Positions 1-64,000 of a DNA stretch of 64,000 bases are shown here, in pieces. The stretch is from Bacteroidota bacterium (lineage in GTDB: Bacteria > Bacteroidota > Bacteroidia > Bacteroidales > SZUA-534), in the NCBI GenBank assembly GCA_003250355.1, contig QKGS01000060.1, positions 1 through 64,000 on the forward strand. The letters run 5' to 3'. Positions within the stretch are counted from its first letter, which is position 1. Each line of letters opens with the position of its first letter. The translations under genes were made by a program, and so were the position numbers. The notes under the pieces are model-generated. The model saw only the letters and a list, made by a program, of their open reading frames with translations, did not search any database and was not told the origin of the DNA.

Positions 1-219
1 GGGCGAGCCGATATGACCCTGACCGGCCCGAATGAAATTGTAATACTCGAATTTAAAGTAGATATGCCCGCCGAAGATGCTTTGCAACAAATTAAAACCA
101 AACGGTACTACGAAAAATACCTGAACCACGGTAAACAAATATATTTTGTAGGTATGCACTTTAGCAGCGACGAGAAGAATGTGGTGAGTATGGTGTGGGA
201 GAGGTTTGAGAATGGATGA
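1..219 (+). CDS. PD-(D/E)XK nuclease domain protein, C-terminal part (5' truncated by window)
   Basis: The reading frame is open from base 1 and stops at TGA 217-219, so only the last 72 residues are present. It carries the core of a PD-(D/E)XK nuclease fold: an Asp in GRADMTL followed after a beta strand by IVILEFKV, where E-x-K supplies the catalytic Glu and Lys. The remaining sequence (helix with QIKTKRYYEKY, then strand IYFVGMHF) matches the C-terminal nuclease domain of the large Bacteroidetes AAA-ATPase-like/DUF1703 family, whose full members are about 500-600 residues with an N-terminal ATPase domain. Their role is not established. The first ATG at 13 is internal to the domain and is not a believable start. 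The family is inferred from the motif and the tail only. Confidence 0.7.
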   Translation, partial: GRADMTLTGPNEIVILEFKVDMPAEDALQQIKTKRYYEKYLNHGKQIYFVGMHFSSDEKNVVSMVWERFENG

Positions 220-536
220 TGTGATGATGTGTTGATTTGATGATTTGCTGATGTGAAAAATTGAAAATTTGAGAATGTGGAAATGAGATAGGTTGCAAGG
301 TAACAGGGGTACAGGGTTGAAAGTTGGAATGGAGGAAGGGTTGAATGGAGGCTGAAGACTGGAGACTGTGTGCTTTTGACTGTTACTTCAAACGATTCAT
401 ATTAAAAGGGCTAAAGACTACCAAACTAAATATTCATAAATATAATTAAGTGTTTTCGGTCAACTACTTTTTGAAACGAGAAAAATATGTCAGATTTTAA
501 AAATTTGACAGAATTACAAAAAGAAACGAGCCGTAA
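220..536. other. Intergenic low-complexity spacer
   Basis: No convincing gene. The first 100 bases are degenerate repeats built from TGATG/TTGA units, followed by purine-rich text such as GGAGGCTGAAGACTGGAGACTG. Such drifted short-unit spacers are common between Bacteroidetes genes. A 17-codon ORF at 487-540 overlaps the promoter of the next gene and is not called. Confidence 0.5.
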
Positions 537-567
537 TTGACAATTATAATGCAATGAACTATTTTTG
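537..567 (+). promoter_or_regulatory. Bacteroidetes-type promoter of the DUF3788 gene
   Basis: TTG at 537-539, a 20-base spacer and TATTTTTG at 560-567 fit the Bacteroidetes sigma-ABfr pattern (-33 TTTG/TTG, -7 TAnnTTTG). The start codon follows 17 bases after the -7 element. Confidence 0.5.
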
Positions 568-584
568 AATAAAACCATATAGCC

Positions 585-1007
585 ATGAGTGAATACAGCA
601 TATTTCTTGAAAAAAATAAAAAGCCTTCTGAAACTGACTTAAAAGAGAACTTAGGTGGAAATTACGAAATATGGAAACTTATAATTGACATGGTTTCAGC
701 AAAATACCCTGCCCGAATTGCAGAATGGAACTTTCCGGGCAAACGATATGGCTGGAATTTTAGAATTAAAGATAAAAGAAGAACAATAATTTACCTCTTA
801 CCTCTTAGCGGATATTTCAAAGTAGCATTTGTATATGGCGACAAAGCTTTAAGCGATATTTACGGAAGTGATATTTCCGACACAATAAAAGATGAACTTA
901 TGGAGTCGCCTAAATATGGTGAAGGTACTGGTATAAGATTAAGTGTGAAAAATAGAAATATAATACCCGACATCGAAAAGCTAATTGACTATAAACTAAA
1001 ATATTAA
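585..1007 (+). CDS. DUF3788 family protein
   Basis: A complete 140-residue soluble protein with no signal peptide or membrane segment. The pattern EIWKLIIDMV, then IAEWNFPGKRYGWNFRIKDKRRTIIYLLP and a closing FKVAFVYGDKAL matches the DUF3788 family, compact proteins of about 140 residues whose conserved Trp, Lys and Arg residues lie in a beta-rich core. Their biochemical role is unknown; they turn up as single genes near regulators and mobile DNA. Here the gene stands alone behind its own promoter, 122 bases before the histidine kinase gene, with no evidence of an operon. The start at 585 is supported by the -7 element at 560-567. Confidence 0.75.
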   Translation: MSEYSIFLEKNKKPSETDLKENLGGNYEIWKLIIDMVSAKYPARIAEWNFPGKRYGWNFRIKDKRRTIIYLLPLSGYFKVAFVYGDKALSDIYGSDISDTIKDELMESPKYGEGTGIRLSVKNRNIIPDIEKLIDYKLKY

Positions 1008-1129
1008 CAGTCTAAAATACCTTTTTTATTCATCAATAAAAGAATGAATTTTATCGAAAAAAATGAACGTTTTTTTTAGAATAACCGTAAGAGCAGGTTA
1101 TAGCAGAAACCGTTTTTATTAACACTTGT

Positions 1130-3451
1130 ATGAATAGTTTTAGCGAAATAAAAAAACTCACCGACATTATTCAGGGAACGAATCTTGGAACATGGGAGTG
1201 GAATGTTCAAACCGGTGAAACTATATTTAATGAGCGATGGGCAGAAATAATAGGCTACACACTTGATGAGCTAAAGCCGGCATCAATTGACACATGGATA
1301 AAATATGCTCACCCCGACGATCTGAAAGGAAGTAACAAGAAGCTGGAAAAGCATTTTGCAGGCGAAACTGAGTTCTATGAAATAGAGTGCCGCATGAAAC
1401 ATAAAAACGGCAATTGGGTGTGGGTATTTGACCGAGGTAAAGTTTCAATGTGGGATACCGAAGGTAAGCCATTGTGGATGTATGGAAGCCATCAGGATAT
1501 TACAGTTCAAAAAAATACTGAACTCGAGTTAATTGAAGCTAAAATAAGAATTGAAGCGAATGAAAAAAGATTGAAAGAATCGCAACGTCTTGCAAAAATA
1601 GGCTATTGGGAGCATATTCCTGTTACCGGTAAGCTAATTTGGTCAGATGAAACATTCAGAATATTTAACCACCCAACTAATGATACCGAATTAACTCTCG
1701 ACACTTTTCTGAGCTATATCCACCCCGGCGATTTAACTTATGTTCACGATGAGTATTTAAAACACTTATCGACACATGAGCCATTCAATATTACCCATAG
1801 AATACTACTTGCTGATGGTTCTATTAAATATGTAAACGAAAAATGTACCTCTGCTTTCGATAATAATGGTAAAATAATTATTTCAAGAGGTACTATTCAG
1901 GATATAACTACTGAGAAAATACTCCAGAAAGAATTGGAAAAAAGTGAACTATTAAAGAAAAATATACTTACCAACATTCCGACACTTGTTTGGGCTAAAA
2001 ACATTAAAGGAGAATATATAGCTTGTAATCCGGAATTTGAGCGTTATTTCAATGCAAGTGAATCAGATATTTTAGGTAAAACCGATTTTGATTTTGTTAA
2101 CTCTGAACTTGCCTACTCTTTCCGAGAACACGACTTAAAAGCCATTGCAAATGATTGCCCAAGCATAAATGAAGAATGGATTACATACCCTGATGGAGAA
2201 CAAGCCTTATTGGAAACCACTAAAACACCACTAAAAGACCATACCGGTAAAGTTTTTGGAGTATTGGGTATAGCATACAATATTACCGAACGACAAGCGC
2301 GCGAAGCGGCACTTGAAGAAGCCATATTTACTGCAAATAATTTATCGAAAGAACAAGCCTCTTTACTTTCACTCTTCGATAAAGGTGAGGCTATACTCTT
2401 TAAATGGAGAAACGACAATGTATGGAGCGTCGATTATGTTTCGGAGAGTGTATCGGGTTTGTTTGGTTATAGCTCATATGAATTTATGTCAAATAAAATT
2501 GACTTTGCTTCGTGCGTACACGAAGATGATATTCTGATGGTTCGCAGCGAAGTAGAACTCATGAATAATCAAAAACTCGATTTTCATCGTCATTCACCAT
2601 ACCGTATAAAAACAAAAAATGGAGACACAAAATGGATAATGGATTACACTGTTACACAAAAAAACAGTAAAGATGAAATAGTCTATTTTATTGGGTATAT
2701 TATAGATATAACAGAACAGGTGAAATACGAGACGGAGCTTAAAAAGAAAAATGAAGAGTTAACGCAACTTAATGCAACAAAAGACAAAATACTGTCAATA
2801 ATAGCGCATGACCTGCGTTCGCCATTCAATACTATTATCGGGTTTTCTAATGTTGCTCAAAAGAAATTGCAGCAGCAGAAATATGAAAAGGTTGAAGAAA
2901 TTTGCGGACTAATTAGTGAAGGTGCAAACCAAACTTATATTTTGCTTGAAAATTTATTGCAATGGGCTAAAGTTCAATCGGGTAGAATAAAGTGTCAACC
3001 TGTAAATATGAACCTGAAATCATGTGTATTATCTGTTATCGACCTGCTAAAGCCTAATATCCTGAATAAAAATATTAGCCTAATGGTGGAGATAAATGAT
3101 GAAACAGAGATATTCGCCGATATTTTTATGATAGAGACAATATTCCGAAACCTGATTTCCAATGCATTAAAATACACCAACAATGGTGGTTCAATTAATA
3201 TTTCATCGGTAACTTTTGATAGCACAACTGAAATATCGGTGTCAGATACCGGAATTGGTATAAGCAATGAGAATATTCAAAAATTATTTAAAATAGAAGA
3301 TGGCTTTACTACCCCGGGTACTAATGAAGAGAAAGGTTCCGGTCTTGGTCTGATTCTTTGTAAAGATTTTGCAAAAATGCATAATGGTGACATTACTGTT
3401 AAGAGTACATTAGGCGAAGGAACTACCTTTACAATTTCTGTTAAAGGATAA
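1130..3451 (+). CDS. Multi-PAS hybrid-free sensor histidine kinase
   Basis: A 773-residue cytoplasmic sensor kinase without membrane segments. It has four PAS/PAC modules (about residues 13-125, 145-265, 270-390 and 405-530), each ending in a typical DITxQ/DITTE/NITERQ/DITEQ junction. These are followed by a short coiled coil, a HisKA dimerisation domain with the phospho-acceptor His560 in IIAHDLRSP, and an HATPase domain with the N box (NLISNALKYTNNGG), G1 (DTGIGI) and G2 (GSGLGLILCKDF). It should sense a small-molecule or redox signal through PAS and phosphorylate a response regulator. No receiver or regulator gene lies nearby, so it is an orphan kinase. The first PAS (GTWEWNVQTGETIFNERWAEIIGY) is of the PAS_3 type. 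The ligand cannot be read from sequence. Confidence 0.9.
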   Translation: MNSFSEIKKLTDIIQGTNLGTWEWNVQTGETIFNERWAEIIGYTLDELKPASIDTWIKYAHPDDLKGSNKKLEKHFAGETEFYEIECRMKHKNGNWVWVFDRGKVSMWDTEGKPLWMYGSHQDITVQKNTELELIEAKIRIEANEKRLKESQRLAKIGYWEHIPVTGKLIWSDETFRIFNHPTNDTELTLDTFLSYIHPGDLTYVHDEYLKHLSTHEPFNITHRILLADGSIKYVNEKCTSAFDNNGKIIISRGTIQDITTEKILQKELEKSELLKKNILTNIPTLVWAKNIKGEYIACNPEFERYFNASESDILGKTDFDFVNSELAYSFREHDLKAIANDCPSINEEWITYPDGEQALLETTKTPLKDHTGKVFGVLGIAYNITERQAREAALEEAIFTANNLSKEQASLLSLFDKGEAILFKWRNDNVWSVDYVSESVSGLFGYSSYEFMSNKIDFASCVHEDDILMVRSEVELMNNQKLDFHRHSPYRIKTKNGDTKWIMDYTVTQKNSKDEIVYFIGYIIDITEQVKYETELKKKNEELTQLNATKDKILSIIAHDLRSPFNTIIGFSNVAQKKLQQQKYEKVEEICGLISEGANQTYILLENLLQWAKVQSGRIKCQPVNMNLKSCVLSVIDLLKPNILNKNISLMVEINDETEIFADIFMIETIFRNLISNALKYTNNGGSINISSVTFDSTTEISVSDTGIGISNENIQKLFKIEDGFTTPGTNEEKGSGLGLILCKDFAKMHNGDITVKSTLGEGTTFTISVKG

Positions 3452-3494
3452 TAAATGTCATATTCTGAAAATTTAAAAATCTGAATTTGAATTG

Positions 3495-3502
3495 TATCTT
3501 TG
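3495..3502 (+). promoter_or_regulatory. -7 promoter element (TATCTTTG) of the radical SAM gene
   Basis: TATCTTTG matches TAnnTTTG. It overlaps a possible TTG start at 3500, which argues that translation begins downstream at 3533. No clear -33 TTTG is present. Confidence 0.4.
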
Positions 3503-3532
3503 TTCGGTAATTTACGAACAGTTATTAAAAGT

Positions 3533-4696
3533 ATGATGCAGTTTCCTATTACTCCCTCCAATAATGATATTACAAATCGTGCAGGTAAAATAGATATTCG
3601 GAAAATATATATTGAACCTACAACAGAGTGTAACCTTTCATGTACAACTTGCCTCAGAAATGTTTGGGATGAAGAGAATGGTCATATGACCGAAGAAACA
3701 TTCAATAAACTTATAGCAGATATAAAAGAAATAGACACCATAGAAGAGGTATCGATATGGGGAATGGGAGAACCACTATCGCACCCCAATATTGCAGGTA
3801 TTATAAGTGCGTTTAGTAAAATGCGAATAAGAACAGAGCTTATTTCAAACGGAATGCTATTAAACGAAAATATGGCTCAGCAAATAATTGACTCCGGGCT
3901 TAAAAAACTGATAATATCGGTTGACAGCACATCGAACGGGCAGTTTGAGGCTATACGTGCCGGAGCCAAACTCAATACAGTTCTGAACAATATAAACAAA
4001 CTTAACCAGTTAAAATACTATCAGAAAAAAGCTTATCCGGAAATAGGAATTGAATTTACAGCTATGAAAAGCAATGTGTCGGAGTTGAAACATCTTAGGG
4101 AACTTGCCCGAACAATGCAGGCAAGTTTTATTATAGTAACCAATGTATTACCTTATACTGAGGAATATAAAGATGAGATACTATATTCAATGTCGGCAAC
4201 AAGTGTTACAACAAAAACACGTACTCCACAAAGCCCTGAAATATTTTTACCAAGGGTTGATATTCGCAACGATATTTATGAACATATGGGAAAAATAAGC
4301 TTTGAAGCATTATCGCTTGGGCCAAATCCGGGAGTCGACAAAAGATATAACGGCATATGTCCTTATGTTGACAGAGGAGCACTTGCTGTTAGCCGAAACG
4401 GCGACATAAGCCCGTGTGTACCATTATTACACAACTATACTTGCTATATACTAGGCAGAAAAAAAGAGGTAAAAAAACACTTTTGGGGAAATATTCACAA
4501 TTCTAACCTTTTAGATATTTGGAATAAAAAGGAATACCAAGCTTTCCGAGGAAAACTAATTGAGGGAACTTTTTCACCATGTGTTGAATGTGGCGGTTGT
4601 GAAATGTCTGATTCAAACCGAGAAGATTGCTTTGGAAATACTGCACCTACTTGTGGCGATTGTTTATGGGCTAAAGGGGTAATTCAGTGTCCGTAA
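3533..4696 (+). CDS. Radical SAM/SPASM protein, putative metalloenzyme maturase
   Basis: A radical SAM enzyme of about 387 residues. The Cx3CxxC cluster motif is in TECNLSCTTCLRN near the N-terminus, and IWGMGEPLSHPN supplies the glycine-rich SAM-binding strand. The C-terminal third is a Cys-rich SPASM region: NGICPYVDRGALAVSRNG, then SPCVECGGCEMSD, and a terminal PTCGDCLWAKGVIQCP for auxiliary Fe-S clusters. The Cys-Pro terminus resembles radical SAM/SPASM proteins annotated as maturases of tungsten or other metalloenzymes, but no such oxidoreductase is adjacent, so the substrate is open. The ATG at 3533 is chosen over the longer TTG frame from 3500 because that TTG lies inside the -7 promoter element. 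The gene converges on the H-cluster sensor gene with only 6 bases between the stops. Confidence 0.75.
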   Translation: MMQFPITPSNNDITNRAGKIDIRKIYIEPTTECNLSCTTCLRNVWDEENGHMTEETFNKLIADIKEIDTIEEVSIWGMGEPLSHPNIAGIISAFSKMRIRTELISNGMLLNENMAQQIIDSGLKKLIISVDSTSNGQFEAIRAGAKLNTVLNNINKLNQLKYYQKKAYPEIGIEFTAMKSNVSELKHLRELARTMQASFIIVTNVLPYTEEYKDEILYSMSATSVTTKTRTPQSPEIFLPRVDIRNDIYEHMGKISFEALSLGPNPGVDKRYNGICPYVDRGALAVSRNGDISPCVPLLHNYTCYILGRKKEVKKHFWGNIHNSNLLDIWNKKEYQAFRGKLIEGTFSPCVECGGCEMSDSNREDCFGNTAPTCGDCLWAKGVIQCP

Positions 4697-4702
4697 CGAG
4701 TG

Positions 4703-7342
4703 CTAAATTCTCATACCTATAAGCAGCATATCATCAATTTGCGGTTCATTGGCTGCCCACTCTTTAAATGATAATATAAAATTCTCTTTTTGCTCGGCCA
4801 TCGGTAAATTACCAAACTTCAAAATCATCTCCTTAAATCGCCTCTTATTCAGCTTTTTGTAACTTACTCCATTAAACTGATCGGTAATTCCATCGGAAAA
4901 CATATATATTGAGTCGCCCTTTTTTATATCGATTGTGTGATGCTGAAATGGCTTATCAAATTCGGTGAAGATACCAACAGGCATTAGGTCGCCTTTTATC
5001 TCTTTTATTTCTCCATTACGGAGAATAAATACAGGCAAATTTGCACCTGAAAATACCATCTCTTTTTTTGTAAAATCGAACATTGTTAAAGCTAAATCAA
5101 TAGTTTCCTTTGGTTCTCGCGGATTGCCTGTTTGATGAAGCGATTCTATAATAGTACTCTTTAAACGATTCAATATGTAGTCGGGTTTCAATTCGCCATT
5201 CAGTTGGTTGTTGTTTATAATATCATTCATCGATGAAATACCCAACATACTCATAAGAGCACCGGGCACACCATGCCCTGTACAATCAGCAGCAGCTACA
5301 AATAATTTATTATTATGTTCCTTTATCCAGTAAAAATCGCCACTTACTACATCTTTAGGACTCAGAAATATAAAATACTCATGAAAATATTTATCGAAAA
5401 GTTCCTTTCGTGGCATAAGAGCCTTTTGTATTTGACTGGCATATTGTATACTCGATTGTATATTCTCCGACTGGTTTTTTAATATATCACTTTGTTCCTC
5501 AATGCTGCGGTTTTTAAGTTCTATCTCATCTTTTTGCTGCTGTAAATCAAGATTATATCCCTGAATTGTTTCATTAGAAACTCTCAACTCTTCCATCATT
5601 TCATTGAGCTGTTTGGTTCGTTGCTCAACTTTGTATTCCAAATTTTCGTATGAGTTTAAAAGCTCCTGTTCTGCCTCTTTCAAATCGGTAATATCCGAAA
5701 TCATTGCAAATGAACCTAGTCGTTCACCATTATCATTCAACAAAGGCACCCCTCTGAGCAAACATAAAACAGAACCTCCGTCTTTTCTAGTAAATTGAAG
5801 CTCATATGAACTATTTTTATTCATTTCTCTAAGTCTCATCTCTTTATTAAATATCTCTTTATTGTTTGAGTCGAGAAAATCGAGAAATGATCTGCCAATA
5901 ATATCATTACATTTCAACATAGTTTTAAATGCAATATTGGCTTGCTCAATTATATAATCGTTATTTATTTGTACAAAACCATCATGAGCTGTTTGTAAAA
6001 TATTATTAACCCTCCGCTCACTTTCTTGTAAATTTTTATTCGACAATTCAGTTTGAGATTGTAGATAGTGATGGCAATTTTCCGGTTTATTTAATCCATT
6101 ATAAATAGCAATAGCCATATTTTTACAAGTGCTATATCCACAAGATACACAGTTATATAAATCTTCGCCTGAATACTTATGCATACTTATATAAATGTTG
6201 TTCAGCTCTTCTGCTCCCGGATATTTTAAACTTATATTAGCCCACAGATTTTTATACTCACGTTTATACAAACCAGGCAACCAATGGTAGTTTACTACCT
6301 TTTCAATATCATTTTTACTCCAATTATTATAGTGTTTTTTGCACTCAGCAGTTCTTGAAACTATCTGGTACTCTATTTCATCGATTCCTTTATCATTAAC
6401 AATAGATACCGGACCTGAATTACAACCAAATTCACAACTTAAACAATCAATAATAGAAGGAGCAATTCCTTTTTCAATCGCAATGTTTAATGTATTCAAA
6501 TAGTCGTAAACCAGTTCAGTTCCTTCTACTTTACGACATTTTTCAGCTAATTCAGGATTCCAACGGTCGAGGGTTTTAAGCAATCCGCCCGGCGTTGAAA
6601 ATGAAACAGCTCGTTCGGCTTCAGGAGTATCAAAAGGGGTATCGTTAAAAGCATTTAAATCTATTTGATTATCGATGAAATAATTACTTAACGATTTCAT
6701 GGTAATATTAAAATCGCCTATACCTGTTTCATCGAACTCGCGCTTTTTTGCTAAGCAAGGTGAAATAAATGCAAGTTTATAATCTTCAAACTGCGGATAA
6801 AAGTGTTTTATCATTTTAGCCGCATGTATCATTGGGCTGTCAACCGGAGCCAGATATTTTAGCAATTCGGGCTTGTAAAGCTGTATGTATGAAACTATTG
6901 CCGGACAAGGCTGCGATATTAAAGGGGCATCAATATTTTCATGCAAATACTCAACATACGATTTTACGGAAAGTTCGGCACCAAAACTTACATCAAAAAT
7001 AAACTCTACACCTTTGCTTTTTAGCCAACTGTTTATTTTTAAATATGTATCGGGAAAATTTGCAACAATAGAGGGGGCTGTACCAACAATAATTTTTTCT
7101 CCTTTTTCAATAGAAGCTATGAAACTTAAAAAATCATCGCTATAACAACGAGCATCATGCGTACATACCTTAAGGCATTTACCGCAAGCTATACACATAT
7201 CGGAGTTAATACTTACTGCACTTCCGCTACCATTATTGCAATATTTTACCGGACAAGCTGCTATACACGCATGGCAGTTTATGCATTTCTCTTCATTAAC
7301 ATAAACTACTTCAGTAAGCTTATTTACTGCAATTCGTTCCAT
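4703..7342 (-). CDS. H-cluster [FeFe]-hydrogenase-like sensor fused to PAS and SpoIIE phosphatase
   Basis: An 879-residue multidomain protein. Residues 15-65 hold two [4Fe-4S] ferredoxin motifs (Cys20/23/26/30 and 50/53/56/60). Residues 80-340 form an iron-only hydrogenase large-subunit domain whose H-cluster positions are kept: Cys146 in QPCPAIV, Cys196 in SPCLAKKRE, and Cys303/Cys307 in CLSCEFGC, although the GGGQP of catalytic enzymes is replaced by NSGP. Residues 398-423 are an extra Cx2Cx4Cx16C cluster motif. A PAS domain (445-565), a long coiled coil (565-650) and a SpoIIE/PP2C phosphatase (665-879; SGDFYW, ADCTGHGVPGALMSM, FSDGITDQ) follow. This resembles group C (HydS-type) sensory hydrogenases, with the output phosphatase in the same chain. 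H2 or redox sensing controlling protein dephosphorylation is an inference. No HydEFG maturases lie in the window. Confidence 0.85.
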   Translation of the reverse strand: MERIAVNKLTEVVYVNEEKCINCHACIAACPVKYCNNGSGSAVSINSDMCIACGKCLKVCTHDARCYSDDFLSFIASIEKGEKIIVGTAPSIVANFPDTYLKINSWLKSKGVEFIFDVSFGAELSVKSYVEYLHENIDAPLISQPCPAIVSYIQLYKPELLKYLAPVDSPMIHAAKMIKHFYPQFEDYKLAFISPCLAKKREFDETGIGDFNITMKSLSNYFIDNQIDLNAFNDTPFDTPEAERAVSFSTPGGLLKTLDRWNPELAEKCRKVEGTELVYDYLNTLNIAIEKGIAPSIIDCLSCEFGCNSGPVSIVNDKGIDEIEYQIVSRTAECKKHYNNWSKNDIEKVVNYHWLPGLYKREYKNLWANISLKYPGAEELNNIYISMHKYSGEDLYNCVSCGYSTCKNMAIAIYNGLNKPENCHHYLQSQTELSNKNLQESERRVNNILQTAHDGFVQINNDYIIEQANIAFKTMLKCNDIIGRSFLDFLDSNNKEIFNKEMRLREMNKNSSYELQFTRKDGGSVLCLLRGVPLLNDNGERLGSFAMISDITDLKEAEQELLNSYENLEYKVEQRTKQLNEMMEELRVSNETIQGYNLDLQQQKDEIELKNRSIEEQSDILKNQSENIQSSIQYASQIQKALMPRKELFDKYFHEYFIFLSPKDVVSGDFYWIKEHNNKLFVAAADCTGHGVPGALMSMLGISSMNDIINNNQLNGELKPDYILNRLKSTIIESLHQTGNPREPKETIDLALTMFDFTKKEMVFSGANLPVFILRNGEIKEIKGDLMPVGIFTEFDKPFQHHTIDIKKGDSIYMFSDGITDQFNGVSYKKLNKRRFKEMILKFGNLPMAEQKENFILSFKEWAANEPQIDDMLLIGMRI

Positions 7343-7425
7343 TAATTGTATATATTAATTCCCTGTATATTAGGCTAAAACACCGTTGTTAATATACAAA
7401 TTATAATAAACAATCAATGGAAAAA

Positions 7426-8961
7426 CTATATTTTTTTAATTTTAAGCTTTTGCCCTGTTGAAATTTTCGATGCATTTGTAATACCGTTCCATTTCATAAT
7501 GTCGGTGTCGGAAACTCCCGGATACTGCTTGGCAATATCCCATAAAGTATCGCCACTACGAATGGTGTGAATAATATATTCACCTTCGCTTAACGACTCA
7601 GTAACAATAGACTTTGAAACCGATTGTGAAACATCTCCCCCCATCATTTTTTGTTTTTGGGTAAATGTCATATTGTCGATATTGGCAAAATTATTAGCAA
7701 CGTTTTTGTGTTTATATACTGCAAGTTTTTGACCACCGCGGATTGTATTGCCACGTATACCGTTCCAGTGGCGTAAATCAGATACACCTACATTATACCA
7801 TGCAGCAATATAACCAAGATTATCACCCGCTTTTACAGTATATGTTAGTTTAGTATGGTTTTTATCAGGAGTTGCCGGCATATATTTTGCGTAAGCTGGA
7901 GCTTTCGACATTGCTTCCGGGTTAAAGTATACTGAATCGTTATATCCAAATATACTATCCTGCATATCAATAAAACTAAGGGTTTTGTTAAAAGGTAAGC
8001 GTAGGGCATAAGTTCCTGACTGAGCAGGTATAATATCTCTACGGTACTGAGGGTTTAAGCTCTGTAATTCCGATACTGATATGTCAACAAATTTGCTTAT
8101 TTGCTCAAAATGGACACGCTCATTAATCATTATTGTGTCGCACAAAACAGGCAAATCAGCTTTTTGTGGTGTAAAGTTATGCTCTTTGTAATAGTTCATT
8201 ACGTAAGTAGCTGCAATAAATGCAGGTACATATCCGCGTGTTTCGCGAGGCAGATGGTAATATATATCCCAATAATTACGCTTCCCTCCACTACGGCGAA
8301 TTGCTTTGTTAACATTGCCCGGACCACAATTATATGCAGCTATTACAAGTATCCAGTCGTTATACATTTCATATAAGTCGGACATAAATTCAGCAGCGGC
8401 ATATGATGCTGCTAATGGGTCGCGACGTTGATCAACAAAACTGTTTATTTCTAATTTATATACTTTCCCTGTATAGTACATAAACTGCCATAACCCGGTT
8501 GCACCAACTCGTGAAACTGCATTCGGGTTTAATGCCGATTCAATAACAGGCAGATATTTTAACTCCAAAGGCATCCCCTTGGCATCGAGTATTTCCTCAA
8601 ATATTGGAAAATAGTAATCGGTTAAACCCAACATTCGCTCAACCATATCGCGTTTTTTATGTGTATACATATGTATATAGTTGCTCACAATGCTATTATA
8701 CGACATTTCCATTACTAATGGCAATTGTGACAAACGCTCTATATATACTGAGTCGGAATATTCAGGAATAAAATTGGAGTCGGCATCGAACACTAAAAAA
8801 GTAGTATCGTTACCATCAGTCATTTGCTTATTGTACCAGTATCGGGCAAGGCTGTCAATTGATGGCCGTGTTACCGGACTTGCAGAATCACCCCTAACCA
8901 AAGAGAATGCAGGTATTGAAACTGCAAATAACACAATACTCAAAAAGAGATTCTTTTTCAT
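7426..8961 (-). CDS. Secreted MltD-like lytic transglycosylase with LysM domains
   Basis: A 511-residue cell-wall enzyme. The signal peptide MKKNLFLSIVLFAVSIPAFS starts at 8961. The longer frame from 9018 is rejected because its start falls inside the -7 promoter element at 9016-9023. A goose-type/SLT lytic transglycosylase domain (about residues 90-270) shows LKYLPVIESALNPNAVSRVGATGLWQFM, with the catalytic Glu in VIES, and AAYNCGPGNVNKAIRR. Two LysM peptidoglycan-binding domains follow (YTVKAGDNLGYIAAWY near 390 and HTIRSGDTLWDIAKQYPGVS near 460). It should cleave glycan strands non-hydrolytically in the periplasm. It is the last gene of the parA-parB-DUF5683-transglycosylase series that is conserved in Bacteroidetes, but has its own promoter. 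Confidence 0.9.
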   Translation of the reverse strand: MKKNLFLSIVLFAVSIPAFSLVRGDSASPVTRPSIDSLARYWYNKQMTDGNDTTFLVFDADSNFIPEYSDSVYIERLSQLPLVMEMSYNSIVSNYIHMYTHKKRDMVERMLGLTDYYFPIFEEILDAKGMPLELKYLPVIESALNPNAVSRVGATGLWQFMYYTGKVYKLEINSFVDQRRDPLAASYAAAEFMSDLYEMYNDWILVIAAYNCGPGNVNKAIRRSGGKRNYWDIYYHLPRETRGYVPAFIAATYVMNYYKEHNFTPQKADLPVLCDTIMINERVHFEQISKFVDISVSELQSLNPQYRRDIIPAQSGTYALRLPFNKTLSFIDMQDSIFGYNDSVYFNPEAMSKAPAYAKYMPATPDKNHTKLTYTVKAGDNLGYIAAWYNVGVSDLRHWNGIRGNTIRGGQKLAVYKHKNVANNFANIDNMTFTQKQKMMGGDVSQSVSKSIVTESLSEGEYIIHTIRSGDTLWDIAKQYPGVSDTDIMKWNGITNASKISTGQKLKIKKI

Positions 8962-9015
8962 TAGCTTATTTTTTAAGTAAAGAACACTACTTCTAATATC
9001 ATAAATACATTGCCG

Positions 9016-9023
9016 CAAATGTA
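9016..9023 (-). promoter_or_regulatory. -7 promoter element of the lytic transglycosylase gene
   Basis: CAAATGTA on the plus strand reads TACATTTG on the minus strand, a full TAnnTTTG match, 54 bases before the chosen start at 8961. No -33 match at the usual distance. Confidence 0.4.
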
Positions 9024-9076
9024 CTGATTGTTAGAATAATAATGAATAAAAAGTGCATTTTTTACAGCATTTTTTA

Positions 9077-9679
9077 TTAAAATCGTATACTACACCGCAT
9101 TCCTAATGGTATAGAGCTACGGGTATTTGTATATGCAAACGGCTCCATTATAACAGGCTGAATACTAAGTGATAAGTCTTCTGAAACATCGTAATCGAAA
9201 AGATGAGCATCGACATTGGCATCAATTATTTGAGCTACATATAGCAGCCCAATACCTATTACACACAAGTCGCGATAACGTCGCCAGTCGTCTTTCAAGT
9301 CGAGAACCGATTGTTTTGTAAGATAACTATATTCGTCTTTCAGATTCTCGCCACTCTCTATCCGTAACTTTACCTCGTAAGCTCTTTTATATTTTGTGTA
9401 AGCAAAATTATTGTAACCTACAAAGTATATAAGCCCGCCAAAACCGGCATACAAAACAGGTACTTTCCAGTATTTTTTATTATATATTTGGCCTAACCCT
9501 GGTACAACTGCCGAATAAAATGTAGCTCTGTGTGGTGAATGATGATTCAAATAAATAGTATCGTGTATTTCAACATCAGATGTATAAACCCTATCGTTAT
9601 ATTTTATTTGTGCATTGGCAGAACTAAACAATAAAATTGCTGTAATTGATAACACATAAATACGTAAAGCTTGCTTCAT
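9077..9679 (-). CDS. DUF5683 family membrane-associated protein
   Basis: A 200-residue protein with an N-terminal signal peptide (MKQALRIYVLSITAILLFSSANA). The DUF5683 core contains ATFYSAVVPGLGQIYNKKYWKVPVLYAGFGGLIYF, a small-residue-rich hydrophobic pair of segments, a charged helix with DDWRRYRDLCVIGIGLLYVAQIIDANVDAHLFDYDVS, and a C-terminal beta strand ending in GMRCSIRF. The family is almost confined to Bacteroidetes, is regularly next to parB and the lytic transglycosylase gene as here, and has no assigned function. A role in the envelope is likely from the signal peptide and the location. It has a good promoter of its own at 9740-9769 and is separated from parB by a terminator. Confidence 0.8.
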   Translation of the reverse strand: MKQALRIYVLSITAILLFSSANAQIKYNDRVYTSDVEIHDTIYLNHHSPHRATFYSAVVPGLGQIYNKKYWKVPVLYAGFGGLIYFVGYNNFAYTKYKRAYEVKLRIESGENLKDEYSYLTKQSVLDLKDDWRRYRDLCVIGIGLLYVAQIIDANVDAHLFDYDVSEDLSLSIQPVIMEPFAYTNTRSSIPLGMRCSIRF

Positions 9680-9739
9680 TTATTAATATTTAATACAGTG
9701 CGGATTATTACAAATTATATGCCGATTTCTGTAAGTGTG

Positions 9740-9769
9740 CAAATATAAAAAATAGGGGTTATTATTCAA
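9740..9769 (-). promoter_or_regulatory. Promoter of the DUF5683 gene
   Basis: On the minus strand TTG (9769-9767), a 19-base spacer and TATATTTG (9747-9740) match the Bacteroidetes -33/-7 pattern. The start codon lies about 60 bases downstream. Confidence 0.55.
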
Positions 9770-9797
9770 TATCAGTAATGAGTAAATATATAGAATT

Positions 9798-9829
9798 AAA
9801 AAAGCCCTGATGTAATACCAAGGCTTTTT
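9798..9829 (-). terminator. Intrinsic terminator after parB
   Basis: The A-rich arm with GCCCTG at 9798-9809 pairs with AAGGCTTTTT at 9820-9829. On the minus strand it forms a GC hairpin followed by a run of T, just after the parB stop at 9854. Confidence 0.55.
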
Positions 9830-9853
9830 GTAATATATCCTTTTAAAACTATA

Positions 9854-10762
9854 CTACTTGAATTTATCGAATAATGATATTAAACGTTCTAACTCTTCGT
9901 CGCTCTTAAATGGGATAGTTATTTTACCTGTCCCTTTATCGCTCCTTTTAAAATCGACTGCGGTTTTAAAGTAATCAGAGAGTTGACTTTGTAGTTCTAC
10001 GTAAATATTTTCGCTTTTTGCTTTTGGTTCATTTTCACCTTTCTCCGGTTTAGGATTCTTAAGCTCCTTTACCATTTCTTCAACCTTACGAACCGATAAG
10101 CCTTCGGTAATTATTTTTTCAAATATTTGTAATTGGTCATACTCATCGTCAATATTAACCAAAGCCCGAGCATGACCCATAGATAGTAACCTTTTACGAA
10201 TACCCAATTGTATTTCGGCAGGCAACTTTAATAAGCGCAAATAATTGGCAACCGTAGCACGTTTTTTGCCAACACGGTCGCTCATGTTTTCCTGTGTAAG
10301 GTTACATTCGTCTATTAATCGCTGATAGCTTATGGCTATTTCAATGGCATCGAGGTCTTCGCGTTGTATGTTTTCAACAAGTGCCATTTCAAGCATTCCC
10401 TGATCATCGGCTGTTCTAACATAAGCAGGCATTCTTTCAAGCCCTGCCATTTTCGATGCTCGCAACCTTCTTTCTCCGGAAATTAGCTGATACTTGTTGT
10501 CGCTAATTTTTCTGACAGTAATTGGGGTAATAATACCCAATATTTTTATTGATTCAGAAAGCTCTTCAAGAGCCTCTTTTTCAAATTCTGTTCTTGGTTG
10601 AAACGGATTCGCCTCTATAAGGTTAATGTCAACCAAATTAACATCAGGATTACTCTCAACACTTTTTACTGCCGCACTGCCGCCAACTTTATCTACACTA
10701 TCGTCAGCATCGGCCAATAAGGCTCCCAACCCTTTTCCTAAAGCACTTTTCTTTGCTGCCAT
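9854..10762 (-). CDS. parB: Chromosome-partitioning protein ParB
   Basis: A 302-residue ParB. It has the N-terminal ParA-interacting peptide KSALGKGLGALL, the CTPase/sulfiredoxin-like ParB/Srx domain with the key motif GERRLRAS (about residue 118) and EANPFQPR, then ENIQREDLDAIEIAISYQRL, and a helix-turn-helix parS-binding domain (LTQENMSDRVGKKRATVANYLRLL, about residues 155-180). A charged linker (NPKPEKGENEPKAKSEN) leads to the C-terminal dimerisation region. It binds parS near the origin and loads ParA/SMC. Its start is 16 bases from the parA stop, so the two are co-transcribed. I did not find a canonical parS 16-mer in the window. Confidence 0.95.
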   Translation of the reverse strand: MAAKKSALGKGLGALLADADDSVDKVGGSAAVKSVESNPDVNLVDINLIEANPFQPRTEFEKEALEELSESIKILGIITPITVRKISDNKYQLISGERRLRASKMAGLERMPAYVRTADDQGMLEMALVENIQREDLDAIEIAISYQRLIDECNLTQENMSDRVGKKRATVANYLRLLKLPAEIQLGIRKRLLSMGHARALVNIDDEYDQLQIFEKIITEGLSVRKVEEMVKELKNPKPEKGENEPKAKSENIYVELQSQLSDYFKTAVDFKRSDKGTGKITIPFKSDEELERLISLFDKFK

Positions 10763-10778
10763 TTATAACTATACTAGT

Positions 10779-11570
10779 TTATTTTGATTCGTTATCAGTT
10801 TTAGTTTTTTCATTTTTTTGAATTACTTCACGGGCAAGATTCAAATAATTTGTTGAACCTACCGAAGTAGCATCGTGAAGAATAACAGGCTTTCCATGAC
10901 TTGGAGCCTCACTCAAAGTTACATTACGGTTTATTATTGAATTGAAAACCATATCTTCAAAGTGACCTTTTACCTCTTCAACTACCTGATTCGACAATCG
11001 TAGTCGACTATCGTACATAGTACACAAAAAGCCTTCTATCTGTAGCTCTTTATTAAGGTTACGCTGAATAATTTTTATGGTATTCAGTAACTTTCCTAAC
11101 CCCTCTAAAGCAAAATACTCGCACTGTACAGGAATAATAACAGAATCGGCTGCAGTAAGTGAATTTACGGTTATAAGACCTAGTGAAGGAGAACAATCAA
11201 TTAGTACAAAATCGTAGCCGGAACTAATTTTATCAATTACTGAGCGAAGAATTTTTTCTCGGTAAGGAACATTTATAAGGTCTATTTCAGCACCAACCAA
11301 ATCAATGTTCGATGGCAAAATATGTAAACCGTCAATTTCTGTTTTCAGCAACATTGGTAGTGGGTCTGCATCTTCTGTCAGGCATTGATACAATGTAGTT
11401 TGTACATTATCTACATCGAAACCGAAACCCGATGATGCATTACCCTGCGGATCGGCATCGATTAACAATACTTTATATTCAAGTACAGCTAAACTTGCTG
11501 CCAAATTTATAGCTGTAGTTGTTTTTCCTACTCCTCCCTTTTGGTTTGCTATTGCAATAATTTTTGCCAT
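10779..11570 (-). CDS. parA: Chromosome-partitioning ATPase ParA (Soj)
   Basis: A 263-residue ParA/Soj-type ATPase. The deviant Walker A motif QKGGVGKTTTAINLAASLA is at residues 9-27, Walker A' is LLIDADPQGNASSGFG (about residue 36), and Walker B is DFVLIDCSPSLGLITVNSL (about residue 120). SVIIPVQCEYFALEGLGKLL follows. Length and motifs are those of chromosomal ParA. It forms ATP-dependent DNA-bound dimers that move ParB-parS complexes. It heads the parAB operon and is preceded by a 239-base AT-rich spacer that must contain its promoter; no exact TAnnTTTG was recognised there. Confidence 0.95.
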   Translation of the reverse strand: MAKIIAIANQKGGVGKTTTAINLAASLAVLEYKVLLIDADPQGNASSGFGFDVDNVQTTLYQCLTEDADPLPMLLKTEIDGLHILPSNIDLVGAEIDLINVPYREKILRSVIDKISSGYDFVLIDCSPSLGLITVNSLTAADSVIIPVQCEYFALEGLGKLLNTIKIIQRNLNKELQIEGFLCTMYDSRLRLSNQVVEEVKGHFEDMVFNSIINRNVTLSEAPSHGKPVILHDATSVGSTNYLNLAREVIQKNEKTKTDNESK

Positions 11571-11809
11571 GTTTTATTGTTTTAATTAAAAACACATTCC
11601 GTTATTAAATCGTTTATTGACAACAAATTACATTAAAACAGCCAACTAAACGAAGCTGCAATTTAGTGAAAATAATCTGATTTTTTTATGCTTAAAAAAT
11701 GCACATACTTAATGGTGAAAAAAATCATATTGTAAACATATACATCTAATTAGTTATCTTGATGTTATGAAGTTCAAGAATAATTATTAACAATTTTACT
11801 GTTTTTATG

Positions 11810-12958
11810 TTAAGCTAATGCACTATTCCTTTTCCCTTTAAATATTGAGTATTTTCTAAATGAGCATTCTAAAGGACCGTTAAACAGTTTTATTTTTTTA
11901 TCGGGTTTAAGTCCAATAAATTTCATTTCTTCAATATTGCTTCCAATAACCCAGCAGCTTGAACCTGCAAACGACGATTTAAACTTATCGCCAATTTTTG
12001 TGTAAAAATCTTGCAAATCGCTTGTTTTCAGCCTTTCTCCATATGGTGGATTTGTAATTACAGTTGTACCTTCTTCATATTTTGAAGGTAAAAAGAAGTT
12101 GTGATTTGAGAGCTTTATAATATTTTGTAAACCTGCATGGCGGATATTTTCACGAGCTACTGTAAGCATATTGTCATCAATATCGGCACCTGATATTAAC
12201 AGATTGCTATTTTTGTGAGGATAATTTCCCTCGGCAATTTTTTCAAAAAGATGTGGTTGATAATCTTTCCAGTTCATGAAACCGAATTTTTTGCGGAATG
12301 CCCCCGGAGCTATATTTGAGGCAAGTAATGCTGCCTCAATCAATAGAGTTCCGGAACCACACATAGGGTCATGAAGCGGTGTTTTTTTATCCCAGCCTGA
12401 AAGCTTTATCATGCCGGCAGCAAGCACTTCATTTATAGGAGCTTCGCCGGTTTTGGTACGATAACCCCGCTTAAATAGCGGATCGCCGGAACTATCGAGC
12501 AGAACTATACATTTTTTATCGGTTATGTGCAGGTTTATTCTTATATCGGGGTTTTGGGTATCGACACTTGGGCGTATGCCGGTATTATCACGAAACTGGT
12601 CAACTATTGCATCTTTAGTTTTTAGTGCGATATATTTTGAATGTTTAAAAACATCGGAAAAAGTTACTGCAGTAACCATGAATGAGTCTTTATAGCTCAT
12701 GTACTGACTCCAATCTATTCCCCGGATTTTTTTATAAAAACGCCCTTCGTCGAAAGCAACGAATTCTGAAACAGGTTTAAGTATGTTTATTGCTGTACGC
12801 AAATAATAGTTTGCACGGTACATCATTGCATTATCACCATAAAATGAAACCGCACGCTTTATAATTTGTACTCTTTCGCCACCAAGTTCAATTATTTCTT
12901 GTGCTAAAACATCTTCCAAACCATGAAATGTTTTAGCTATCATGTTAAATTTTTCCAT
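11810..12958 (-). CDS. THUMP-domain 23S rRNA/tRNA guanine-N2-methyltransferase (RlmL N-half/Trm14-like)
   Basis: A 382-residue class I SAM-dependent RNA methyltransferase. The N-terminal NFLD/THUMP region (about residues 1-160: HGLEDVLAQEIIELGG and MVTAVTFSDVFKHSKYIALKTKDAIVDQFR) binds RNA. The catalytic domain (165-375) has DPMCGSGTLLIEAALLASNIAPG for SAM binding, SGADIDDNMLTVARENIRHAGL, and the N2-guanine methyltransferase motif NPPYGERL. It belongs to COG0116, and its nearest characterised relatives are the N-terminal half of E. coli RlmL (m2G2445) and Trm14. A -7 element sits 5 bases upstream of the start, so the mRNA may be nearly leaderless. No operon partners are apparent. Confidence 0.85.
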   Translation of the reverse strand: MEKFNMIAKTFHGLEDVLAQEIIELGGERVQIIKRAVSFYGDNAMMYRANYYLRTAINILKPVSEFVAFDEGRFYKKIRGIDWSQYMSYKDSFMVTAVTFSDVFKHSKYIALKTKDAIVDQFRDNTGIRPSVDTQNPDIRINLHITDKKCIVLLDSSGDPLFKRGYRTKTGEAPINEVLAAGMIKLSGWDKKTPLHDPMCGSGTLLIEAALLASNIAPGAFRKKFGFMNWKDYQPHLFEKIAEGNYPHKNSNLLISGADIDDNMLTVARENIRHAGLQNIIKLSNHNFFLPSKYEEGTTVITNPPYGERLKTSDLQDFYTKIGDKFKSSFAGSSCWVIGSNIEEMKFIGLKPDKKIKLFNGPLECSFRKYSIFKGKRNSALA

Positions 12959-12963
12959 TGGTG

Positions 12964-12971
12964 CAAAAATA
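12964..12971 (-). promoter_or_regulatory. -7 promoter element next to the methyltransferase start
   Basis: CAAAAATA reads TATTTTTG on the minus strand. It ends only 5 bases before the ATG at 12958, which would place the transcription start at or next to the start codon. Confidence 0.35.
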
Positions 12972-13066
12972 GTAAAGGAATGTGAGTTTTATATCATTGC
13001 GTTTTTAAATATTTGGTTAGGTGTACTAACCTTTTTTGAAATAATAACAACTTATAAAAGTATTGG

Positions 13067-14506
13067 CTAATACTCCACCACTTTTATTTTTTCATTATCG
13101 AAACGTACTTTCAACCAATTTTGAGCTTTTGATATTACCTGCTTACGATGACTGTACTTATATTGTTTGGTAAATTCTATAAGAAAAACAGGTACTGTAT
13201 CGTAATAAATAGTATCGTTAACAGTGTACACTTCAACTGTTTTGGAATAAGCAAACTTGCCAATATCAGGAAAATGGTATTTTATCTCTTTGCTCAAATG
13301 AGTAAGTGGAAGGGTATCTTTTTTCGATAACCGGACAACTTCTTGTTCAAGGAATGTTATTTTTTGGTCTTTGTTTCTAATAACCTCTTCATTTCTATTA
13401 TACAGGTCTTCAATAACTTTAATCCGTAAGTCATTTTTAAACTCTGTCATTTTGCTTTCTATGTCAATATCGTTATTTGAACCTTGATGCACTTTTATTT
13501 TAGCAACCTTTGTTAAAGGTATTACACTCTTATTTTCATCGAATAATTGTTTGAATTTATAATCCATATTCTGAACTACATTTTTATCTATTTCGTCGCC
13601 TATGTAATATAAATTCACTACACTCAAAGTGTCGGAATACTCTATTTTTGAGCTAATGAGCTCTGAACCTTCAACACTGGCATGTTGCTTTATGAAATTA
13701 TCGGCAATAACATTAAAACGTGCTTCCTGTATTACATTAAAAAATATTATTACACTTGGAGTTACAGTAAGAATAAGGAATGCTATAAGAATAGTTCGGT
13801 ATTTCTTCATTTTCTCGCTATTAACATATTCCTTAACCGGAAACTTTAAATAGCGAACTATAAGAAATGTTGAAAGACTAATAAATACCGAGTTGATAAA
13901 AAACAGATAAAAAGCACCAAAAAAATATTCAAATTTCAGATTTGCCAATCCATAACCTGCGGTACATAATGGAGGCATAAGAGCTGTGGCTATGGCAACA
14001 CCCGGTATTACATTGCTTTTCTCTTTTCGTGAGCCGGCTATAATTCCCGCTAATCCGCCAAGCAAGGCTATTAATACATCGAGAAAGGTTGGTTTGGTAC
14101 GGGCAAGTAGCTCCGACTGCTCTATATCGAGCGGCGTAACCATAAAATAGAGTGTGGAAGTAATTAAACTTATTGATATGGCTATACCAATATTTTTTAA
14201 TGAACGTATAAGTGTGTCGTAATCGTTGGTACCTATTGAAAGACCAATACCTAATATTGGACCCATTAACGGCGATATAAGCATGGCTCCAATTATAACT
14301 GCCGTAGAATTTACATTTAGCCCTATTGATGCTATCAGTATTGAAAATATTAGAATCCATGCGGTATGACCGCGGAAAGCAATATCTTTTTGAATACCTT
14401 CAATTGTTGCATCAATATCGGTTCCTTCTTCGAATCCTAAAATATTCTGGTACAACCTTTTTATTGCTATCTGAAAATGCTTAAATTCTGTTTTCATATT
14501 ACACAT
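13067..14506 (-). CDS. DUF389 (TIGR00341-type) integral membrane protein
   Basis: A 479-residue protein. After a charged N-terminal helix there are five or six hydrophobic segments between about residues 50 and 260: TAWILIFSILIASIGLNVNSTAVIIGAMLISPLMGPILGIGLSIG, then LIALLGGLAGIIAGSRKEKSN, VIPGVAIATALMPPLCTAGYGL, FFGAFYLFFINSVFISLSTFLIV and ILIAFLILTVTPSVIIFF. These are the conserved NSxAVIIGAMLISPLMGPI and GVAIATALMPPLC signatures of DUF389. A soluble C-terminal half of about 220 residues follows. The family's function is not known; transport has been suggested only from topology. A second start, MKTEFKHF at 14497, is equally possible. bioD ends 47 bases upstream on the same strand. Confidence 0.85.
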   Translation of the reverse strand: MCNMKTEFKHFQIAIKRLYQNILGFEEGTDIDATIEGIQKDIAFRGHTAWILIFSILIASIGLNVNSTAVIIGAMLISPLMGPILGIGLSIGTNDYDTLIRSLKNIGIAISISLITSTLYFMVTPLDIEQSELLARTKPTFLDVLIALLGGLAGIIAGSRKEKSNVIPGVAIATALMPPLCTAGYGLANLKFEYFFGAFYLFFINSVFISLSTFLIVRYLKFPVKEYVNSEKMKKYRTILIAFLILTVTPSVIIFFNVIQEARFNVIADNFIKQHASVEGSELISSKIEYSDTLSVVNLYYIGDEIDKNVVQNMDYKFKQLFDENKSVIPLTKVAKIKVHQGSNNDIDIESKMTEFKNDLRIKVIEDLYNRNEEVIRNKDQKITFLEQEVVRLSKKDTLPLTHLSKEIKYHFPDIGKFAYSKTVEVYTVNDTIYYDTVPVFLIEFTKQYKYSHRKQVISKAQNWLKVRFDNEKIKVVEY

Positions 14507-14553
14507 TATAATATTCGATACAATATTAGTTAAAAACTTATCAGCTAAAACAT

Positions 14554-15222
14554 TTACCTGATAAAATCACTAAAATCTAATTCCGTATTCTCTTTTAACA
14601 CCGGCACTTCTGCCCAAAGTGCTCCGGGAAAATATTTATTAAGGTGCTGTTTTATTACTGCCGATGAATTGTGTGTAATTTCGGGTTCAGTTACCGGATA
14701 ATGATTATAAACCACCCCATAAAGAGGCATTTTACGGTTTTTCAAAACCTCAAACGATAGTAAAGTGTGATTTATGGAACCAAGCTTACCCGATGTAACT
14801 AAAATAACAGGCAGCGATAGTTTATTTACAAAATCTGCCAATAATTCACTTGAATTTAACGGAACCATTAAGCCGCCTACACCTTCGAGTATAACTGTTG
14901 AATAATTTGACGAAATACTACGGTAAGCATTTTCTATTATTGAAGTATCTATTTCAATACCCTCCATAGCTGCGGCTAAATGTGGCGATGCAGGAAACTG
15001 AAAAATATAAGGACAGGTTAAACCTCTTTTATCATCTTCTGTTAATGGTACCTCCATTAATCTTCGATGTGTAACAATATCATCAGATATATCTTTACAG
15101 CCTGTCTGTGCCATTTTCATAGTAATAACACTTTTTCCCATTTTTTTCAAATGTCGGGCAAGCAAACCTGTTACTATTGTTTTGCCGGCATCGGTATCTA
15201 TTGCTGTAATTATGTAATTCAT
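14554..15222 (-). CDS. bioD: Dethiobiotin synthase BioD
   Basis: A 222-residue ATP-dependent dethiobiotin synthetase that closes the ureido ring of 7,8-diaminopelargonic acid with CO2 in biotin synthesis. The variant P-loop ITAIDTDAGKTIVTGLLARHL is at residues 4-24, MKMAQTGC carries the substrate-contacting Lys, and ILEGVGGLMVPLN is the ligand-closing loop. Length is typical (about 220). No other bio genes lie in the window. It follows mutL by 42 bases on the same strand and may be read from that transcript. Confidence 0.92.
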   Translation of the reverse strand: MNYIITAIDTDAGKTIVTGLLARHLKKMGKSVITMKMAQTGCKDISDDIVTHRRLMEVPLTEDDKRGLTCPYIFQFPASPHLAAAMEGIEIDTSIIENAYRSISSNYSTVILEGVGGLMVPLNSSELLADFVNKLSLPVILVTSGKLGSINHTLLSFEVLKNRKMPLYGVVYNHYPVTEPEITHNSSAVIKQHLNKYFPGALWAEVPVLKENTELDFSDFIR

Positions 15223-15264
15223 ATTAGTTTTTAGTACTGTTTTATGGAACGGTTCATAAAAAGT

Positions 15265-17184
15265 CTACTTAAACAGCTTTTCAATTTCATCGATACTCAA
15301 CATGGCAATAATTGGCTTTCCCTCGGGAGTTAGGTTTGGCATAACCGAAGCAAAAAGCTTATCGTTTATTTCGGCCATTTCTTCCTGACTTAAGCGTTTG
15401 CCGTATGGGATAGACAAAAACTTAGCCAGCGACCTAACTAAATTCTCCCTTAGTGCTGAACTAAAATCTTTCTGATCTTCCTTTAAATTATCTAAAATAT
15501 CAGAAATCCAGTTATCGATATTATTGTTAGGAAATTCGGCAGGCACACTGTTTACAACAAATGAATTACCCCCCAAGTGACATATATCAAAGCCTAAGCG
15601 GTTTATTTCATCTAGTACGCCTTTAAGCATCTCGGCCTCAATAGCACCTAATTCAACTTTTTGAGGATATAACAGTTTTTGGCTAATGCCTGATTGGGTT
15701 CCCTTTTTGTATATGTATTCATCGAATAAAATACGTTGATGCGCCCTTTTTTGGTCTATAAGCATTAAACCCGATTTTACGGCAGTTAAAATATATCGCC
15801 CTTTAACCTGAAAAAAACGGAGACCATCCTTTTCATTAATAAACGAAAGTTGCTCATTCTGTTCTGCATTAGGGGTATCTTTTTTCGAAAAATCAATATT
15901 TTCCATATCGGGAATACCCGATTTTTTAGTTTCAAAACCTGCGTACAGTTGCTGCCAGTCTTTAGTGTTGGTTTTTGATTTGGTATATCCTCCTGTGTTA
16001 GAAGAGCCGCTATTGCTAAATGAGCGTGATGTATTAACAGAATGCATACCCGATGAATTACCTGCATTTTTGCCGGTATCAAAAGGGTTGTAATTCGGAT
16101 TAACACTAATGGTAGGTGGCTTTATAACGGTATCTCTATTAAATATGGGAAGGTCTATTCTATGTTCCTGTTCAAAATCAATAGAAGGTATCATGTTGGT
16201 TTTACCTAACCCTTCTTTAATTGTTGCTTCAAGAATAGGCCATATAGCTCTCTCATTTTCAAACTTTATTTCAGTTTTTGTAGGGTGAATATTTATATCA
16301 ATAGTATCGGCATCTACATCGAAATAAATAAAAAACGATGGATACGCACCTTGCGGAATAACGCCTTCGTAAGCTTTCGCAACTGCTTTATAAAAATAAG
16401 GGTGTTTCATAAAGCGGTTGTTAACAAAAAAGAACTGTTCACCCGGTGACTTACGTGCATTTTCGGGTTTCCCAACATATCCTTTTAAATTAACCATCGA
16501 AGTTTCGGAATGTATCGAAATCATATTCTGAGCTGCCGATTTTCCTAAAATATTAACAATACGGTTTTGAATATTTGATAAAGGAAGGTTATAAATAACA
16601 ACATCGTTATGTATTAAGTGTAATTCAACACCTGCATTTGCAAGAGCTACCCTTTGAAACTCTTCCATTATATGTTTAAGCTCAGTTGAATTCGATTTTA
16701 GAAACTTTCGACGTGCAGGAACATTGAAAAATAAGTTTTTTACACTAATATTTGAACCATTCTGACACGATGTAGGCTCCTGTATTTCAACTTTTGAACC
16801 AGATATACATATATGCGTACCAAGGTCATCGTCGTGTTTTTTTGTTTTTAGTTCTACTGTTGCAATTGCAGCAATTGAGGCCATAGCCTCGCCGCGAAAC
16901 CCCATGGTACGTATATTGAAAAGGTCATTTGCCGAGCTTATTTTCGATGTGGCATGCCGTTCGAAGCACATACGGGCATCGGTGTCGCTCATTCCGCAAC
17001 CATTGTCTATTACTTGTATTAGAGTTTTTCCGGCATCTTTAATTATAACCTGAACCTTAGTGCTACCTGCATCAATAGAGTTTTCGACCAATTCTTTCAC
17101 TACCGATGCCGGACGCTGTACAACCTCGCCTGCCGCTATTTGGTTTGCTACACTGTCGGGTAATAATTGAATTATATCAGCCAT
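15265..17184 (-). CDS. mutL: DNA mismatch repair protein MutL
   Basis: A 639-residue MutL. The N-terminal GHKL ATPase (1-330) has IAAGEVVQRPASVVKELVENS, DNGCGM, GFRGEAMASIAAI and the loop NLFFNVPARRKFLKS. A low-complexity Ser/Asn/Thr/Gly linker (about 365-420) leads to the C-terminal dimerisation domain, ending FACGRP-like in NLTPEGKPIIAMLSIDEIEKLF. The metal-binding endonuclease motif DQHAxxE of nicking MutL proteins is replaced by LIDQKRAHQRILFDEY, that is DQKRAHQRILFDE, where the His and Glu keep the spacing seen in Bacteroidetes. MutL couples MutS mismatch recognition to strand removal. It is followed by bioD and preceded by a small tail-anchored protein. Confidence 0.95.
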   Translation of the reverse strand: MADIIQLLPDSVANQIAAGEVVQRPASVVKELVENSIDAGSTKVQVIIKDAGKTLIQVIDNGCGMSDTDARMCFERHATSKISSANDLFNIRTMGFRGEAMASIAAIATVELKTKKHDDDLGTHICISGSKVEIQEPTSCQNGSNISVKNLFFNVPARRKFLKSNSTELKHIMEEFQRVALANAGVELHLIHNDVVIYNLPLSNIQNRIVNILGKSAAQNMISIHSETSMVNLKGYVGKPENARKSPGEQFFFVNNRFMKHPYFYKAVAKAYEGVIPQGAYPSFFIYFDVDADTIDINIHPTKTEIKFENERAIWPILEATIKEGLGKTNMIPSIDFEQEHRIDLPIFNRDTVIKPPTISVNPNYNPFDTGKNAGNSSGMHSVNTSRSFSNSGSSNTGGYTKSKTNTKDWQQLYAGFETKKSGIPDMENIDFSKKDTPNAEQNEQLSFINEKDGLRFFQVKGRYILTAVKSGLMLIDQKRAHQRILFDEYIYKKGTQSGISQKLLYPQKVELGAIEAEMLKGVLDEINRLGFDICHLGGNSFVVNSVPAEFPNNNIDNWISDILDNLKEDQKDFSSALRENLVRSLAKFLSIPYGKRLSQEEMAEINDKLFASVMPNLTPEGKPIIAMLSIDEIEKLFK

Positions 17185-17236
17185 GTATCATTTTTTAGTA
17201 TCAAGTATCAAGTATACGGTGTACGTAGTTAGTATA

Positions 17237-17506
17237 CTATTTCATATAGAAAAAGTAATAAATAGCCAATAACAATACCAGTATTAAAAGTAACCGTATG
17301 TTCGATTTCTTCTTTGTTTTACGGGTAAATTTAATATAGTCGGCCATTTGTTCTTTGGTAGGTCCATGATTTTTTCCATTTTTTTCAGCTTCCAACTCTT
17401 TTATTATTTCAGCTTCGCGCTGAAGGCGTTGTTCCTTACGTTCGTCGTAATAACGTGGTGTGATACTGAATTTTTTAGCTTTTGGTGTATGAAAAAACTT
17501 TGCCAT
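17237..17506 (-). CDS. Small tail-anchored membrane protein of unknown function
   Basis: An 89-residue protein, not recognised as a named family. Residues 1-65 are strongly charged, with a helix RKEQRLQREAEIIKELEAEK likely to be a coiled coil, and residues 70-88 (IRLLLILVLLLAIYYFFYM) form one C-terminal membrane anchor, leaving the charged part in the cytoplasm. It is upstream of mutL on the same strand by 52 bases. The spacer contains short direct repeats (TATCAAGTATCAAGTATAC), so co-transcription is likely but unproved. It has its own -7 element at 17530-17537. Confidence 0.65.
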   Translation of the reverse strand: MAKFFHTPKAKKFSITPRYYDERKEQRLQREAEIIKELEAEKNGKNHGPTKEQMADYIKFTRKTKKKSNIRLLLILVLLLAIYYFFYMK

Positions 17507-17529
17507 TAATATATTTATTTTTTGATGGG

Positions 17530-17537
17530 CAAAGTTA
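17530..17537 (-). promoter_or_regulatory. -7 promoter element of the small membrane protein/mutL transcript
   Basis: CAAAGTTA reads TAACTTTG on the minus strand, a TAnnTTTG match 23 bases upstream of the ATG at 17506. Confidence 0.45.
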
Positions 17538-17584
17538 AAAAAACCATTGGGTTTTTTTAAAAATTATTAATACCATACTTTTAT

Positions 17585-17626
17585 ATGAGAATATTCTCAT
17601 TATATTTGCAGTGAGAATATTCTCAT
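17585..17626 (+). promoter_or_regulatory. Promoter bracketed by twin palindromic operators
   Basis: A 16-base perfect palindrome, ATGAGAATATTCTCAT, occupies 17585-17600, and its 14-base core TGAGAATATTCTCA recurs at 17612-17625. The two copies are 26 bases apart, about 2.5 helical turns. The -7 element TATATTTG (17601-17608) lies exactly between them, so a protein bound to both would cover the promoter core and the start region. The direct repeat extends over 20 bases. The likely ligand is the DUF134 DNA-binding protein encoded 16 bases downstream (autoregulation), an inference from position. Confidence 0.75.
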
Positions 17627-17641
17627 TATATATAGTATAAT

Positions 17642-18052
17642 ATGCCGAGACAGAGAAGACTAAGAAAAATAGTGGCCCCTCCAAAGTTTCAGGGGTATAA
17701 GCCATATGGAAATAACGATTATTCCACAGGTAGTATTGATTTGCTTTACGAAGAGTACGAAGCTATTAAGTTGGCTGATTACGATATGATGAAACATATT
17801 GATGCGGCAAAGTTAATGGGGGTTTCAAGGGCTACTTTTGCACGTATTTATGAAAGTGCAAGGCAAAAAATAGCTAAAGCATTTGTGGAAACAAAAGAGA
17901 TAATAGCAGTATATGGCAATGCCGAGTTCGATAAAAACTGGTATGTGTGTAATAATTGTAATTCAAGATTTACAATACCCTCAACAATTAATGAACAGAA
18001 ATGTCCTTTTGTATCTTGTTCATCCGACAATATTGAACTTATAAATAAGTAG
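17642..18052 (+). CDS. DUF134 predicted DNA-binding regulator with Cys-rich tail
   Basis: A 136-residue member of DUF134 (COG1342). The N-terminus MPRQRRLRKIVAPPKFQGYKP is the family hallmark. A sigma-70 region-4-like helix-turn-helix follows (LLYEEYEAIKLADYDMMKHIDAAKLMGVSRATFARIYESARQKIAKAF, residues 36-83). The C-terminal 40 residues carry a ribbon with Cys103/Cys106 (CNNC) and a second Cys pair in CPFVSC, suited to binding a metal or Fe-S cluster. DUF134 genes commonly sit beside NifX-type and MinD-type Fe-S genes, as here. It probably controls this operon through the twin palindromes upstream; a metal or redox signal sensed through the Cys residues is inferred. Confidence 0.85.
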   Translation: MPRQRRLRKIVAPPKFQGYKPYGNNDYSTGSIDLLYEEYEAIKLADYDMMKHIDAAKLMGVSRATFARIYESARQKIAKAFVETKEIIAVYGNAEFDKNWYVCNNCNSRFTIPSTINEQKCPFVSCSSDNIELINK

Positions 18053-18143
18053 TTGCTTAATATACTATTGTTAATGGTAATATGTAATAATATTGCTGAG
18101 TAACAATATAAAATTGATTTAGTAAGATTTTCAAATTAGAAAA

Positions 18144-18878
18144 ATGAATAAAAAAAGAGCTTCTGTAATTACAGTTATACTGTTTGCAATATTTGGAATA
18201 ATTAAGTTGTATCCTGAATTGATTTATTTACACAAATTCAAATATAATAACTACACATTTTATTCAAATTCGGCGATTGATTCAAATGCAGTAATAATTA
18301 TTAATACTACAAACAAGTTGGTATTGAATGATTTCATTGATTGTGTTCCAAATCAATATGATGTTTTTTTATGTAATTCCTACTCATTGTTTTGGTTGCA
18401 CACATTTTTAGGTCGCAAACCATCGGGAGCTTCAGATATGATTACGAATAATATTTATATAGCCAATGCTGATTGTAAAAAAAATATAGCATGTGGTTCA
18501 ATAAAGCATAAACAAATAAAAAGTAATGAACGGAGCTTAGAAAGTGTTATAGCTCACGAAACCACACATATTATGCTTCGCAATAAGCTTGGTATTAAAA
18601 ACTACCGTAAATTAGTTAAAAATGAAAATTGGAAAATTGAAGGTGTTTGTGAGTGGGTAGCGTTTAATGGCACAGAAATGAATGTAAATCAAATGATTGA
18701 GCTCATTAAATCCAAATCGTATATCAATAACCCTTGGCAAACATACCGGCTGTACCGATTTGCAGTTACATATCTGATACAAGCAAAAGGATACGGCTTG
18801 GAAGATATAATAACATATACCGATACATTTGAAGCAATATTACAAGAGCTTACTTCTATTAATAGTTACACTAAATGA
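18144..18878 (+). CDS. Membrane-anchored HExxH putative metalloprotease
   Basis: A 244-residue protein of no named family that I recognise. An N-terminal hydrophobic segment (SVITVILFAIFGIIKLYPELIYL, about 8-30) should anchor it with the body outside the cytoplasm. His138-Glu139-x-x-His142 in IAHETTHIMLRNKLG is a zincin motif, and the downstream WKIEGVCEW offers a Glu about 25 residues later as a possible third zinc ligand (gluzincin arrangement). Four Cys residues (VFLCNS, ADCKKNIACGS) might form disulfides. It lies 91 bases after the DUF134 gene and 15 before the first NifX-like gene, so it appears to be in the operon, an unusual partner for it. The peptidase role is predicted from the motif only. 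Confidence 0.6.
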   Translation: MNKKRASVITVILFAIFGIIKLYPELIYLHKFKYNNYTFYSNSAIDSNAVIIINTTNKLVLNDFIDCVPNQYDVFLCNSYSLFWLHTFLGRKPSGASDMITNNIYIANADCKKNIACGSIKHKQIKSNERSLESVIAHETTHIMLRNKLGIKNYRKLVKNENWKIEGVCEWVAFNGTEMNVNQMIELIKSKSYINNPWQTYRLYRFAVTYLIQAKGYGLEDIITYTDTFEAILQELTSINSYTK

Positions 18879-18893
18879 TAATACGATAAAAAC

Positions 18894-19208
18894 ATGAAAA
18901 CAGTAATTACATCATCGGGAAAAACCACCGATTCTGATTTTGACAAGAGATTTGGCAGGGCTGATTTTTTTTGTGTATTCGATAATGAAACAAATGAGAC
19001 TTCATTTATTGAAAATATACATAAAGATTCAAGCAATGCAGCCGGCACAAAAGCAGCTGAAGTTATGGTTGAATTAGGAGTAAGCAAAGTTATCTCGGGC
19101 GATTTTGGACCTAAGGCAAAAACAATGTTGGAAAAATTTGATATACAAATGGTAATAATTCAGGGCGATGGAGTAAAAATTAACGACCTGATAAAAAAAT
19201 TAAGTTAA
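18894..19208 (+). CDS. NifX/NifB-type (dinitrogenase Fe-Mo cofactor family) small protein 1
   Basis: A 104-residue single-domain protein of the dinitrogenase iron-molybdenum cofactor family (PF02579), with the RNase H-like fold: MKTVITSSGKTTDSDFDKRFGRADFFCVFD, then SNAAGTKAAEVMVELGVSKVISGDFGPKAKTML and a closing strand MVIIQGDGVK. Relatives bind Fe-S or mixed metal-sulfur clusters; the Desulfovibrio orange protein (ORP), which holds a Mo-Cu sulfide cluster, is one. This copy has a single Cys in the first half. It is the first of five genes spaced by 5 bases or less, followed by a second member of the same family. Confidence 0.85.
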   Translation: MKTVITSSGKTTDSDFDKRFGRADFFCVFDNETNETSFIENIHKDSSNAAGTKAAEVMVELGVSKVISGDFGPKAKTMLEKFDIQMVIIQGDGVKINDLIKKLS

Positions 19209-19213
19209 GAATT

Positions 19214-19555
19214 ATGAATAAGTTAATTGCAGTACCTGTTGATGAAGCAGGCGTACTTGATGCTCACTTTGGGCATTGTAAGTTTTTTATTTTAATAACT
19301 GTTGAAAACGGAGAGATAATAAATAAGGATAAAGTTGTACCTCCGCCTCACGAACCCGGTTTATTACCAAAGTGGTTGTCGGAAAAAGGTGTAACCGATA
19401 TTTTGGCAGGTGGTATGGGACAAAGAGCTAAAGACTTATTTGTTCAAAATAGAGTGAGTGTATTTGTTGGTGCACCTAAATTAGAAGCTGAAAAAGTTGT
19501 TCAGTCATTTTTGAAAAATGAAATAGAATTTCATGGTAACTATTGCGATCATTAA
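19214..19555 (+). CDS. NifX/NifB-type (dinitrogenase Fe-Mo cofactor family) small protein 2
   Basis: A 113-residue PF02579 protein, distinct from its neighbour: MNKLIAVPVDEAGVLDAHFGHCKFFILI, PPPHEPGLLPKWLSEKGVTDILAGGMGQRAKDLF and a C-terminal extension ending GNYCDH. The HFGHC and GNYCDH Cys/His pairs, together with the PPPHEPG loop, are features of ORP-like members and could hold a metal cluster. Its start is 5 bases after the preceding stop, and the next gene starts 2 bases after its stop. The pairing with two Fe-S MinD ATPases points to cluster assembly or cluster-dependent signalling, but no nitrogenase genes are present. Confidence 0.85.
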   Translation: MNKLIAVPVDEAGVLDAHFGHCKFFILITVENGEIINKDKVVPPPHEPGLLPKWLSEKGVTDILAGGMGQRAKDLFVQNRVSVFVGAPKLEAEKVVQSFLKNEIEFHGNYCDH

Positions 19556-19557
19556 AA

Positions 19558-20436
19558 ATGAGATACAAAATAGCAATAGCAAGCGGCAAAGGTGGAACCG
19601 GAAAAACATCGGTTGCTCTTCATATTTTTAATTTATTACAAAACAGAAAAGCCAATGTCGAATTATTCGATTTTGATGTTGAAGAGCCAAACGATTTGAT
19701 TTTTTTTCCGAATGCAAAAAAAATCAAAGAGACAATTGTAAATCAAAAAATTCCTGTTTTTATTGAACAGGAATGTACCTTTTGTGGCAAATGTGTTGAG
19801 TTTTGTGAATTTAACGCAATTTCACTAATACCCTCAGTAAAATACATATCGGTTGACACATCTTTATGTCATTCGTGTGGAGCTTGCACTCATGCTTGCA
19901 ACTACGATGCTGTATCAGAAACAAAAATGCAAATAGGTACTATAACCTCATATTCAAATGGTAATAATAGTATTACAGAAGGCAGATTAAAAATTGGTTC
20001 GGCAATGCAAACTATGGTTATTAAAGAGCTAAAAAAATATATTGATACAAATTCAACTGCAAAAATTCAAATTTTTGATTCTCCTCCCGGAACAAGTTGC
20101 TCGGTTGTTGAAACCATAATTAATACACATTATGTAGTACTGGTGGCAGAACCCACGCCATTTGGGTTACACGATTTAAAACTAATGGTAAAATTGATTA
20201 AGAAGTTAGAACTATCATATGGTGTGGTTATAAATAAAGCAGGGTTGGGTAATAATGACATATATGAATTTATAAAAGCAGAACAAATAGAAATGCTGGG
20301 AGAAATTCCTTTTAGTACAGAATTATCTAAATTATATTCTGCCGGCGATATGTTCAATAATATACCTATAGAAATACTAAATGCTTATGAGAATATCACT
20401 AAAGTGTTAATAGCAAAATTTCAGGCGTTATGTTAG
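19558..20436 (+). CDS. MinD/Mrp-superfamily ATPase with inserted ferredoxin domain 1
   Basis: A 292-residue P-loop ATPase of the MinD superfamily. The deviant Walker A is ASGKGGTGKTSVALHIF near the start. Two [4Fe-4S] motifs are inserted after the first strand-helix unit: CTFCGKCVEFCEFNAI (about 75-90) and CHSCGACTHACNYDAV (about 103-118). IFDSPPGTSCSVVE is the Walker B/switch region and VVINKAG the guanine-like loop. Proteins of this architecture occur in pairs in anaerobes, including the ATPases of the Desulfovibrio ORP complex. ATG 19558 is chosen over TTG 19543 because it follows the NifX-like stop by 2 bases and begins the canonical MRYKIAIASGKGG. It overlaps the next gene by 7 bases. 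Confidence 0.88.
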   Translation: MRYKIAIASGKGGTGKTSVALHIFNLLQNRKANVELFDFDVEEPNDLIFFPNAKKIKETIVNQKIPVFIEQECTFCGKCVEFCEFNAISLIPSVKYISVDTSLCHSCGACTHACNYDAVSETKMQIGTITSYSNGNNSITEGRLKIGSAMQTMVIKELKKYIDTNSTAKIQIFDSPPGTSCSVVETIINTHYVVLVAEPTPFGLHDLKLMVKLIKKLELSYGVVINKAGLGNNDIYEFIKAEQIEMLGEIPFSTELSKLYSAGDMFNNIPIEILNAYENITKVLIAKFQALC

Positions 20437-21296
20437 AAATAACAATTTTAAGCGGCAAAGGAGGAACTGGTAAAACTACTATTTCCGGAGCTTTAGTATC
20501 ATTAGCCGGCAACGCTATTATTTGCGACAACGATGTTGATGCTGCCGACCTTCACTTATTGTTACATCCAAAAATAAAAGAAAAACATAGTTTTTATAGC
20601 GGTTGGAATGTAACTATTGACAGTAAAAAATGTGTATCGTGCGGCAATTGCGAAAGTGTTTGCAGATTCAATGCTATCAGAAGTTTTCCCGGCGAAAACT
20701 ATGACATAAATCCATATTCATGCGAAGGTTGTCGCTTGTGTGAGCGTATGTGTCCGGTGGGAGCAATTAAATCGGAGCAGAATACTAACAATAAGTGGTA
20801 CGTATCAGATACAGAATATGGCAATATGATTCATGCCCAAATGGAACCCGGCGAAGAAAATTCTGGTAAGCTGGTATCTGAAATACGAAAAAAAGCTAAA
20901 GCGTTGGCTATTGCTAAAGAAAAAAAGTACATAATTAACGATGGTCCTCCCGGAATAGGTTGTTCAACAATTGCGTCAATTACCGGAACTAATAAGATTC
21001 TACTGGTTATTGAACCATCAAAGTCGGGGTTGCACGATGTTAAACGGCTTATTGAACTTATTGAAACATTTAAAATTGACACCTTTGCAGTTATTAACAA
21101 GTTCGATATAAACATTGAAGTGTCAGAAGATATTCAAAAATATCTGGCAGAAAAACAAATCCCACTTTTGGCAAAGATACCATTCGATAAATCAATGGTT
21201 GAGTCAATGGTATTGGGAAAGACTATAGTCGAATATAGTCCAGAATCGTATATCAGTATGCTAATCAAACAGGTTTGGAACAAAATATCAATTTAA
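20430..21296 (+). CDS. MinD/Mrp-superfamily ATPase with inserted ferredoxin domain 2
   Basis: A 288-residue paralogue of the preceding ATPase. Walker A is LSGKGGTGKTTISGALVSLA, with DNDVDAADLHLLLHP after it. Two [4Fe-4S] motifs, CVSCGNCESVCRFNAI (about 67-82) and CEGCRLCERMCPVGAI (about 97-112), are followed by NDGPPGIGCSTIASI and FAVINKFD. The pair probably forms a heterodimer that hydrolyses ATP while moving or inserting clusters for the NifX-like proteins. The start overlaps the previous stop (ATG at 20430, TAG at 20434-20436), indicating translational coupling. It differs from ParA above in having the ferredoxin insert. Confidence 0.88.
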   Translation: MLEITILSGKGGTGKTTISGALVSLAGNAIICDNDVDAADLHLLLHPKIKEKHSFYSGWNVTIDSKKCVSCGNCESVCRFNAIRSFPGENYDINPYSCEGCRLCERMCPVGAIKSEQNTNNKWYVSDTEYGNMIHAQMEPGEENSGKLVSEIRKKAKALAIAKEKKYIINDGPPGIGCSTIASITGTNKILLVIEPSKSGLHDVKRLIELIETFKIDTFAVINKFDINIEVSEDIQKYLAEKQIPLLAKIPFDKSMVESMVLGKTIVEYSPESYISMLIKQVWNKISI

Positions 21297-21297
21297 A

Positions 21298-21741
21298 ATG
21301 ATTATAAGTGAATGTAAATTACGTCCCCGATATGGCGAGGTAGACCAAATGGGATACGTATATCATGCAAATTATGTGAGTTATTGCCATCAGGCACGAA
21401 CAGAATTAATGCGCCAATTAGGAATAAATGACAGTATACTTGAAGCTCAGAACATAATGATGCCTGTAATATCATTCGATATTAAGTATAAAAAAGCAGC
21501 TCATTACGACGAAGAAATTCTAATTAAAACAACTGTTTGCGATATTCCAAAAGTTATATTATCGTTCGATTTTGCAATACTTAACTCAAGGGGTGAAATA
21601 CTCAGCACAGCTAAATCAACAGTAGCTTTTGTATATAAAGATACCCGAAAGCCAATGCGAGCTCCGAATATAGTGTCTCAAATACTAGAGAAACATATGT
21701 CTGCCGAAAATAAGAGTAAAACTAATGAACCTGTAAACTAA
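21298..21741 (+). CDS. YbgC-like hotdog-fold acyl-CoA thioesterase
   Basis: A 147-residue 4HBT-type thioesterase. The motif RYGEVDQMGYVYHANYVSYCHQART holds the catalytic Asp and His positions of the YbgC/4-hydroxybenzoyl-CoA thioesterase group, followed by the hotdog helix and strands (KYKKAAHYDEEILIKTTVCDI, GEILSTAKSTVAFV). It should hydrolyse a short-chain or aromatic acyl-CoA in the cytoplasm. Its start is 1 base after the second MinD-type stop and its stop 1 base before the next start, so it belongs to the operon despite having no obvious link to Fe-S chemistry. The substrate is unknown. Confidence 0.85.
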   Translation: MIISECKLRPRYGEVDQMGYVYHANYVSYCHQARTELMRQLGINDSILEAQNIMMPVISFDIKYKKAAHYDEEILIKTTVCDIPKVILSFDFAILNSRGEILSTAKSTVAFVYKDTRKPMRAPNIVSQILEKHMSAENKSKTNEPVN

Positions 21742-21742
21742 A

Positions 21743-22531
21743 ATGAAACTTACAATATTAACCGATAATTGTGGCGGCGATACATTTTTTGCCGAACATG
21801 GTTTATCGTACCTTATTGAACACGACGGCGAACGTATACTTTTCGATACCGGACACTCCGATGTGTTTATTAAGAATGCCCAAAAACTGGGTATAAACAT
21901 TAATAATGATATTGAAACAGTTGTACTCAGTCATGGACATTGGGATCATGCAAACGGTTTAAAATACTTATCGGGCAAAAAGCTTATAACTCATACACAA
22001 TCGTTTATGAAGAGATATCTTAAGAATGATAAAAGACGAATGCTGGGTATTGAATTATCAAAAGAAGCGATATCAAAAAAATTCGATCTTGTAACAACTG
22101 AACAACCATATAAAATAACCAACAATATAATTTTCCTTGGAAGCATACCGCGCGAAAATGATTTTGAATCGAAAACCACAATGTTTGTCGATAAAAGTGG
22201 TGAGCCCGATTTTGTTCCCGACGATTCAGCACTTGCTTTAATACAAAATAGGGAATTGATTATAATCACAGGTTGTTCGCACTCAGGTATTTGTAATATT
22301 ATAAGCTATGCGCAAAAAGTAACAGGAATTCTCGATATTAAAGCTGTAATAGGAGGGTTCCATTTGAAGCAAAACAATGAACAAACAAAAGAGACAGTGA
22401 AATTTTTGAAACAGCTTGAAGTAGAATACCTTTATCCTTCACACTGTACAGAGCTTGAAGCTTTAGTTTCTTTTTCAATTGAGTTCGGGATAAAACAGCT
22501 AAAAACAGGCCGGCAAATTGTAATATTATAA
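21743..22531 (+). CDS. Metallo-beta-lactamase-fold hydrolase (MptB/dihydropterin synthase-like subgroup)
   Basis: A 262-residue MBL-fold protein. The metal-binding motif is LSHGHWDHANGLKYL (HxHxDH, with the first positions SHGHWDH), preceded by LIEHDGERILFDTGHSDVFIKNAQKLGI and followed by ITGCSHSGICNIISYA and a C-terminal YPSHCTEL that supplies further His ligands. The N-terminus LTILTDNCGG is typical of the subgroup annotated as 7,8-dihydropterin-6-methyl-4-(beta-D-ribofuranosyl)-aminobenzene-5'-phosphate synthase, best known from methanogens, although bacterial members have unproved substrates. Last gene of the operon, with no clear terminator after it. Confidence 0.85.
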   Translation: MKLTILTDNCGGDTFFAEHGLSYLIEHDGERILFDTGHSDVFIKNAQKLGININNDIETVVLSHGHWDHANGLKYLSGKKLITHTQSFMKRYLKNDKRRMLGIELSKEAISKKFDLVTTEQPYKITNNIIFLGSIPRENDFESKTTMFVDKSGEPDFVPDDSALALIQNRELIIITGCSHSGICNIISYAQKVTGILDIKAVIGGFHLKQNNEQTKETVKFLKQLEVEYLYPSHCTELEALVSFSIEFGIKQLKTGRQIVIL

Positions 22532-22791
22532 CACGAAATATAAGAAAACTATAATTTAACATTCATAGTTGAATAAAACTAGCATATATAAAGGTTTGAT
22601 TAAGAGTATATTTTACATTTTTTAAAAAAAGATTATAGAAATATGTTTGTTTTTTTAATAAAAGACCTTAATATTGCACAGACAAATTAGTTAACGAGAG
22701 GAAAGATAAGAGTTGTAGAGATAAAACTAATCTGACATTTAAACAAGTTCATTTTATTTTATTAATTAATCTTTTATAAATTAAATTTATT

Positions 22792-23232
22792 ATGAAAATT
22801 AAATCTTTATTATCTGTAGCTGCAATAGCTGCTGTGGTATTTTTGTCTAGCTGTACTGCAATGAACAAAAGCATGAGAGAAACTAACATCCTATTAGAAC
22901 TTAAAAAGGATGATTTCACTTTATCTCAACAAGTAACTGGCGAGGCTACTGAAGTTAAAATCTTAGGAATTGACTTTGCAAGACTATTTGTTAAGAAAAC
23001 AGGTACAATTAGCGCAGCTAGCTCTGAGGCAATTTCTTTATCTTCATTACCTGTTATTGGTGCTGCATTACAAGGAAAATGTGCTATGTATGCATTGTAC
23101 GAAATGATGAATGCTAACCCTGGTTATGATGTAATTATGTACCCTCAGTATGAGAAGAAAACAACTGGTATTCCAATTATTTTCACTACTACTACTGTAA
23201 AAGCAACTGCTAAATTAGGTAAATTAAAATAA
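22792..23232 (+). CDS. Small secreted lipoprotein, DUF6567-like
   Basis: A 146-residue lipoprotein. The signal peptide MKIKSLLSVAAIAAVVFL ends in the lipobox LSSC (Cys near residue 21). The mature part has RETNILLELKKDDFTLSQQVTGEATEVKILGIDFARLF, a Ser/Ala-rich stretch, and YEMMNANPGYDVIMYPQYEKKTTGIPIIFTTTTVKATAKLGKL. This resembles the DUF6567 family of short Bacteroidetes lipoproteins, of unknown function. It should be attached to the outer membrane. A 260-base AT-rich leader precedes it and a strong terminator follows, so it is an independent gene upstream of the caspase pair. Confidence 0.75.
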   Translation: MKIKSLLSVAAIAAVVFLSSCTAMNKSMRETNILLELKKDDFTLSQQVTGEATEVKILGIDFARLFVKKTGTISAASSEAISLSSLPVIGAALQGKCAMYALYEMMNANPGYDVIMYPQYEKKTTGIPIIFTTTTVKATAKLGKLK

Positions 23233-23252
23233 TCTAATAGCAAAAGAAATAT

Positions 23253-23282
23253 AGCCGGCAAACTTAGTTTGCCGGCTTTTTT
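23253..23282 (+). terminator. Strong intrinsic terminator after the lipoprotein gene
   Basis: Perfect 11-base stem AGCCGGCAAAC (23253-23263) / GTTTGCCGGCT (23267-23277) with a TTA loop, followed by a T tract. Confidence 0.9.
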
Positions 23283-23355
23283 GTTTTTGAAAAAAATGTA
23301 ATACTATATAATATAAAAACAGTTCTTAAATCAATATCAAGAGTATTTAAATTTG

Positions 23356-23363
23356 TAACTTTG
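23356..23363 (+). promoter_or_regulatory. -7 promoter element of the first caspase gene
   Basis: TAACTTTG is an exact TAnnTTTG match, 29 bases before the ATG at 23393. No good -33 partner. Confidence 0.45.
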
Positions 23364-23392
23364 CAGTATAAAACTAAACAGACAAAAATATC

Positions 23393-25237
23393 ATGAAAAC
23401 TAAATTTATTTGCTTAAGCTCTGTATTTATAATACTATCACAAATTGCCGTTTCACAAAAGCTAGAACCAATTGGTTCTGTAACTATTAGTAATAGCCCT
23501 ATTGCTATAACTTTTACTCCGGGTGGGCAAGAATTATTAGTATCAACATCTGCTAAAGAGTTAGTTACCATTTCTGTTAAAGATTTGAAAGTAACAAATT
23601 CAAAAGCAATGCCGGCAAAAATTAAAGACCTCTCATACAGCCCTGACGGTAAGTATTTCGGTTTTTTAAGCAGTAAGCTTTATGTTTACGATGCCGCAAC
23701 CGATAAACAGTTGGGAATAAGTAAAAAAGGGGGTATGCAATCTTTTGCTTTTGTTGGCGGAGGCATAGAAGAGGCTGTTGTAACATTTCCAAAGCCGGGC
23801 AAGTTGATGATACTTGACAATAAAACTCAATCAGTTACACATGAATTTAATAATATTTACAGCTATAACATTTGGAAAGATGTTGATGTAAGCCACGACG
23901 GGCAAGAATTTCTTGTAGTCAATAATCTTGATGTTTTCGTATATGATTATATTGCAAAAGGGAACACACTGCGACGTTTTCAGAAACCAAATGATAAAGA
24001 GAAGTTTTGGCATAAAGCAAAATTTAGTCCCGACAAAAGCATTATAATGGCATTAGTTGGAATGCATTCAAAATATCCTTCGATAGAGTTTTATGACAGA
24101 GACTCAGAGAAAAAAATTGGCGACCTTCCTGTTTCAAATAGAGGCAATAAAAGCGGAGATATTGACTTTGCCATAAGTTCTGATGGAAAAAAAATAGCTG
24201 TTTGTAATTCTAAAGACAATCTTATACGCTTATGGGATATATCGTCACTTTATCAACTTACCGAACATCATAAAATGTTAGCAGAAAAGAAAAAGGCCGA
24301 AGAAGCCAAAGCTGCAGAACAGGCAAAAGCAAACGAAGCTAATGTGTCGCAACAGCAGCTTCAAACTATAATGGCAAAAATAGATGCTTTGAATAATGCT
24401 CCGGCAGCAACAGCAGCCCTTACTAAGAATAACTTATGTAAAGAAACAGATTTGGATATTCCTGTTACTGAAGAGCAACATCCATTGCGTTTTGCACTTA
24501 TTATAGGCAATGAAGATTATTCGTCGTATCAAACAGGACTTGAAAGTGAAGTTAATGTAGACTATGCGGTAAACGATGCTAAAGTATTTAAAGAATACAT
24601 GATAAAGACGCTTGGTATACCTGAAAATAATGTTACGCTTTTAGAAAATGCTACTGCCGGACAAATGAATCAAGCTCTAAGTAAGTTCAATAAAATAATA
24701 GAATATTCAAACGGACAAGCCGAAGTATTTTTTTATTATTCTGGTCATGGATTACCCGATGAAAACACAAAAGAGAGTTATATAATGCCGGTTGATGTAA
24801 GCGGTTTTACATTACAATACGCTATAAAAGTTGATGATGTGTATAAAAAACTAACCCAACACCCATCGAAAAAGGTAACAGTATTTATGGATGCTTGTTT
24901 TAGCGGAGGTTCTCGCAACGAGGGTCTTGTGGCAGTAAAAGGGGTAAAAATAGTTCCTAAAGAGGGGGTAATAAAAGGAAATATTGTAATATTTACTTCA
25001 AGCTCAGGCGATGAATCGTCGCAAGTATATAAAGAAAAGTACCATGGTATGTTTACATATCATTTATTAAAAAAGCTTAAAGAAACCAAGGGAGACATTA
25101 CATATCAGCAATTATCTGATTATTTGAATAGCAGTATTAAACTACAATCTGTAATTATTAACAATAAAGTGCAAACCCCAACAACAAATATTAGTTCTGA
25201 CATAATAGACACTTGGGGTGATTGGAAACTAAAATAA
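23393..25237 (+). CDS. Secreted caspase-family (C14) peptidase with beta-propeller domain
   Basis: A 614-residue protein. A signal peptide (MKTKFICLSSVFIILSQIAVS) leads to a WD40-like propeller at about 25-290 (SPDGKYFGFLSSKLYVYDAATDKQL and AISSDGKKIAVCNSKDNLIRLWDISSL). An Ala/Lys/Glu/Gln-rich coiled coil follows (about 295-335), then a caspase-like peptidase domain at 370-614. The catalytic dyad is intact: His452 in YYSGHGLPDE and Cys502 in FMDACFSGGSR. Family knowledge places cleavage after Lys or Arg for bacterial metacaspase-like enzymes, but specificity here is not known. It is 28 bases upstream of a second caspase gene and probably co-transcribed. The export signal argues for a periplasmic or extracellular role. 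Confidence 0.85.
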   Translation: MKTKFICLSSVFIILSQIAVSQKLEPIGSVTISNSPIAITFTPGGQELLVSTSAKELVTISVKDLKVTNSKAMPAKIKDLSYSPDGKYFGFLSSKLYVYDAATDKQLGISKKGGMQSFAFVGGGIEEAVVTFPKPGKLMILDNKTQSVTHEFNNIYSYNIWKDVDVSHDGQEFLVVNNLDVFVYDYIAKGNTLRRFQKPNDKEKFWHKAKFSPDKSIIMALVGMHSKYPSIEFYDRDSEKKIGDLPVSNRGNKSGDIDFAISSDGKKIAVCNSKDNLIRLWDISSLYQLTEHHKMLAEKKKAEEAKAAEQAKANEANVSQQQLQTIMAKIDALNNAPAATAALTKNNLCKETDLDIPVTEEQHPLRFALIIGNEDYSSYQTGLESEVNVDYAVNDAKVFKEYMIKTLGIPENNVTLLENATAGQMNQALSKFNKIIEYSNGQAEVFFYYSGHGLPDENTKESYIMPVDVSGFTLQYAIKVDDVYKKLTQHPSKKVTVFMDACFSGGSRNEGLVAVKGVKIVPKEGVIKGNIVIFTSSSGDESSQVYKEKYHGMFTYHLLKKLKETKGDITYQQLSDYLNSSIKLQSVIINNKVQTPTTNISSDIIDTWGDWKLK

Positions 25238-25265
25238 TGCTTTATCGAAAGTAAAATACATACAC

Positions 25266-26747
25266 ATGAAAAGAGAAATAATTCTTATAGGAGTATTGTT
25301 TTCTGTATTTACTCTTATAGCTCAAGATAGCTTTAAGCATAATAAGGATGGGTTTTCAGTAGAATTTCCTGCACCTAATGTAGAAGTTAGTAAAAACTTA
25401 AGTAAATACTATAAAGAGATTCGAGGCATTCGTTACCTGCTTTACAAAGCTTCAGATTATGATATGGAGTTGTCGGACTTAATGAGCAATAATAAATCGC
25501 AACAAGTAAATGAATATAAAGTAGGTAGAGAAAATTATCGAGTAGCTAACGTATACGGATTATTTGAATTAACATTAACATCGGATATAAAGAAGAATTT
25601 GAATCCTTCGAGCTTTTATAATAAAACGGTATTAAAAGGAGAAGCAGCAATGGAAGGTTCGAAAAAGCCTGCAAATACATGGTTGTTTGAAATTGATAAC
25701 GGAGTAATTGTTCTAAGTGTTATGTCTCTGAGAGATGATAATTATCCGGATCTTTCAACTGTTTATCCTTTTATTTCATCACTAAAACTTGCCGATGGTT
25801 ACACTTATGATATTCCAATAAATATTACTGCTGCAAATTACAAATACGATGGGCCTAATATTGGAACAGGCTTTACATTTGCCTCACAACCTCAACAACA
25901 ATCTCAAGACCAACCCGGAGCAGTAATTCAGAGAAGTGAAAGTGATTATCAACAAAGTAGTACCCCTTTGTCTGATGTAGATGAAAACATACCAACTGCA
26001 GCCAAGGAAAATAAAAATACATTTGCTGTAATAATCGGAAATGAAGACTATGACAATGAGATAAAAGTAAACTACGCCAAAAATGATGCAAATACATTTA
26101 AAAAATATGTAGTAAAAACATTAGGTGTTCCGGTCGATCAGGTTCATTATATTGAAAATGCAACGTTTGGTAAAATGCTGGGTGAGCTTGACTGGCTAAA
26201 AAGTGTTGCAAAAGCATATGCAGGAGAGGCTAAAATAATTTTTTACTATGCCGGACACGGTATGCCCGATAATGAAACAAAAAGTGCATATCTGTTACCC
26301 GTTGATGGTTCTGCTTCGCAAACACGCACGGCTATAAAAATTGATGAACTTTACGGCATATTAAATAACAGCCCTGTGAAACAATCGACAGTGTTCTTAG
26401 ATGCTTGTTTTAGCGGAGCAGCCCGCGATGGTATGTTGGCATCGGGCAGGGGTGTAACCATTAAGCCCAAAACATCGGTACCAACAGGTAAACTTGTTGT
26501 GTTTACTGCTGTATCAGGCGATCAAACAGCCCACCCATACGAGGAAAAGGGCCATGGATTATTTACATACTATTTGTTAAAAAAACTACAGGAAACCAAA
26601 GGTGATGTAACTTATAAGGAACTTGGCGATTACATTAATTCAGAAGTAACTAAGCGTTCTGTTGTAAGTGGCAAAGAGCAAAGCCCAAAAGTTAATGTAG
26701 GTACTTCAATTGTAAATGAATGGGGTGGTTGGAAGTTTGTTGATTAA
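25266..26747 (+). CDS. Secreted caspase-family (C14) peptidase with novel N-terminal domain
   Basis: A 493-residue protein beginning with a signal peptide (MKREIILIGVLFSVFTLIAQ). Residues 20-185 form a globular alpha/beta region (HNKDGFSVEFPAPNVEV, YRVANVYGLFELTLTSD, VIVLSVMSLRDDNYPDL) unlike the propeller of its neighbour, followed by a Gln/Ser/Pro-rich linker. The C-terminal caspase domain (about 250-493) is closely related to that of the upstream gene: KNTFAVIIGNEDYDNEIKVNYAKNDANTFKKYV, His331 in YYAGHGMPDN and Cys381 in FLDACFSGAAR. Both catalytic residues are present. The shared peptidase domain suggests tandem duplication with exchange of the sensing N-terminus. A terminator follows. 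Confidence 0.85.
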   Translation: MKREIILIGVLFSVFTLIAQDSFKHNKDGFSVEFPAPNVEVSKNLSKYYKEIRGIRYLLYKASDYDMELSDLMSNNKSQQVNEYKVGRENYRVANVYGLFELTLTSDIKKNLNPSSFYNKTVLKGEAAMEGSKKPANTWLFEIDNGVIVLSVMSLRDDNYPDLSTVYPFISSLKLADGYTYDIPINITAANYKYDGPNIGTGFTFASQPQQQSQDQPGAVIQRSESDYQQSSTPLSDVDENIPTAAKENKNTFAVIIGNEDYDNEIKVNYAKNDANTFKKYVVKTLGVPVDQVHYIENATFGKMLGELDWLKSVAKAYAGEAKIIFYYAGHGMPDNETKSAYLLPVDGSASQTRTAIKIDELYGILNNSPVKQSTVFLDACFSGAARDGMLASGRGVTIKPKTSVPTGKLVVFTAVSGDQTAHPYEEKGHGLFTYYLLKKLQETKGDVTYKELGDYINSEVTKRSVVSGKEQSPKVNVGTSIVNEWGGWKFVD

Positions 26748-26768
26748 CAATATAAGTTATATTCATTG

Positions 26769-26802
26769 AAAGGCCTGATTCGGAAAGCGGATTAGGCCTT
26801 TT
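26769..26802 (+). terminator. Intrinsic terminator after the caspase pair
   Basis: AAAGGCCTGATTC pairs with GGATTAGGCCTTTT across a short loop, with one mismatch, followed by TTAAATTT. Confidence 0.65.
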
Positions 26803-26857
26803 AAATTTGCTAAATATCAGATGCAAATATTAAGAAAGATTACCGGAATGATTCCCC

Positions 26858-26865
26858 TAATTTTG
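26858..26865 (+). promoter_or_regulatory. -7 promoter element of the TrpD-like gene
   Basis: TAATTTTG matches TAnnTTTG and ends 9 bases before the first ATG at 26875, leaving a very short leader. Confidence 0.4.
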
Positions 26866-26874
26866 TGAAAAAAT

Positions 26875-27987
26875 ATGGAAATGGAAGAGTTAAATATTAA
26901 GGAATTTGGTCAGGTAATAATGCGCCTGATAAATAAAGAAAATTTGACAAGAGAAGAAGCTTACGATGCATTTTCAATTGTTCTGCGTGGCAAAACTACT
27001 GATATTCAACAAGGAGCATTTTTGGCGGCATTAAGTACTAAGGGTGAAACAAAAGATGAAATTGCAGGTTGCTGGCAGGCTATTTATGACAATGATACTG
27101 TAAAAGTTACCCCAAAAGTTAACGATGTTATTGTTGAGAATTGTGGTACAGGAATGGACTCTTTTAAAACATTCAATATCAGTACTTGTGCATCGTTAGT
27201 AGCGGCAGCCGGTGATGTTAAAATTGCGCGTCACGGGGCAAGAGCGTTAACAAGTGCTTGCGGTACAGTTGATATTGCCGAGGCTTTAGGAGTAGATGTT
27301 GAAGGCGGTGTTGAGATAGCTGTAAAGAGCCTTGAAGAAACAGGCATTGCATTGTTTAATGGTATGAGTCCGAAGGTTCACCCAATGGCTCTTGGAAGAA
27401 TTCTATCTCAGATGTCATTCGGATCAACATTAAATATTGCAGCTTCACTTGCAAGCCCTGTAATACCTGATGTTGGTGTTCGCGGAGTATATTCGAAAGA
27501 TATGCTTAAGCCTGTTGCAGAAGTAATGAAAGAGATTGGTTATAAACGTGCTCTTATATTTAATGGTGCTATTAACGGTATGGAAGCTACAATGGACGAA
27601 GCATCGGTATCGGGGGTAACTTCATTTGCTGAAATTTGTGATGATGGAATAATCCGTGAATATGACCTTAAACCGGAAGATGTTGGCATTCCAACTCAGA
27701 ATATTGAAGATATAAAAACTATGGGTTCTGTTGATAAGGAGAAGAAACGTATTGTAAATCTTCTTACATCAGGTAAGAAAGATGCTGCATTCTATTCTGT
27801 TGCTTACAATGCCGGACTTATATTTTATGCTGCGGGTAAGTCTGGTTCAATTAAAGAGGGAGTTCAGAAAGCTATCGGAATTTTAGAGTCGGGGAAAGGG
27901 TATGAAACTTTGCAGAAATGGGCTCAGGTTCAGAATTTAAATCCTGCCGAAGGGTTGAAGATTCTTGAATCAGTATCAGCTAATTAA
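26875..27987 (+). CDS. TrpD-like phosphoribosyltransferase paralogue
   Basis: A 370-residue protein with the full anthranilate phosphoribosyltransferase fold: an N-terminal helical domain (LTREEAYDAFSIVLRG, IQQGAFLAALSTKGET) and the PRPP/magnesium site ENCGTGMDSFKTFNIST. The residues that hold anthranilate in true TrpD have changed: the usual HGNR loop reads HGAR (about residue 120), and the segment normally reading PVRxxLGxRTxFNxLGPL is GRILSQMSFGSTLNIAASLASP. It is also longer than TrpD (about 340). No other trp genes are nearby; the next intact large gene is a CobT fusion. This is therefore probably a TrpD-family enzyme with another acceptor, such as an aromatic base, which is an inference. 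ATG 26881 is an alternative start. Confidence 0.75.
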   Translation: MEMEELNIKEFGQVIMRLINKENLTREEAYDAFSIVLRGKTTDIQQGAFLAALSTKGETKDEIAGCWQAIYDNDTVKVTPKVNDVIVENCGTGMDSFKTFNISTCASLVAAAGDVKIARHGARALTSACGTVDIAEALGVDVEGGVEIAVKSLEETGIALFNGMSPKVHPMALGRILSQMSFGSTLNIAASLASPVIPDVGVRGVYSKDMLKPVAEVMKEIGYKRALIFNGAINGMEATMDEASVSGVTSFAEICDDGIIREYDLKPEDVGIPTQNIEDIKTMGSVDKEKKRIVNLLTSGKKDAAFYSVAYNAGLIFYAAGKSGSIKEGVQKAIGILESGKGYETLQKWAQVQNLNPAEGLKILESVSAN

Positions 27988-28589
27988 GTTGTAAGTTTCG
28001 GGTTACAGGTTTCAAGTTTTAATTAAGCCCCAAGGGGGCGAAATAAAATAGCCCGGTGTGAAGCGCCGGGTGAAAAAATGAAAATATAAGAACTTTGCCA
28101 GCCTACCGTCAGACCAATGTTAATAAGTTTAGAGATTCACCCCCTATAATTATTCACTTCGGTCATGAGGTCGCTACGCTCAGTTCCCTCAAGGGGATAC
28201 CTGCCTACCGCAGGCAGGCTGCTTCGATGTAGCAACACAGGTTTTTAAACCTGTGAAATAGATTAGTTATGGAAATTTAAGGCTGAAAGCCTGACCTTGT
28301 TTTACAGGGCGGTCTTTCAGACCTGTTCTTTTAACGATTGCGTAAAATAGGGATAAATCCCTATTCTTATAAAGGTAGGGCTTTCAGCCCATAATTTGAT
28401 TTAGCTTCACGGCTATGCCCTTGAGGGAGGTTAGGAGGGGGAACTTTAAACACCTTAACTTATTGAAATTGATCGTCAGGCAAGCACGCATGATAGTTAA
28501 ATTGAAAATTAATTGTTAATATGCAATGTATATAGTGATAACCACTTATAGTAACACTATATGTTTTTATTTACTTTCTAAATAAATAT
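27988..28589. repeat. Repeat-rich spacer with small hairpins
   Basis: No gene is visible in about 600 bases. It is a mosaic of short inverted repeats and G/C-rich tracts: GCCCGGTGTGAAGCGCCGGGT near 28051 (21 bases; arms CCCGG/CCGGG), CCTGCCT/AGGCAGG around ACCGC (28200-28218), CACAGGTTT/AAACCTGTG (28236-28255), AGGGATAAATCCCT near 28348, and several copies of the phrase family GGCTGAAAGCCTGACC, CTTTCAGACC, GGGCTTTCAGCCC. It looks like nested remnants of extragenic repeats inserted between the TrpD-like gene and its neighbours. Confidence 0.6.
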
Positions 28590-28793
28590 ATGGAACTGCT
28601 AACAATAAAATCAGATGAACAGTACCTTCGTTTTACAGCGCAAGGCTACGAACTTACTAATATGAGTAAGGCTTCAGTGTATCCGCTATCGCAGGAAAAT
28701 AAAGTAGTGGAGTTCTACAACAAATACTTATCTGAATTAAATAATCTTCAAGTTAAAAAGCTAATTATAATTGAGGAGGATTATAATATTTAA
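28590..28793 (+). CDS. Small hypothetical protein
   Basis: A 67-residue ORF, MELLTIKSDEQYLRFTAQGYELTNMSKAS..., with mixed alpha/beta character, no signal peptide and no Cys motif. I do not recognise a family. The length, Bacteroidetes-like codon use and the regular spacing (48 bases before the CobT fusion gene) make it plausible, and a run with the arms ACCTG/CAGGT then TTTTTT at 28800-28813 could end its transcript. It could equally be a chance ORF at the edge of a repeat-rich spacer. Confidence 0.4.
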   Translation: MELLTIKSDEQYLRFTAQGYELTNMSKASVYPLSQENKVVEFYNKYLSELNNLQVKKLIIIEEDYNI

Positions 28794-28841
28794 TTCAAGA
28801 CCTGACAGGTTTTTTGTTGAATTAAAAGGATATTATTATAA

Positions 28842-30935
28842 ATGAAACTCGAACTTACAGGAATAAAACAAATATCGCTTAATACAGAACCAAGTGTAAA
28901 GCAAAATAATGGTTGGCTCGAAGCCGATGTTCAGTATTGTGCAATTTGCAGAACCGATGCCAAACTCTGGACTGAAGGTCATCGCGATTTGGTTTTACCG
29001 CGAGTGCCAGGGCACGAAATGGTAGTTTCTGTTAATGGTACAAATTATGCAGTATGGCCGGGAACTTGTTGTGGTGAATGCAAATACTGTAAGTCGGGTG
29101 ATGAGAATCTTTGTGAGGATATGGAGATTATCGGCTTTCATCACGATGGCGGATTTGCTTCTAAAATATCAGTTCCTGAATCGAGTTTGGTAGAGTTGCC
29201 GAAAGGTTTGTCGTTGGTTCATACCTGCTTTGCAGAACCGGCAGGGTGTGCAATGAATGCATTTAAAAAACTAACACTTAAAGGCAATGAACGTATTCTA
29301 ATAATTGGCGGAGGCACGGTAGGTTTATTGACTGCTGCTATGGCAAAAGTACTTGGTGCTAAACCGGTGGTTATTGAGAAAAATGAAACAAAAATCAAAA
29401 AAGCGGCGGAGTTTCAAAAATTAACCAATATTCCAATTTTAAAAGATACAAACGAGAGTAAATTCGATTGCGTATTGAATGCTTGTGCCGACCCTTTGGC
29501 ACTAATGTCAGGGATAACACGACTGGCAAAAGCAGGGCGCTTTGTTCACTTTAGTGGGTTGAGTAAAAATGAGAATCTTGAAACAAACTTGTTAAACCTT
29601 ATTCATTATAAGGAGTTCATAATTTCAGGGGCGTATGGGCATACAAAACAAGATCTGGAAAACGGGCTTCATATTTTGCGTAAGCTTTCTGTTGAACTTG
29701 ATCTGTTAATAGAAGATATTATAAAACCGGAGCAGGCTATTGATTGTTTGCAGGATGTGATTGATGGTAAGGTTTATAAGTATATAATTGATTTTACCGG
29801 TGCTGAAAATACTGCAAAAACAGTTACAAAAACTGTTAAAGTTGAAAAAAAGATTACAAGCTTTCACGAAATATCAGCAAGGATTGGAGTTGGAGATATA
29901 AAACCATTGAGTGAAGAGTTATTTGCAAAAGCGCAGGAGAAGATAGATAATAAGACTAAGCCTTTAGGAGCTTTAGGAACACTGGAGCGTTTGTCGGTTC
30001 AGCTAAGCCTGATACAAAACTCGCTTACACCCGCAATTAAAAGAAAAGCTTTGATAGTATTTGCTGCCGACCATGGAATAGCAGAGGAAGGGGTATCGGC
30101 ATTTCCACAAGAGGTTACCGGGCAAATGGTTGAAAATTTCGTAAAGCAAGGTGCTGCAATTAATGTATTATGTAAGCATAATAATATAGATTTGGTGATT
30201 GTTGATGTTGGAGTTAAGTCAGATTTAATACTACACCCTGATATTATAAATGAACGTGTTGCTAACGGAACTCAGAATTTTGCATTACAACCTGCAATGA
30301 CCGAAGAACAGGTATATGCTGCGCTAAAAGTCGGAGTAGATACATTTAATAAAATGTACTCAAAAGAGCCTATAGATATATTAGGCTTGGGCGAAATGGG
30401 AATTGCCAATACAAGTTCGGCAACGGCAATTATAAGTGTAGTTACAAAAGAGTCTGTTGATAGTTGTGCCGGAAGGGGTACAGGAGTTGATAATCAGGCA
30501 TTGGAGCATAAAGTAAAGGTTATAAAAAAGGCATTGGCGTTTCATAAACCCACCTCCCACAATGCTATAGAGATACTTCAAAAAGTTGGCGGTTTTGAAA
30601 TAGCAGCAATTGCCGGAGCAGCACTTGCTGCAGCAGCAAAAGGTTGTGCTGTGGTACTCGATGGATTAATATCCACTTCGGCCGGTTTGGCAGCTTATTT
30701 AATAAACGCTGAAGCGGGTAAATACTTTATTGCCGGACATAAATCGGTAGAACAGGGACATATTTATGCATTAAAGCATATGGGATTAGAACCTGTACTT
30801 GATTTGGGAATGCGACTTGGTGAGGGAACGGGAGCTGCTCTTACCATTAACCTGGTTGAAGCTTCGGCTAAAATAATGTGCGATATGGCAACATTTGAGT
30901 CGGCAGGGGTTTCAAAAAAGAATGCGGTTTATTAA
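28842..30935 (+). CDS. Fusion of zinc alcohol dehydrogenase (MDR) and CobT phosphoribosyltransferase
   Basis: A 697-residue protein made of two complete enzymes. Residues 1-316 are a medium-chain dehydrogenase: catalytic zinc ligands in YCAICRTDAKLW and VPGHEMV, structural zinc Cys in CGECKYCKSGDENLC, and NAD(P)-binding IIGGGTVGLLTAAMAKVLGA. A linker (about 318-335) joins CobT (about 337-697), nicotinate-nucleotide:dimethylbenzimidazole phosphoribosyltransferase, with ALGTLERLS, FAADHGIAEEGVSAFPQEVT, GLGEMGIANTSSATAI, GHKSVEQGH and the catalytic base Glu661 in RLGEGTGAA. CobT activates the lower ligand of cobalamin. The fused dehydrogenase may modify the base or an alcohol precursor, which is inferred from fusion only. 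No other cobalamin genes are in the window. Confidence 0.9.
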   Translation: MKLELTGIKQISLNTEPSVKQNNGWLEADVQYCAICRTDAKLWTEGHRDLVLPRVPGHEMVVSVNGTNYAVWPGTCCGECKYCKSGDENLCEDMEIIGFHHDGGFASKISVPESSLVELPKGLSLVHTCFAEPAGCAMNAFKKLTLKGNERILIIGGGTVGLLTAAMAKVLGAKPVVIEKNETKIKKAAEFQKLTNIPILKDTNESKFDCVLNACADPLALMSGITRLAKAGRFVHFSGLSKNENLETNLLNLIHYKEFIISGAYGHTKQDLENGLHILRKLSVELDLLIEDIIKPEQAIDCLQDVIDGKVYKYIIDFTGAENTAKTVTKTVKVEKKITSFHEISARIGVGDIKPLSEELFAKAQEKIDNKTKPLGALGTLERLSVQLSLIQNSLTPAIKRKALIVFAADHGIAEEGVSAFPQEVTGQMVENFVKQGAAINVLCKHNNIDLVIVDVGVKSDLILHPDIINERVANGTQNFALQPAMTEEQVYAALKVGVDTFNKMYSKEPIDILGLGEMGIANTSSATAIISVVTKESVDSCAGRGTGVDNQALEHKVKVIKKALAFHKPTSHNAIEILQKVGGFEIAAIAGAALAAAAKGCAVVLDGLISTSAGLAAYLINAEAGKYFIAGHKSVEQGHIYALKHMGLEPVLDLGMRLGEGTGAALTINLVEASAKIMCDMATFESAGVSKKNAVY

Positions 30936-31137
30936 ATAAAGATTTCATTTTTCACTAAAAAGGGTTATTTTTGGTTTTAACCAAAACAAAGGGTGCTGAT
31001 ATTCAGCATAAAATATATTAACCACGTATATAATTTTAATTATATAATAGAAAGTGAAAAAGTGGAGTCCAGAACCCACATTAAAAAACGGGGAGAAACT
31101 GAAAAGCCTTACGAGTAAGACAAAAACCAATTTAATT

Positions 31138-31482
31138 ATGAGAATAGCAATTGTTTTTTATGTAGCAATTATTGTATTATTAATTGCAGCACAGTGGAAA
31201 ATTTATACAAAAGCAGGTAAGCCGGGTTGGGCTTGTATTGTACCTATCTACAACATTATTGTATTGTTAGAAATTGTAGGAAAACCATTATGGTGGATTA
31301 TTCTACTATTAATACCCGGGGTAAACATTGTATTTGCAATTTGGATGATAAATTTATTATCGAAAAGTTTTGGAAAAACAGAAGGGTTTACAATAGGACT
31401 ACTGCTTTTATCATTTATTTTTTATCCAATACTTGGTTTCGGTTCAGCATCGTATGAAGGACCTGCCGGCGCAGCAAAATAA
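31138..31482 (+). CDS. DUF5684 small integral membrane protein
   Basis: A 114-residue membrane protein starting MRIAIVFYVAIIVLLIAAQWKIY. The DUF5684 signature GKPGWACIVPIYNIIVLLEIVGKPLWWIILLLIPGVNIVFAIWMINLLSKSFGK spans three hydrophobic segments. A fourth follows (GFTIGLLLLSFIFYPILGFG) before a short Gly/Ala tail. The family is annotated in some databases as similar to signal peptidase I neighbours, but its function is unknown. The frame is open from a GTG at 31054, but that extension is charged, non-conserved text upstream of a hydrophobic start, so 31138 is preferred. A strong terminator follows. Confidence 0.8.
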   Translation: MRIAIVFYVAIIVLLIAAQWKIYTKAGKPGWACIVPIYNIIVLLEIVGKPLWWIILLLIPGVNIVFAIWMINLLSKSFGKTEGFTIGLLLLSFIFYPILGFGSASYEGPAGAAK

Positions 31483-31510
31483 AATATTTCAAAATTGTTT
31501 TATAAAATAA

Positions 31511-31545
31511 AAACTCTGAGATTACTGTAATTTCAGAGTTTTTTA
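31511..31545 (+). terminator. Intrinsic terminator after the DUF5684 gene
   Basis: AAACTCTGA (31511-31519) pairs with TCAGAGTTT (31533-31541), with an inner ATTAC/GTAAT pairing, then T residues. Confidence 0.8.
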
Positions 31546-31583
31546 TTTAATATACGTCAATATTAAAAATAAAAATATAATGA

Positions 31584-32390
31584 CAAGCACGTTTACAAAC
31601 TCATGGAATTATTGTAGAGTATTGTGAGGTAGATAAATACGGCTTTGTATCGGCAGAACAAATTTTAAGCATGATTGATGATGATACATTTTTAGTGTGT
31701 TGTATGCTTGCAAATAATAAGCTTGGAACTATTCAGAATGTGAAGGAAGTATCAAAGCGGGCAAAGGAAAAGGGAGTATTGATATTTTCTGATTGCGTTC
31801 AGGCTTTGGGCAAAATTCCGATAAATGTGAAGGAATTGGGAGCAGACTATGCAATATTTTCAGCACATAAACTATATGGGCCAAAGGGGTGTGGAGCAAT
31901 GTATGCACGGATAAGTGCTCCTGAAATTCAGTTTGTGCATGGTGGTCATCAGGAAGAAGGGCTGAGAGCCGGAACGGAATCGGTTCATAATATTGCAGGA
32001 TTTGGTGCTGCTTGTAAACAGGTGCCAAAGCTTATAAAGCATACAGAAAAGGAACATGATTTGAAGCACTATTTTGCCGAAAGGCTAAAGGAGTTTAACG
32101 GAAATATTATTATAAATTCACCTGAAAACAATAGCCTTCCCAATACATTGAGCATAAGGTTTGTCGGAAAAAGTAATAGTGAGGTATTGCATACACTCGA
32201 TTATTATGGAATAGCAGTATCGGCAGGTTCGGCATGTAGTACAAGCTTGGATAAACCTTCGCATGTACTTACAGCTATTGGTTTAAGCGAGCAGGAAGCA
32301 AGGGAAACCATCAGGGTAAGTTTGGGTATTGATACTACAAAAAAAGATATTGATTACACTCTGAAAATACTCAGTAAACATTTACTTTAA
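31584..32390 (+). pseudogene. Cysteine desulfurase (NifS/IscS family), N-terminally truncated
   Basis: In-frame homology to cysteine desulfurases runs from LQTHGIIVEYCEVDKYGFVSAEQIL (about 31593) to the stop at 32390, some 265 residues against about 380 for the family. The PLP lysine (SAHKLYGPKGCG) and the catalytic Cys loop (SAGSACSTSL) are intact, but roughly the first 115 residues, including the N-terminal arm and the first part of the PLP domain, are gone. The longest ATG-initiated frame starts only at 31671. Directly upstream is a terminator and non-homologous sequence (ATG at 31580 opens a 15-codon ORF in another frame), so the 5' part was deleted or left behind by rearrangement. Activity is unlikely. 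Confidence 0.85.
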
Positions 32391-32399
32391 AAGGCAATT

Positions 32400-32520
32400 T
32401 TATTTTTCAGTTTTTCGCTTATTTAAAATATAGCCTAGTTGAATACTTCCCATAGGAGCACCCTGAATCTGTCTACTGTTATCGGAAATTACACCTCCAA
32501 ACCGGCAGATAAATTCCAAT
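32400..32520 (-). pseudogene. C-terminal remnant of an outer-membrane-type protein
   Basis: On the minus strand a frame reading FICRFGGVISDNSRQIQGAP, MGSIQLGYILNKRKTEK and stop ends at 32400. The alternating polar/hydrophobic run closing in GSIQLGYILNKRK is like the last strands of Bacteroidetes outer-membrane barrels. An in-frame stop a few codons upstream leaves only about 43 residues. The parent family is not identifiable. Confidence 0.4.
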
Positions 32521-32540
32521 AGAAATTTTTAATTATTTCA

Positions 32541-33761
32541 TTATAGGTGTAATATAAGTTGGGCAAAGTTAGTATAATTTTCAGGGGCATTGAATTTTGC
32601 GTTCCAGGTGTTAAAAGCAACTTTACGTTTCATTGCTTTTTCATTATCGGTAAGGTTGTAAAACGTGTTTATGGTATTGGCAACCTCAGCGGGGGTAGGC
32701 TTGGGGTTTATCAAAAATCCGTTTTTATTATTAACTATCTCAGAAGTTCCGCCAACATTGGTTGCGATAACCGGAATACCAAAACTCATAACCTCCATTA
32801 TCGATACTGGTATCCCTTCTGTAAAACTAACATTTACAAACACATCAACCTGGTTCGAGTTTAAATATTCTATTACTTGCGAATTTGATACACGACCTTT
32901 CATATCAAACTTGCCCGGAATTAATTGTTGTGCAAGGGCAGCTATCTCATTTTGCAAATTACCATCGCCAAAGTGTACCCACTTAAATGGAATATTCAAT
33001 AATGCTAAAGCTCTTACAAGTGTTTCCAAATTTTTCAAAGCAATGGTATTACTTATTGTTAAAATTTGAAATTCGGTTGATGTGTTTACTTTATTATCGC
33101 CGCGCTTGGGGACTCCCAAATATGAAACACTGATTTTGTTCACATACTTGGGTAATAATTCGGAATAATAGTCATTACCCTTTTGTGAAATTGCAAATAC
33201 TCTATTCAGGTTATTAAATATATAGCTTCTGAATGGCAAGTAATTAATTTCGCTTGCTTCAAAATACGTATCCCAACCGTGCATACGTGAAAATGCCGTT
33301 ATATTTTTATGCTTACGCTTATAATCGGCTATTGCAAAAGCCATATCGTTATTCCAATACGAATACAGATATATATTTTCGTTTTTAGAATATTTATTTA
33401 CCATTATTTCTAAAAATTTGCTCCACACTTTTGCTTTATGTAGTGTTTGTAACATAGTGTTTACCACCGGCAGAGTAATTTTTATATTATAATGTTTTTT
33501 AATAATATTCAGCTCTTTGAAAAACAGGATATTAAAAATTTGTAAAGTCGACAATAGTTTGCCGGCTGTCGATAATTCATACCCTTTTCTTTCTAATACA
33601 ACATTTTTAGGTACTTCGCGAGTTTGTATATTGATAGTATCGTTTGAAACAATAACAACTTTATGGAACGCTTCGGCTAAATAAGAAATTTCATTCTCAA
33701 TAAAAGTTTCACCCTTTCCGAATGGGTATGAGCTTGTAAAAAAGAAAAGTGTTTTTGGCAT
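32541..33761 (-). CDS. Glycosyltransferase family 4 (GT-B) protein
   Basis: A 406-residue GT-B glycosyltransferase. The N-terminal domain starts KTLFFFTSSYPFGKGETFIENEI, a typical capsule/LPS transferase beginning (FGKGE), and the C-terminal nucleotide-sugar domain has ILTISNTIALKNLETLVRALALL and the EX7E motif region FVNVSFTEGIPVSIMEVMSFGIPVIATNVGGTSEIV. It should transfer a hexose from a nucleotide sugar in cytoplasmic assembly of an extracellular or lipopolysaccharide glycan. It is the only minus-strand glycosyltransferase of the island and stands next to the outer-membrane remnant and divergently from the AlbA-type regulator gene. Sugar specificity is not predictable. Confidence 0.9.
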   Translation of the reverse strand: MPKTLFFFTSSYPFGKGETFIENEISYLAEAFHKVVIVSNDTINIQTREVPKNVVLERKGYELSTAGKLLSTLQIFNILFFKELNIIKKHYNIKITLPVVNTMLQTLHKAKVWSKFLEIMVNKYSKNENIYLYSYWNNDMAFAIADYKRKHKNITAFSRMHGWDTYFEASEINYLPFRSYIFNNLNRVFAISQKGNDYYSELLPKYVNKISVSYLGVPKRGDNKVNTSTEFQILTISNTIALKNLETLVRALALLNIPFKWVHFGDGNLQNEIAALAQQLIPGKFDMKGRVSNSQVIEYLNSNQVDVFVNVSFTEGIPVSIMEVMSFGIPVIATNVGGTSEIVNNKNGFLINPKPTPAEVANTINTFYNLTDNEKAMKRKVAFNTWNAKFNAPENYTNFAQLILHL

Positions 33762-33771
33762 CGGTTTTTGT

Positions 33772-33779
33772 TACATTTG
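33772..33779 (+). promoter_or_regulatory. -7 promoter element of the AlbA-domain gene
   Basis: TACATTTG matches TAnnTTTG, 22 bases upstream of the ATG at 33802, in the 40-base divergent spacer. Confidence 0.4.
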
Positions 33780-33801
33780 TTTTTAAAGATAATAAGTACC
33801 G

Positions 33802-35154
33802 ATGACAAATAAAGAATTATTTGGAATAATTAGTAATGGTGAAAATCAAAATGTCGAGTTTAAATCAAGCTTTGACTCAAAAGCACTAATTGCCATAAAT
33901 GCAATGGCTAATGGTACCGGAGGTATTATATTAATTGGGGTTTCAAATAATGGTGAGATTAATGGAGTTGATTTAGGGAAGGAATCTATTCAGAATTGGA
34001 TTAATGAAGTTAAACTTAAAACAGAACCCCAAATACTACCTGATTTTAAGTTGATAAGCGTAGGCAATAAAACAGTAGTTGTTATTACAATTGATGAGTA
34101 CCCTATTAAACCTATTGGATTAAAAGGACGTTATTATCAACGTCAGAATAATTCCAATCATATTTTATCATTGCCTAAAATATCAGAATTACATTTACAA
34201 TCGCTCCAAACATCGTGGGATAGTTATGAATTTCCACAAAAAGGGATCAATGAGTTAGATGATATAAAAATTGAAAAGTTTATCGGTATAATAAATAATA
34301 CCGGGCGATTTTCAAGCTCAAGCGATAAGTTTGTTGTACTAAAAAAGCTTTCGCTAATTAAAAATAGTAATCCAACTATAGCATCGATACTTCTATTCGC
34401 CAAAACTCCCGAACGCCATCACATAAGAATAGGGCGTTTTAAATCATCATCGACTATTATTGATGATCGTCAAATAACAAATACTTTATTTGACGCAGCA
34501 GAAAAGAGTTTAGTATTTATAAAGAATTACATAAAACTGGAATATATTTTTGAAGGAAATATTAAGCGCGCTGAAAGGTGGGAGTATCCAATTCAAGCTA
34601 TTAAAGAGAGCTTGTTAAATGCAATTGTACACCGTGATTATAGAGAGCCTAATGATATACAAGTGAAAATATACGATGAAAAAATTTCAATTTTTAGTCC
34701 GGGTAAATTATATGGTAATTTAACAGTTGACAAAATACTAAGTGATAACTATCAATCGAGCTTGAGAAACAAATTAATTGCCGAGGCTTTTTATTTGGCT
34801 GGTGAAATTGAGAAATACGGTACCGGTTTTCTTCGCATCAAAGATTATATGAAATATTATCCCGAGATTGAATTTGTTTTTGAAGAGGTTCATAATGGAA
34901 TATTGGTTACCTACGCAAAGAAAACCGCCCAAAAAACCGCCCAAAAAACCGCCCAAAGAACCGCCCAAAGAACCACAAAGGAGAGTATAGTAAGTATACT
35001 AAGTGAAAATCCGGAATATACAAAAGAAGATTTAATGAAATTACTAAATAAAGCAGATGGAACCATAAAAGAGCATTTAGCTAATTTAAAAAGAGAAGGT
35101 AAAATAAAAAGAATAGGAGGTCGGAAAGATGGTTACTGGGAGGTTGTAGAATGA
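33802..35154 (+). CDS. AlbA_2/Schlafen-type putative transcriptional regulator with ATPase-like domain
   Basis: A 450-residue regulator of the COG2865 type. The N-terminal AlbA_2 (Schlafen AAA_4) domain reads QNVEFKSSFDSKALIAINAMANGTGGIILIGVSNNGEINGVD (about 15-55). A GHKL-like HATPase_c_4 domain is at about 255-370 (ESLLNAIVHRDYREPNDIQVKIYDEKISIFSPGKL, YGTGFLRIKDYM). A tetrapeptide KTAQ repeat (374-393) leads to a C-terminal winged helix (EYTKEDLMKLLNKADGTIKEHLANLKREGKIKRIGGRKDGYW). Such proteins are common near mobile and glycan loci; their DNA targets and triggers are unknown. The repeat is coded by a 12-base tandem array. It is a single gene between two glycosyltransferase genes. Confidence 0.85.
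   Translation: MTNKELFGIISNGENQNVEFKSSFDSKALIAINAMANGTGGIILIGVSNNGEINGVDLGKESIQNWINEVKLKTEPQILPDFKLISVGNKTVVVITIDEYPIKPIGLKGRYYQRQNNSNHILSLPKISELHLQSLQTSWDSYEFPQKGINELDDIKIEKFIGIINNTGRFSSSSDKFVVLKKLSLIKNSNPTIASILLFAKTPERHHIRIGRFKSSSTIIDDRQITNTLFDAAEKSLVFIKNYIKLEYIFEGNIKRAERWEYPIQAIKESLLNAIVHRDYREPNDIQVKIYDEKISIFSPGKLYGNLTVDKILSDNYQSSLRNKLIAEAFYLAGEIEKYGTGFLRIKDYMKYYPEIEFVFEEVHNGILVTYAKKTAQKTAQKTAQRTAQRTTKESIVSILSENPEYTKEDLMKLLNKADGTIKEHLANLKREGKIKRIGGRKDGYWEVVE
34921..34980 (+). repeat. 12-base tandem repeat coding for KTAQ units
   Basis: Five units of AAAACCGCCCAA: three identical copies, one AGAACCGCCCAA, and a decayed AGAACCACAAAG. Unit length is a multiple of three, so copy change alters the linker length without frameshift. 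Confidence 0.9.
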
Positions 35155-35218
35155 TGCAACTACTGTGTTTGTAAATACATTTATGTTGATAATTCAAGAT
35201 TTAAATAAATTATAATAC

Positions 35219-36478
35219 GTGAAAAAAGCTTTAATACTTGCATACGATTTTCCGCCATATAATTCCATTGGTGGGCAGCGACCTTTGGGGTGGTATAAGT
35301 ATTTGCATGAATCGGGAATTGCGCCGGTGGTAGTAACCCGAAACTGGGATATTAAAATTGAAAATCCTATTGATTATATAACCCCTTGCGGTAAAGCTGT
35401 TGAATATGAACAGTCTGGTGCCGGTTTAATTATTAAGGCACCATTTAAACCAAACTTACGCGATAAGTTAATTTTAAAATATGGATTGAATAAACTAAGT
35501 ATAATCAGAAAAACATTAACAATAATCTACCAACTTTTAGAATTTTATTGGCCGGTATTTGATAATAGAAAAACAATATTTGAAGCAGCCGATAAATATT
35601 TGCAAACCAATACGGTTGATATAATTATTGCAACAGCCGAACCTTTCATTCTGCTCAAATATGCATCAGAGCTGTCGGAAAAGTATAATACCCGCTGGAT
35701 AGCCGACTATCGCGACGGTTGGAGTACAAATTACAACCGTTCGAGATACGAGCAGTTTTTTTATAAAAATATTGAGCGAAGTGTAATTTTATCGAGTTCG
35801 TTAATTACTACTGTCTCCGATGAATTTAAAGAGCAACTTAGTTTGCTTCACCACAATAAGCCCATTCGTGTTATTAAAAACGGATATTTTCCTGAGTATT
35901 TTGAAAGCATTGAACCTAATACTACAACCGAATTTACAATCGGATTCGCCGGAACTTTGTATCCGTACCAGCCAATAGAATTGTTTGCCTGTGGTTTGGA
36001 ATATGCAAATATTGACACTAATAAATTGAAGATAAAGTTCATTGGAGTAAATTATTATCAGGAGCAAAAGAGTAGGATATTGGCGGCATTTAGTAGGTTT
36101 GAAAAAAATATTATAACTACCTGCAGATTGCCGCATAATAGTGCTATTAGTGAACTAAATAAGTGCAATATTCTTTTATTGCCGGCATCGGCAAAATATG
36201 CGCAGCTTTACGCTAAAGTATTCGATTATTTGGCATTGCGAAAAGTGATTATACTTTTTGAAAACGATAAAGGAGCGCTTGCCCAAATAATAGCCGACAC
36301 CCACTCAGGTGTAATTTGCAATACCCCGCACGAAATTGCAGCGACTCTTGAACAAGCTTACGCCGAATGGCAGCAAACAGGTACTGTTGCCTGCAATTCA
36401 ATAAATATTGAGCAATACTCACGCAAAGAGCAAACAAAAAAGCTGGCAAATATTATAAATGACTTACCGGAAAATTAA
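35219..36478 (+). CDS. Glycosyltransferase family 4 (GT-B) protein
   Basis: A 419-residue GT-B glycosyltransferase. The N-terminus KKALILAYDFPPYNSIGGQRPLGWYKYLHESG is characteristic of large-loop GT4 enzymes in O-antigen and exopolysaccharide clusters, followed by RWIADYRDGWS and a C-terminal sugar-nucleotide domain (FTIGFAGTLYPYQPIELF, LNKCNILLLPASAKYAQLYAKVFDYLALRKVIILF). The start is a GTG at 35219, the only in-frame candidate before this conserved first strand. It probably adds one sugar to a lipid-linked glycan. The three GT4 genes of the island are interspersed with unrelated genes, so they are not one operon. Confidence 0.88.
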   Translation: MKKALILAYDFPPYNSIGGQRPLGWYKYLHESGIAPVVVTRNWDIKIENPIDYITPCGKAVEYEQSGAGLIIKAPFKPNLRDKLILKYGLNKLSIIRKTLTIIYQLLEFYWPVFDNRKTIFEAADKYLQTNTVDIIIATAEPFILLKYASELSEKYNTRWIADYRDGWSTNYNRSRYEQFFYKNIERSVILSSSLITTVSDEFKEQLSLLHHNKPIRVIKNGYFPEYFESIEPNTTTEFTIGFAGTLYPYQPIELFACGLEYANIDTNKLKIKFIGVNYYQEQKSRILAAFSRFEKNIITTCRLPHNSAISELNKCNILLLPASAKYAQLYAKVFDYLALRKVIILFENDKGALAQIIADTHSGVICNTPHEIAATLEQAYAEWQQTGTVACNSINIEQYSRKEQTKKLANIINDLPEN

Positions 36479-36522
36479 TACCATTAGCATTTTGTAAAAT
36501 GGTGTTTTAATACACGTTTTTA

Positions 36523-36530
36523 TACCTTTG
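36523..36530 (+). promoter_or_regulatory. -7 promoter element before the HEPN remnant
   Basis: TACCTTTG matches TAnnTTTG, 21 bases upstream of the ATG at 36552. It was probably the promoter of the former HEPN-MNT operon. Confidence 0.4.
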
Positions 36531-36551
36531 TTTGAAACATTTTTAAAAAAT

Positions 36552-36765
36552 ATGACTGAAGATATTCGCTGGAAACAACGCTTTTCAAACTTCAAAAAAG
36601 TCTTAGCAAACCTACAATTTGCTCTTAATATTGAAACACCCGACATTACTCAAAAAGCAGGTACCATCCAATTTTTTGAAGTTAGTTTTGAATTACAACT
36701 TAATCACAAATCAAGATTTAATTGAGCATATTAATAGAGTTGGTGTAACTATTTACTCAAAATAA
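36552..36765 (+). pseudogene. HEPN-MNT toxin-antitoxin remnant (chimeric by deletion)
   Basis: The frame from ATG 36552 gives MTEDIRWKQRFSNFKKVLAN... and ends after VSFEL in a stop at 36723. This is the beginning of an HI0074-like HEPN nucleotidyltransferase-substrate-binding protein (normally about 135 residues). From 36703, in the +1 frame, ITNQDLIEHINRVGVTIYSK and a stop at 36763-36765 match the C-terminus of the partner MNT nucleotidyltransferase. An internal deletion has joined the head of the first gene to the tail of the second, removing the HEPN RNase motif and the MNT active site. Confidence 0.8.
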
Positions 36766-36837
36766 GTTGCTGCAAAGACTCTTTTTTGCTATATTTACAG
36801 ATAATACTTTATCCAAAAGTAACAAAAATAGCTGATT

Positions 36838-37167
36838 ATGGATAATATTTTATCTAATAAATATACCTTCGATGATTTTAATCCTAATGCACTAGCACTG
36901 CAAATTGCAACTAATGTAAAAAAACGAAGATTAGAGTTAAATATTACCCAAATAGAACTTGCTCAAAAATCACAGGTTAGTTTGGGGTCAATTAAAAGGT
37001 TTGAAACTAGTGCAGAAATTTCTCTTAAGAACTTACTTTTAATATCTGTAGCACTAAATGCCACACACGAATTCAAATCACTTTTTAGCCAGCAGCAGTT
37101 TCAAAGTATTGATGAACTAACAGAAGCAAAAAAGAATAAAGACAGAAAAAGAGCCAGAAAAAAATGA
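36838..37167 (+). CDS. hipB: HipB-like XRE-family antitoxin
   Basis: A 109-residue XRE-type DNA-binding protein. The helix-turn-helix is in IATNVKKRRLELNITQIELAQKSQVSLGSIKRFE (about 23-57), with a basic tail NKDRKRARKK that overlaps the start of hipA by 4 bases. In type II HipBA systems HipB neutralises the HipA kinase and represses the operon by binding operator DNA. The overlap with a complete HipA gene supports this identity. A near-consensus TATATTTA lies about 45 bases upstream. The system is intact, unlike the HEPN-MNT remnant next to it. Confidence 0.85.
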   Translation: MDNILSNKYTFDDFNPNALALQIATNVKKRRLELNITQIELAQKSQVSLGSIKRFETSAEISLKNLLLISVALNATHEFKSLFSQQQFQSIDELTEAKKNKDRKRARKK

Positions 37168-38273
37168 TTGCAGCACCGGAAAAACTAAGCATTTTCTTAA
37201 ACAATAGTCATATTGGAAATTTGGCAATCACTCCTAACAATTTGGCTGCTTTTGAGTACACACCGGAATATTTGAGCAATGGTGTTTCAATATCTCCATT
37301 TTACTTACCCTTACAGTCCGGTGTTTTTATTGCTAAGCCCGAACCTTTTTTGGGCATGTTCGGCATTTTTAACGACAGCTTACCCGATGGCTGGGGAAAA
37401 CTATTAACTGACAGGTTACTAAAAAAGCATGGCATAAACCCGAGTCAAATTAACAATATGCAAAGACTTAGTCTGGTTGGTAAAAATGGAATAGGAGCAC
37501 TTAACTATTCACCCCAATGGGAACTTTCAAAAACGAGTGGAAAAATTGATTTAGATATTATTGCCCAAGAGGTTAAAAATATCCTTAACAATTCAGAAAC
37601 AGATATTGAAACCCTTTACAGGGAAGGAGGTTCATTGGGTGGTGCCCGACCTAAAGTTTTTTATAAATATGGCAATACCCAGTGGATTGTTAAATTTAAA
37701 GCAAGTATTGACCCAATAAACATTGGCCAACTTGAATATGATTATTCTATTACTGCACGCAAATGCGGGATTATTATGTCGCAAACTCAATTGTTTAATG
37801 GAAAATACTTCGGTGTTAAACGTTTTGACATTGGAGAAAAAGAAAAATTCCTTATTCATAGTGCCAGCGGACTTCTTTATGCAAGCTATCGACTACCTTC
37901 ACTCGATTACATTGACCTAATAAAGGCTACTCTTGCTCTAACCCAGAGTATGGAAGAGGCCTTGAAAATATTCCGCCAAATGGTTTTCAATATTTTTACT
38001 TACAATAAAGATGACCACGCTAAAAACTTCTCGTTTATACTTAAAGACAAACAGTGGAAAGTATCACCGGCTTATGATTTAGTATTTAGCGATGGGTTTA
38101 ATGGGCAACACACAACGACAATTAACGGCAAAGGAAATCCTGCCTTGGAAGATATAATGGAAGTTGCAAAACAAACCGGGATTCCTCTCAAAAAAGCGGC
38201 AATAATAATTAACGAAGTAAGAGAAAACACCACTGAACTTATAAAACAATTACAATTTCAAAAGATAATATAA
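37164..38273 (+). CDS. hipA: HipA-like serine/threonine kinase toxin
   Basis: A 369-residue HipA-fold kinase (PI3/4-kinase-like), shorter than E. coli HipA (440). The N-terminal subdomain has MFGIFNDSLPDGWGKLLTDRLLKKHG, the central part GGSLGGARPKVFYK (glycine-rich loop) and WIVKFKAS (ATP-binding Lys). The catalytic loop is FNIFTYNKDDHAKNFSFI (Asp and Asn of the HxN/DD motif) and the magnesium motif SPAYDLVFS. In characterised systems HipA phosphorylates a target such as glutamyl-tRNA synthetase and halts translation. The target here is unknown. It is translationally coupled to hipB. Confidence 0.9.
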   Translation: MIAAPEKLSIFLNNSHIGNLAITPNNLAAFEYTPEYLSNGVSISPFYLPLQSGVFIAKPEPFLGMFGIFNDSLPDGWGKLLTDRLLKKHGINPSQINNMQRLSLVGKNGIGALNYSPQWELSKTSGKIDLDIIAQEVKNILNNSETDIETLYREGGSLGGARPKVFYKYGNTQWIVKFKASIDPINIGQLEYDYSITARKCGIIMSQTQLFNGKYFGVKRFDIGEKEKFLIHSASGLLYASYRLPSLDYIDLIKATLALTQSMEEALKIFRQMVFNIFTYNKDDHAKNFSFILKDKQWKVSPAYDLVFSDGFNGQHTTTINGKGNPALEDIMEVAKQTGIPLKKAAIIINEVRENTTELIKQLQFQKII

Positions 38274-38367
38274 CCTTGAAACATCCATGACAATAAAGTA
38301 ACACACACGCACATAATTATCGGTATGGATGTTCTATCTGTACTATTAAAAATTAAGATACATACAG

Positions 38368-39597
38368 ATGAAAAATATACTATACATATCATACGACGGC
38401 ATGACCGACCCTTTGGGGCAATCGCAGGTGTTGCCATATTTGGAAGGGTTATCGGCCGGGGGGTATAAATTCCATTTAATAAGCTTTGAAAAAGAGAGTA
38501 ATTATGAGCAAAACAAAGCAGTAATTAAAAATATTGTTGATAATGCAGGCATAGTATGGATTCCGCTTCAATACACAAAAAAACCACCGGTGCTATCTAC
38601 CATTTACGATGTGTGGCAAATGAAGCGCACTGCTGCCAAGTTGCATAAAACAGTACTATTCAACATTGTTCATTGTAGAAGCTACATAGCTGCCTTTGCC
38701 GGGATTTATTTAAAACGGAAATTCGGAGTAAAATTCATTTTCGACATACGTGGTTTTTGGGCCGACGAAAGGGTAGAAGGGGGAATATGGAATTTAAATA
38801 ATCCGGTGTTCAATGTAGTTTACAAATTCTTTAAAAATAAAGAGAAACATTTTTTCAATACTGCCGACTATACAGTAAGCTTAACAAATGCAGCCAAAAA
38901 TATTATCAATTCGTGGAGTTATTTGAAAAATAGGCCTATTCCAATTGAAGTAATACCATGCTGTGCCGATTTTGACCATTTTAAAGAGTCGCAACAACAA
39001 AAAGAGTTAACTAGTAAACTGAAGCAGCATTTAAAAATTCATAATTCCGATTTTGTAATTTCCTATTTGGGTTCAATAGGTACATGGTATATGCTCGACG
39101 AAATGCTCGATTTATTTAAAGTACTCCTTACTGCTAAACCTGAATCGAAATTTTTGTTTATTACAGCCGAACCCAAAGAACTTATTTTAGAAAAAGCTGA
39201 GGCAAAAGGTATAGAACATAGTAGGTTAATTATTAGAAAAGCACAGCGCAACGAAGTGCCGGCATATATAGCATTGAGCCGGGTTTCAATATTTTTTATT
39301 AAGCCTTCGTTTTCAAAACAGGCATCGTCGCCAACCAAAATGGCAGAGATTATGGGTATGGGAATACCTGTAATATGCAACAGCAATGTGGGCGATGTTG
39401 AAAGTTTTGTTAGAGAGAGTAATACCGGTTTGATTGTTTCCGATTTTACAGTTTCGGCATACTTAAAGGTAATTGAAAAGCTCAATGAATCATTGTTGCC
39501 CGACAAGCAAATAATCAGAGAGGCTGCAATTAATGAATATTCACTTAAAATGGGTGTTGAAAGGTACGGTGAAGTTTATAATAGGGTATTGGAATAG
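38368..39597 (+). CDS. Glycosyltransferase family 4 (GT-B) protein
   Basis: A 409-residue GT-B glycosyltransferase starting KNILYISYDGMTDPLGQSQVLPYLEGLSAGG. HCRSYIAAFAGIYLKRKFGVKFIFDIRGFWADERVEGG lies in the N-domain; the C-domain has FVISYLGSIGTWYMLDEMLDLF and SIFFIKPSFSKQASSPTKMAEIMGMGIPVICNSNVGDVE, where Lys and Glu hold the nucleotide sugar. The DPLGQSQV opening marks a subgroup often found in polysaccharide loci. It follows hipA by 94 bases. Its stop is followed by a fragmentary region with two decayed gene tails. Confidence 0.88.
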   Translation: MKNILYISYDGMTDPLGQSQVLPYLEGLSAGGYKFHLISFEKESNYEQNKAVIKNIVDNAGIVWIPLQYTKKPPVLSTIYDVWQMKRTAAKLHKTVLFNIVHCRSYIAAFAGIYLKRKFGVKFIFDIRGFWADERVEGGIWNLNNPVFNVVYKFFKNKEKHFFNTADYTVSLTNAAKNIINSWSYLKNRPIPIEVIPCCADFDHFKESQQQKELTSKLKQHLKIHNSDFVISYLGSIGTWYMLDEMLDLFKVLLTAKPESKFLFITAEPKELILEKAEAKGIEHSRLIIRKAQRNEVPAYIALSRVSIFFIKPSFSKQASSPTKMAEIMGMGIPVICNSNVGDVESFVRESNTGLIVSDFTVSAYLKVIEKLNESLLPDKQIIREAAINEYSLKMGVERYGEVYNRVLE

Positions 39598-39610
39598 TAT
39601 AAATAGAAAG

Positions 39611-39642
39611 TAATAGCCAATATAAATATTGCTAACACAAAT
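39611..39642. repeat. 32-base near-copy of a segment in the downstream membrane-protein gene
   Basis: These bases match 40778-40809 with one C/T difference. The second copy is coding sequence of the polytopic membrane protein on the minus strand, so this one looks like a displaced fragment. It lies between the glycosyltransferase stop and the remnant at 39654. Confidence 0.75.
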
Positions 39643-39653
39643 AGGCGGTAAAT

Positions 39654-39785
39654 TGGTACGACTATGTTTTCTTCGACACATACAAGCTACGCAGCCTTAC
39701 CGAAGTTGAAACCTTTGTAAACCAAAACAAACATATTGAAAGCCAAGGTAAGCGTATCAGCGACCTTGAAAACATGATAAAATAA
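39654..39785 (+). pseudogene. C-terminal remnant of an endosialidase-chaperone/tail-fibre-type protein
   Basis: The frame reads WYDYVFFDTYKLRSLTEVET, FVNQNKHIESQGKRISDLEN, MIK, stop. YKLRSLTEVETFVNQNKH is the characteristic segment just before the C-terminus of Bacteroidetes secreted proteins carrying an intramolecular chaperone or tail-fibre-like region, where it is followed by a coiled coil, but here the expected HLPEIPSA segment is missing. About 43 residues remain, without a start. The stop overlaps the ATG of the next gene. Confidence 0.6.
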
Positions 39786-40537
39786 TGAATATGAAAGTTA
39801 GAATATTTATAAGCCTGATTGCTTGTGTATTAATGCTTGCATGCAAAACTAAGCAGGTTGCAAAGGTAGATGGTGAGGCTATTGAGCAAGTTAATATAAA
39901 TGAAGACGAAGGAGAATTAGTATTTGGTGACAATATGATTGGCATAACAAAGATTAAGAGGAAAGATTTTGATTTGGAGGCTTATGTAGACAGTATTACA
40001 AAGTTATATCCCCTTAGTAATCCTAGCTTTGTTGATTCAATAAAAGAAAAAAAGGTAATTAGAAAATGTACACCAAATGGTATTCATGAATATGAAATTG
40101 CAGATGATTTGCCTGATATATATAGGACAGTTTATCCCGATGTGTGTTTTTTTTATGAGACTTTAGTTCCTTCAACGAAATCAGAATTGTTGTGCTCTTA
40201 TAATTACATTTATTATATGTATATACGAGATCATAATGAACTATTCTCAAAAATGGGGTATGATAAAGGGTCTTATCTGAAAGAGCGAATACAAATGCTT
40301 ATTAATCTTGATGATAGAGCTGTTGATATAATAAAAGGTGATTATTCATTTTTGGATAGTTTGAAATCATGCAACAAGGAATTTGAGATAAGAGATGAGA
40401 ATATAACTTTTAATCTATGTACTAATATCAATTTGTATGAATGCTACTTTTTATTTGAAGACGATCAAATATTAAATTATGTCATTTATAACAATGAACG
40501 TATTGTAACTTTCTTATTGTCAAGCAGGTATGAATAA
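39785..40537 (+). CDS. Hypothetical lipoprotein
   Basis: A 250-residue protein beginning MNMKVRIFISLIACVLMLAC. This is a lipoprotein signal with Cys20 in LMLAC, followed by KTKQVAKVDGEA. The mature part is acidic, with ERIQMLINLDDRAVDIIKGDYSFLDSLKSCNKEFEIRDENITF and several Cys residues (CTPNG, CFFYE, CSYNY, CTNINLYECYF). I do not recognise a family. It should be membrane-attached in the periplasm or on the surface. The start ATG overlaps the stop of the upstream remnant (TAATG), which may have captured that gene's leader. Codon use resembles neighbouring genes. Confidence 0.6.
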   Translation: MNMKVRIFISLIACVLMLACKTKQVAKVDGEAIEQVNINEDEGELVFGDNMIGITKIKRKDFDLEAYVDSITKLYPLSNPSFVDSIKEKKVIRKCTPNGIHEYEIADDLPDIYRTVYPDVCFFYETLVPSTKSELLCSYNYIYYMYIRDHNELFSKMGYDKGSYLKERIQMLINLDDRAVDIIKGDYSFLDSLKSCNKEFEIRDENITFNLCTNINLYECYFLFEDDQILNYVIYNNERIVTFLLSSRYE

Positions 40538-40646
40538 AATAACTACTACAATACTATTTTTAATCAGTAATTATTGAAAATTTGTGCCCTAAATTAAAGC
40601 CGGTTGAAACCCACAATAGTCAATGTTGTTGCTCAATGCCTCTTTT

Positions 40647-41978
40647 TTACTTTTTATCGTTCTCATTTTTATAAAATGCTATTACCAACACAACACCCAT
40701 AAGCATGGTAGCCGGAATTACATATCGTACCAGTGAACCAAAATTCGATATTGTAAGGCCAATGGTAAATGAAAAAATAATAGCCAATATAAATATTGCT
40801 AATACAAATGGTTCGCCAAGAGTAACTTTCAGGAAGCGGAATTTTTTAAATCGCACTATAATAATTATAAATGCAAGCAGGAGTGCAAAGTTCTCAAGCC
40901 CCGATATTAGCATAAACGGACTGCCGGCTTCCCATAAATAAGGGCGAAACAATCCGGCAATTATTGCTTTGGGAGCAACCCTTGCAACACCTCCAAGGCT
41001 TGGTTCTATGTAACCAATATCGAAGCTTTGCCCACCGTAATAATCTTTTTTTAAGTCGTCTTGAATTATTATTGCTGTTTCAATCATTGAGTCAAAATCT
41101 TGGTAGCGACCACCGGCAGCTTCGCCTAACCCCGATATTACAGCCATCCCTATTAACAAAACAAGTCCGGCAATTACAGGGAAGGCAATTATACGCAAGA
41201 ACACACTTTTTACCCTTTTCAGATAATCGGCACCAAACCAAACAAAACCTGCAGCTACTACTGCATACATCATAAATGGTCTGATAGAGAATAACATATA
41301 TCCCCAAAACAGCATTAACAATAACGTGGTGAGTTTCCGTTGGCGTTTTATTATTATAAAGTAGAAGTACCGTATTAGTAAAACTATTGCGGTTAATGTC
41401 CAGCCGTCTTTAAGCAACCCGGAGCTCCAGAATACTACACTGGGAATAAAGAATACAACGTATGCCAGCCGTTTTTCCTGATTAGGATATATATAAATAA
41501 GCATTTTGTAAAATTGCCAAATACCAATAAACAGAAAAAAATTCATAATCAGAGTATTGCCAATAAAGCTGCCAAAGCTTAGCATATAGAATAGGACATT
41601 GAACCGGCATACCGAAAATGAATTTGGGTCGCGCCAATATGTGGGCCACGAGGTGTAATTGTTGAACATAGAAAATGTTTCGGCACTATGGTCGCCTCCC
41701 ATTATTTTTATAAATGTGGGAAAACTAACCGATAGCATACGGAACACACTGCGGGTTCCGGTAAAATAGTAAAATGTATCGCCACCTCCGTAATAAAATA
41801 TATACACCATTGCAAAAACTATTCCCGCAACAATTTTCACAAAAAGAGCTTTTTTAAAATAGCGGTAGTATGAGTTGTTGTTAATATGCTTTTGTTGAAT
41901 TGAGTGGGCTAAAAAGTATATTATTACCAATAAGAGTGGTACAATAACTATATCCTTTATACTGAGTAATTCTTCCAA
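40647..41978 (-). CDS. Polytopic membrane protein of a glycan locus, function unknown
   Basis: A 443-residue integral membrane protein with about ten hydrophobic segments, among them IVIVPLLLVIIYFLAHSI, ALFVKIVAGIVFAMVYIFYYG, AIVLLIRYFYFIII and LFWGYMLFSIRPFMMYAVVAAGFVW. A conserved loop VFWSSGLLKDGWTLTAIVL and the position among glycosyltransferase genes recall Wzy/EpsG-like polymerase or flippase-type proteins of Bacteroidetes, but I see no decisive family motif. It stands alone on the minus strand with a -7 element at 41994-42001. A 32-base piece of it recurs near 39611. Confidence 0.7.
   Translation of the reverse strand: MEELLSIKDIVIVPLLLVIIYFLAHSIQQKHINNNSYYRYFKKALFVKIVAGIVFAMVYIFYYGGGDTFYYFTGTRSVFRMLSVSFPTFIKIMGGDHSAETFSMFNNYTSWPTYWRDPNSFSVCRFNVLFYMLSFGSFIGNTLIMNFFLFIGIWQFYKMLIYIYPNQEKRLAYVVFFIPSVVFWSSGLLKDGWTLTAIVLLIRYFYFIIIKRQRKLTTLLLMLFWGYMLFSIRPFMMYAVVAAGFVWFGADYLKRVKSVFLRIIAFPVIAGLVLLIGMAVISGLGEAAGGRYQDFDSMIETAIIIQDDLKKDYYGGQSFDIGYIEPSLGGVARVAPKAIIAGLFRPYLWEAGSPFMLISGLENFALLLAFIIIIVRFKKFRFLKVTLGEPFVLAIFILAIIFSFTIGLTISNFGSLVRYVIPATMLMGVVLVIAFYKNENDKK
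40778..40809. repeat. Partner copy of the 32-base repeat at 39611
   Basis: Coding sequence inside the membrane-protein gene. It differs from 39611-39642 at one position. Confidence 0.75.
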
Positions 41979-41993
41979 TTGTTAGTTTTTGCT

Positions 41994-42001
41994 CAAAAAT
42001 A
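41994..42001 (-). promoter_or_regulatory. -7 promoter element of the polytopic membrane-protein gene
   Basis: CAAAAATA reads TATTTTTG on the minus strand, 15 bases before the ATG at 41978. Confidence 0.4.
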
Positions 42002-42042
42002 TAAAATCTTTTTGATCATTAACTGTAATGTGTTAAAAGCAC

Positions 42043-42050
42043 TATATTTG
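42043..42050 (+). promoter_or_regulatory. -7 promoter element driving the MNT remnant and asnB
   Basis: TATATTTG matches TAnnTTTG and ends 4 bases before the ATG at 42055, so the transcript would start at or close to that ATG. Confidence 0.45.
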
Positions 42051-42054
42051 CTAT

Positions 42055-42150
42055 ATGCGACTTACCCTATATGAAATAGAATCCATTAAAGAATGTGCAT
42101 TGAAGTATTTTGGTGATACTACAAGAGTTTTTAACTATAAGTTTCAGTAA
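42055..42150 (+). pseudogene. MNT nucleotidyltransferase N-terminal remnant
   Basis: A 31-codon ORF, MRLTLYEIESIKECALKYFG then DTTRVFNYKFQ and stop. The first part is the start of MNT-family nucleotidyltransferases, which continue into the GSR and DxD catalytic motifs; here the sequence diverges exactly where FGSR should follow. The TAA at 42148-42150 directly abuts the asnB ATG at 42151, so the remnant acts as a short leader ORF. Confidence 0.65.
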
Positions 42151-43992
42151 ATGTGTGGAATAGCAGGTTTTTTTTCTCCCAAATGCTTAGTCTCGGAAAG
42201 TGACCTTATTAAAATGGGCAGTGTTATTGCCCATCGTGGTCCCGATGCCAATGGCTATTATTATAACAATACCATAGGCATTGTGCATCAACGCCTTTCA
42301 ATAATTGACCTTTCTTCCTCAGCAAATCAGCCGTTTTATTCCAATTGTGGCCGATACGCTATTGTGTTCAATGGTGAAGCATACAACTATTTGGAGCTTG
42401 GAATAAATGAGAGTCTTGTGCTAAGAACACATTCCGATACCGAGGTTTTGTTGCAATTATTTATAAAAAAGGGACCCGATTTTATAAATAATGTGAACGG
42501 AATGTTTGCCTTTGCAATACTCGACAAGCAGGAGAATAGTATATGGTTATACCGCGACCGTATTGGTATAAAGCCATTGTTTATTTATAAAAATGACAAT
42601 GAAATAGCTTTTGCATCGGAGATTAAGAGTATAACTTGTATTGATAGTATTAAGAAACAGTTGGGTATAAATTACAGCGCTTGTTCATCGTTCTTGCATT
42701 ATGGATACATACCACAGCCATTATCTATATACGATAAAATCACGAAGTTTCCTACCGGCAGTTATGCCAAGATATCGGATGGTGGAATTGAGTATTTTCA
42801 ATACTGGAACAGTTCTCAATGTGTTGCCGCTAATACTATTAATAATGAATCGGAGGCTATACATAAGCTTGAAGAGTTATTGAATCAATCGGTGAAACTA
42901 CGCCTTCGCAGCGATGTAGCTTTTGGAGCATTTTTAAGTGGAGGGGTCGATTCGTCGCTGGTTTCGGCCATAGCGCAAAAGCAACTTACTGCGCCATTGA
43001 AAACATTTACCATAGCATTCGATAACAAGAAGCATAATGAAGCCCGATTTGCACAGCAGGTAGCCGATTATTTAAAAACAGAACATCACGAATTTAAGGT
43101 AACTCAGCAAACAGCAAAAGAGCTTGTTGGTGATATAGTAAATATAATGGGCGAACCATTTGCCGACTCTTCCATAATACCCACAATGATGGTATCGAAG
43201 CTTGCCTCCAAACACGTAAAAATGACCCTTTCGGGCGATGGCGGCGATGAGTTGTTTATGGGATACGGAGCTTACAGCTGGGCCAACAGGCTGGCTTCGA
43301 AACGGGTTAAAATGTTACGAAAAGCTATTGCTGTTACTTTAGCTAATGGCAGTAACAGGCAGAAAAGGGCAGCTCATTTATTTCAATTTTCAAAATCGGA
43401 CAATTTACATAGTCATATATTTTCACAGGAACAGTATTTTTTCTCAAATAATGAGTTGAAAGGGCTTTTAAATAACTATATATCACCTGTTTATCCATAT
43501 ATGGATAATTTGAGCAGGGTGTTAAAACCAAATGAAGAGCAGGCATTTTTTGACCTTAATTATTATTTGAAAGACGATTTGCTGGTTAAAGTAGATAGGG
43601 CATCAATGCAGTATAGCCTTGAGAGCCGGGTGCCATTGTTAGATCACAATGTTGTAGAGTTTGCACTTAATGTTCACCATTCGCTTAAAATGAATAACGG
43701 TGTTCAAAAGCATTTGCTTAAGCAAGTGTTGTATAAATACGTACCCAAGCATATATTTGACCGACCTAAATGGGGCTTTTCAATTCCGCTCAACGAGTGG
43801 TTAAAAACCGATTTGAAATATCTTATTGACGAGAATCTGAATAAAGAAACTGTTGAGGAATATGGATTAATTAACTATAAACAGGTGGAACAACTAAAGC
43901 ATTTGTACCTAAATAAGCAAGTTGATTATTTGTATAACAGGTTGTGGGCTTTAATTCTAATACACAAGTTTTTAAGGGAGAGTAGTTTTTGA
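42151..43992 (+). CDS. asnB: Asparagine synthase (glutamine-hydrolysing) family amidotransferase
   Basis: A 613-residue AsnB-family enzyme. The N-terminal glutaminase domain starts MCGIAGFF with the catalytic Cys2, and MGSVIAHRGPDANGYYYNNTIGIVHQRLSIIDLS and YAIVFNGEAYNY complete the glutamine site. The synthetase domain holds the ATP pyrophosphatase loop AFLSGGVDSSLVSAIA and LSGDGGDELFMGY, and LKDDLLVKVDRASMQYSLESRVPLLDHNVVEFA. Such proteins in glycan loci often amidate a uronic acid residue rather than making free asparagine. The position next to glycosyltransferase genes fits this. Its 3' end overlaps the convergent lipoprotein gene by 21 bases. Confidence 0.93.
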   Translation: MCGIAGFFSPKCLVSESDLIKMGSVIAHRGPDANGYYYNNTIGIVHQRLSIIDLSSSANQPFYSNCGRYAIVFNGEAYNYLELGINESLVLRTHSDTEVLLQLFIKKGPDFINNVNGMFAFAILDKQENSIWLYRDRIGIKPLFIYKNDNEIAFASEIKSITCIDSIKKQLGINYSACSSFLHYGYIPQPLSIYDKITKFPTGSYAKISDGGIEYFQYWNSSQCVAANTINNESEAIHKLEELLNQSVKLRLRSDVAFGAFLSGGVDSSLVSAIAQKQLTAPLKTFTIAFDNKKHNEARFAQQVADYLKTEHHEFKVTQQTAKELVGDIVNIMGEPFADSSIIPTMMVSKLASKHVKMTLSGDGGDELFMGYGAYSWANRLASKRVKMLRKAIAVTLANGSNRQKRAAHLFQFSKSDNLHSHIFSQEQYFFSNNELKGLLNNYISPVYPYMDNLSRVLKPNEEQAFFDLNYYLKDDLLVKVDRASMQYSLESRVPLLDHNVVEFALNVHHSLKMNNGVQKHLLKQVLYKYVPKHIFDRPKWGFSIPLNEWLKTDLKYLIDENLNKETVEEYGLINYKQVEQLKHLYLNKQVDYLYNRLWALILIHKFLRESSF

Positions 43993-44565
43993 TATTGTTC
44001 GGCCTGTAACCTTGCCTTGGGTGTTTAAAAAATACTCGTTATTATAATCGGTTGGTTCAAGTAAGCCTTCCCGCCCTTTGAGCTTACAGGCGAATAAATA
44101 TCCAAGGGTGGAGTCGGCAATATTTTTATAATAATATATTCTTTCATTTATTGTTCCAAGCTCGGTTTGTTCAGGGGAGTTTTTGTATGTAGCTATGTTT
44201 TCGTTTGCTCTTTTAAGCTTTTGATTCAGAGAATATACTCCTCGTTCAAACGGAACAGCCATCATAGGGTTGTCTATTGTTTGTAGTTCATTGTATTTTT
44301 TATTATACTCTTGCTCAAGTTCCGATATTTGTTTGTTGAGTTTAGTAATGCGTTCATTAAATATACTATCGTATAAATATGTGTAGTATGCCGAACTGTC
44401 GGAGCCTCTAATAGTATCAAATTCAGATATATTGTATATATACAGAACCTCAAAGTGATTGTTACATTCCCATTCTTTTATTTTGTTTTTAAGCGGATTG
44501 TTACAGCTGTATAATAACAGGCAACTAATAACAATTAATGAATGAAATGCGACAGCGTGTTTCAT
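43972..44565 (-). CDS. Hypothetical lipoprotein with coiled coil
   Basis: A 197-residue protein starting MKHAVAFHSLIVISCLLLYSC, a lipoprotein signal with Cys21. The longer frame from 44607 would add residues before the signal and is rejected. A coiled coil occupies about 75-145 (ERITKLNKQISELEQEYNKKYNELQ, LNQKLKRANENIATYKNSPEQ). I do not recognise a family. It is 13 bases downstream of the S46 peptidase gene on the same strand and is probably co-transcribed. Its 3' end overlaps asnB on the other strand. Confidence 0.65.
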   Translation of the reverse strand: MKHAVAFHSLIVISCLLLYSCNNPLKNKIKEWECNNHFEVLYIYNISEFDTIRGSDSSAYYTYLYDSIFNERITKLNKQISELEQEYNKKYNELQTIDNPMMAVPFERGVYSLNQKLKRANENIATYKNSPEQTELGTINERIYYYKNIADSTLGYLFACKLKGREGLLEPTDYNNEYFLNTQGKVTGRTISKTTLP

Positions 44566-44578
44566 GGTGATAATAGAA

Positions 44579-46753
44579 TTAATTATTATTTGTTTCCGGT
44601 TTAGCAAATATCAATTCTTCAATAATATTCGATGCACCGGCAAATTTGTCGATAATCAATAAAATATATCTAATGTCTACGTTTATGCACTTTTGAATAT
44701 CGGAGTCGTATTCAATGTCTCCACTCATCGACTCCAGGTTGCCATCGAATGCAGTGCCAATAAGTTCGCCGCGGGCATTCAGTACCGGGCTGCCCGAGTT
44801 GCCGCCTGTAATGTCGTTGTCGGTAATAAAGCATACGTTCATTGTACTGTCGGCATTGCCGTATATTCCATAATCTTTGTTGGCAAATATTTCCATTAAT
44901 TTAGCCGGTACGTTAAATTCTGGCATGGTTTCGTCGTGTTTTTCTATTACACCTTTCAGGGTTGTAAAATAATTGTAGTAAACAGCATCGCCCGGTTCAT
45001 AGTCGCCTATCTCGCCATAAGTAAGCCGTAGTGTTGAATTTGCATCGGGGTAATAGTTTTTATCGGGGTTCATAGCACGTAATCCGTTAACATACAAATT
45101 CATCCCTTTTTCGCGCATATTATCGGCATCGCTCATTATGGCAAAATATCCGTTGTACATTGAAACTATACTTTCTGCAGCTATAAAAACAGGGTCTTTT
45201 GCCAGTTTTTTTGCCGATGGTTTATTTAAAAAATATTTTACTTTTTCTTCGCTACAAAATATTGAATGTTCAAATAAATAATCGACATATTTATCGGCAT
45301 TGCCTTTGTGCTTTTTTGTAATATCAGTATCAATAAACGAAGGATAAAGGTTCGGAGCAATATTTTCCATAAACAGTTTTATGAGTGCTTTAGTGGTAGC
45401 TTTATCGGTTTTGGAATCGTAGTCTTTGAAAAAGTCAGCCATTTTTTCACTAAAAATGGCAGTAGCGTCAATTATTTCTTCGTCATTGCCCGACTGTAGT
45501 GCTTTGAGCATAGCCGGCGCATTCAAATATGCAACAAGAAATAATTCAGCCCCCGATATATGGGTTTCGTACAAAAAGTTTAATGCTCTCATTATCTCTT
45601 TCGATTCTTCTATACCATTATTTACAAGAGTAAGAGCTTCGCCGTAAATTTCTGATAGAGAGTCGTTTGATGATACCCATTCCGAAAATTCTAATTCTCG
45701 TTGTTTCTTTATTTCGTCTACATTATTGCTTCGCAATGCTTTGTTTTGGTATACTGAATATTTCCAGTAATTGGCTGATTTGGCATATTTTGAGGAGTAT
45801 TTTAAGCGTATGGCTTCGTCAGTATCCATATACTTTTTCCATATCCTCTGTTTCTCCTCTCTCACCAGTGCTCGCACCTTGTTTTCGCATTCCATAATAT
45901 ATTTTAGCTCATGCGAAGTAACAAAACGTGTTGTGTAGCCGGGGTATCCCATAACAAAAGTGAAGTCGCCTTCGTTGTATCCGCTGAGCGAAATAGGTAA
46001 GGCATACTTAGGTTTAAGCGGAATATTGTCGGGTGAGTATTGTGCCGGATTGCCTGCAGTATCGGTGTATATGCGAAATAGTGTAAAGTCGCCTGTATGG
46101 CGGGGCCATTCCCAGTTGTCGTATTCGCCGCCAAACTTGCCTATGCTTTCAGGTGGCGCACCAACAAGCCTTACGTCATTGTACGTATTATACAAAAACA
46201 GGTAATATTCAGTGTCGTAGTAAAAACTTTCAACCGAAGCATCACAATTATTTTCAAAAGTCGATTCATCAATTATATCCGATATTTTGTTTTTTATAAC
46301 GCGCTCACATTCGTCGTGGGTTAAAGTGTCGCTTATGCTCGACATTATTTGTTCGGTTACATTTTCAACCTTAACCAATATTGAAGCTGTTTTTTCAGGG
46401 TTTGGCAGCTCCTCGCTTAGCGATGTAGCCCAAAAACCTTCCGTAAGATAGTCTTTACTTACTGTGCTATGCGACTGTATTTCGGAATATGCGCAGTGGT
46501 GATTTGTTAAAACCAAGCCCTTTTCTGAAATAATTTCACCGGTGCAACTGCCATGGTCGAGCGAAACTATTGCGTCTTTCAGGCACGATTGGTTTATGTT
46601 GTACACATCGTCTTTAGTTAGCTTGAACCCTTTCTCGGTCATGGTTGCCATATTTTGTTCTATTAAAAACGGCAGCCACATTCCCTCGTCGGCTTTTAGC
46701 ATAAAGGAAAATGCTAAGTTTAACAAACCAAAGATTATTGTTGCTCTCTTCAC
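44579..46753 (-). CDS. S46 family dipeptidyl-peptidase (DPP7-like)
   Basis: A 724-residue exported serine peptidase. A signal peptide (MKRATIIFGLLNLAFSFMLKA) precedes ADEGMWLPFL. The catalytic His is in GLVLTNHHCAYSEI (85/86), and the catalytic Ser653 is in ITGGNSGSPVLN. The S1-determining residue 18 positions after Ser is Gly (FDGN, residue 671). In Porphyromonas gingivalis, DPP11 has Arg there and DPP7 has Gly, so a DPP7-like preference for hydrophobic P1 residues is suggested. S46 enzymes remove N-terminal dipeptides in the periplasm of asaccharolytic Bacteroidetes. The lipoprotein gene follows. Confidence 0.9.
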   Translation of the reverse strand: MKRATIIFGLLNLAFSFMLKADEGMWLPFLIEQNMATMTEKGFKLTKDDVYNINQSCLKDAIVSLDHGSCTGEIISEKGLVLTNHHCAYSEIQSHSTVSKDYLTEGFWATSLSEELPNPEKTASILVKVENVTEQIMSSISDTLTHDECERVIKNKISDIIDESTFENNCDASVESFYYDTEYYLFLYNTYNDVRLVGAPPESIGKFGGEYDNWEWPRHTGDFTLFRIYTDTAGNPAQYSPDNIPLKPKYALPISLSGYNEGDFTFVMGYPGYTTRFVTSHELKYIMECENKVRALVREEKQRIWKKYMDTDEAIRLKYSSKYAKSANYWKYSVYQNKALRSNNVDEIKKQRELEFSEWVSSNDSLSEIYGEALTLVNNGIEESKEIMRALNFLYETHISGAELFLVAYLNAPAMLKALQSGNDEEIIDATAIFSEKMADFFKDYDSKTDKATTKALIKLFMENIAPNLYPSFIDTDITKKHKGNADKYVDYLFEHSIFCSEEKVKYFLNKPSAKKLAKDPVFIAAESIVSMYNGYFAIMSDADNMREKGMNLYVNGLRAMNPDKNYYPDANSTLRLTYGEIGDYEPGDAVYYNYFTTLKGVIEKHDETMPEFNVPAKLMEIFANKDYGIYGNADSTMNVCFITDNDITGGNSGSPVLNARGELIGTAFDGNLESMSGDIEYDSDIQKCINVDIRYILLIIDKFAGASNIIEELIFAKPETNNN

Positions 46754-47070
46754 GTATTTATATATTAGTTAAATATTTTATTTTCAGTTAAATAACCTTT
46801 GGAAATAAACCTTATTGATATAGTTATAACAGCTTGCTTCCTTAGTGAGTTTTTTGTTTTACGACAAAAAAAATATAAACACTAAAATTATACAAATACC
46901 TACACACAATCAAACATAATTATTATAAATTCAATAGTTTCGTTTAAAAAACATATAATAACGGTTATATTTTAATGTAACGTGTACTTTAACTCCCAAT
47001 ATCATTGAAAATTACTTTCAAAATTTACCAATTTTTGTAGCTTTGCCCGCTAATAAATTTTTTACACCAA
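46754..47070. other. Divergent intergenic region between the S46 peptidase and ruvA
   Basis: 317 AT-rich bases without a recognisable gene or RNA. It should hold the S46 promoter and the ruvA promoter (-7 element at 47038-47045). I see no strong inverted repeat. Confidence 0.5.
47038..47045 (+). promoter_or_regulatory. -7 promoter element of ruvA
   Basis: TAGCTTTG matches TAnnTTTG, 25 bases upstream of the ATG at 47071. Confidence 0.45.
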
Positions 47071-47652
47071 ATGTACGAATATATACAAGGAAAGATTACT
47101 GACATTACTCCCGCATACGTGGTAATAGACTGCAATGGAGTTGGTTATTTAATCAATATATCGCTCAATACATACTCGGCTTTGAATGGTAAAGAAAAAG
47201 CAATAGTGTTTGTTCATCACATAGTTCGTGAAGATGCACAGTTGTTTTTCGGTTTTTCCGATAAAAGCGAGCGAGAAATATTTCGCCATTTGATTAGTGT
47301 GTCGGGGGTAGGAGCCAATACCGGCCGTACAATACTTTCGTCGTTAGCTCCCGGAGAACTTACCGAGGCTATACTTTCGGGCAATACAGCTGTTTTAAAT
47401 AAAATAAAAGGGATAGGAGCAAAAACAGCTCAGCGAATTATAGTTGACCTGAAAGATAAAGTTGGAAAATCAGATATTACAGGCGATTTTTTAATGTCGC
47501 AGAACAATACAAACCGCGAAGAAGCGTTATCAGCATTAGTAATGTTAGGATTTACCAAAAGCAGTATTGAAAAAATACTCGATAAACTGTTAAGTAACAA
47601 TCCGCAAGCCGATGTAGAAACATTGGTGAAGCTTGCGCTAAAATCAATTTAA
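47071..47652 (+). CDS. ruvA: Holliday junction branch-migration protein RuvA
   Basis: A 193-residue RuvA. The N-terminal OB fold (MYEYIQGKITDITPAYVVIDCNGVGYLINISLNTYSAL), the helix-hairpin-helix region (LISVSGVGANTGRTILSSLAPGELTEAI, KIKGIGAKTAQRIIVDLKDKVGK) and the C-terminal domain III that contacts RuvB (REEALSALVMLGFTKSSIEKILDKLL) are all present at normal length. As tetramers it holds the four-way junction for RuvB. sprA starts 15 bases after its stop, an arrangement seen in many Bacteroidetes, so sprA can be read from the ruvA promoter. Confidence 0.95.
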   Translation: MYEYIQGKITDITPAYVVIDCNGVGYLINISLNTYSALNGKEKAIVFVHHIVREDAQLFFGFSDKSEREIFRHLISVSGVGANTGRTILSSLAPGELTEAILSGNTAVLNKIKGIGAKTAQRIIVDLKDKVGKSDITGDFLMSQNNTNREEALSALVMLGFTKSSIEKILDKLLSNNPQADVETLVKLALKSI

Positions 47653-47667
47653 CCGAAAACGAACAAC

Positions 47668-50600
47668 TTGAAGAACAGGCTTTTATTAATATTATTCAGC
47701 ATATCGCTCTCAATTTATTTCAATAGTTCATTTGCTCAGGAGAGTAATGATAGTAGGGAGCTTCCATACAAAATATCACCGGAATCCGATTATCCGGGAA
47801 CAAGTAAACCTTCGTCGAATATCGATTTGAAAGACCCGAAAAATTTGAGTTCGGAGCTGGAGTACGACGAAGCCAACAACGAATATGTACTGAAAAAAAA
47901 GGCAGGTTCATTTGAATATGGTGCGCCATATACTATGAGCTTCGACGAATATAAGAACTACGATGTTGACACCAAAATTAAGGGATACTGGAGAGAACGT
48001 TATCGTAGTGAAACCTTTGAACACCAAAGCTCAATAATACCGTCAATTAATATTGGCAATAAGGCGTTTGAAACCATATTTGGCGGAAGCACCATTGATA
48101 TACAGGCACAAGGTTCGGCTACAATCAGGTTTGGTGTAAAAATGTCGAAAGTTGATAACCCTAACCAGCCCGAAGACCTTAGACGAAATACCACTTTCGA
48201 TTTTAAAAATGAAATACGGATGAATGTGGTTGGCAAGGTTGGTACAAACCTTGAAATGCAGGTAAGCTACGATACCGAATCGCAGTTCGATTTCGACAAC
48301 ACTATGAAAATTCGCTATCAGGGCAATGAAGACGACATAATTCAAAAAATTGAAGCCGGCGATGTTTCCCTCCCTCTTACTACATCGCTTATTTCAGGTA
48401 GCCAGAGCCTTTTTGGTATTCTAACTGAGTTAAAATTTGGTAATTTGTATGTTACAACAGTATTTTCGCAACAAGAAGGCGAAACAAAAACCATAAACGT
48501 TGAAGGTGGAGCTCAGAAAACCGACTACTCATTTCCTGCAGTAATGTACGATAAAAACAGGCACTTCTTCCTTTCACATTACTTTCGTAAAAATTACGAT
48601 GCCGCACTTGCAAACCTCCCTGCCGTATATAGCGACATAGTTATTTCCGATGTTGAAGTATGGGTAACAAACACAACCAAAAAAACCGATGATGCTCGAA
48701 ATATACTTGCTGTAATGGACTTAGGTGAGGAAAATAGTAGCTATGTTTTGTACAATGAAGATGTGTATGCCACAAATAATCGAAATTCGTTAAGCTTTAG
48801 TAATCAGGCGTATCCCGACAATAACGCCAACAATGTGTATGCCGACTTATCGGCACAGGCTGTTGCTACAGGTCGCGATGTGAGCGAAGTGTCAGAATTT
48901 ATGGCGAGTATGGGTTATGCCAATGGTAAGGACTTTGAAAAAATTGAAGTTGCCCGACGTTTGGAAAAAAACGAGTATTATATACACGAAAAACTCGGTT
49001 ATATATCATTAAATTCAGCCCTAAATGCCGATGAGGTTCTTGCTGTTTCATTCAAATATTCGAGCAGCAACGGAATAAAACAAGTAGGTGAATTAACAAC
49101 CGATGTTGATTCCGGACTTATTGTTGTGAAACTGTTGAAGCCTTCAAACTTCAACCCACAGTTGGCTTCATGGAACCTGATGATGAAAAATATTTACTCA
49201 ATAGGGGCGTTTCAGGTGAACCAGGAAGATTTTATATTTGAAGTTGAATATTTCGACGATGAAACAGGAGCTAAAATTTTCAATCTTCCCGATAAGCTTA
49301 ATGTTCTTAACCCTGAATTTACCAAGAGAAAGCTTCTAAAAATAATGAATCTCGACAACCTGAATTCAAAACTCGACCGGGTTGACGATGGTGACGGAGC
49401 TTTCGACTTTGTTGATGAAGCTGTAATTCGCTCATCGAACGGTAGGATTATGTTCCCAACCGTAGAACCTTTTGGCGGATATTTGAAACAGCAAATTATT
49501 GAAAACACAAAGCCCGGAATATCATCGGTAGATATTGTAAACCGGTTTGTGTTCAATGAATTATACGACTCTACACAGTATAAAGCCGAGCAAATAACTG
49601 CAAAAAACAAGTTTACTTTATCGGGTTCATTCAAATCGTCGGGAGGTTCCGAAATATTTTTGAATGCATTTAACGTTCCCAAGGGGTCGGTTAAGGTTTC
49701 GGCAGGCGGAATATTACTACAAGAAAATATTGACTATACCGTCGATTATAATATGGGTAGAGTACGTATAACCAACGAAAGCTTTTTGGCATCGGGAACA
49801 CCCATAAAAATTACCCTTGAAAGTAACAATATGTTTAGCGTTCAGAGTAAAACGCTTATAGGAACACACCTCGATTACCGCTTTAGCCCCGATTTTAATG
49901 TAGGAGCAACTATTTTGAGCCTTAAAGAACGTCCGCTTACGCAAAAAGTTAATATGGGCGAAGAGCCTATTTCAAATACTATATGGGGGCTTAACACTTC
50001 GTACCGTACCGATGCCCCTTTCCTTACCCGTTTAATAGACCGTATCCCGCTTATTGAAACTAAAGAAATGTCGTCAATAACACTTGAGGGTGAATTTGCT
50101 CAGCTTATACCCGGGCATAACGATGCTATTGGAGAAACAGGTAATGCATTTATCGACGATTTTGAAGGTAGCGAATCGAGTATTGACTTACGTAGCCGTA
50201 CAGGGTGGGTGCTTGCCAGTACACCATTACAGTTTCGCGAAGCATCGCTGTTCGATACCCTTACATACGGATATAATCGGGCTAAGTTGGCATGGTACCA
50301 AATAGACCCTATTTTTTTCCGTTCCGGATCGCCGGTAAGCAGCGACGACCAGTCGAGTCTTTTGGTTTACAGAGCTCGCGAGCAAGATATTTTCCCAAAT
50401 AAAGAGACACAAGACGGTATTCCTACCGAAATATCGACTTTCGACCTTGCTTTTTATCCCAATGAGAGAGGACCTTACAACTATGAGTTGTCGGGTTCGG
50501 GTGTGTCGGCAGGTCTCGATGCCAATGGTAACCTTAAGAACCCCGAAACCCGTTGGGGAGGCGTTATGCGTGAACTTAGCTCAAACGATTTTGAAGCCAC

Positions 50601-53600
50601 CAATGTTGAGCATATCCGCTTTTGGATGATGGACCCTTTTGTTGAGGAAAATGTCGATAACGATGGTGGTTATTTATATTTTAACCTAGGTAATGTTTCG
50701 GAAGATATTTTGCGCGACGGCAGAAAGAGTTACGAAAACGGTTTGCCATCAACAAGCATAGTCGATTCCAAAAAATATAAGGAGACCAAGTGGGGTAGAA
50801 TACCTTCATATCAGACAGGCAATCAGTTTTTTGAAAACGACGAGGATATCAGAAGATATCAGGATGTTGGACTCGATGGCCTTTCAAGCAGTATAATAGG
50901 TGCTTCGGGTGTTGCCGACGAGCAGGCTTTTTTTGCCGGATATATCGACAGCATACGCCAAATAGTTACTAATCCACAAACGCTTGCTCAGTATGAGCAA
51001 GACCCCTCGAACGATAACTATATGTATTTTCGTGATGCAGCACACGATGCCGCTCAGGCAAATATTCTTGCACGTTATAAAAAATATAACAACCACGAAG
51101 GTAACTCACCTGTAAATTCAGGCAATGTTTCGTTTAGCTCATCGGCTCAAACAACCCCCGATGTTGAAGATATTAACGGCGATTTTACTTTAAGTGAAAA
51201 TGAGTCGTACTTCCAGTACAGGGTACGTTTAAGTAAAAACGATATGGTAGTAGGGCGCAATTATATTACCGATGTAAGAACTACTACCATAAAAATGAAA
51301 AACGGTACCACCAAAACCGTTAAATGGTACCAGTTTAAAGTACCTATCGACGATTATGAAACTAAATACGGTAATATACAAGACTTTAAATCAATACGGT
51401 TTATGCGTACCTACCTTACAGGTTGGAATAGCAGCGTGGTACTTAGGTTTGCCAGGTTAGAGCTTGTTCGCGGCGAGTGGAGAACATACGATTACACTAT
51501 TAAAGAAAAAACCGAATCGAATGGCGACGACGACCAATACGACCCCTCAAAAGTTCCATTTAGCATAACTACTGTTAATATTGAAGAGAATGCCAACCGC
51601 GCACCGGTTAACTATGTGTTGCCACCGGGAGTAAGTCGTCAGCAAGACCCTTCAAATCCTCAGCTTACGCAAATGAATGAGCAGAGTTTATCGATTCGTG
51701 TCGATAGCCTTGACGATGGTTATTCAAAAGCTATTTATAAAAATATAAATATGGATATGCGCGACTACGGAAAGTTGCAAATGTATATCCATGCCGAAAA
51801 ACGAGATGAGTATAGCGAACTGAACGATAATGATATATCATGTTTTGTCCGTTTAGGATCCGACTTTACCGACAACTATTACGAATACGAAATACCGTTA
51901 AAAGTTACCGACCCCTGGGTTGGTCGCCCTTACGACTGGGGAAGCGATGCCGAGCGTGCTATTGTTTGGCCTACTGCCAATAACCTGATAATAGATTTTG
52001 CAGAGCTAACCGGGGTTAAAGAAGAACGTAACAGAGCACGACGGGAATTAAATTCGACAGTGAGTCTGCTTACTCCATTCAAACATTACACTTCCGATGG
52101 TAAAAAAATAGTGGTAAAGGGAAATCCAAGCCTTGCCAATGTAAAAACCATAATGATAGGTATTAAAAACCCGCTTGCCCGTTACAACAATATTCCCGAC
52201 GATGGCAGAACCAAGTCGGGCGAAATATGGGTTAACGAACTTCGGCTTACCGATTTTAAAGAAGATGGTGGGTGGGCAGCTACAGGTAGAATGACAGCAC
52301 GCCTTGCCGATTTTGGAACCGTAACAGTTGCCGGAAGTACTATGCAGCCCGGGTTTGGTAGTATAGAACAAAAAGCATCGGAACGTTCCAAAGAGGAAAC
52401 TAATCAAATAGATGTGGCTGCAAACCTTGAAATGGGTAAGTTCTTTCCCGAAAAAGCTAAGGTGCGCATTCCTATGCATTTAGGCTATAGCCGTACTGCT
52501 ATTAACCCTGAATATAATCCGCTCGACCAGGATATACTTCTTGAAAATACCCTGAACGACCCTACTATGACCGAGCAGGAGAAAAAAGACTTGCTAAATA
52601 AAGCTCAAGACTTAACAGAGCGAAAAAGCATAAACTTTACTAATGTGGGTATTGGTAAAATAGGAGAGGGCAAAACCCGATTTTATTCCCCTTCAAATGT
52701 TAGTGTTAGTTATGCTTACAGCGAAATGATGCACCGCGATGTAAATACTGCATACGATGTAAACCGAAACCACAATGGCGGAATAAATTATGTATATAAC
52801 AATCAGGCTAAAGCAATAGAGCCTTTTAAACAAAATAAGTTGCTCAGAAAACCTGCACTACGCCTTATTGGCGATTTTAACTTCTATTATGCACCTTCGC
52901 AGGTTTCGTTATCAACAACTATGGATAAGCGATACAGCGAAACACTGTTGCGTAACCTCGACAATCCGTCGCTTATATATACCCCATCGTACGACAAACG
53001 GTTCGACTGGAACAGAAAATCGTCAGTAAAATACAATCTTTCAAAAAGTATAAAACTCGATTTTTCGACAAATACCAATGCAACCATTGAAGAGTTAGAC
53101 GGTGTAATAGACCGTAGCGACGAGCAATTATGGGAGGCTTATAAGCGCGAAGTTTGGAATTCAATTAAAGATTTTGGAACACCCGATACATACAATCAGC
53201 AATTCAACGCCTCATGGGCAGTGCCTATTAATAAAGTACCCGGTTTTAAATGGGTAACTCTTAATGCCCGCTATGCTGCTACATATCAGTGGGACAGGGC
53301 GCGAGGTATACAAAATGAGAACGATACGCTGTTTGTGGGGCACACAATTAAAAACTCACAAAATATAACCCTTAACGGGCAAGTGAGTCTCGATAAACTT
53401 TATAACAGTATTAAGTATATTGACGAGCTTGATAAAAAGTATAAAAAGCCAAGACAGCAACGTTTAAAACCTCGTATTGAAGATAAAGAGACCGAAAAGG
53501 CAATATCCAAAATTAAAGCCGATACTAAAAAGCGTGTAGCTCACAATTTGAATACCTTAGATATACTTAAAGTAACTGTAATTGACCAAAACGGAGCTGA

Positions 53601-55161
53601 AGTACCGGTGCAGTATGAAGTGGTAAACGAAAACAAAATTGAGATAACAGTTAAACAGGAACTCGACAATGCTAAAGTAAAAGTACAAGGTAAGGTTGAA
53701 ATACAAGACACCCCTTTGCAAATAGCCATAGAGCACGGGGTATTGTTTGCTACCGGATTAAAGGATATTTCTATTACATCTACTAATACAAAGGGTTCAA
53801 TATTGGGTGGATATAAAAAGACTCACCAGTTTGGCTCATTGCCATTAAACCCCGGATTGCCTTTTATATTTGGGTTACAAGATGATGAATTTGCTGCCAA
53901 AAAAGGGGCACATGGAGAGTTGATAGACAAACGTTCACTAATAACGCCATTTGCATGGACCGACAATTTGAACCTTATGCTTAAGGCCAAATACGAGCCG
54001 GTGCGTAATTTGCGAATTGATTTTGGAGCAATGCGTAATACTACAGGTAAGCACTCGGAATACTACTATAAGAGCGGTAATGATTTTGTGCCTGAGAACT
54101 ATCAATACTCAGGTTCATACACAGTTAGTATATGGATGCTTTCGTCGGCTATGAAATATCCAGGCAAGAAAAACTACTCTTCGGCTGAGGTTCAGAAATA
54201 TAAATCGAGCCTGATTGATGTAGCATGGCGTTTGGCCGACGAGCGTAAGGCGGCTTCAAACAGCGCCACTATTGAAAACGGTGAAGCAAAATACGAGTTA
54301 GTTAAAAATTATAATCCGGGAACCGACCGTAGTAAAATGCCCGGCGGTTACAGCACGGTAAACCCCGACGTAGCTATTCCGGCTTTCCTTGCTGCATACA
54401 CCAATCAGGATGCAAAGTCAATGAACCTTAATTATCTTAAAAACTGGGCTATTTTACGCCCCGATTGGAAAGTAAAATACGACGGGTTGAAAGAGTACGA
54501 GTTTATAAAGAAATTTTGTAAAAATTTGGTTATTAGTCACGGTTATAAGTCAACATTTACAGTAGGGTCGGTTCAGTCTAATATTGATTATAATTACAAT
54601 GAAGCCGAAAGCGGCGATTTTGGTTATATTAGTTGGAATACCAATTCTATTGATACAACTGTATTTATATCGCAATATAACGTTAGTAACTTCAGCGTAA
54701 ATGAAAAGTTCTTGCCACTGTTGGGTGTCGATTTAACGTTAAAAAACAATACATTATGGAAGGTTGAGTTTAAAAAGTCGAGGAATATAACAGTAAACCT
54801 TCTTAACTCACAAATGCTTGAAGTGTATACACGTGAGTGGGTAATAGGCTCAGGTTACAGGTTCGATAAGGTTAGGTTAAAAATTAATAAAAAAGCAATG
54901 GAGAGCGATTTTAACCTGCGTGGCGATTTTTCGATACGTAACAACCTTACGGTAAATAGAAACCTGATTGAAGATCACGAAGAGATATCGGCAGGTCAAA
55001 AAGCATATGCTTTAAATATAACAGGCGATTACCAAATTAGCGATAAACTCAATTTCAGAGCTTATTACAAATGGAATTTGAACGACCCGTTTATATCATC
55101 GTCGTATAAAACGGCCGATACCCAATTTGGATTTGAATTCAGGTTCTCGTTAGCTCAGTAG
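47668..55161 (+). CDS. sprA: SprA/Sov, outer-membrane translocon of the type IX secretion system
   Basis: A 2497-residue protein, the size of SprA/Sov. A signal peptide (MKNRLLLILFSISLSIYFNSSFAQE) starts at a TTG codon (47668); no ATG lies between the ruvA stop and this signal, so TTG is the start. N-terminal strands (MSFDEYKNYDVDTKIKGYWRERYRSE, ASGSATI-like GSATIRFGVKMSKVDNP) and the long barrel (for example GEFAQLIPGHNDAIGETGNAFIDDFEGSESSIDL and KFRFSLAQ-like end FEFRFSLAQ) are typical. In Flavobacterium the 36-strand SprA barrel is the channel for T9SS substrates, with the plug and PorV as partners. T9SS substrates should thus be secreted here. It ends 157 bases before gcvH. Confidence 0.96.
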   Translation: MKNRLLLILFSISLSIYFNSSFAQESNDSRELPYKISPESDYPGTSKPSSNIDLKDPKNLSSELEYDEANNEYVLKKKAGSFEYGAPYTMSFDEYKNYDVDTKIKGYWRERYRSETFEHQSSIIPSINIGNKAFETIFGGSTIDIQAQGSATIRFGVKMSKVDNPNQPEDLRRNTTFDFKNEIRMNVVGKVGTNLEMQVSYDTESQFDFDNTMKIRYQGNEDDIIQKIEAGDVSLPLTTSLISGSQSLFGILTELKFGNLYVTTVFSQQEGETKTINVEGGAQKTDYSFPAVMYDKNRHFFLSHYFRKNYDAALANLPAVYSDIVISDVEVWVTNTTKKTDDARNILAVMDLGEENSSYVLYNEDVYATNNRNSLSFSNQAYPDNNANNVYADLSAQAVATGRDVSEVSEFMASMGYANGKDFEKIEVARRLEKNEYYIHEKLGYISLNSALNADEVLAVSFKYSSSNGIKQVGELTTDVDSGLIVVKLLKPSNFNPQLASWNLMMKNIYSIGAFQVNQEDFIFEVEYFDDETGAKIFNLPDKLNVLNPEFTKRKLLKIMNLDNLNSKLDRVDDGDGAFDFVDEAVIRSSNGRIMFPTVEPFGGYLKQQIIENTKPGISSVDIVNRFVFNELYDSTQYKAEQITAKNKFTLSGSFKSSGGSEIFLNAFNVPKGSVKVSAGGILLQENIDYTVDYNMGRVRITNESFLASGTPIKITLESNNMFSVQSKTLIGTHLDYRFSPDFNVGATILSLKERPLTQKVNMGEEPISNTIWGLNTSYRTDAPFLTRLIDRIPLIETKEMSSITLEGEFAQLIPGHNDAIGETGNAFIDDFEGSESSIDLRSRTGWVLASTPLQFREASLFDTLTYGYNRAKLAWYQIDPIFFRSGSPVSSDDQSSLLVYRAREQDIFPNKETQDGIPTEISTFDLAFYPNERGPYNYELSGSGVSAGLDANGNLKNPETRWGGVMRELSSNDFEATNVEHIRFWMMDPFVEENVDNDGGYLYFNLGNVSEDILRDGRKSYENGLPSTSIVDSKKYKETKWGRIPSYQTGNQFFENDEDIRRYQDVGLDGLSSSIIGASGVADEQAFFAGYIDSIRQIVTNPQTLAQYEQDPSNDNYMYFRDAAHDAAQANILARYKKYNNHEGNSPVNSGNVSFSSSAQTTPDVEDINGDFTLSENESYFQYRVRLSKNDMVVGRNYITDVRTTTIKMKNGTTKTVKWYQFKVPIDDYETKYGNIQDFKSIRFMRTYLTGWNSSVVLRFARLELVRGEWRTYDYTIKEKTESNGDDDQYDPSKVPFSITTVNIEENANRAPVNYVLPPGVSRQQDPSNPQLTQMNEQSLSIRVDSLDDGYSKAIYKNINMDMRDYGKLQMYIHAEKRDEYSELNDNDISCFVRLGSDFTDNYYEYEIPLKVTDPWVGRPYDWGSDAERAIVWPTANNLIIDFAELTGVKEERNRARRELNSTVSLLTPFKHYTSDGKKIVVKGNPSLANVKTIMIGIKNPLARYNNIPDDGRTKSGEIWVNELRLTDFKEDGGWAATGRMTARLADFGTVTVAGSTMQPGFGSIEQKASERSKEETNQIDVAANLEMGKFFPEKAKVRIPMHLGYSRTAINPEYNPLDQDILLENTLNDPTMTEQEKKDLLNKAQDLTERKSINFTNVGIGKIGEGKTRFYSPSNVSVSYAYSEMMHRDVNTAYDVNRNHNGGINYVYNNQAKAIEPFKQNKLLRKPALRLIGDFNFYYAPSQVSLSTTMDKRYSETLLRNLDNPSLIYTPSYDKRFDWNRKSSVKYNLSKSIKLDFSTNTNATIEELDGVIDRSDEQLWEAYKREVWNSIKDFGTPDTYNQQFNASWAVPINKVPGFKWVTLNARYAATYQWDRARGIQNENDTLFVGHTIKNSQNITLNGQVSLDKLYNSIKYIDELDKKYKKPRQQRLKPRIEDKETEKAISKIKADTKKRVAHNLNTLDILKVTVIDQNGAEVPVQYEVVNENKIEITVKQELDNAKVKVQGKVEIQDTPLQIAIEHGVLFATGLKDISITSTNTKGSILGGYKKTHQFGSLPLNPGLPFIFGLQDDEFAAKKGAHGELIDKRSLITPFAWTDNLNLMLKAKYEPVRNLRIDFGAMRNTTGKHSEYYYKSGNDFVPENYQYSGSYTVSIWMLSSAMKYPGKKNYSSAEVQKYKSSLIDVAWRLADERKAASNSATIENGEAKYELVKNYNPGTDRSKMPGGYSTVNPDVAIPAFLAAYTNQDAKSMNLNYLKNWAILRPDWKVKYDGLKEYEFIKKFCKNLVISHGYKSTFTVGSVQSNIDYNYNEAESGDFGYISWNTNSIDTTVFISQYNVSNFSVNEKFLPLLGVDLTLKNNTLWKVEFKKSRNITVNLLNSQMLEVYTREWVIGSGYRFDKVRLKINKKAMESDFNLRGDFSIRNNLTVNRNLIEDHEEISAGQKAYALNITGDYQISDKLNFRAYYKWNLNDPFISSSYKTADTQFGFEFRFSLAQ

Positions 55162-55318
55162 TGTTGACAGGTTTTTTTATTGTATTTGAGCAATATTATT
55201 TTTCCATAAGTATATTAATATGATAATAAACTGCAAAAATATTTCAGTCGGAATTTACATTTAAAAAAAAGAACTATTTTTGATTTAGTTTTTAATCAAA
55301 TCCAAAATAAATACTATT

Positions 55319-55696
55319 ATGAAAACACCTTCCGATTTAAGATATTCAGAAGAGCACGAATGGGTAAAAATTGATGGCGATATTGCAACTATCGGGATTA
55401 CCGATTTTGCTCAGCAGCAGCTTGGCGATATTGTTTTTGTTGAAATAGAGACCGAAGGCGACAATATTGAAAAAGGGGAAATATTTGGTACCGTTGAAGC
55501 TGTAAAAACTGTGTCAGATTTATTTATGCCTGTTTCGGGAACTGTAATTGAAGTTAACCCCGAGCTGGAAGGTGCCCCTGAAACTATAAATTCCGACCCC
55601 TATGGTAAAGGTTGGATGATAAAAGTGAAAATGGATAAGCCCCACGAATACGAATCGCTTATGAATGCGGTAGACTATAAACAAATGATAGGATAA
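55319..55696 (+). CDS. gcvH: Glycine cleavage system protein H
   Basis: A 125-residue lipoyl carrier protein. The lipoylation site is Lys63 in FGTVEAVKTVSDLFMP, flanked by the hybrid-barrel strands KIDGDIATIGITDFAQQQLGDIVFVEI and PVSGTVIEVNPELEGAPETINSDPYGKGWMIKVK. It shuttles the aminomethyl group from P- to T-protein in glycine cleavage. gcvP and gcvT are not in the window. It stands alone after sprA and is closed by a hairpin shared with the convergent glnA gene. Confidence 0.96.
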   Translation: MKTPSDLRYSEEHEWVKIDGDIATIGITDFAQQQLGDIVFVEIETEGDNIEKGEIFGTVEAVKTVSDLFMPVSGTVIEVNPELEGAPETINSDPYGKGWMIKVKMDKPHEYESLMNAVDYKQMIG

Positions 55697-55734
55697 AAAA
55701 AGCCCTGAATTACAGTAAAATTCAGGGCTTTTTT
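55696..55734. terminator. Bidirectional terminator between gcvH and the glutamine synthetase gene
   Basis: AAAAAAGCCCTGAA (55696-55709) pairs perfectly with TTCAGGGCTTTTTT (55721-55734), so it works on both strands for the two convergent genes. Confidence 0.9.
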
Positions 55735-55752
55735 ATGTTTCCAAAGTAAGCT

Positions 55753-57942
55753 CTATTTATTAAACAGCAACTCTCTGTATTTTGGCAACGGCCATAGTTC
55801 GTTGTCAACTATTAATTCAAGCTTATCTATTTCATATCGTATTTCCGAAAAGAATGGTTTTACTTCGTCAGAATAAGTGCGTGCTTTTTGTAGCGTCGAT
55901 TCTATATTGTTAGCTTTTTTACGCGCCTCAATCATTTCTGTAACTTTGGTTTTTATAGTTGTAATACGCTGCGAAAGCTCTTTTATAGTATCAAGCTGGC
56001 TTGCTGCCACTTTTTTAAATTCGGCATCGCTAAGTATTTGTTTTAGCCCTGTTACATTCTCTATTAACTTATTCTGATAGCTGTAAACAATAGGTATTAT
56101 ATGGTTTGTAGCAAGGTCGCCCAACACTCTCGACTCTATTTGTAGCTTTTTAGTATAGTTAGCTATTTTTATTTCAAAGCGGGCTTCCATTTCACGCTCA
56201 GTAAAAATATTGTACTTGGTACATATTTTCTGAGCCTTTCCGTCTTTCATCCCCTGCAATGCTTCTATAGTATCGGTAATGTTGGTAAGGCCCCGTTTTT
56301 TTGCTTCTTTAGCCCACTCTTCACTATAACCATTACCTTCAAAACGCACCAGTTTCGAAGCTATTATATATTCCTTTATTACCTGGAATATAGCTTCGTC
56401 TTTTTTTACACCTTTGTCAATTCTTACATCTACTTCGCGTTTAAAATCTAACAGTTGGTCGGCAACAGCCAGCGACAGGAATGTTACCGGTGCAGCAGGG
56501 TTTAGGTTCGAACCGGCTGCTCTAAACTCAAAACGGTTTCCCGTAAATGCAAATGGCGATGTACGGTTACGGTCGGTATTGTCAATAAGCAGCTCGGGTA
56601 TACGTCCTATATCGAGTTTTATTTCTGTTTTTTCGTCGGGGGTCATTTTCTTTTCACTAACCCTGTTCTCTAGCTCGTCGAGTACGTTGGTAAGGTATTC
56701 GCCAATAAATACCGACATAATAGCCGGAGGTGCTTCGCCTTCACCCAAACGCAATTCGTTCCCTGCCGATACTATACTGCCTCGTAGTAAGTCGGCATTT
56801 TCATATACTGCTTTTATTGTATTTACCATAAATACTAAAAACTGCATATTCGATTTTGGATTCTTTCCGGGTGAGAGCAGGTTAACACCTGTATTGGTTA
56901 GTAACGACCAGTTGTTGTGTTTACCTGAGCCATTGAGCCCTTTAAATGGTTTTTCGTGGAACAGAACAGTATAGTTATGACGCTTTGCTACTTTTTTCAT
57001 CAAGTCCATAAGTAGCATATTATGGTCAACAGCTAGGTTTGCCTCTTCATACATTGGAGCACACTCAAACTGGTTTGGTGCTACCTCATTGTGTCGGGTT
57101 TTAATAGGAATACCAAGTTTATATGCTTCTATTTCAAAGTCGCGCATAAATGCATTTATACGTGTAGGTATAGTTCCAAAGTAGTGGTCTTCAAGTTGTT
57201 GGTCTTTAGCAGAGGCGTGTCCCATAAGAGTACGCCCGGTGAGCATAATATCGGGGCGAGCCATAAACAGAGCAGTGTCTATTAAATAGTATTCCTGTTC
57301 CCAGCCAAGTGTTGCATTAACCTTGGTTACGTTTTTGTCGAAATATTGGCACACTTCAACAGCTGCATTATTTATTATGCTTAAAGCTTTTAGCAGTGGG
57401 GTTTTATAATCGAGGGCTTCACCTGTATATGCTACAAAAATAGTAGGTATACAAAGTGTTTTTTCAAAAATAAATGCCGGCGACGATGGATCCCATGCCG
57501 TATATCCGCGGGCTTCGAATGTGTTTCTTAATCCACCACTTGGAAAGCTCGAAGCATCGGGTTCTTGTTGTACTAATTGGTCGCCGTCGAAGCTTTCAAT
57601 TAATCCGTCCGACACCGATGGTTCAAAGAAAGCATCGTGTTTTTCGGCGGTAGAACCTGTAAGTGGGTGAAACCAGTGAGTATAGTGGGTTACACCTTTA
57701 TCGACAGCCCATGCTTTCATACCCGACGAAACCTGGTCGGCTATTCGGCGAGGTATACGTGTTCCGTTATTTATTGCATCTATTACTGTATCGTATGCTT
57801 CTTTTGAAAGGTATACTTTCATTTTGTGCTGGTCAAATACATTCTCGGCAAAGTATTCCGATGTTTTTTTTGCCGGAGCATCTACGTGGAGGGGTTGTCG
57901 CGACATTAGTGCTTCTAATGCCTTAAATCTTATAGTTGCCAT
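55753..57942 (-). CDS. glnA: Type III glutamine synthetase (GlnN)
   Basis: A 729-residue GSIII enzyme, the long Bacteroidetes/cyanobacterial form that makes glutamine from glutamate, ammonia and ATP in the cytoplasm. The start MATIRFKALEALMSRQP at 57942 is preferred to 57966 because the -7 element occupies 57964-57971. Motifs include GSTAEKHDAF, GWEQEYYLID, HNEVAPNQFECAPMYEEANLAVDHN, FHEKPFKGLNGSGKHNNWSL and GNRFEFRAAGSNLNPAAPV, which form the glutamate, ATP and metal sites. A coiled C-terminal region (KKVAASQLDTIKELSQRITTIKTKVTEMIEARKKANNIE) completes it. Transcription ends at the shared hairpin. Confidence 0.95.
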   Translation of the reverse strand: MATIRFKALEALMSRQPLHVDAPAKKTSEYFAENVFDQHKMKVYLSKEAYDTVIDAINNGTRIPRRIADQVSSGMKAWAVDKGVTHYTHWFHPLTGSTAEKHDAFFEPSVSDGLIESFDGDQLVQQEPDASSFPSGGLRNTFEARGYTAWDPSSPAFIFEKTLCIPTIFVAYTGEALDYKTPLLKALSIINNAAVEVCQYFDKNVTKVNATLGWEQEYYLIDTALFMARPDIMLTGRTLMGHASAKDQQLEDHYFGTIPTRINAFMRDFEIEAYKLGIPIKTRHNEVAPNQFECAPMYEEANLAVDHNMLLMDLMKKVAKRHNYTVLFHEKPFKGLNGSGKHNNWSLLTNTGVNLLSPGKNPKSNMQFLVFMVNTIKAVYENADLLRGSIVSAGNELRLGEGEAPPAIMSVFIGEYLTNVLDELENRVSEKKMTPDEKTEIKLDIGRIPELLIDNTDRNRTSPFAFTGNRFEFRAAGSNLNPAAPVTFLSLAVADQLLDFKREVDVRIDKGVKKDEAIFQVIKEYIIASKLVRFEGNGYSEEWAKEAKKRGLTNITDTIEALQGMKDGKAQKICTKYNIFTEREMEARFEIKIANYTKKLQIESRVLGDLATNHIIPIVYSYQNKLIENVTGLKQILSDAEFKKVAASQLDTIKELSQRITTIKTKVTEMIEARKKANNIESTLQKARTYSDEVKPFFSEIRYEIDKLELIVDNELWPLPKYRELLFNK

Positions 57943-57963
57943 AATTTGTTGATAGTTTGGAAA

Positions 57964-57994
57964 CAAAAATAATTATTAAAGTGATGAACTCAAA
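57964..57994 (-). promoter_or_regulatory. Promoter of the type III glutamine synthetase gene
   Basis: On the minus strand TTTG (57994-57991), a 19-base spacer and TATTTTTG (57971-57964) match the Bacteroidetes consensus exactly. The start codon follows about 21 bases after the -7 element. Confidence 0.7.
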
Positions 57995-58108
57995 TATAAT
58001 TTTGAACCGATAATAACAATACAGAGTTTTTAGTAAATAGGGATACACAATAAATTAGCAACAATGATGCATATTTTTACTTAAATGTTATATGTTTGTT
58101 TTGTGTAA

Positions 58109-58987
58109 TTATAAAATCCCATTTGACCCTCTTCCTATTTTACTTACAGCTTCGGTTATTTGTTCCATTTGCCAACGTGGAGTACTGGTGGCTCCGCATA
58201 CTCCAACCCTGCAACTTTGGGCAAACCATTCAGTTTTTAGTTCACTTACTTCTGACACAAAGTGCGAATTAGCGTTATTATGCTTACAAATATCGAATAA
58301 GTATTTGCCGTTAGAGCTTTGTTTCCCTCCAACAAAAATTATAGTATCGTATTTTTTCACAAATTCAGCGAGACGTGGAGCACGGTCGGCTACTTGCCGG
58401 CAAATAGTGTCGTAAACATATACTTTTTTAGTTGCTTTTGCTTTTATTGTTTGCGACAGTTGTTCAAACATCTCTACCGATTGTGTTGTTTGTGAAAACA
58501 GATAAATAATCTTATCAAAATCGATTTCATTAAAGTCGGCTTCGCTTTGAATAACAACGGCATTATAATTTGTTTGTCCTTGAAGACCAATTACTTCGGC
58601 GTGTCCTTTTTTGCCAAAAATCAGTACCTGTCCGTTTGTTCTACAGGCTTCGTCGTAGGCTTTGCGTACTCTTTGTTGTAGTTTTAATACTACGGGACAG
58701 GTTGCATCAACGATAGTAATATCTTGTTTTTTTGCATTTTCGTAACGAACCGGAGGTTCACCGTGAGCTCGAAACAAAACCTGCTCATTGGAAATACTTT
58801 TATAATCGTGATTATCAATAACCTTAAGACCAAGCTTTTGTAGTCTAAGCACCTCTTGTTCATTATGAACTATTGAACCAAGGCAATATAGCTTCCCTTT
58901 TTGTGCCAATATTGCCTCGGCTTTATCTACTGCCTGTGTTACACCAAAACAGAAGCCCGAATATTTGTCAATTTCTACCACTACCAT
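58109..58987 (-). CDS. ispH: 4-hydroxy-3-methylbut-2-enyl diphosphate reductase IspH
   Basis: A 292-residue [4Fe-4S] enzyme, the last step of the methylerythritol phosphate pathway giving IPP and DMAPP. The three cluster Cys are in GFCFGVTQAVDKAE, DATCPVVLKL and VCGATSTPRWQME. FRAHGEPP, FVGGKQSSNGKYLF and FSQTTQSVEMFEQL fill the substrate site. Length is normal. It is 181 bases from cmk on the same strand; the pair is frequent in Bacteroidetes, but the spacer is longer than for a tight operon. It contains an 8-base inverted repeat (TGGTTAAT/ATTAACCA at 59088-59114). Confidence 0.95.
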   Translation of the reverse strand: MVVVEIDKYSGFCFGVTQAVDKAEAILAQKGKLYCLGSIVHNEQEVLRLQKLGLKVIDNHDYKSISNEQVLFRAHGEPPVRYENAKKQDITIVDATCPVVLKLQQRVRKAYDEACRTNGQVLIFGKKGHAEVIGLQGQTNYNAVVIQSEADFNEIDFDKIIYLFSQTTQSVEMFEQLSQTIKAKATKKVYVYDTICRQVADRAPRLAEFVKKYDTIIFVGGKQSSNGKYLFDICKHNNANSHFVSEVSELKTEWFAQSCRVGVCGATSTPRWQMEQITEAVSKIGRGSNGIL

Positions 58988-59168
58988 TATTTAACCCGCA
59001 TTATTCATTAGTTTTTCAAGATTATCATTAATCAATTATTAATCAGCACCTTTCTAATGCAACGAATTAGAGCGGGCTGAACCCATATGGTTAATTGATG
59101 TTTTCCATTAACCATCTGTATTGCTTCTATTTACCCTTATTATTTCAATTCTATTGCATAGTTGGGGT

Positions 59169-59867
59169 TTAATTATTAACTCTCTCTTTTACTAAATCAA
59201 GTATCATGGCAAATTGTTCATTGCGGTTCAACGCTCCGTTGTCAATTTCTATTGCATCGTCAGCTTTTTTTAATGGTGCAACCTCACGGGTTTGGTCTAT
59301 ATGGTCGCGTAAGGCAATGTTTTCTGCCACTTGGGCAAGTGTAACATTATCACCTTTTGCTATAAGTTCGTCGAACCGGCGTTGAGCGCGTATTTCAACC
59401 GAGGCGGTCATAAATATTTTCAATTCGGCATTAGGAAATACAACAGTACCTATATCGCGTCCATCCATTACAACACCTCCATGCGAAGCCATTATTCGCT
59501 GCTGCTGAACCATTGCTTCACGTACAAATGCCAATTTGCTTACCGGGCTAACTATATTTGAAATTTCAATATTTCGTATTTTATCTTCAACCATTTCATC
59601 ATTAAGCCAGGTAAAGTATTTTTCATCTGTTTTATTATAGGTGAAATGAATTTTAATATTTGAAATATCGGCTTTTAATGCATTTTCATTTATTGCATTT
59701 TCATTAACCCATCCCTTGTTTAACGCATACAACGATACGGCTCTGTACATAGCTCCTGTATCGATATAGGTATAACCCAATTCTTTTGCAAGCTGCTTTG
59801 CTACCGTACTCTTACCACACGAGGAAAATCCGTCGATTGCTATAATTATCTTTTTTCCTGACTCCAT
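59169..59867 (-). CDS. cmk: Cytidylate kinase
   Basis: A 232-residue CMP/dCMP kinase. The P-loop is IAIDGFSSCGKSTVAKQLAKELG with YIDTGAMYRAVSLYAL after it. The CMP site and lid are in GVVMDGRDIGTVVFPNAELKIFMTASVEIRAQRRFDEL and ALRDHIDQTREVAPLKKADDAIEIDN. It makes CDP from CMP and ATP for nucleotide supply. A -7 element TAACTTTG (59893-59900) lies 25 bases upstream of its start. Downstream ispH is on the same strand. Confidence 0.95.
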   Translation of the reverse strand: MESGKKIIIAIDGFSSCGKSTVAKQLAKELGYTYIDTGAMYRAVSLYALNKGWVNENAINENALKADISNIKIHFTYNKTDEKYFTWLNDEMVEDKIRNIEISNIVSPVSKLAFVREAMVQQQRIMASHGGVVMDGRDIGTVVFPNAELKIFMTASVEIRAQRRFDELIAKGDNVTLAQVAENIALRDHIDQTREVAPLKKADDAIEIDNGALNRNEQFAMILDLVKERVNN

Positions 59868-59892
59868 TTGTATGTAATGTTTTTTATAAGGT

Positions 59893-59900
59893 CAAAGTTA
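59893..59900 (-). promoter_or_regulatory. -7 promoter element of cmk
   Basis: CAAAGTTA reads TAACTTTG on the minus strand, an exact TAnnTTTG match. Confidence 0.45.
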
Positions 59901-59954
59901 AAAAATATTAGGTATTGTAGTTTGTTTATGAAAATTGACATATAAGTAGGGTGC

Positions 59955-62900
59955 TTAAAAGAAAGCAACAATACTTAATTGTCCGGTGTGAATTGCTTCC
60001 ATACCACTACCTGCCCTGCCATTGTAAATAAATGTCAACCGCAGAAATTCGTTCAAATTATGCGACACATTTGCGTTCCAGCGATAATTTACACCTGGCA
60101 TATACCCATCGAGCATTTCGTAACGAACTTGTGAGTTTTTAACACCGGTAAATAATGTATGTATTGCCAAAAAACCTGCTGTAACAGTTCCCTTTCCCGG
60201 AGCATTTATTTTTAACTCGGGACCTGCCGATTGGATTATCGAAAATTCACCTCCTAAGCTATTTTTCTTTTCAAGATAACTATAAGTCATACTTAAACGG
60301 AACTTGGTGTTGGGTTGCCATTGCAACATTGACTCACCAAAAGATTCTGCGATACTATAATTCTTTGTCTTAAAATATTCCGATTCGTAATTCTTCTTAC
60401 CCCAATAAAGTAAAGGTTGCAGTGTTAATGTTTCAATAATATTCCAACGCAAATGCAACTCATGTTTATAGCGCAACGATTGTTCAAACCCATTTAGTAA
60501 AAGCGATTTGTTTTCATTTGTTTGATATATATAATCGAAACCCCAAACGGTTCCTCTTCGGTTGAACGATAGATTGTTGCGCCAACCCAAACTCTGAGTT
60601 ATAAGAGTAGAGTCATAAATATTACCTCCAAATGGATTAAGTCTGCGTTCAATATTGTTGCTTGTTTGTTTTTGATTCATTCGGTACGATGTGGAATTAG
60701 AAAAACGAGACATAAAGCCTTTAATGCCTGATGAACCATACCATACTTTTGAAAAATCGAGGCGAAGTGTTTCATTGAATTTCAACATAAATGTTTGAAT
60801 ATAATCGGTACCCTGAGTATACACTCTTATATAATTTGCCTCGTTGACAAACTTAGCCTGTTCAAATTCATTGAGTTCAGCCGAATTGTTACCGTTATAA
60901 TCGACCCAAACATATACTCCCTGTCCCATAGGCACTTCTATGTAATAGTATTCTTTTTCAGCCTCCATACCTGAACCCAGCTCATAAAAAGTAGACAATG
61001 AAATAGTTTGTTGCCATATTTTAATATTATGTTCAAACCTGCCTACAAACGAATTTCTGTTTTTAATACTTTGCAATAATGCTGAATCGTTAATAATAAG
61101 CTCCCTATATGTAGCTGTTGCATTCAACCGGTGTGTTGCTCCATTTCCAATACCAAATTCTGTCGAATATTCATGGGCTGTGGTCAAATGCTCTAGCTCT
61201 GTGGCACGAGGATATAATCCTACTATATTTGCATACTTAAATTTGTAGTCAACTTTTGAATGGTCATTATTGGTTATAAATAGATTAAGAGAGCTTTTAC
61301 CTTCGCTTGAGGCAAGTAATGTGTCATTGGTAATGGCTTTTATTTTATTGTATTCCATATTGTGTTCAACACCTGTTTTAAAAACAGGAAACGTCCGTAC
61401 ATATCCGGTATTATGGCGATAAAAAATAGTGCTTTTATATATATCGTCGCTTACCAGGTAACTGCTTGAAGCATTTACTGAATTTTTTTCATTGCCAATA
61501 TTTACATTACTATTTATTCGCAATCCATTAAAATATGAATCGTTTATCAAACGCTGAACAATAAAACTTGCAAGTTCATTTTTATTTTGAAAAAAAACCA
61601 CTCCTGCTTCAGCCATATGCTGATTTGATTTTATTTCTTCATCGATATTCCAGTTTCGATTAAACTCAGCTTCTCGGAATCGTTCAGGAGTTGCAAAATA
61701 TTTTTGAATAAAATCGTATTTGCCATACACCTTCAATTTTTTCGACAAAAAATCAAATGTATGTTCTGCACCGGCATTTATTGCAAACCCCACATCGTCA
61801 TACGAATCTTTATCGGAAAATGTATTCAAATTATTATTGCTCAAAGCAACCTCAGTTTGTACTTTCGACAAAGCTCCTATTTGCTGTTCAGTGTTAAAAA
61901 CAAACACTTGCAATCGCTTGGGAGCAGTAAGAATACGTACAGGTTCATAGTTGCCCTGCAATACGCCATTTAGCGGAGCTACCCACTCGTATGCCCTGCC
62001 ATTAATATTGGAGACTGAACGAATATAATTGCCATTGCCCTGCCCAACAAAAGCAAACTCTGCACTATATACAGCCGCACTCGCATTGGTCGATACATAC
62101 AACACCGTATCGTAATATTCGGAGCCAATTATAGTATCTTTTATCGCATACATTACACGGTTTTGTTCATAACCAATACTATCGAACCCCGGAACAACCG
62201 CATTCATTGTATTATCGCCACTTTCGCTCAAAATAATTTTGTGATAATCAGGAAGTGATTGCTCAACCGGTTGATTTTTAGAATCGCCTTCGGAGAAATA
62301 CTGAATATTGAGTTTTGTTTTTTTGTGCTTCAGCCCTGTTTGTCCGTATAGTAAAAACTTATTATACTTCCTGTTAGAGTACTCATACTCTATAATAATG
62401 CGCGAATCTTTAGTTATTAGAAATGAAGGCATAAATGTTACTTCGGCAGTGTTGTAATCAATTACATAGTGTGCATTCTCACCCCTCGACAACAACTGTC
62501 CATCGACAAATACCTTCTCACTACCTGCCAATACTGTTATATATTGCTCATTATTTGCTCCCGTTAACCGGTATGGCCCCTGAACGCCTTCGATGCCTTT
62601 AAATTCAAGTCTGCGAAATGTCCCTTTTGCAATAGCTGCACCGGCATGAGTGTATACCTCTGTTTCGTTGCTTGAATAAACAGTACCGGCAAAATCGCCC
62701 CCCAAAAGTTTTCGGTTAAACTTCAGAAAATAACTATTAGAACCATTAATATCGACATCGCCCATTTGTAAATACCTTGCAGTATCGTATAAGCGAATAT
62801 AAATCTGGTCAAACCGGTTTATTTGTTGACTATACCCATCGGGTTGAATAGGTACATTTTTATCCGAAAGGTATGCCTCTATTTTTATATTATCGTCGAT

Positions 62901-63449
62901 ATTGCCGGTAAGTTGCAAGTTCATGTTTGAGTTCATTACGGCATTTTGCCCATTCCCGGCAGTTATTCCCCTGCTAATATTTCCTGTTACTACTATTCGG
63001 TTTTCTTCATCGTAGGGCGATGGTGGAATATTAAATACATCCAACCCATCATACCTGATAGTGCCGGTAATGGTATCATAAACAGGTTTTATTGGTTGAT
63101 ATACTCCGCTTAATTTGTAACTAAACACCCTATAAAAAGCAGTGTATAGTTCTCCTACTTTATCCACATTTGTAAATTTTAGAACCGATTTAGAATAATT
63201 AACAATATATAAATCAGAACTAACCGTATCGCCATTGCTGTTGTATAAAACAAACGTACCCGGAATTATTCCCATACTGTCAAGCACAACCGAATCGGAA
63301 GCAGCAAATTGTACCATGCGTTTATTTGAATAAATCTGCCCATATATGTTATTATTAACACACATAAATACAAACACAAACCCCAGCACACAACTCAATG
63401 ATGGCTTTTTATAATTGAATATGTATTTTGTTAATATATGTTGTGGCAT
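59955..63449 (-). CDS. Large secreted SprA-like envelope protein, unknown function
   Basis: An 1164-residue exported protein. A signal peptide with long hydrophobic core ([19 protein letters not shown]) is followed by beta-rich sequence and aromatic strand ends. Segments such as [80 protein letters not shown] and [30 protein letters not shown] strongly recall a region of SprA. It may be a SprA-related outer-membrane barrel or a paralogue without the translocon size; SprA here is twice as long. I do not know a function. It is divergent from the Kdo transferase gene, sharing a 46-base promoter region, which suggests envelope biogenesis. Confidence 0.7.
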   Translation of the reverse strand: [1164 protein letters not shown]

Positions 63450-63455
63450 AATTAC

Positions 63456-63485
63456 TACCTTTGCGGCGGTTTTAAAACAAAATTA
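63456..63485. promoter_or_regulatory. Overlapping divergent promoters of the SprA-like gene and waaA
   Basis: TACCTTTG at 63456-63463 is a -7 element for the plus-strand waaA. CAAAATTA at 63478-63485 reads TAATTTTG on the minus strand for the SprA-like gene. The two lie face to face 14 bases apart in the 46-base spacer, so transcription in the two directions should interfere. Confidence 0.5.
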
Positions 63486-63495
63486 TATTAAATAC

Positions 63496-64000
63496 ATGAC
63501 ACTTGTATACAACTTTTTAATTTGCCTGTATTCGTTTATTATACGTATAGTTTCCCCATTTAACAAAAAAGCATCGCTTTGGATAAATGGCAGAAAAGGA
63601 TTACTAAAAAAGATAGAATCAGAATTAAAAGCAAATGAAAAAAGAATATGGTTTCATGTATCGTCGCTTGGCGAATTTGAACAAGGAAGACCGGTAATTG
63701 AAAAAATTAAACAGCAATACCCCGAATATAAAATAGTGCTTACCTTTTTTTCGCCATCGGGTTATGAAATAAGAAAGAACTATGAACAAGCCGATTATAT
63801 ATATTATTTACCGCAGGATACAAAAAGGAATGCAAAAAGGTTCATTAAACTTATAAACCCGTCAATGGCTGTGTTTGTAAAGTATGAATACTGGTACCAT
63901 TACCTTAATCAATTGCAGAAAGCGGCAATACCAACATTTATAGTTTCAGCCATATTTCGCCCGTCGCAGTTATTTTTCAAGCCATACGGCAAATGGTACC
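63496..64000 (+). CDS. waaA: 3-deoxy-D-manno-octulosonic acid transferase (WaaA/KdtA), 3' truncated by window
   Basis: The frame is open from ATG 63496 to the end of the window (168 residues of about 410). The N-terminal membrane anchor is VYNFLICLYSFIIRIVSPF. RKGLLKKIESEL leads into RIWFHVSSLGEFEQGRPVIEKIKQQYPEYKIVLTFFSPSGYEI, with the catalytic Glu in the SSLGE motif of Kdo transferases, and then DTKRNAKRFIKLINPSMAVFVKYEYWYHYL, where Glu-Tyr-Trp is conserved. It adds Kdo to lipid A precursor at the inner membrane, a core step of LPS. It is divergent from the SprA-like envelope gene. Confidence 0.9.
   Translation, partial: MTLVYNFLICLYSFIIRIVSPFNKKASLWINGRKGLLKKIESELKANEKRIWFHVSSLGEFEQGRPVIEKIKQQYPEYKIVLTFFSPSGYEIRKNYEQADYIYYLPQDTKRNAKRFIKLINPSMAVFVKYEYWYHYLNQLQKAAIPTFIVSAIFRPSQLFFKPYGKWY

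Follow-up and report, generated by a model that had tools for sequence, protein, structure and literature searches.

Gene content of the locus

Positions 17585-22531 of the window (the whole 64,000-nucleotide stretch of Bacteroidota DNA that was analysed) hold two candidate operators, a promoter element and eight genes. An open reading frame check found all eight genes at the positions given in the earlier note.

17586-17599, no strand: operator O1, perfect palindrome TGAGAATATTCTCA, directly 5' of the promoter box
17601-17608, + strand: Bacteroidota -7 promoter element TATATTTG (TAnnTTTG), 15 bp from the O1 start
17612-17625, no strand: operator O2, second perfect TGAGAATATTCTCA, 26 bp from O1 and over the predicted transcription start
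17642-18052, + strand: putative DUF134 regulator (PF02001), sigma-region-4-like helix-turn-helix (HTH) and C-terminal CxxC/Cys knuckle
18144-18878, + strand: HExxH putative metallopeptidase, predicted to be membrane-anchored; motif HETTH, no Pfam family
18894-19208, + strand: NifX1, ORP-like Nitro_FeMo-Co protein (PF02579, 53 bits)
19214-19555, + strand: NifX2 (PF02579, 61 bits), HFGHC motif and Cys/His tail
19558-20436, + strand: MinDa, P-loop ATPase, CbiA/ParA with two Fer4 (4Fe-4S) motifs
20430-21296, + strand: MinDb, P-loop ATPase, CbiA/ParA with two Fer4 (4Fe-4S) motifs; start overlaps MinDa
21298-21741, + strand: YbgC/MenI-like acyl-CoA thioesterase (TE), TIGR00051 above cut-off
21743-22531, + strand: MBL-fold hydrolase of the TM1679 type (PF00753)

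The eight genes form a genuine operon for what would be, as function is read from sequence, an orange-protein-like metal-cluster system. This operon had been described as compact. The description holds only from the HExxH gene on, because the gap between DUF134 and HExxH is 91 nt and those that follow are 15 nt or less (15 nt from HExxH to NifX1, then 5, 2, -7, 1 and 1 nt from NifX1, at 18894, onward). The ORP-like core named earlier is present: two NifX-domain proteins and paired Fe-S MinD ATPases with two clusters each. NifX1 matches the D. gigas ORP structure 2wfb (E=3e-8). NifX2, a separate 113-aa protein without a fused Mrp domain, scores 115 bits against the C-terminal domain of MrpORP (NF041136) and misses the whole-protein cut-off. 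MinDa and MinDb are 29% identical. TE scores 86 bits with TIGR00051 and 100 bits with MenI_Staph, and the MBL hydrolase matches PDB 3h3e (TM1679) at E=1e-37. The third NifX domain of the genome is NifB in a nif cluster and was set aside as outside this system. The label "anaerobe" is probably too narrow, as Maribacter and Lutibacter also have the operon. Marinifilum and Ancylomarina, which like Maribacter are cultivable relatives, have it too.

Operators and promoter

The two perfect 14-bp TGAGAATATTCTCA palindromes, 26 bp apart, bracket the TATATTTG box at 17601. No further exact copy of TGAGAATATTCTCA occurs in the rest of the 3.7-Mb genome. When up to two mismatches are allowed, the window has 3 matches against 0.39 expected. 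One-mismatch sites in the same genome (L003-L005) were dropped; all fall within or at unrelated coding regions. The range in the earlier note starts from the edge of the first palindrome, at 17585; both operators and the control region go unmentioned there.

We compared the locus with 80 named homologous loci, which are mutually related and were collected by similarity to the window DUF134. An operator lies upstream of DUF134 in all 80, and its distance to the TAnnTTTG box is 15 bp in 70. Tandem operator pairs are found in 25 named loci, about a third, with a spacing of 26 bp in 20 of these. After alternative DUF134 starts had been taken out, some 650 other upstream regions showed neither the 15-bp register nor the 26-bp tandem spacing. 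In 66/80 loci NifX starts just 3' of DUF134, and in L069 the two are fused. No operator was found at a minority of Bacteroidales DUF134 genes (L066, L073, L074, L077 and L078). Sampled Chlorobiaceae DUF134 genes, which have a TFGR helix, yielded no self-operator within 400 bp and no shared palindrome.

A helix residue that covaries with the half-site

The window DUF134 scores 79.4 bits against PF02001, for which the Pfam gathering score is 27 bits. A PDB sequence search for DUF134 relatives returned none. In an AlphaFold2 model (pLDDT about 92 over residues 41-80), the recognition helix spans residues 63-83 and contains the specificity residue, Ala67. The predicted HTH resembles sigma region 4, with a Foldseek match to SigE region 4 (2h27; 1.0 A over 48 columns).

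The specificity residue is X in the motif SRxT[F/L]XR of the predicted recognition helix, and the operator half-site follows it. Ala is paired with TGAGA in 88/89 cases, Thr with TGAAC in 34/35, Gly with TGAGC in 16/17 and Gln with TGTGC in 2/2; each residue would recognise the half-site with which it is paired. Ser-type helices are paired with mixed operators. We also built a DUF134 tree with the recognition helix masked. Here L071, with an A/GAGA pair, falls outside the main A clade and within the T-type group (local support 0.92), and L252, with a G/GAGC pair, falls outside the main G clade. Tree support for these nested residue/half-site transitions is moderate. One DUF134 residue very probably sets which palindrome is read, to judge from this pairing.

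The palindromes could instead be bound by another regulator of the LexA, MarR, TetR or Fur kind, with DUF134 a bystander. Promoter palindromes of 14 bp fit many dimeric regulators, and the TGAAC variant looks like a known box: GAACN4GTTC resembles the Firmicutes LexA box. This explanation is highly improbable, as the half-site tracks the DUF134 helix residue over four residue classes and the genomic distribution of the sites points the same way. Exact TGAGAATATTCTCA is nearly absent away from DUF134: of 29 sites in 23 genomes, 23 are at DUF134, and two lie within genes (L199, L210). The composite pattern of operator plus promoter has 6 matches of the TGAGA type in 99 genomes, each of them at DUF134 (the control had 0), and 33 of the TGAAC type. 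The TGAAC-type composite is present in 27/51 DUF134-positive and 1/48 DUF134-negative genomes (Fisher 3e-9); raw P values overstate independence, the 80 named loci being relatives of one another that were collected through this DUF134. Composite sites are almost confined to genomes with DUF134 and to positions in front of ORP-family genes; they fall at DUF134, NifX, MinD, Mrp and DUF5320 genes. Two TGAAC-type sites precede a TonB receptor and an aminotransferase. As a test for a LexA/SOS regulon, the extra sites inspected were searched for DNA-repair genes, and none was found among them.

Relatives also have trans operators, which stand in front of genes for NifX/MinD, DUF5320, Mrp and MrpORP. 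These precede NifX-DUF5320-NifX-MinD in L267, MrpORP in L291, DUF5320 in L206, L209 and L274, DUF5320-MinD in L281, and Mrp in L151 and L303.

A probable autoregulator

Comparison among relatives establishes a conserved operator, a fixed promoter register, a half-site that covaries with a helix residue, and sites in trans. Because of these, DUF134 is very probably an operator-binding autoregulator of the ORP-like operon. Control by DUF134, as the earlier note proposed, gains strong comparative evidence from the operators, the register and the covariation.

We infer that DUF134 binds DNA directly and as a dimer. Through its HTH, the dimer would bind palindromic operators on the core promoter, here TGAGAATATTCTCA twice, and once bound there would block RNA polymerase. 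Its targets would be its own gene and those for NifX/ORP, MinD, the thioesterase and MBL; relatives would add DUF5320, Mrp and MrpORP genes, controlled in trans.

DUF134 is likely to act as a repressor. Activation from these sites, for example by a MerR-like re-alignment of promoter elements, would be compatible with site position alone, since O1 occupies the spacer on the 5' side of the -7 box and keeps a fixed register of 15 bp to it. The DUF134 fold is also like that of sigma region 4, a domain that binds RNA polymerase. However, O2, the second site of the 25 tandem pairs, lies over the predicted start, where bound protein should block, and in some loci (L046) the better site is the one 3' of the box. 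We therefore consider activation unlikely and favour repression.

More speculatively, the signal might be a metal-sulfide or redox state, a tentative suggestion, and it could be sensed via the DUF134 Cys knuckle, a NifX partner or both. The MinD ATPase pair might mature or move a metal-sulfide cluster on NifX2. A wider reading, which we rate at slightly under an even chance, is that DUF134 is a widespread regulator family, hitherto without an assigned role, that has a one-residue code and controls ORP-like NifX/MinD/Mrp systems throughout Bacteroidota. It would respond to a metal-sulfide or redox state, perhaps by pairing directly with a NifX protein.

An uncharacterised family would thereby gain a testable function, an operator, a promoter geometry and a one-residue specificity code. 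It would also acquire a link to the ORP/NifX/MinD metal-protein systems, which are poorly understood, and among them to MrpORP genes in trans. Searches with the operator pattern can bring up more regulon members in other genomes, and what switches DUF134 off would hint at what the ORP system handles.

Accessory genes

The earlier note took HExxH, TE and MBL as partners of the core and held that relatives with the core but without these genes would count against this. A neighbourhood check of the 80 named loci found TE in 25, MBL in 17 and both in 8, so that one or both are absent from most loci; HExxH was found in none. This counts against HExxH as a partner and, in part, against TE and MBL. 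Judged by gene neighbourhood, TE and MBL are recurrent accessory partners of the core.

The earlier note's further idea, that all eight genes including HExxH function as a single new system, a variant peculiar to Bacteroidetes, is very unlikely. HExxH does belong to the transcription unit by position: it lies 15 bp from NifX1, and the gap between DUF134 and HExxH contains neither an operator nor a promoter box. A further TAnnTTTG, at 18824, may be an internal promoter. But HExxH comes between DUF134 and NifX1, neighbours in most loci, and its G+C (0.298) is the lowest among the eight genes. Besides the window copy, 99 relatives hold two remote homologues, neither adjoining DUF134. The gene is probably a lineage-specific insertion, not a core component. 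Its product is putatively peptidase-like; it has no PDB relative and only a weak flagellinolysin match, and its membrane anchor is read from the hydrophobic N-terminus only.

Comparison with known systems

The five-protein ORP complex of D. vulgaris (Orp3/4/5/8/9) includes Orp3 and Orp4, paired two-cluster MinD ATPases, and Desulfovibrio orp operons encode MrpORP (PMC6345978). These operons are controlled by sigma54, the enhancer-binding protein (EBP) DVU2106 and IHF (PMC3897727). The likeness to them drawn in the earlier note extends to the parts, namely NifX/ORP-domain proteins and a P-loop ATPase pair with two ferredoxin motifs, and not to their control. Here DUF134 stands at a TAnnTTTG promoter. 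None of the eight genes encodes an EBP, and the sigma54/EBP-controlled divergent operons are replaced by a single unit with DUF134 operators. TE and MBL are added. A search of the genome found no MrpORP fusion; Mrp occurs unfused on C92, and the NifX domains are separate from it.

Bacteroidota might still have acquired the Desulfovibrio ORP complex itself by transfer, and the locus would then encode that complex. The NifX1 match to 2wfb, MinD proteins paired like Orp3/Orp4 (PMC6345978) and the MrpORP gene in the DUF134 regulon of a relative (L291) are in keeping with transfer. It is nonetheless quite unlikely, given the missing fusion, the different regulator and promoter type (PMC3897727), and TE, MBL and ARMT1-like partners outside the five reported complex proteins (PMC6345978).

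By Pfam, the window protein is a member of DUF134/UPF0251/COG1342 (PF02001), with an HTH and a Cys knuckle. The searchable literature yielded no paper on DNA binding, an operator or a regulon for this family, or on the operator strings; at least one match for "DUF134" was to DUF1349, a different DUF number. The operator and regulon are newly proposed here. NifX2 resembles the MrpORP C-terminal domain but is unfused. DUF134 shares a tri-helical HTH with E. coli SigE region 4, whereas it is no sigma factor but a stand-alone HTH with a Cys knuckle and predicted palindromic targets.

Operators at the DUF134 promoter

DUF134 is preceded by two copies of a perfect 14-bp palindrome, TGAGAATATTCTCA, flanking a Bacteroidota promoter box. 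The operators were absent from the earlier note.

17586, operator O1, TGAGAATATTCTCA
17601, promoter box, TATATTTG
17612, operator O2, TGAGAATATTCTCA

No other exact copy occurs in the 3.7-Mb genome. We compared 80 named DUF134 loci from Bacteroidales, Marinilabiliaceae, Marinifilum, Maribacter, Lutibacter, Melioribacteraceae and Ignavibacteria. An operator lies upstream of DUF134 in 80/80, starting exactly 15 bp ahead of TAnnTTTG in 70, and tandem pairs are spaced by 26 bp in 20 of 25 cases. No true case of this operator/promoter register was found upstream of ~650 other genes at the same loci; the three control matches that scored are alternative starts of DUF134 itself.

The DUF134 genes of L169-L198, mostly one family and apparently Chlorobiaceae, encode a TFGR helix, and no palindromic self-operator was found within 400 bp of them. 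Loci of Prolixibacteraceae and other related loci have two back-to-back divergent DUF134-NifX units (L135, L137, L142, L145, L156, L157, L161).

A probable recognition code linking DUF134 to its operator

More distant relatives keep the palindrome on the promoter, but with TGAAC, TGAGC, TGTGC or TGCAC half-sites. This change tracks one DUF134 residue, X in SRxT[F/L]XR. Across 148 loci, GAGA is found in 88/89 cases with Ala at X, GAAC in 34/35 with Thr, GAGC in 16/17 with Gly and GTGC in 2/2 with Gln; Ser has mixed operators (n = 6). The one Thr exception, L253, has a TGAAC/TGCAC site as well. In a DUF134 tree built with the helix masked, L071 is a separate Ala/GAGA case inside a Thr-type group and L252 a separate Gly/GAGC case outside the main Gly clade. 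AlphaFold2 predicts with high confidence a recognition helix, residues 63-83, that includes Ala67, and Foldseek matches the DUF134 helix-turn-helix to DNA-bound sigma region 4. The code, tree, predicted helix and fold match are the main evidence, comparative in kind, that DUF134 itself and not another protein probably reads the palindrome. Operators and code support the DUF134 control that the earlier note had proposed. The literature searched, mostly without subscription papers, holds no description of DUF134 DNA binding or operators.

Exact TGAGAATATTCTCA occurs at 29 sites in 23 genomes (reversed control, zero). Of these, 23 are at DUF134 promoters, two precede DUF5320 genes (L206, L209), two precede Mrp genes (L151, and L303, 220 bp upstream without promoter register) and two lie inside genes. 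The composite TGAGAN4TCTCA-N-TAnnTTTG has six matches in 99 genomes, all at DUF134. The Thr-type composite has 33 matches, spread over 28 genomes. DUF134 accounts for 26 of them, either at the gene or just upstream; four are in trans, one is at a contig edge and two are elsewhere. Those in trans precede a NifX-DUF5320-NifX-MinD unit (L267), an MrpORP (Mrp fused to NifX) gene (L291), DUF5320 (L274) and DUF5320-MinD (L281). The L291 protein has both Mrp and NifX domains and scores 314 bits against NF041136, below the cut-off of 450. This composite is found in 27/51 DUF134-positive and 1/48 DUF134-negative genomes (P = 3e-9).

Proposed regulation

Of the two operators, O1 sits on the upstream side of the -7 box and O2 covers the predicted start site. 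Given this placement, DUF134 bound at both sites would most likely repress sterically and regulate its own gene; the main rival is that it activates instead, in a MerR-like manner. DUF134 has a CxxC/Cys knuckle, its usual neighbour is NifX, and one DUF134-NifX fusion exists (L069). A metal-sulfide or redox state is therefore a plausible signal.

Operon genes and partners

An ORF check recovered all eight genes where the earlier note had placed them, tightly packed from 18894 onward (gaps of 5, 2, -7, 1 and 1 nt). Domain searches gave no Pfam family for the HExxH protein and confirmed the other seven: DUF134, two NifX/ORP proteins (Nitro_FeMo-Co), two P-loop ATPases that each have a pair of Fer4 motifs, a thioesterase (TE) of the YbgC/MenI type and an MBL hydrolase. 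The ORP-like core proposed in the earlier note holds. NifX1 gave a match to the D. gigas ORP structure 2wfb, and NifX2 to the NifX domain of MrpORP (115 bits). By analogy with ORP and MrpORP (PMC6345978), the ATPase pair would most likely mature or move a metal-sulfide cluster on NifX2.

Among the 80 named loci, NifX is present in 75, MinD in 68, DUF5320 in 30, an ARMT1-like phosphatase in 29 and DUF4405 in 14. The earlier note had named the extra genes as unusual partners, and this stands in part: TE (25/80) and MBL (17/80) recur, HExxH (0/80) does not. Because 4-bp overlaps of TE with MinDb and of MBL with TE are frequent, these two are, on comparative grounds, genuine recurrent accessory genes. 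DUF134 and NifX1 are adjacent in 66/80 loci and separated by HExxH in the window. The most likely reading of HExxH is a lineage-specific insertion that is probably transcribed together with the operon.

Further features lie in or beside the operon:

18824-18831, TAnnTTTG box without operator, inside the HExxH 3' end, 63 bp before NifX1; could be an internal promoter
23393-25237 and 25266-26747, two large adjacent proteins just 3' of the operon, sharing a caspase-like C-terminal domain (YYSGHG and DACFSG motifs)

Among 40 order-level loci, seven have methionine gamma-lyase after DUF134 (L052, L053, L059, L070, L077, L080, L084) and seven a 1-Cys peroxiredoxin (L056, L058, L067, L068, L070, L072, L081). 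Housekeeping-type gene copies (peptide deformylase, RibA, ZIP transporter, TrmO) recur within DUF134 operons (L104, L108, L111, L115, L121, L135; L091, L093, L094, L095, L107), perhaps hinting at metal limitation.

Other NifX loci and known systems

Elsewhere in the source genome (G000), contig C40 (L260:571-3270) encodes nifV, a 2Fe-2S ferredoxin and a nifB that includes a NifX domain. The organism therefore has nitrogen-fixation genes, which are separate from the NifX proteins of the window. In L300 (contig C44, ~26 kb), DUF1847-like and thioredoxin genes accompany a small NifX-like ORF, adjoining a divergent Crp/Fnr-type regulator. It is possibly a second ORP-like mini-cluster under different control. 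A search of the source genome found no MrpORP. In its protein core the operon resembles the Desulfovibrio ORP complex, but it has a different regulator, promoter type and set of accessory genes (PMC6345978, PMC3897727).
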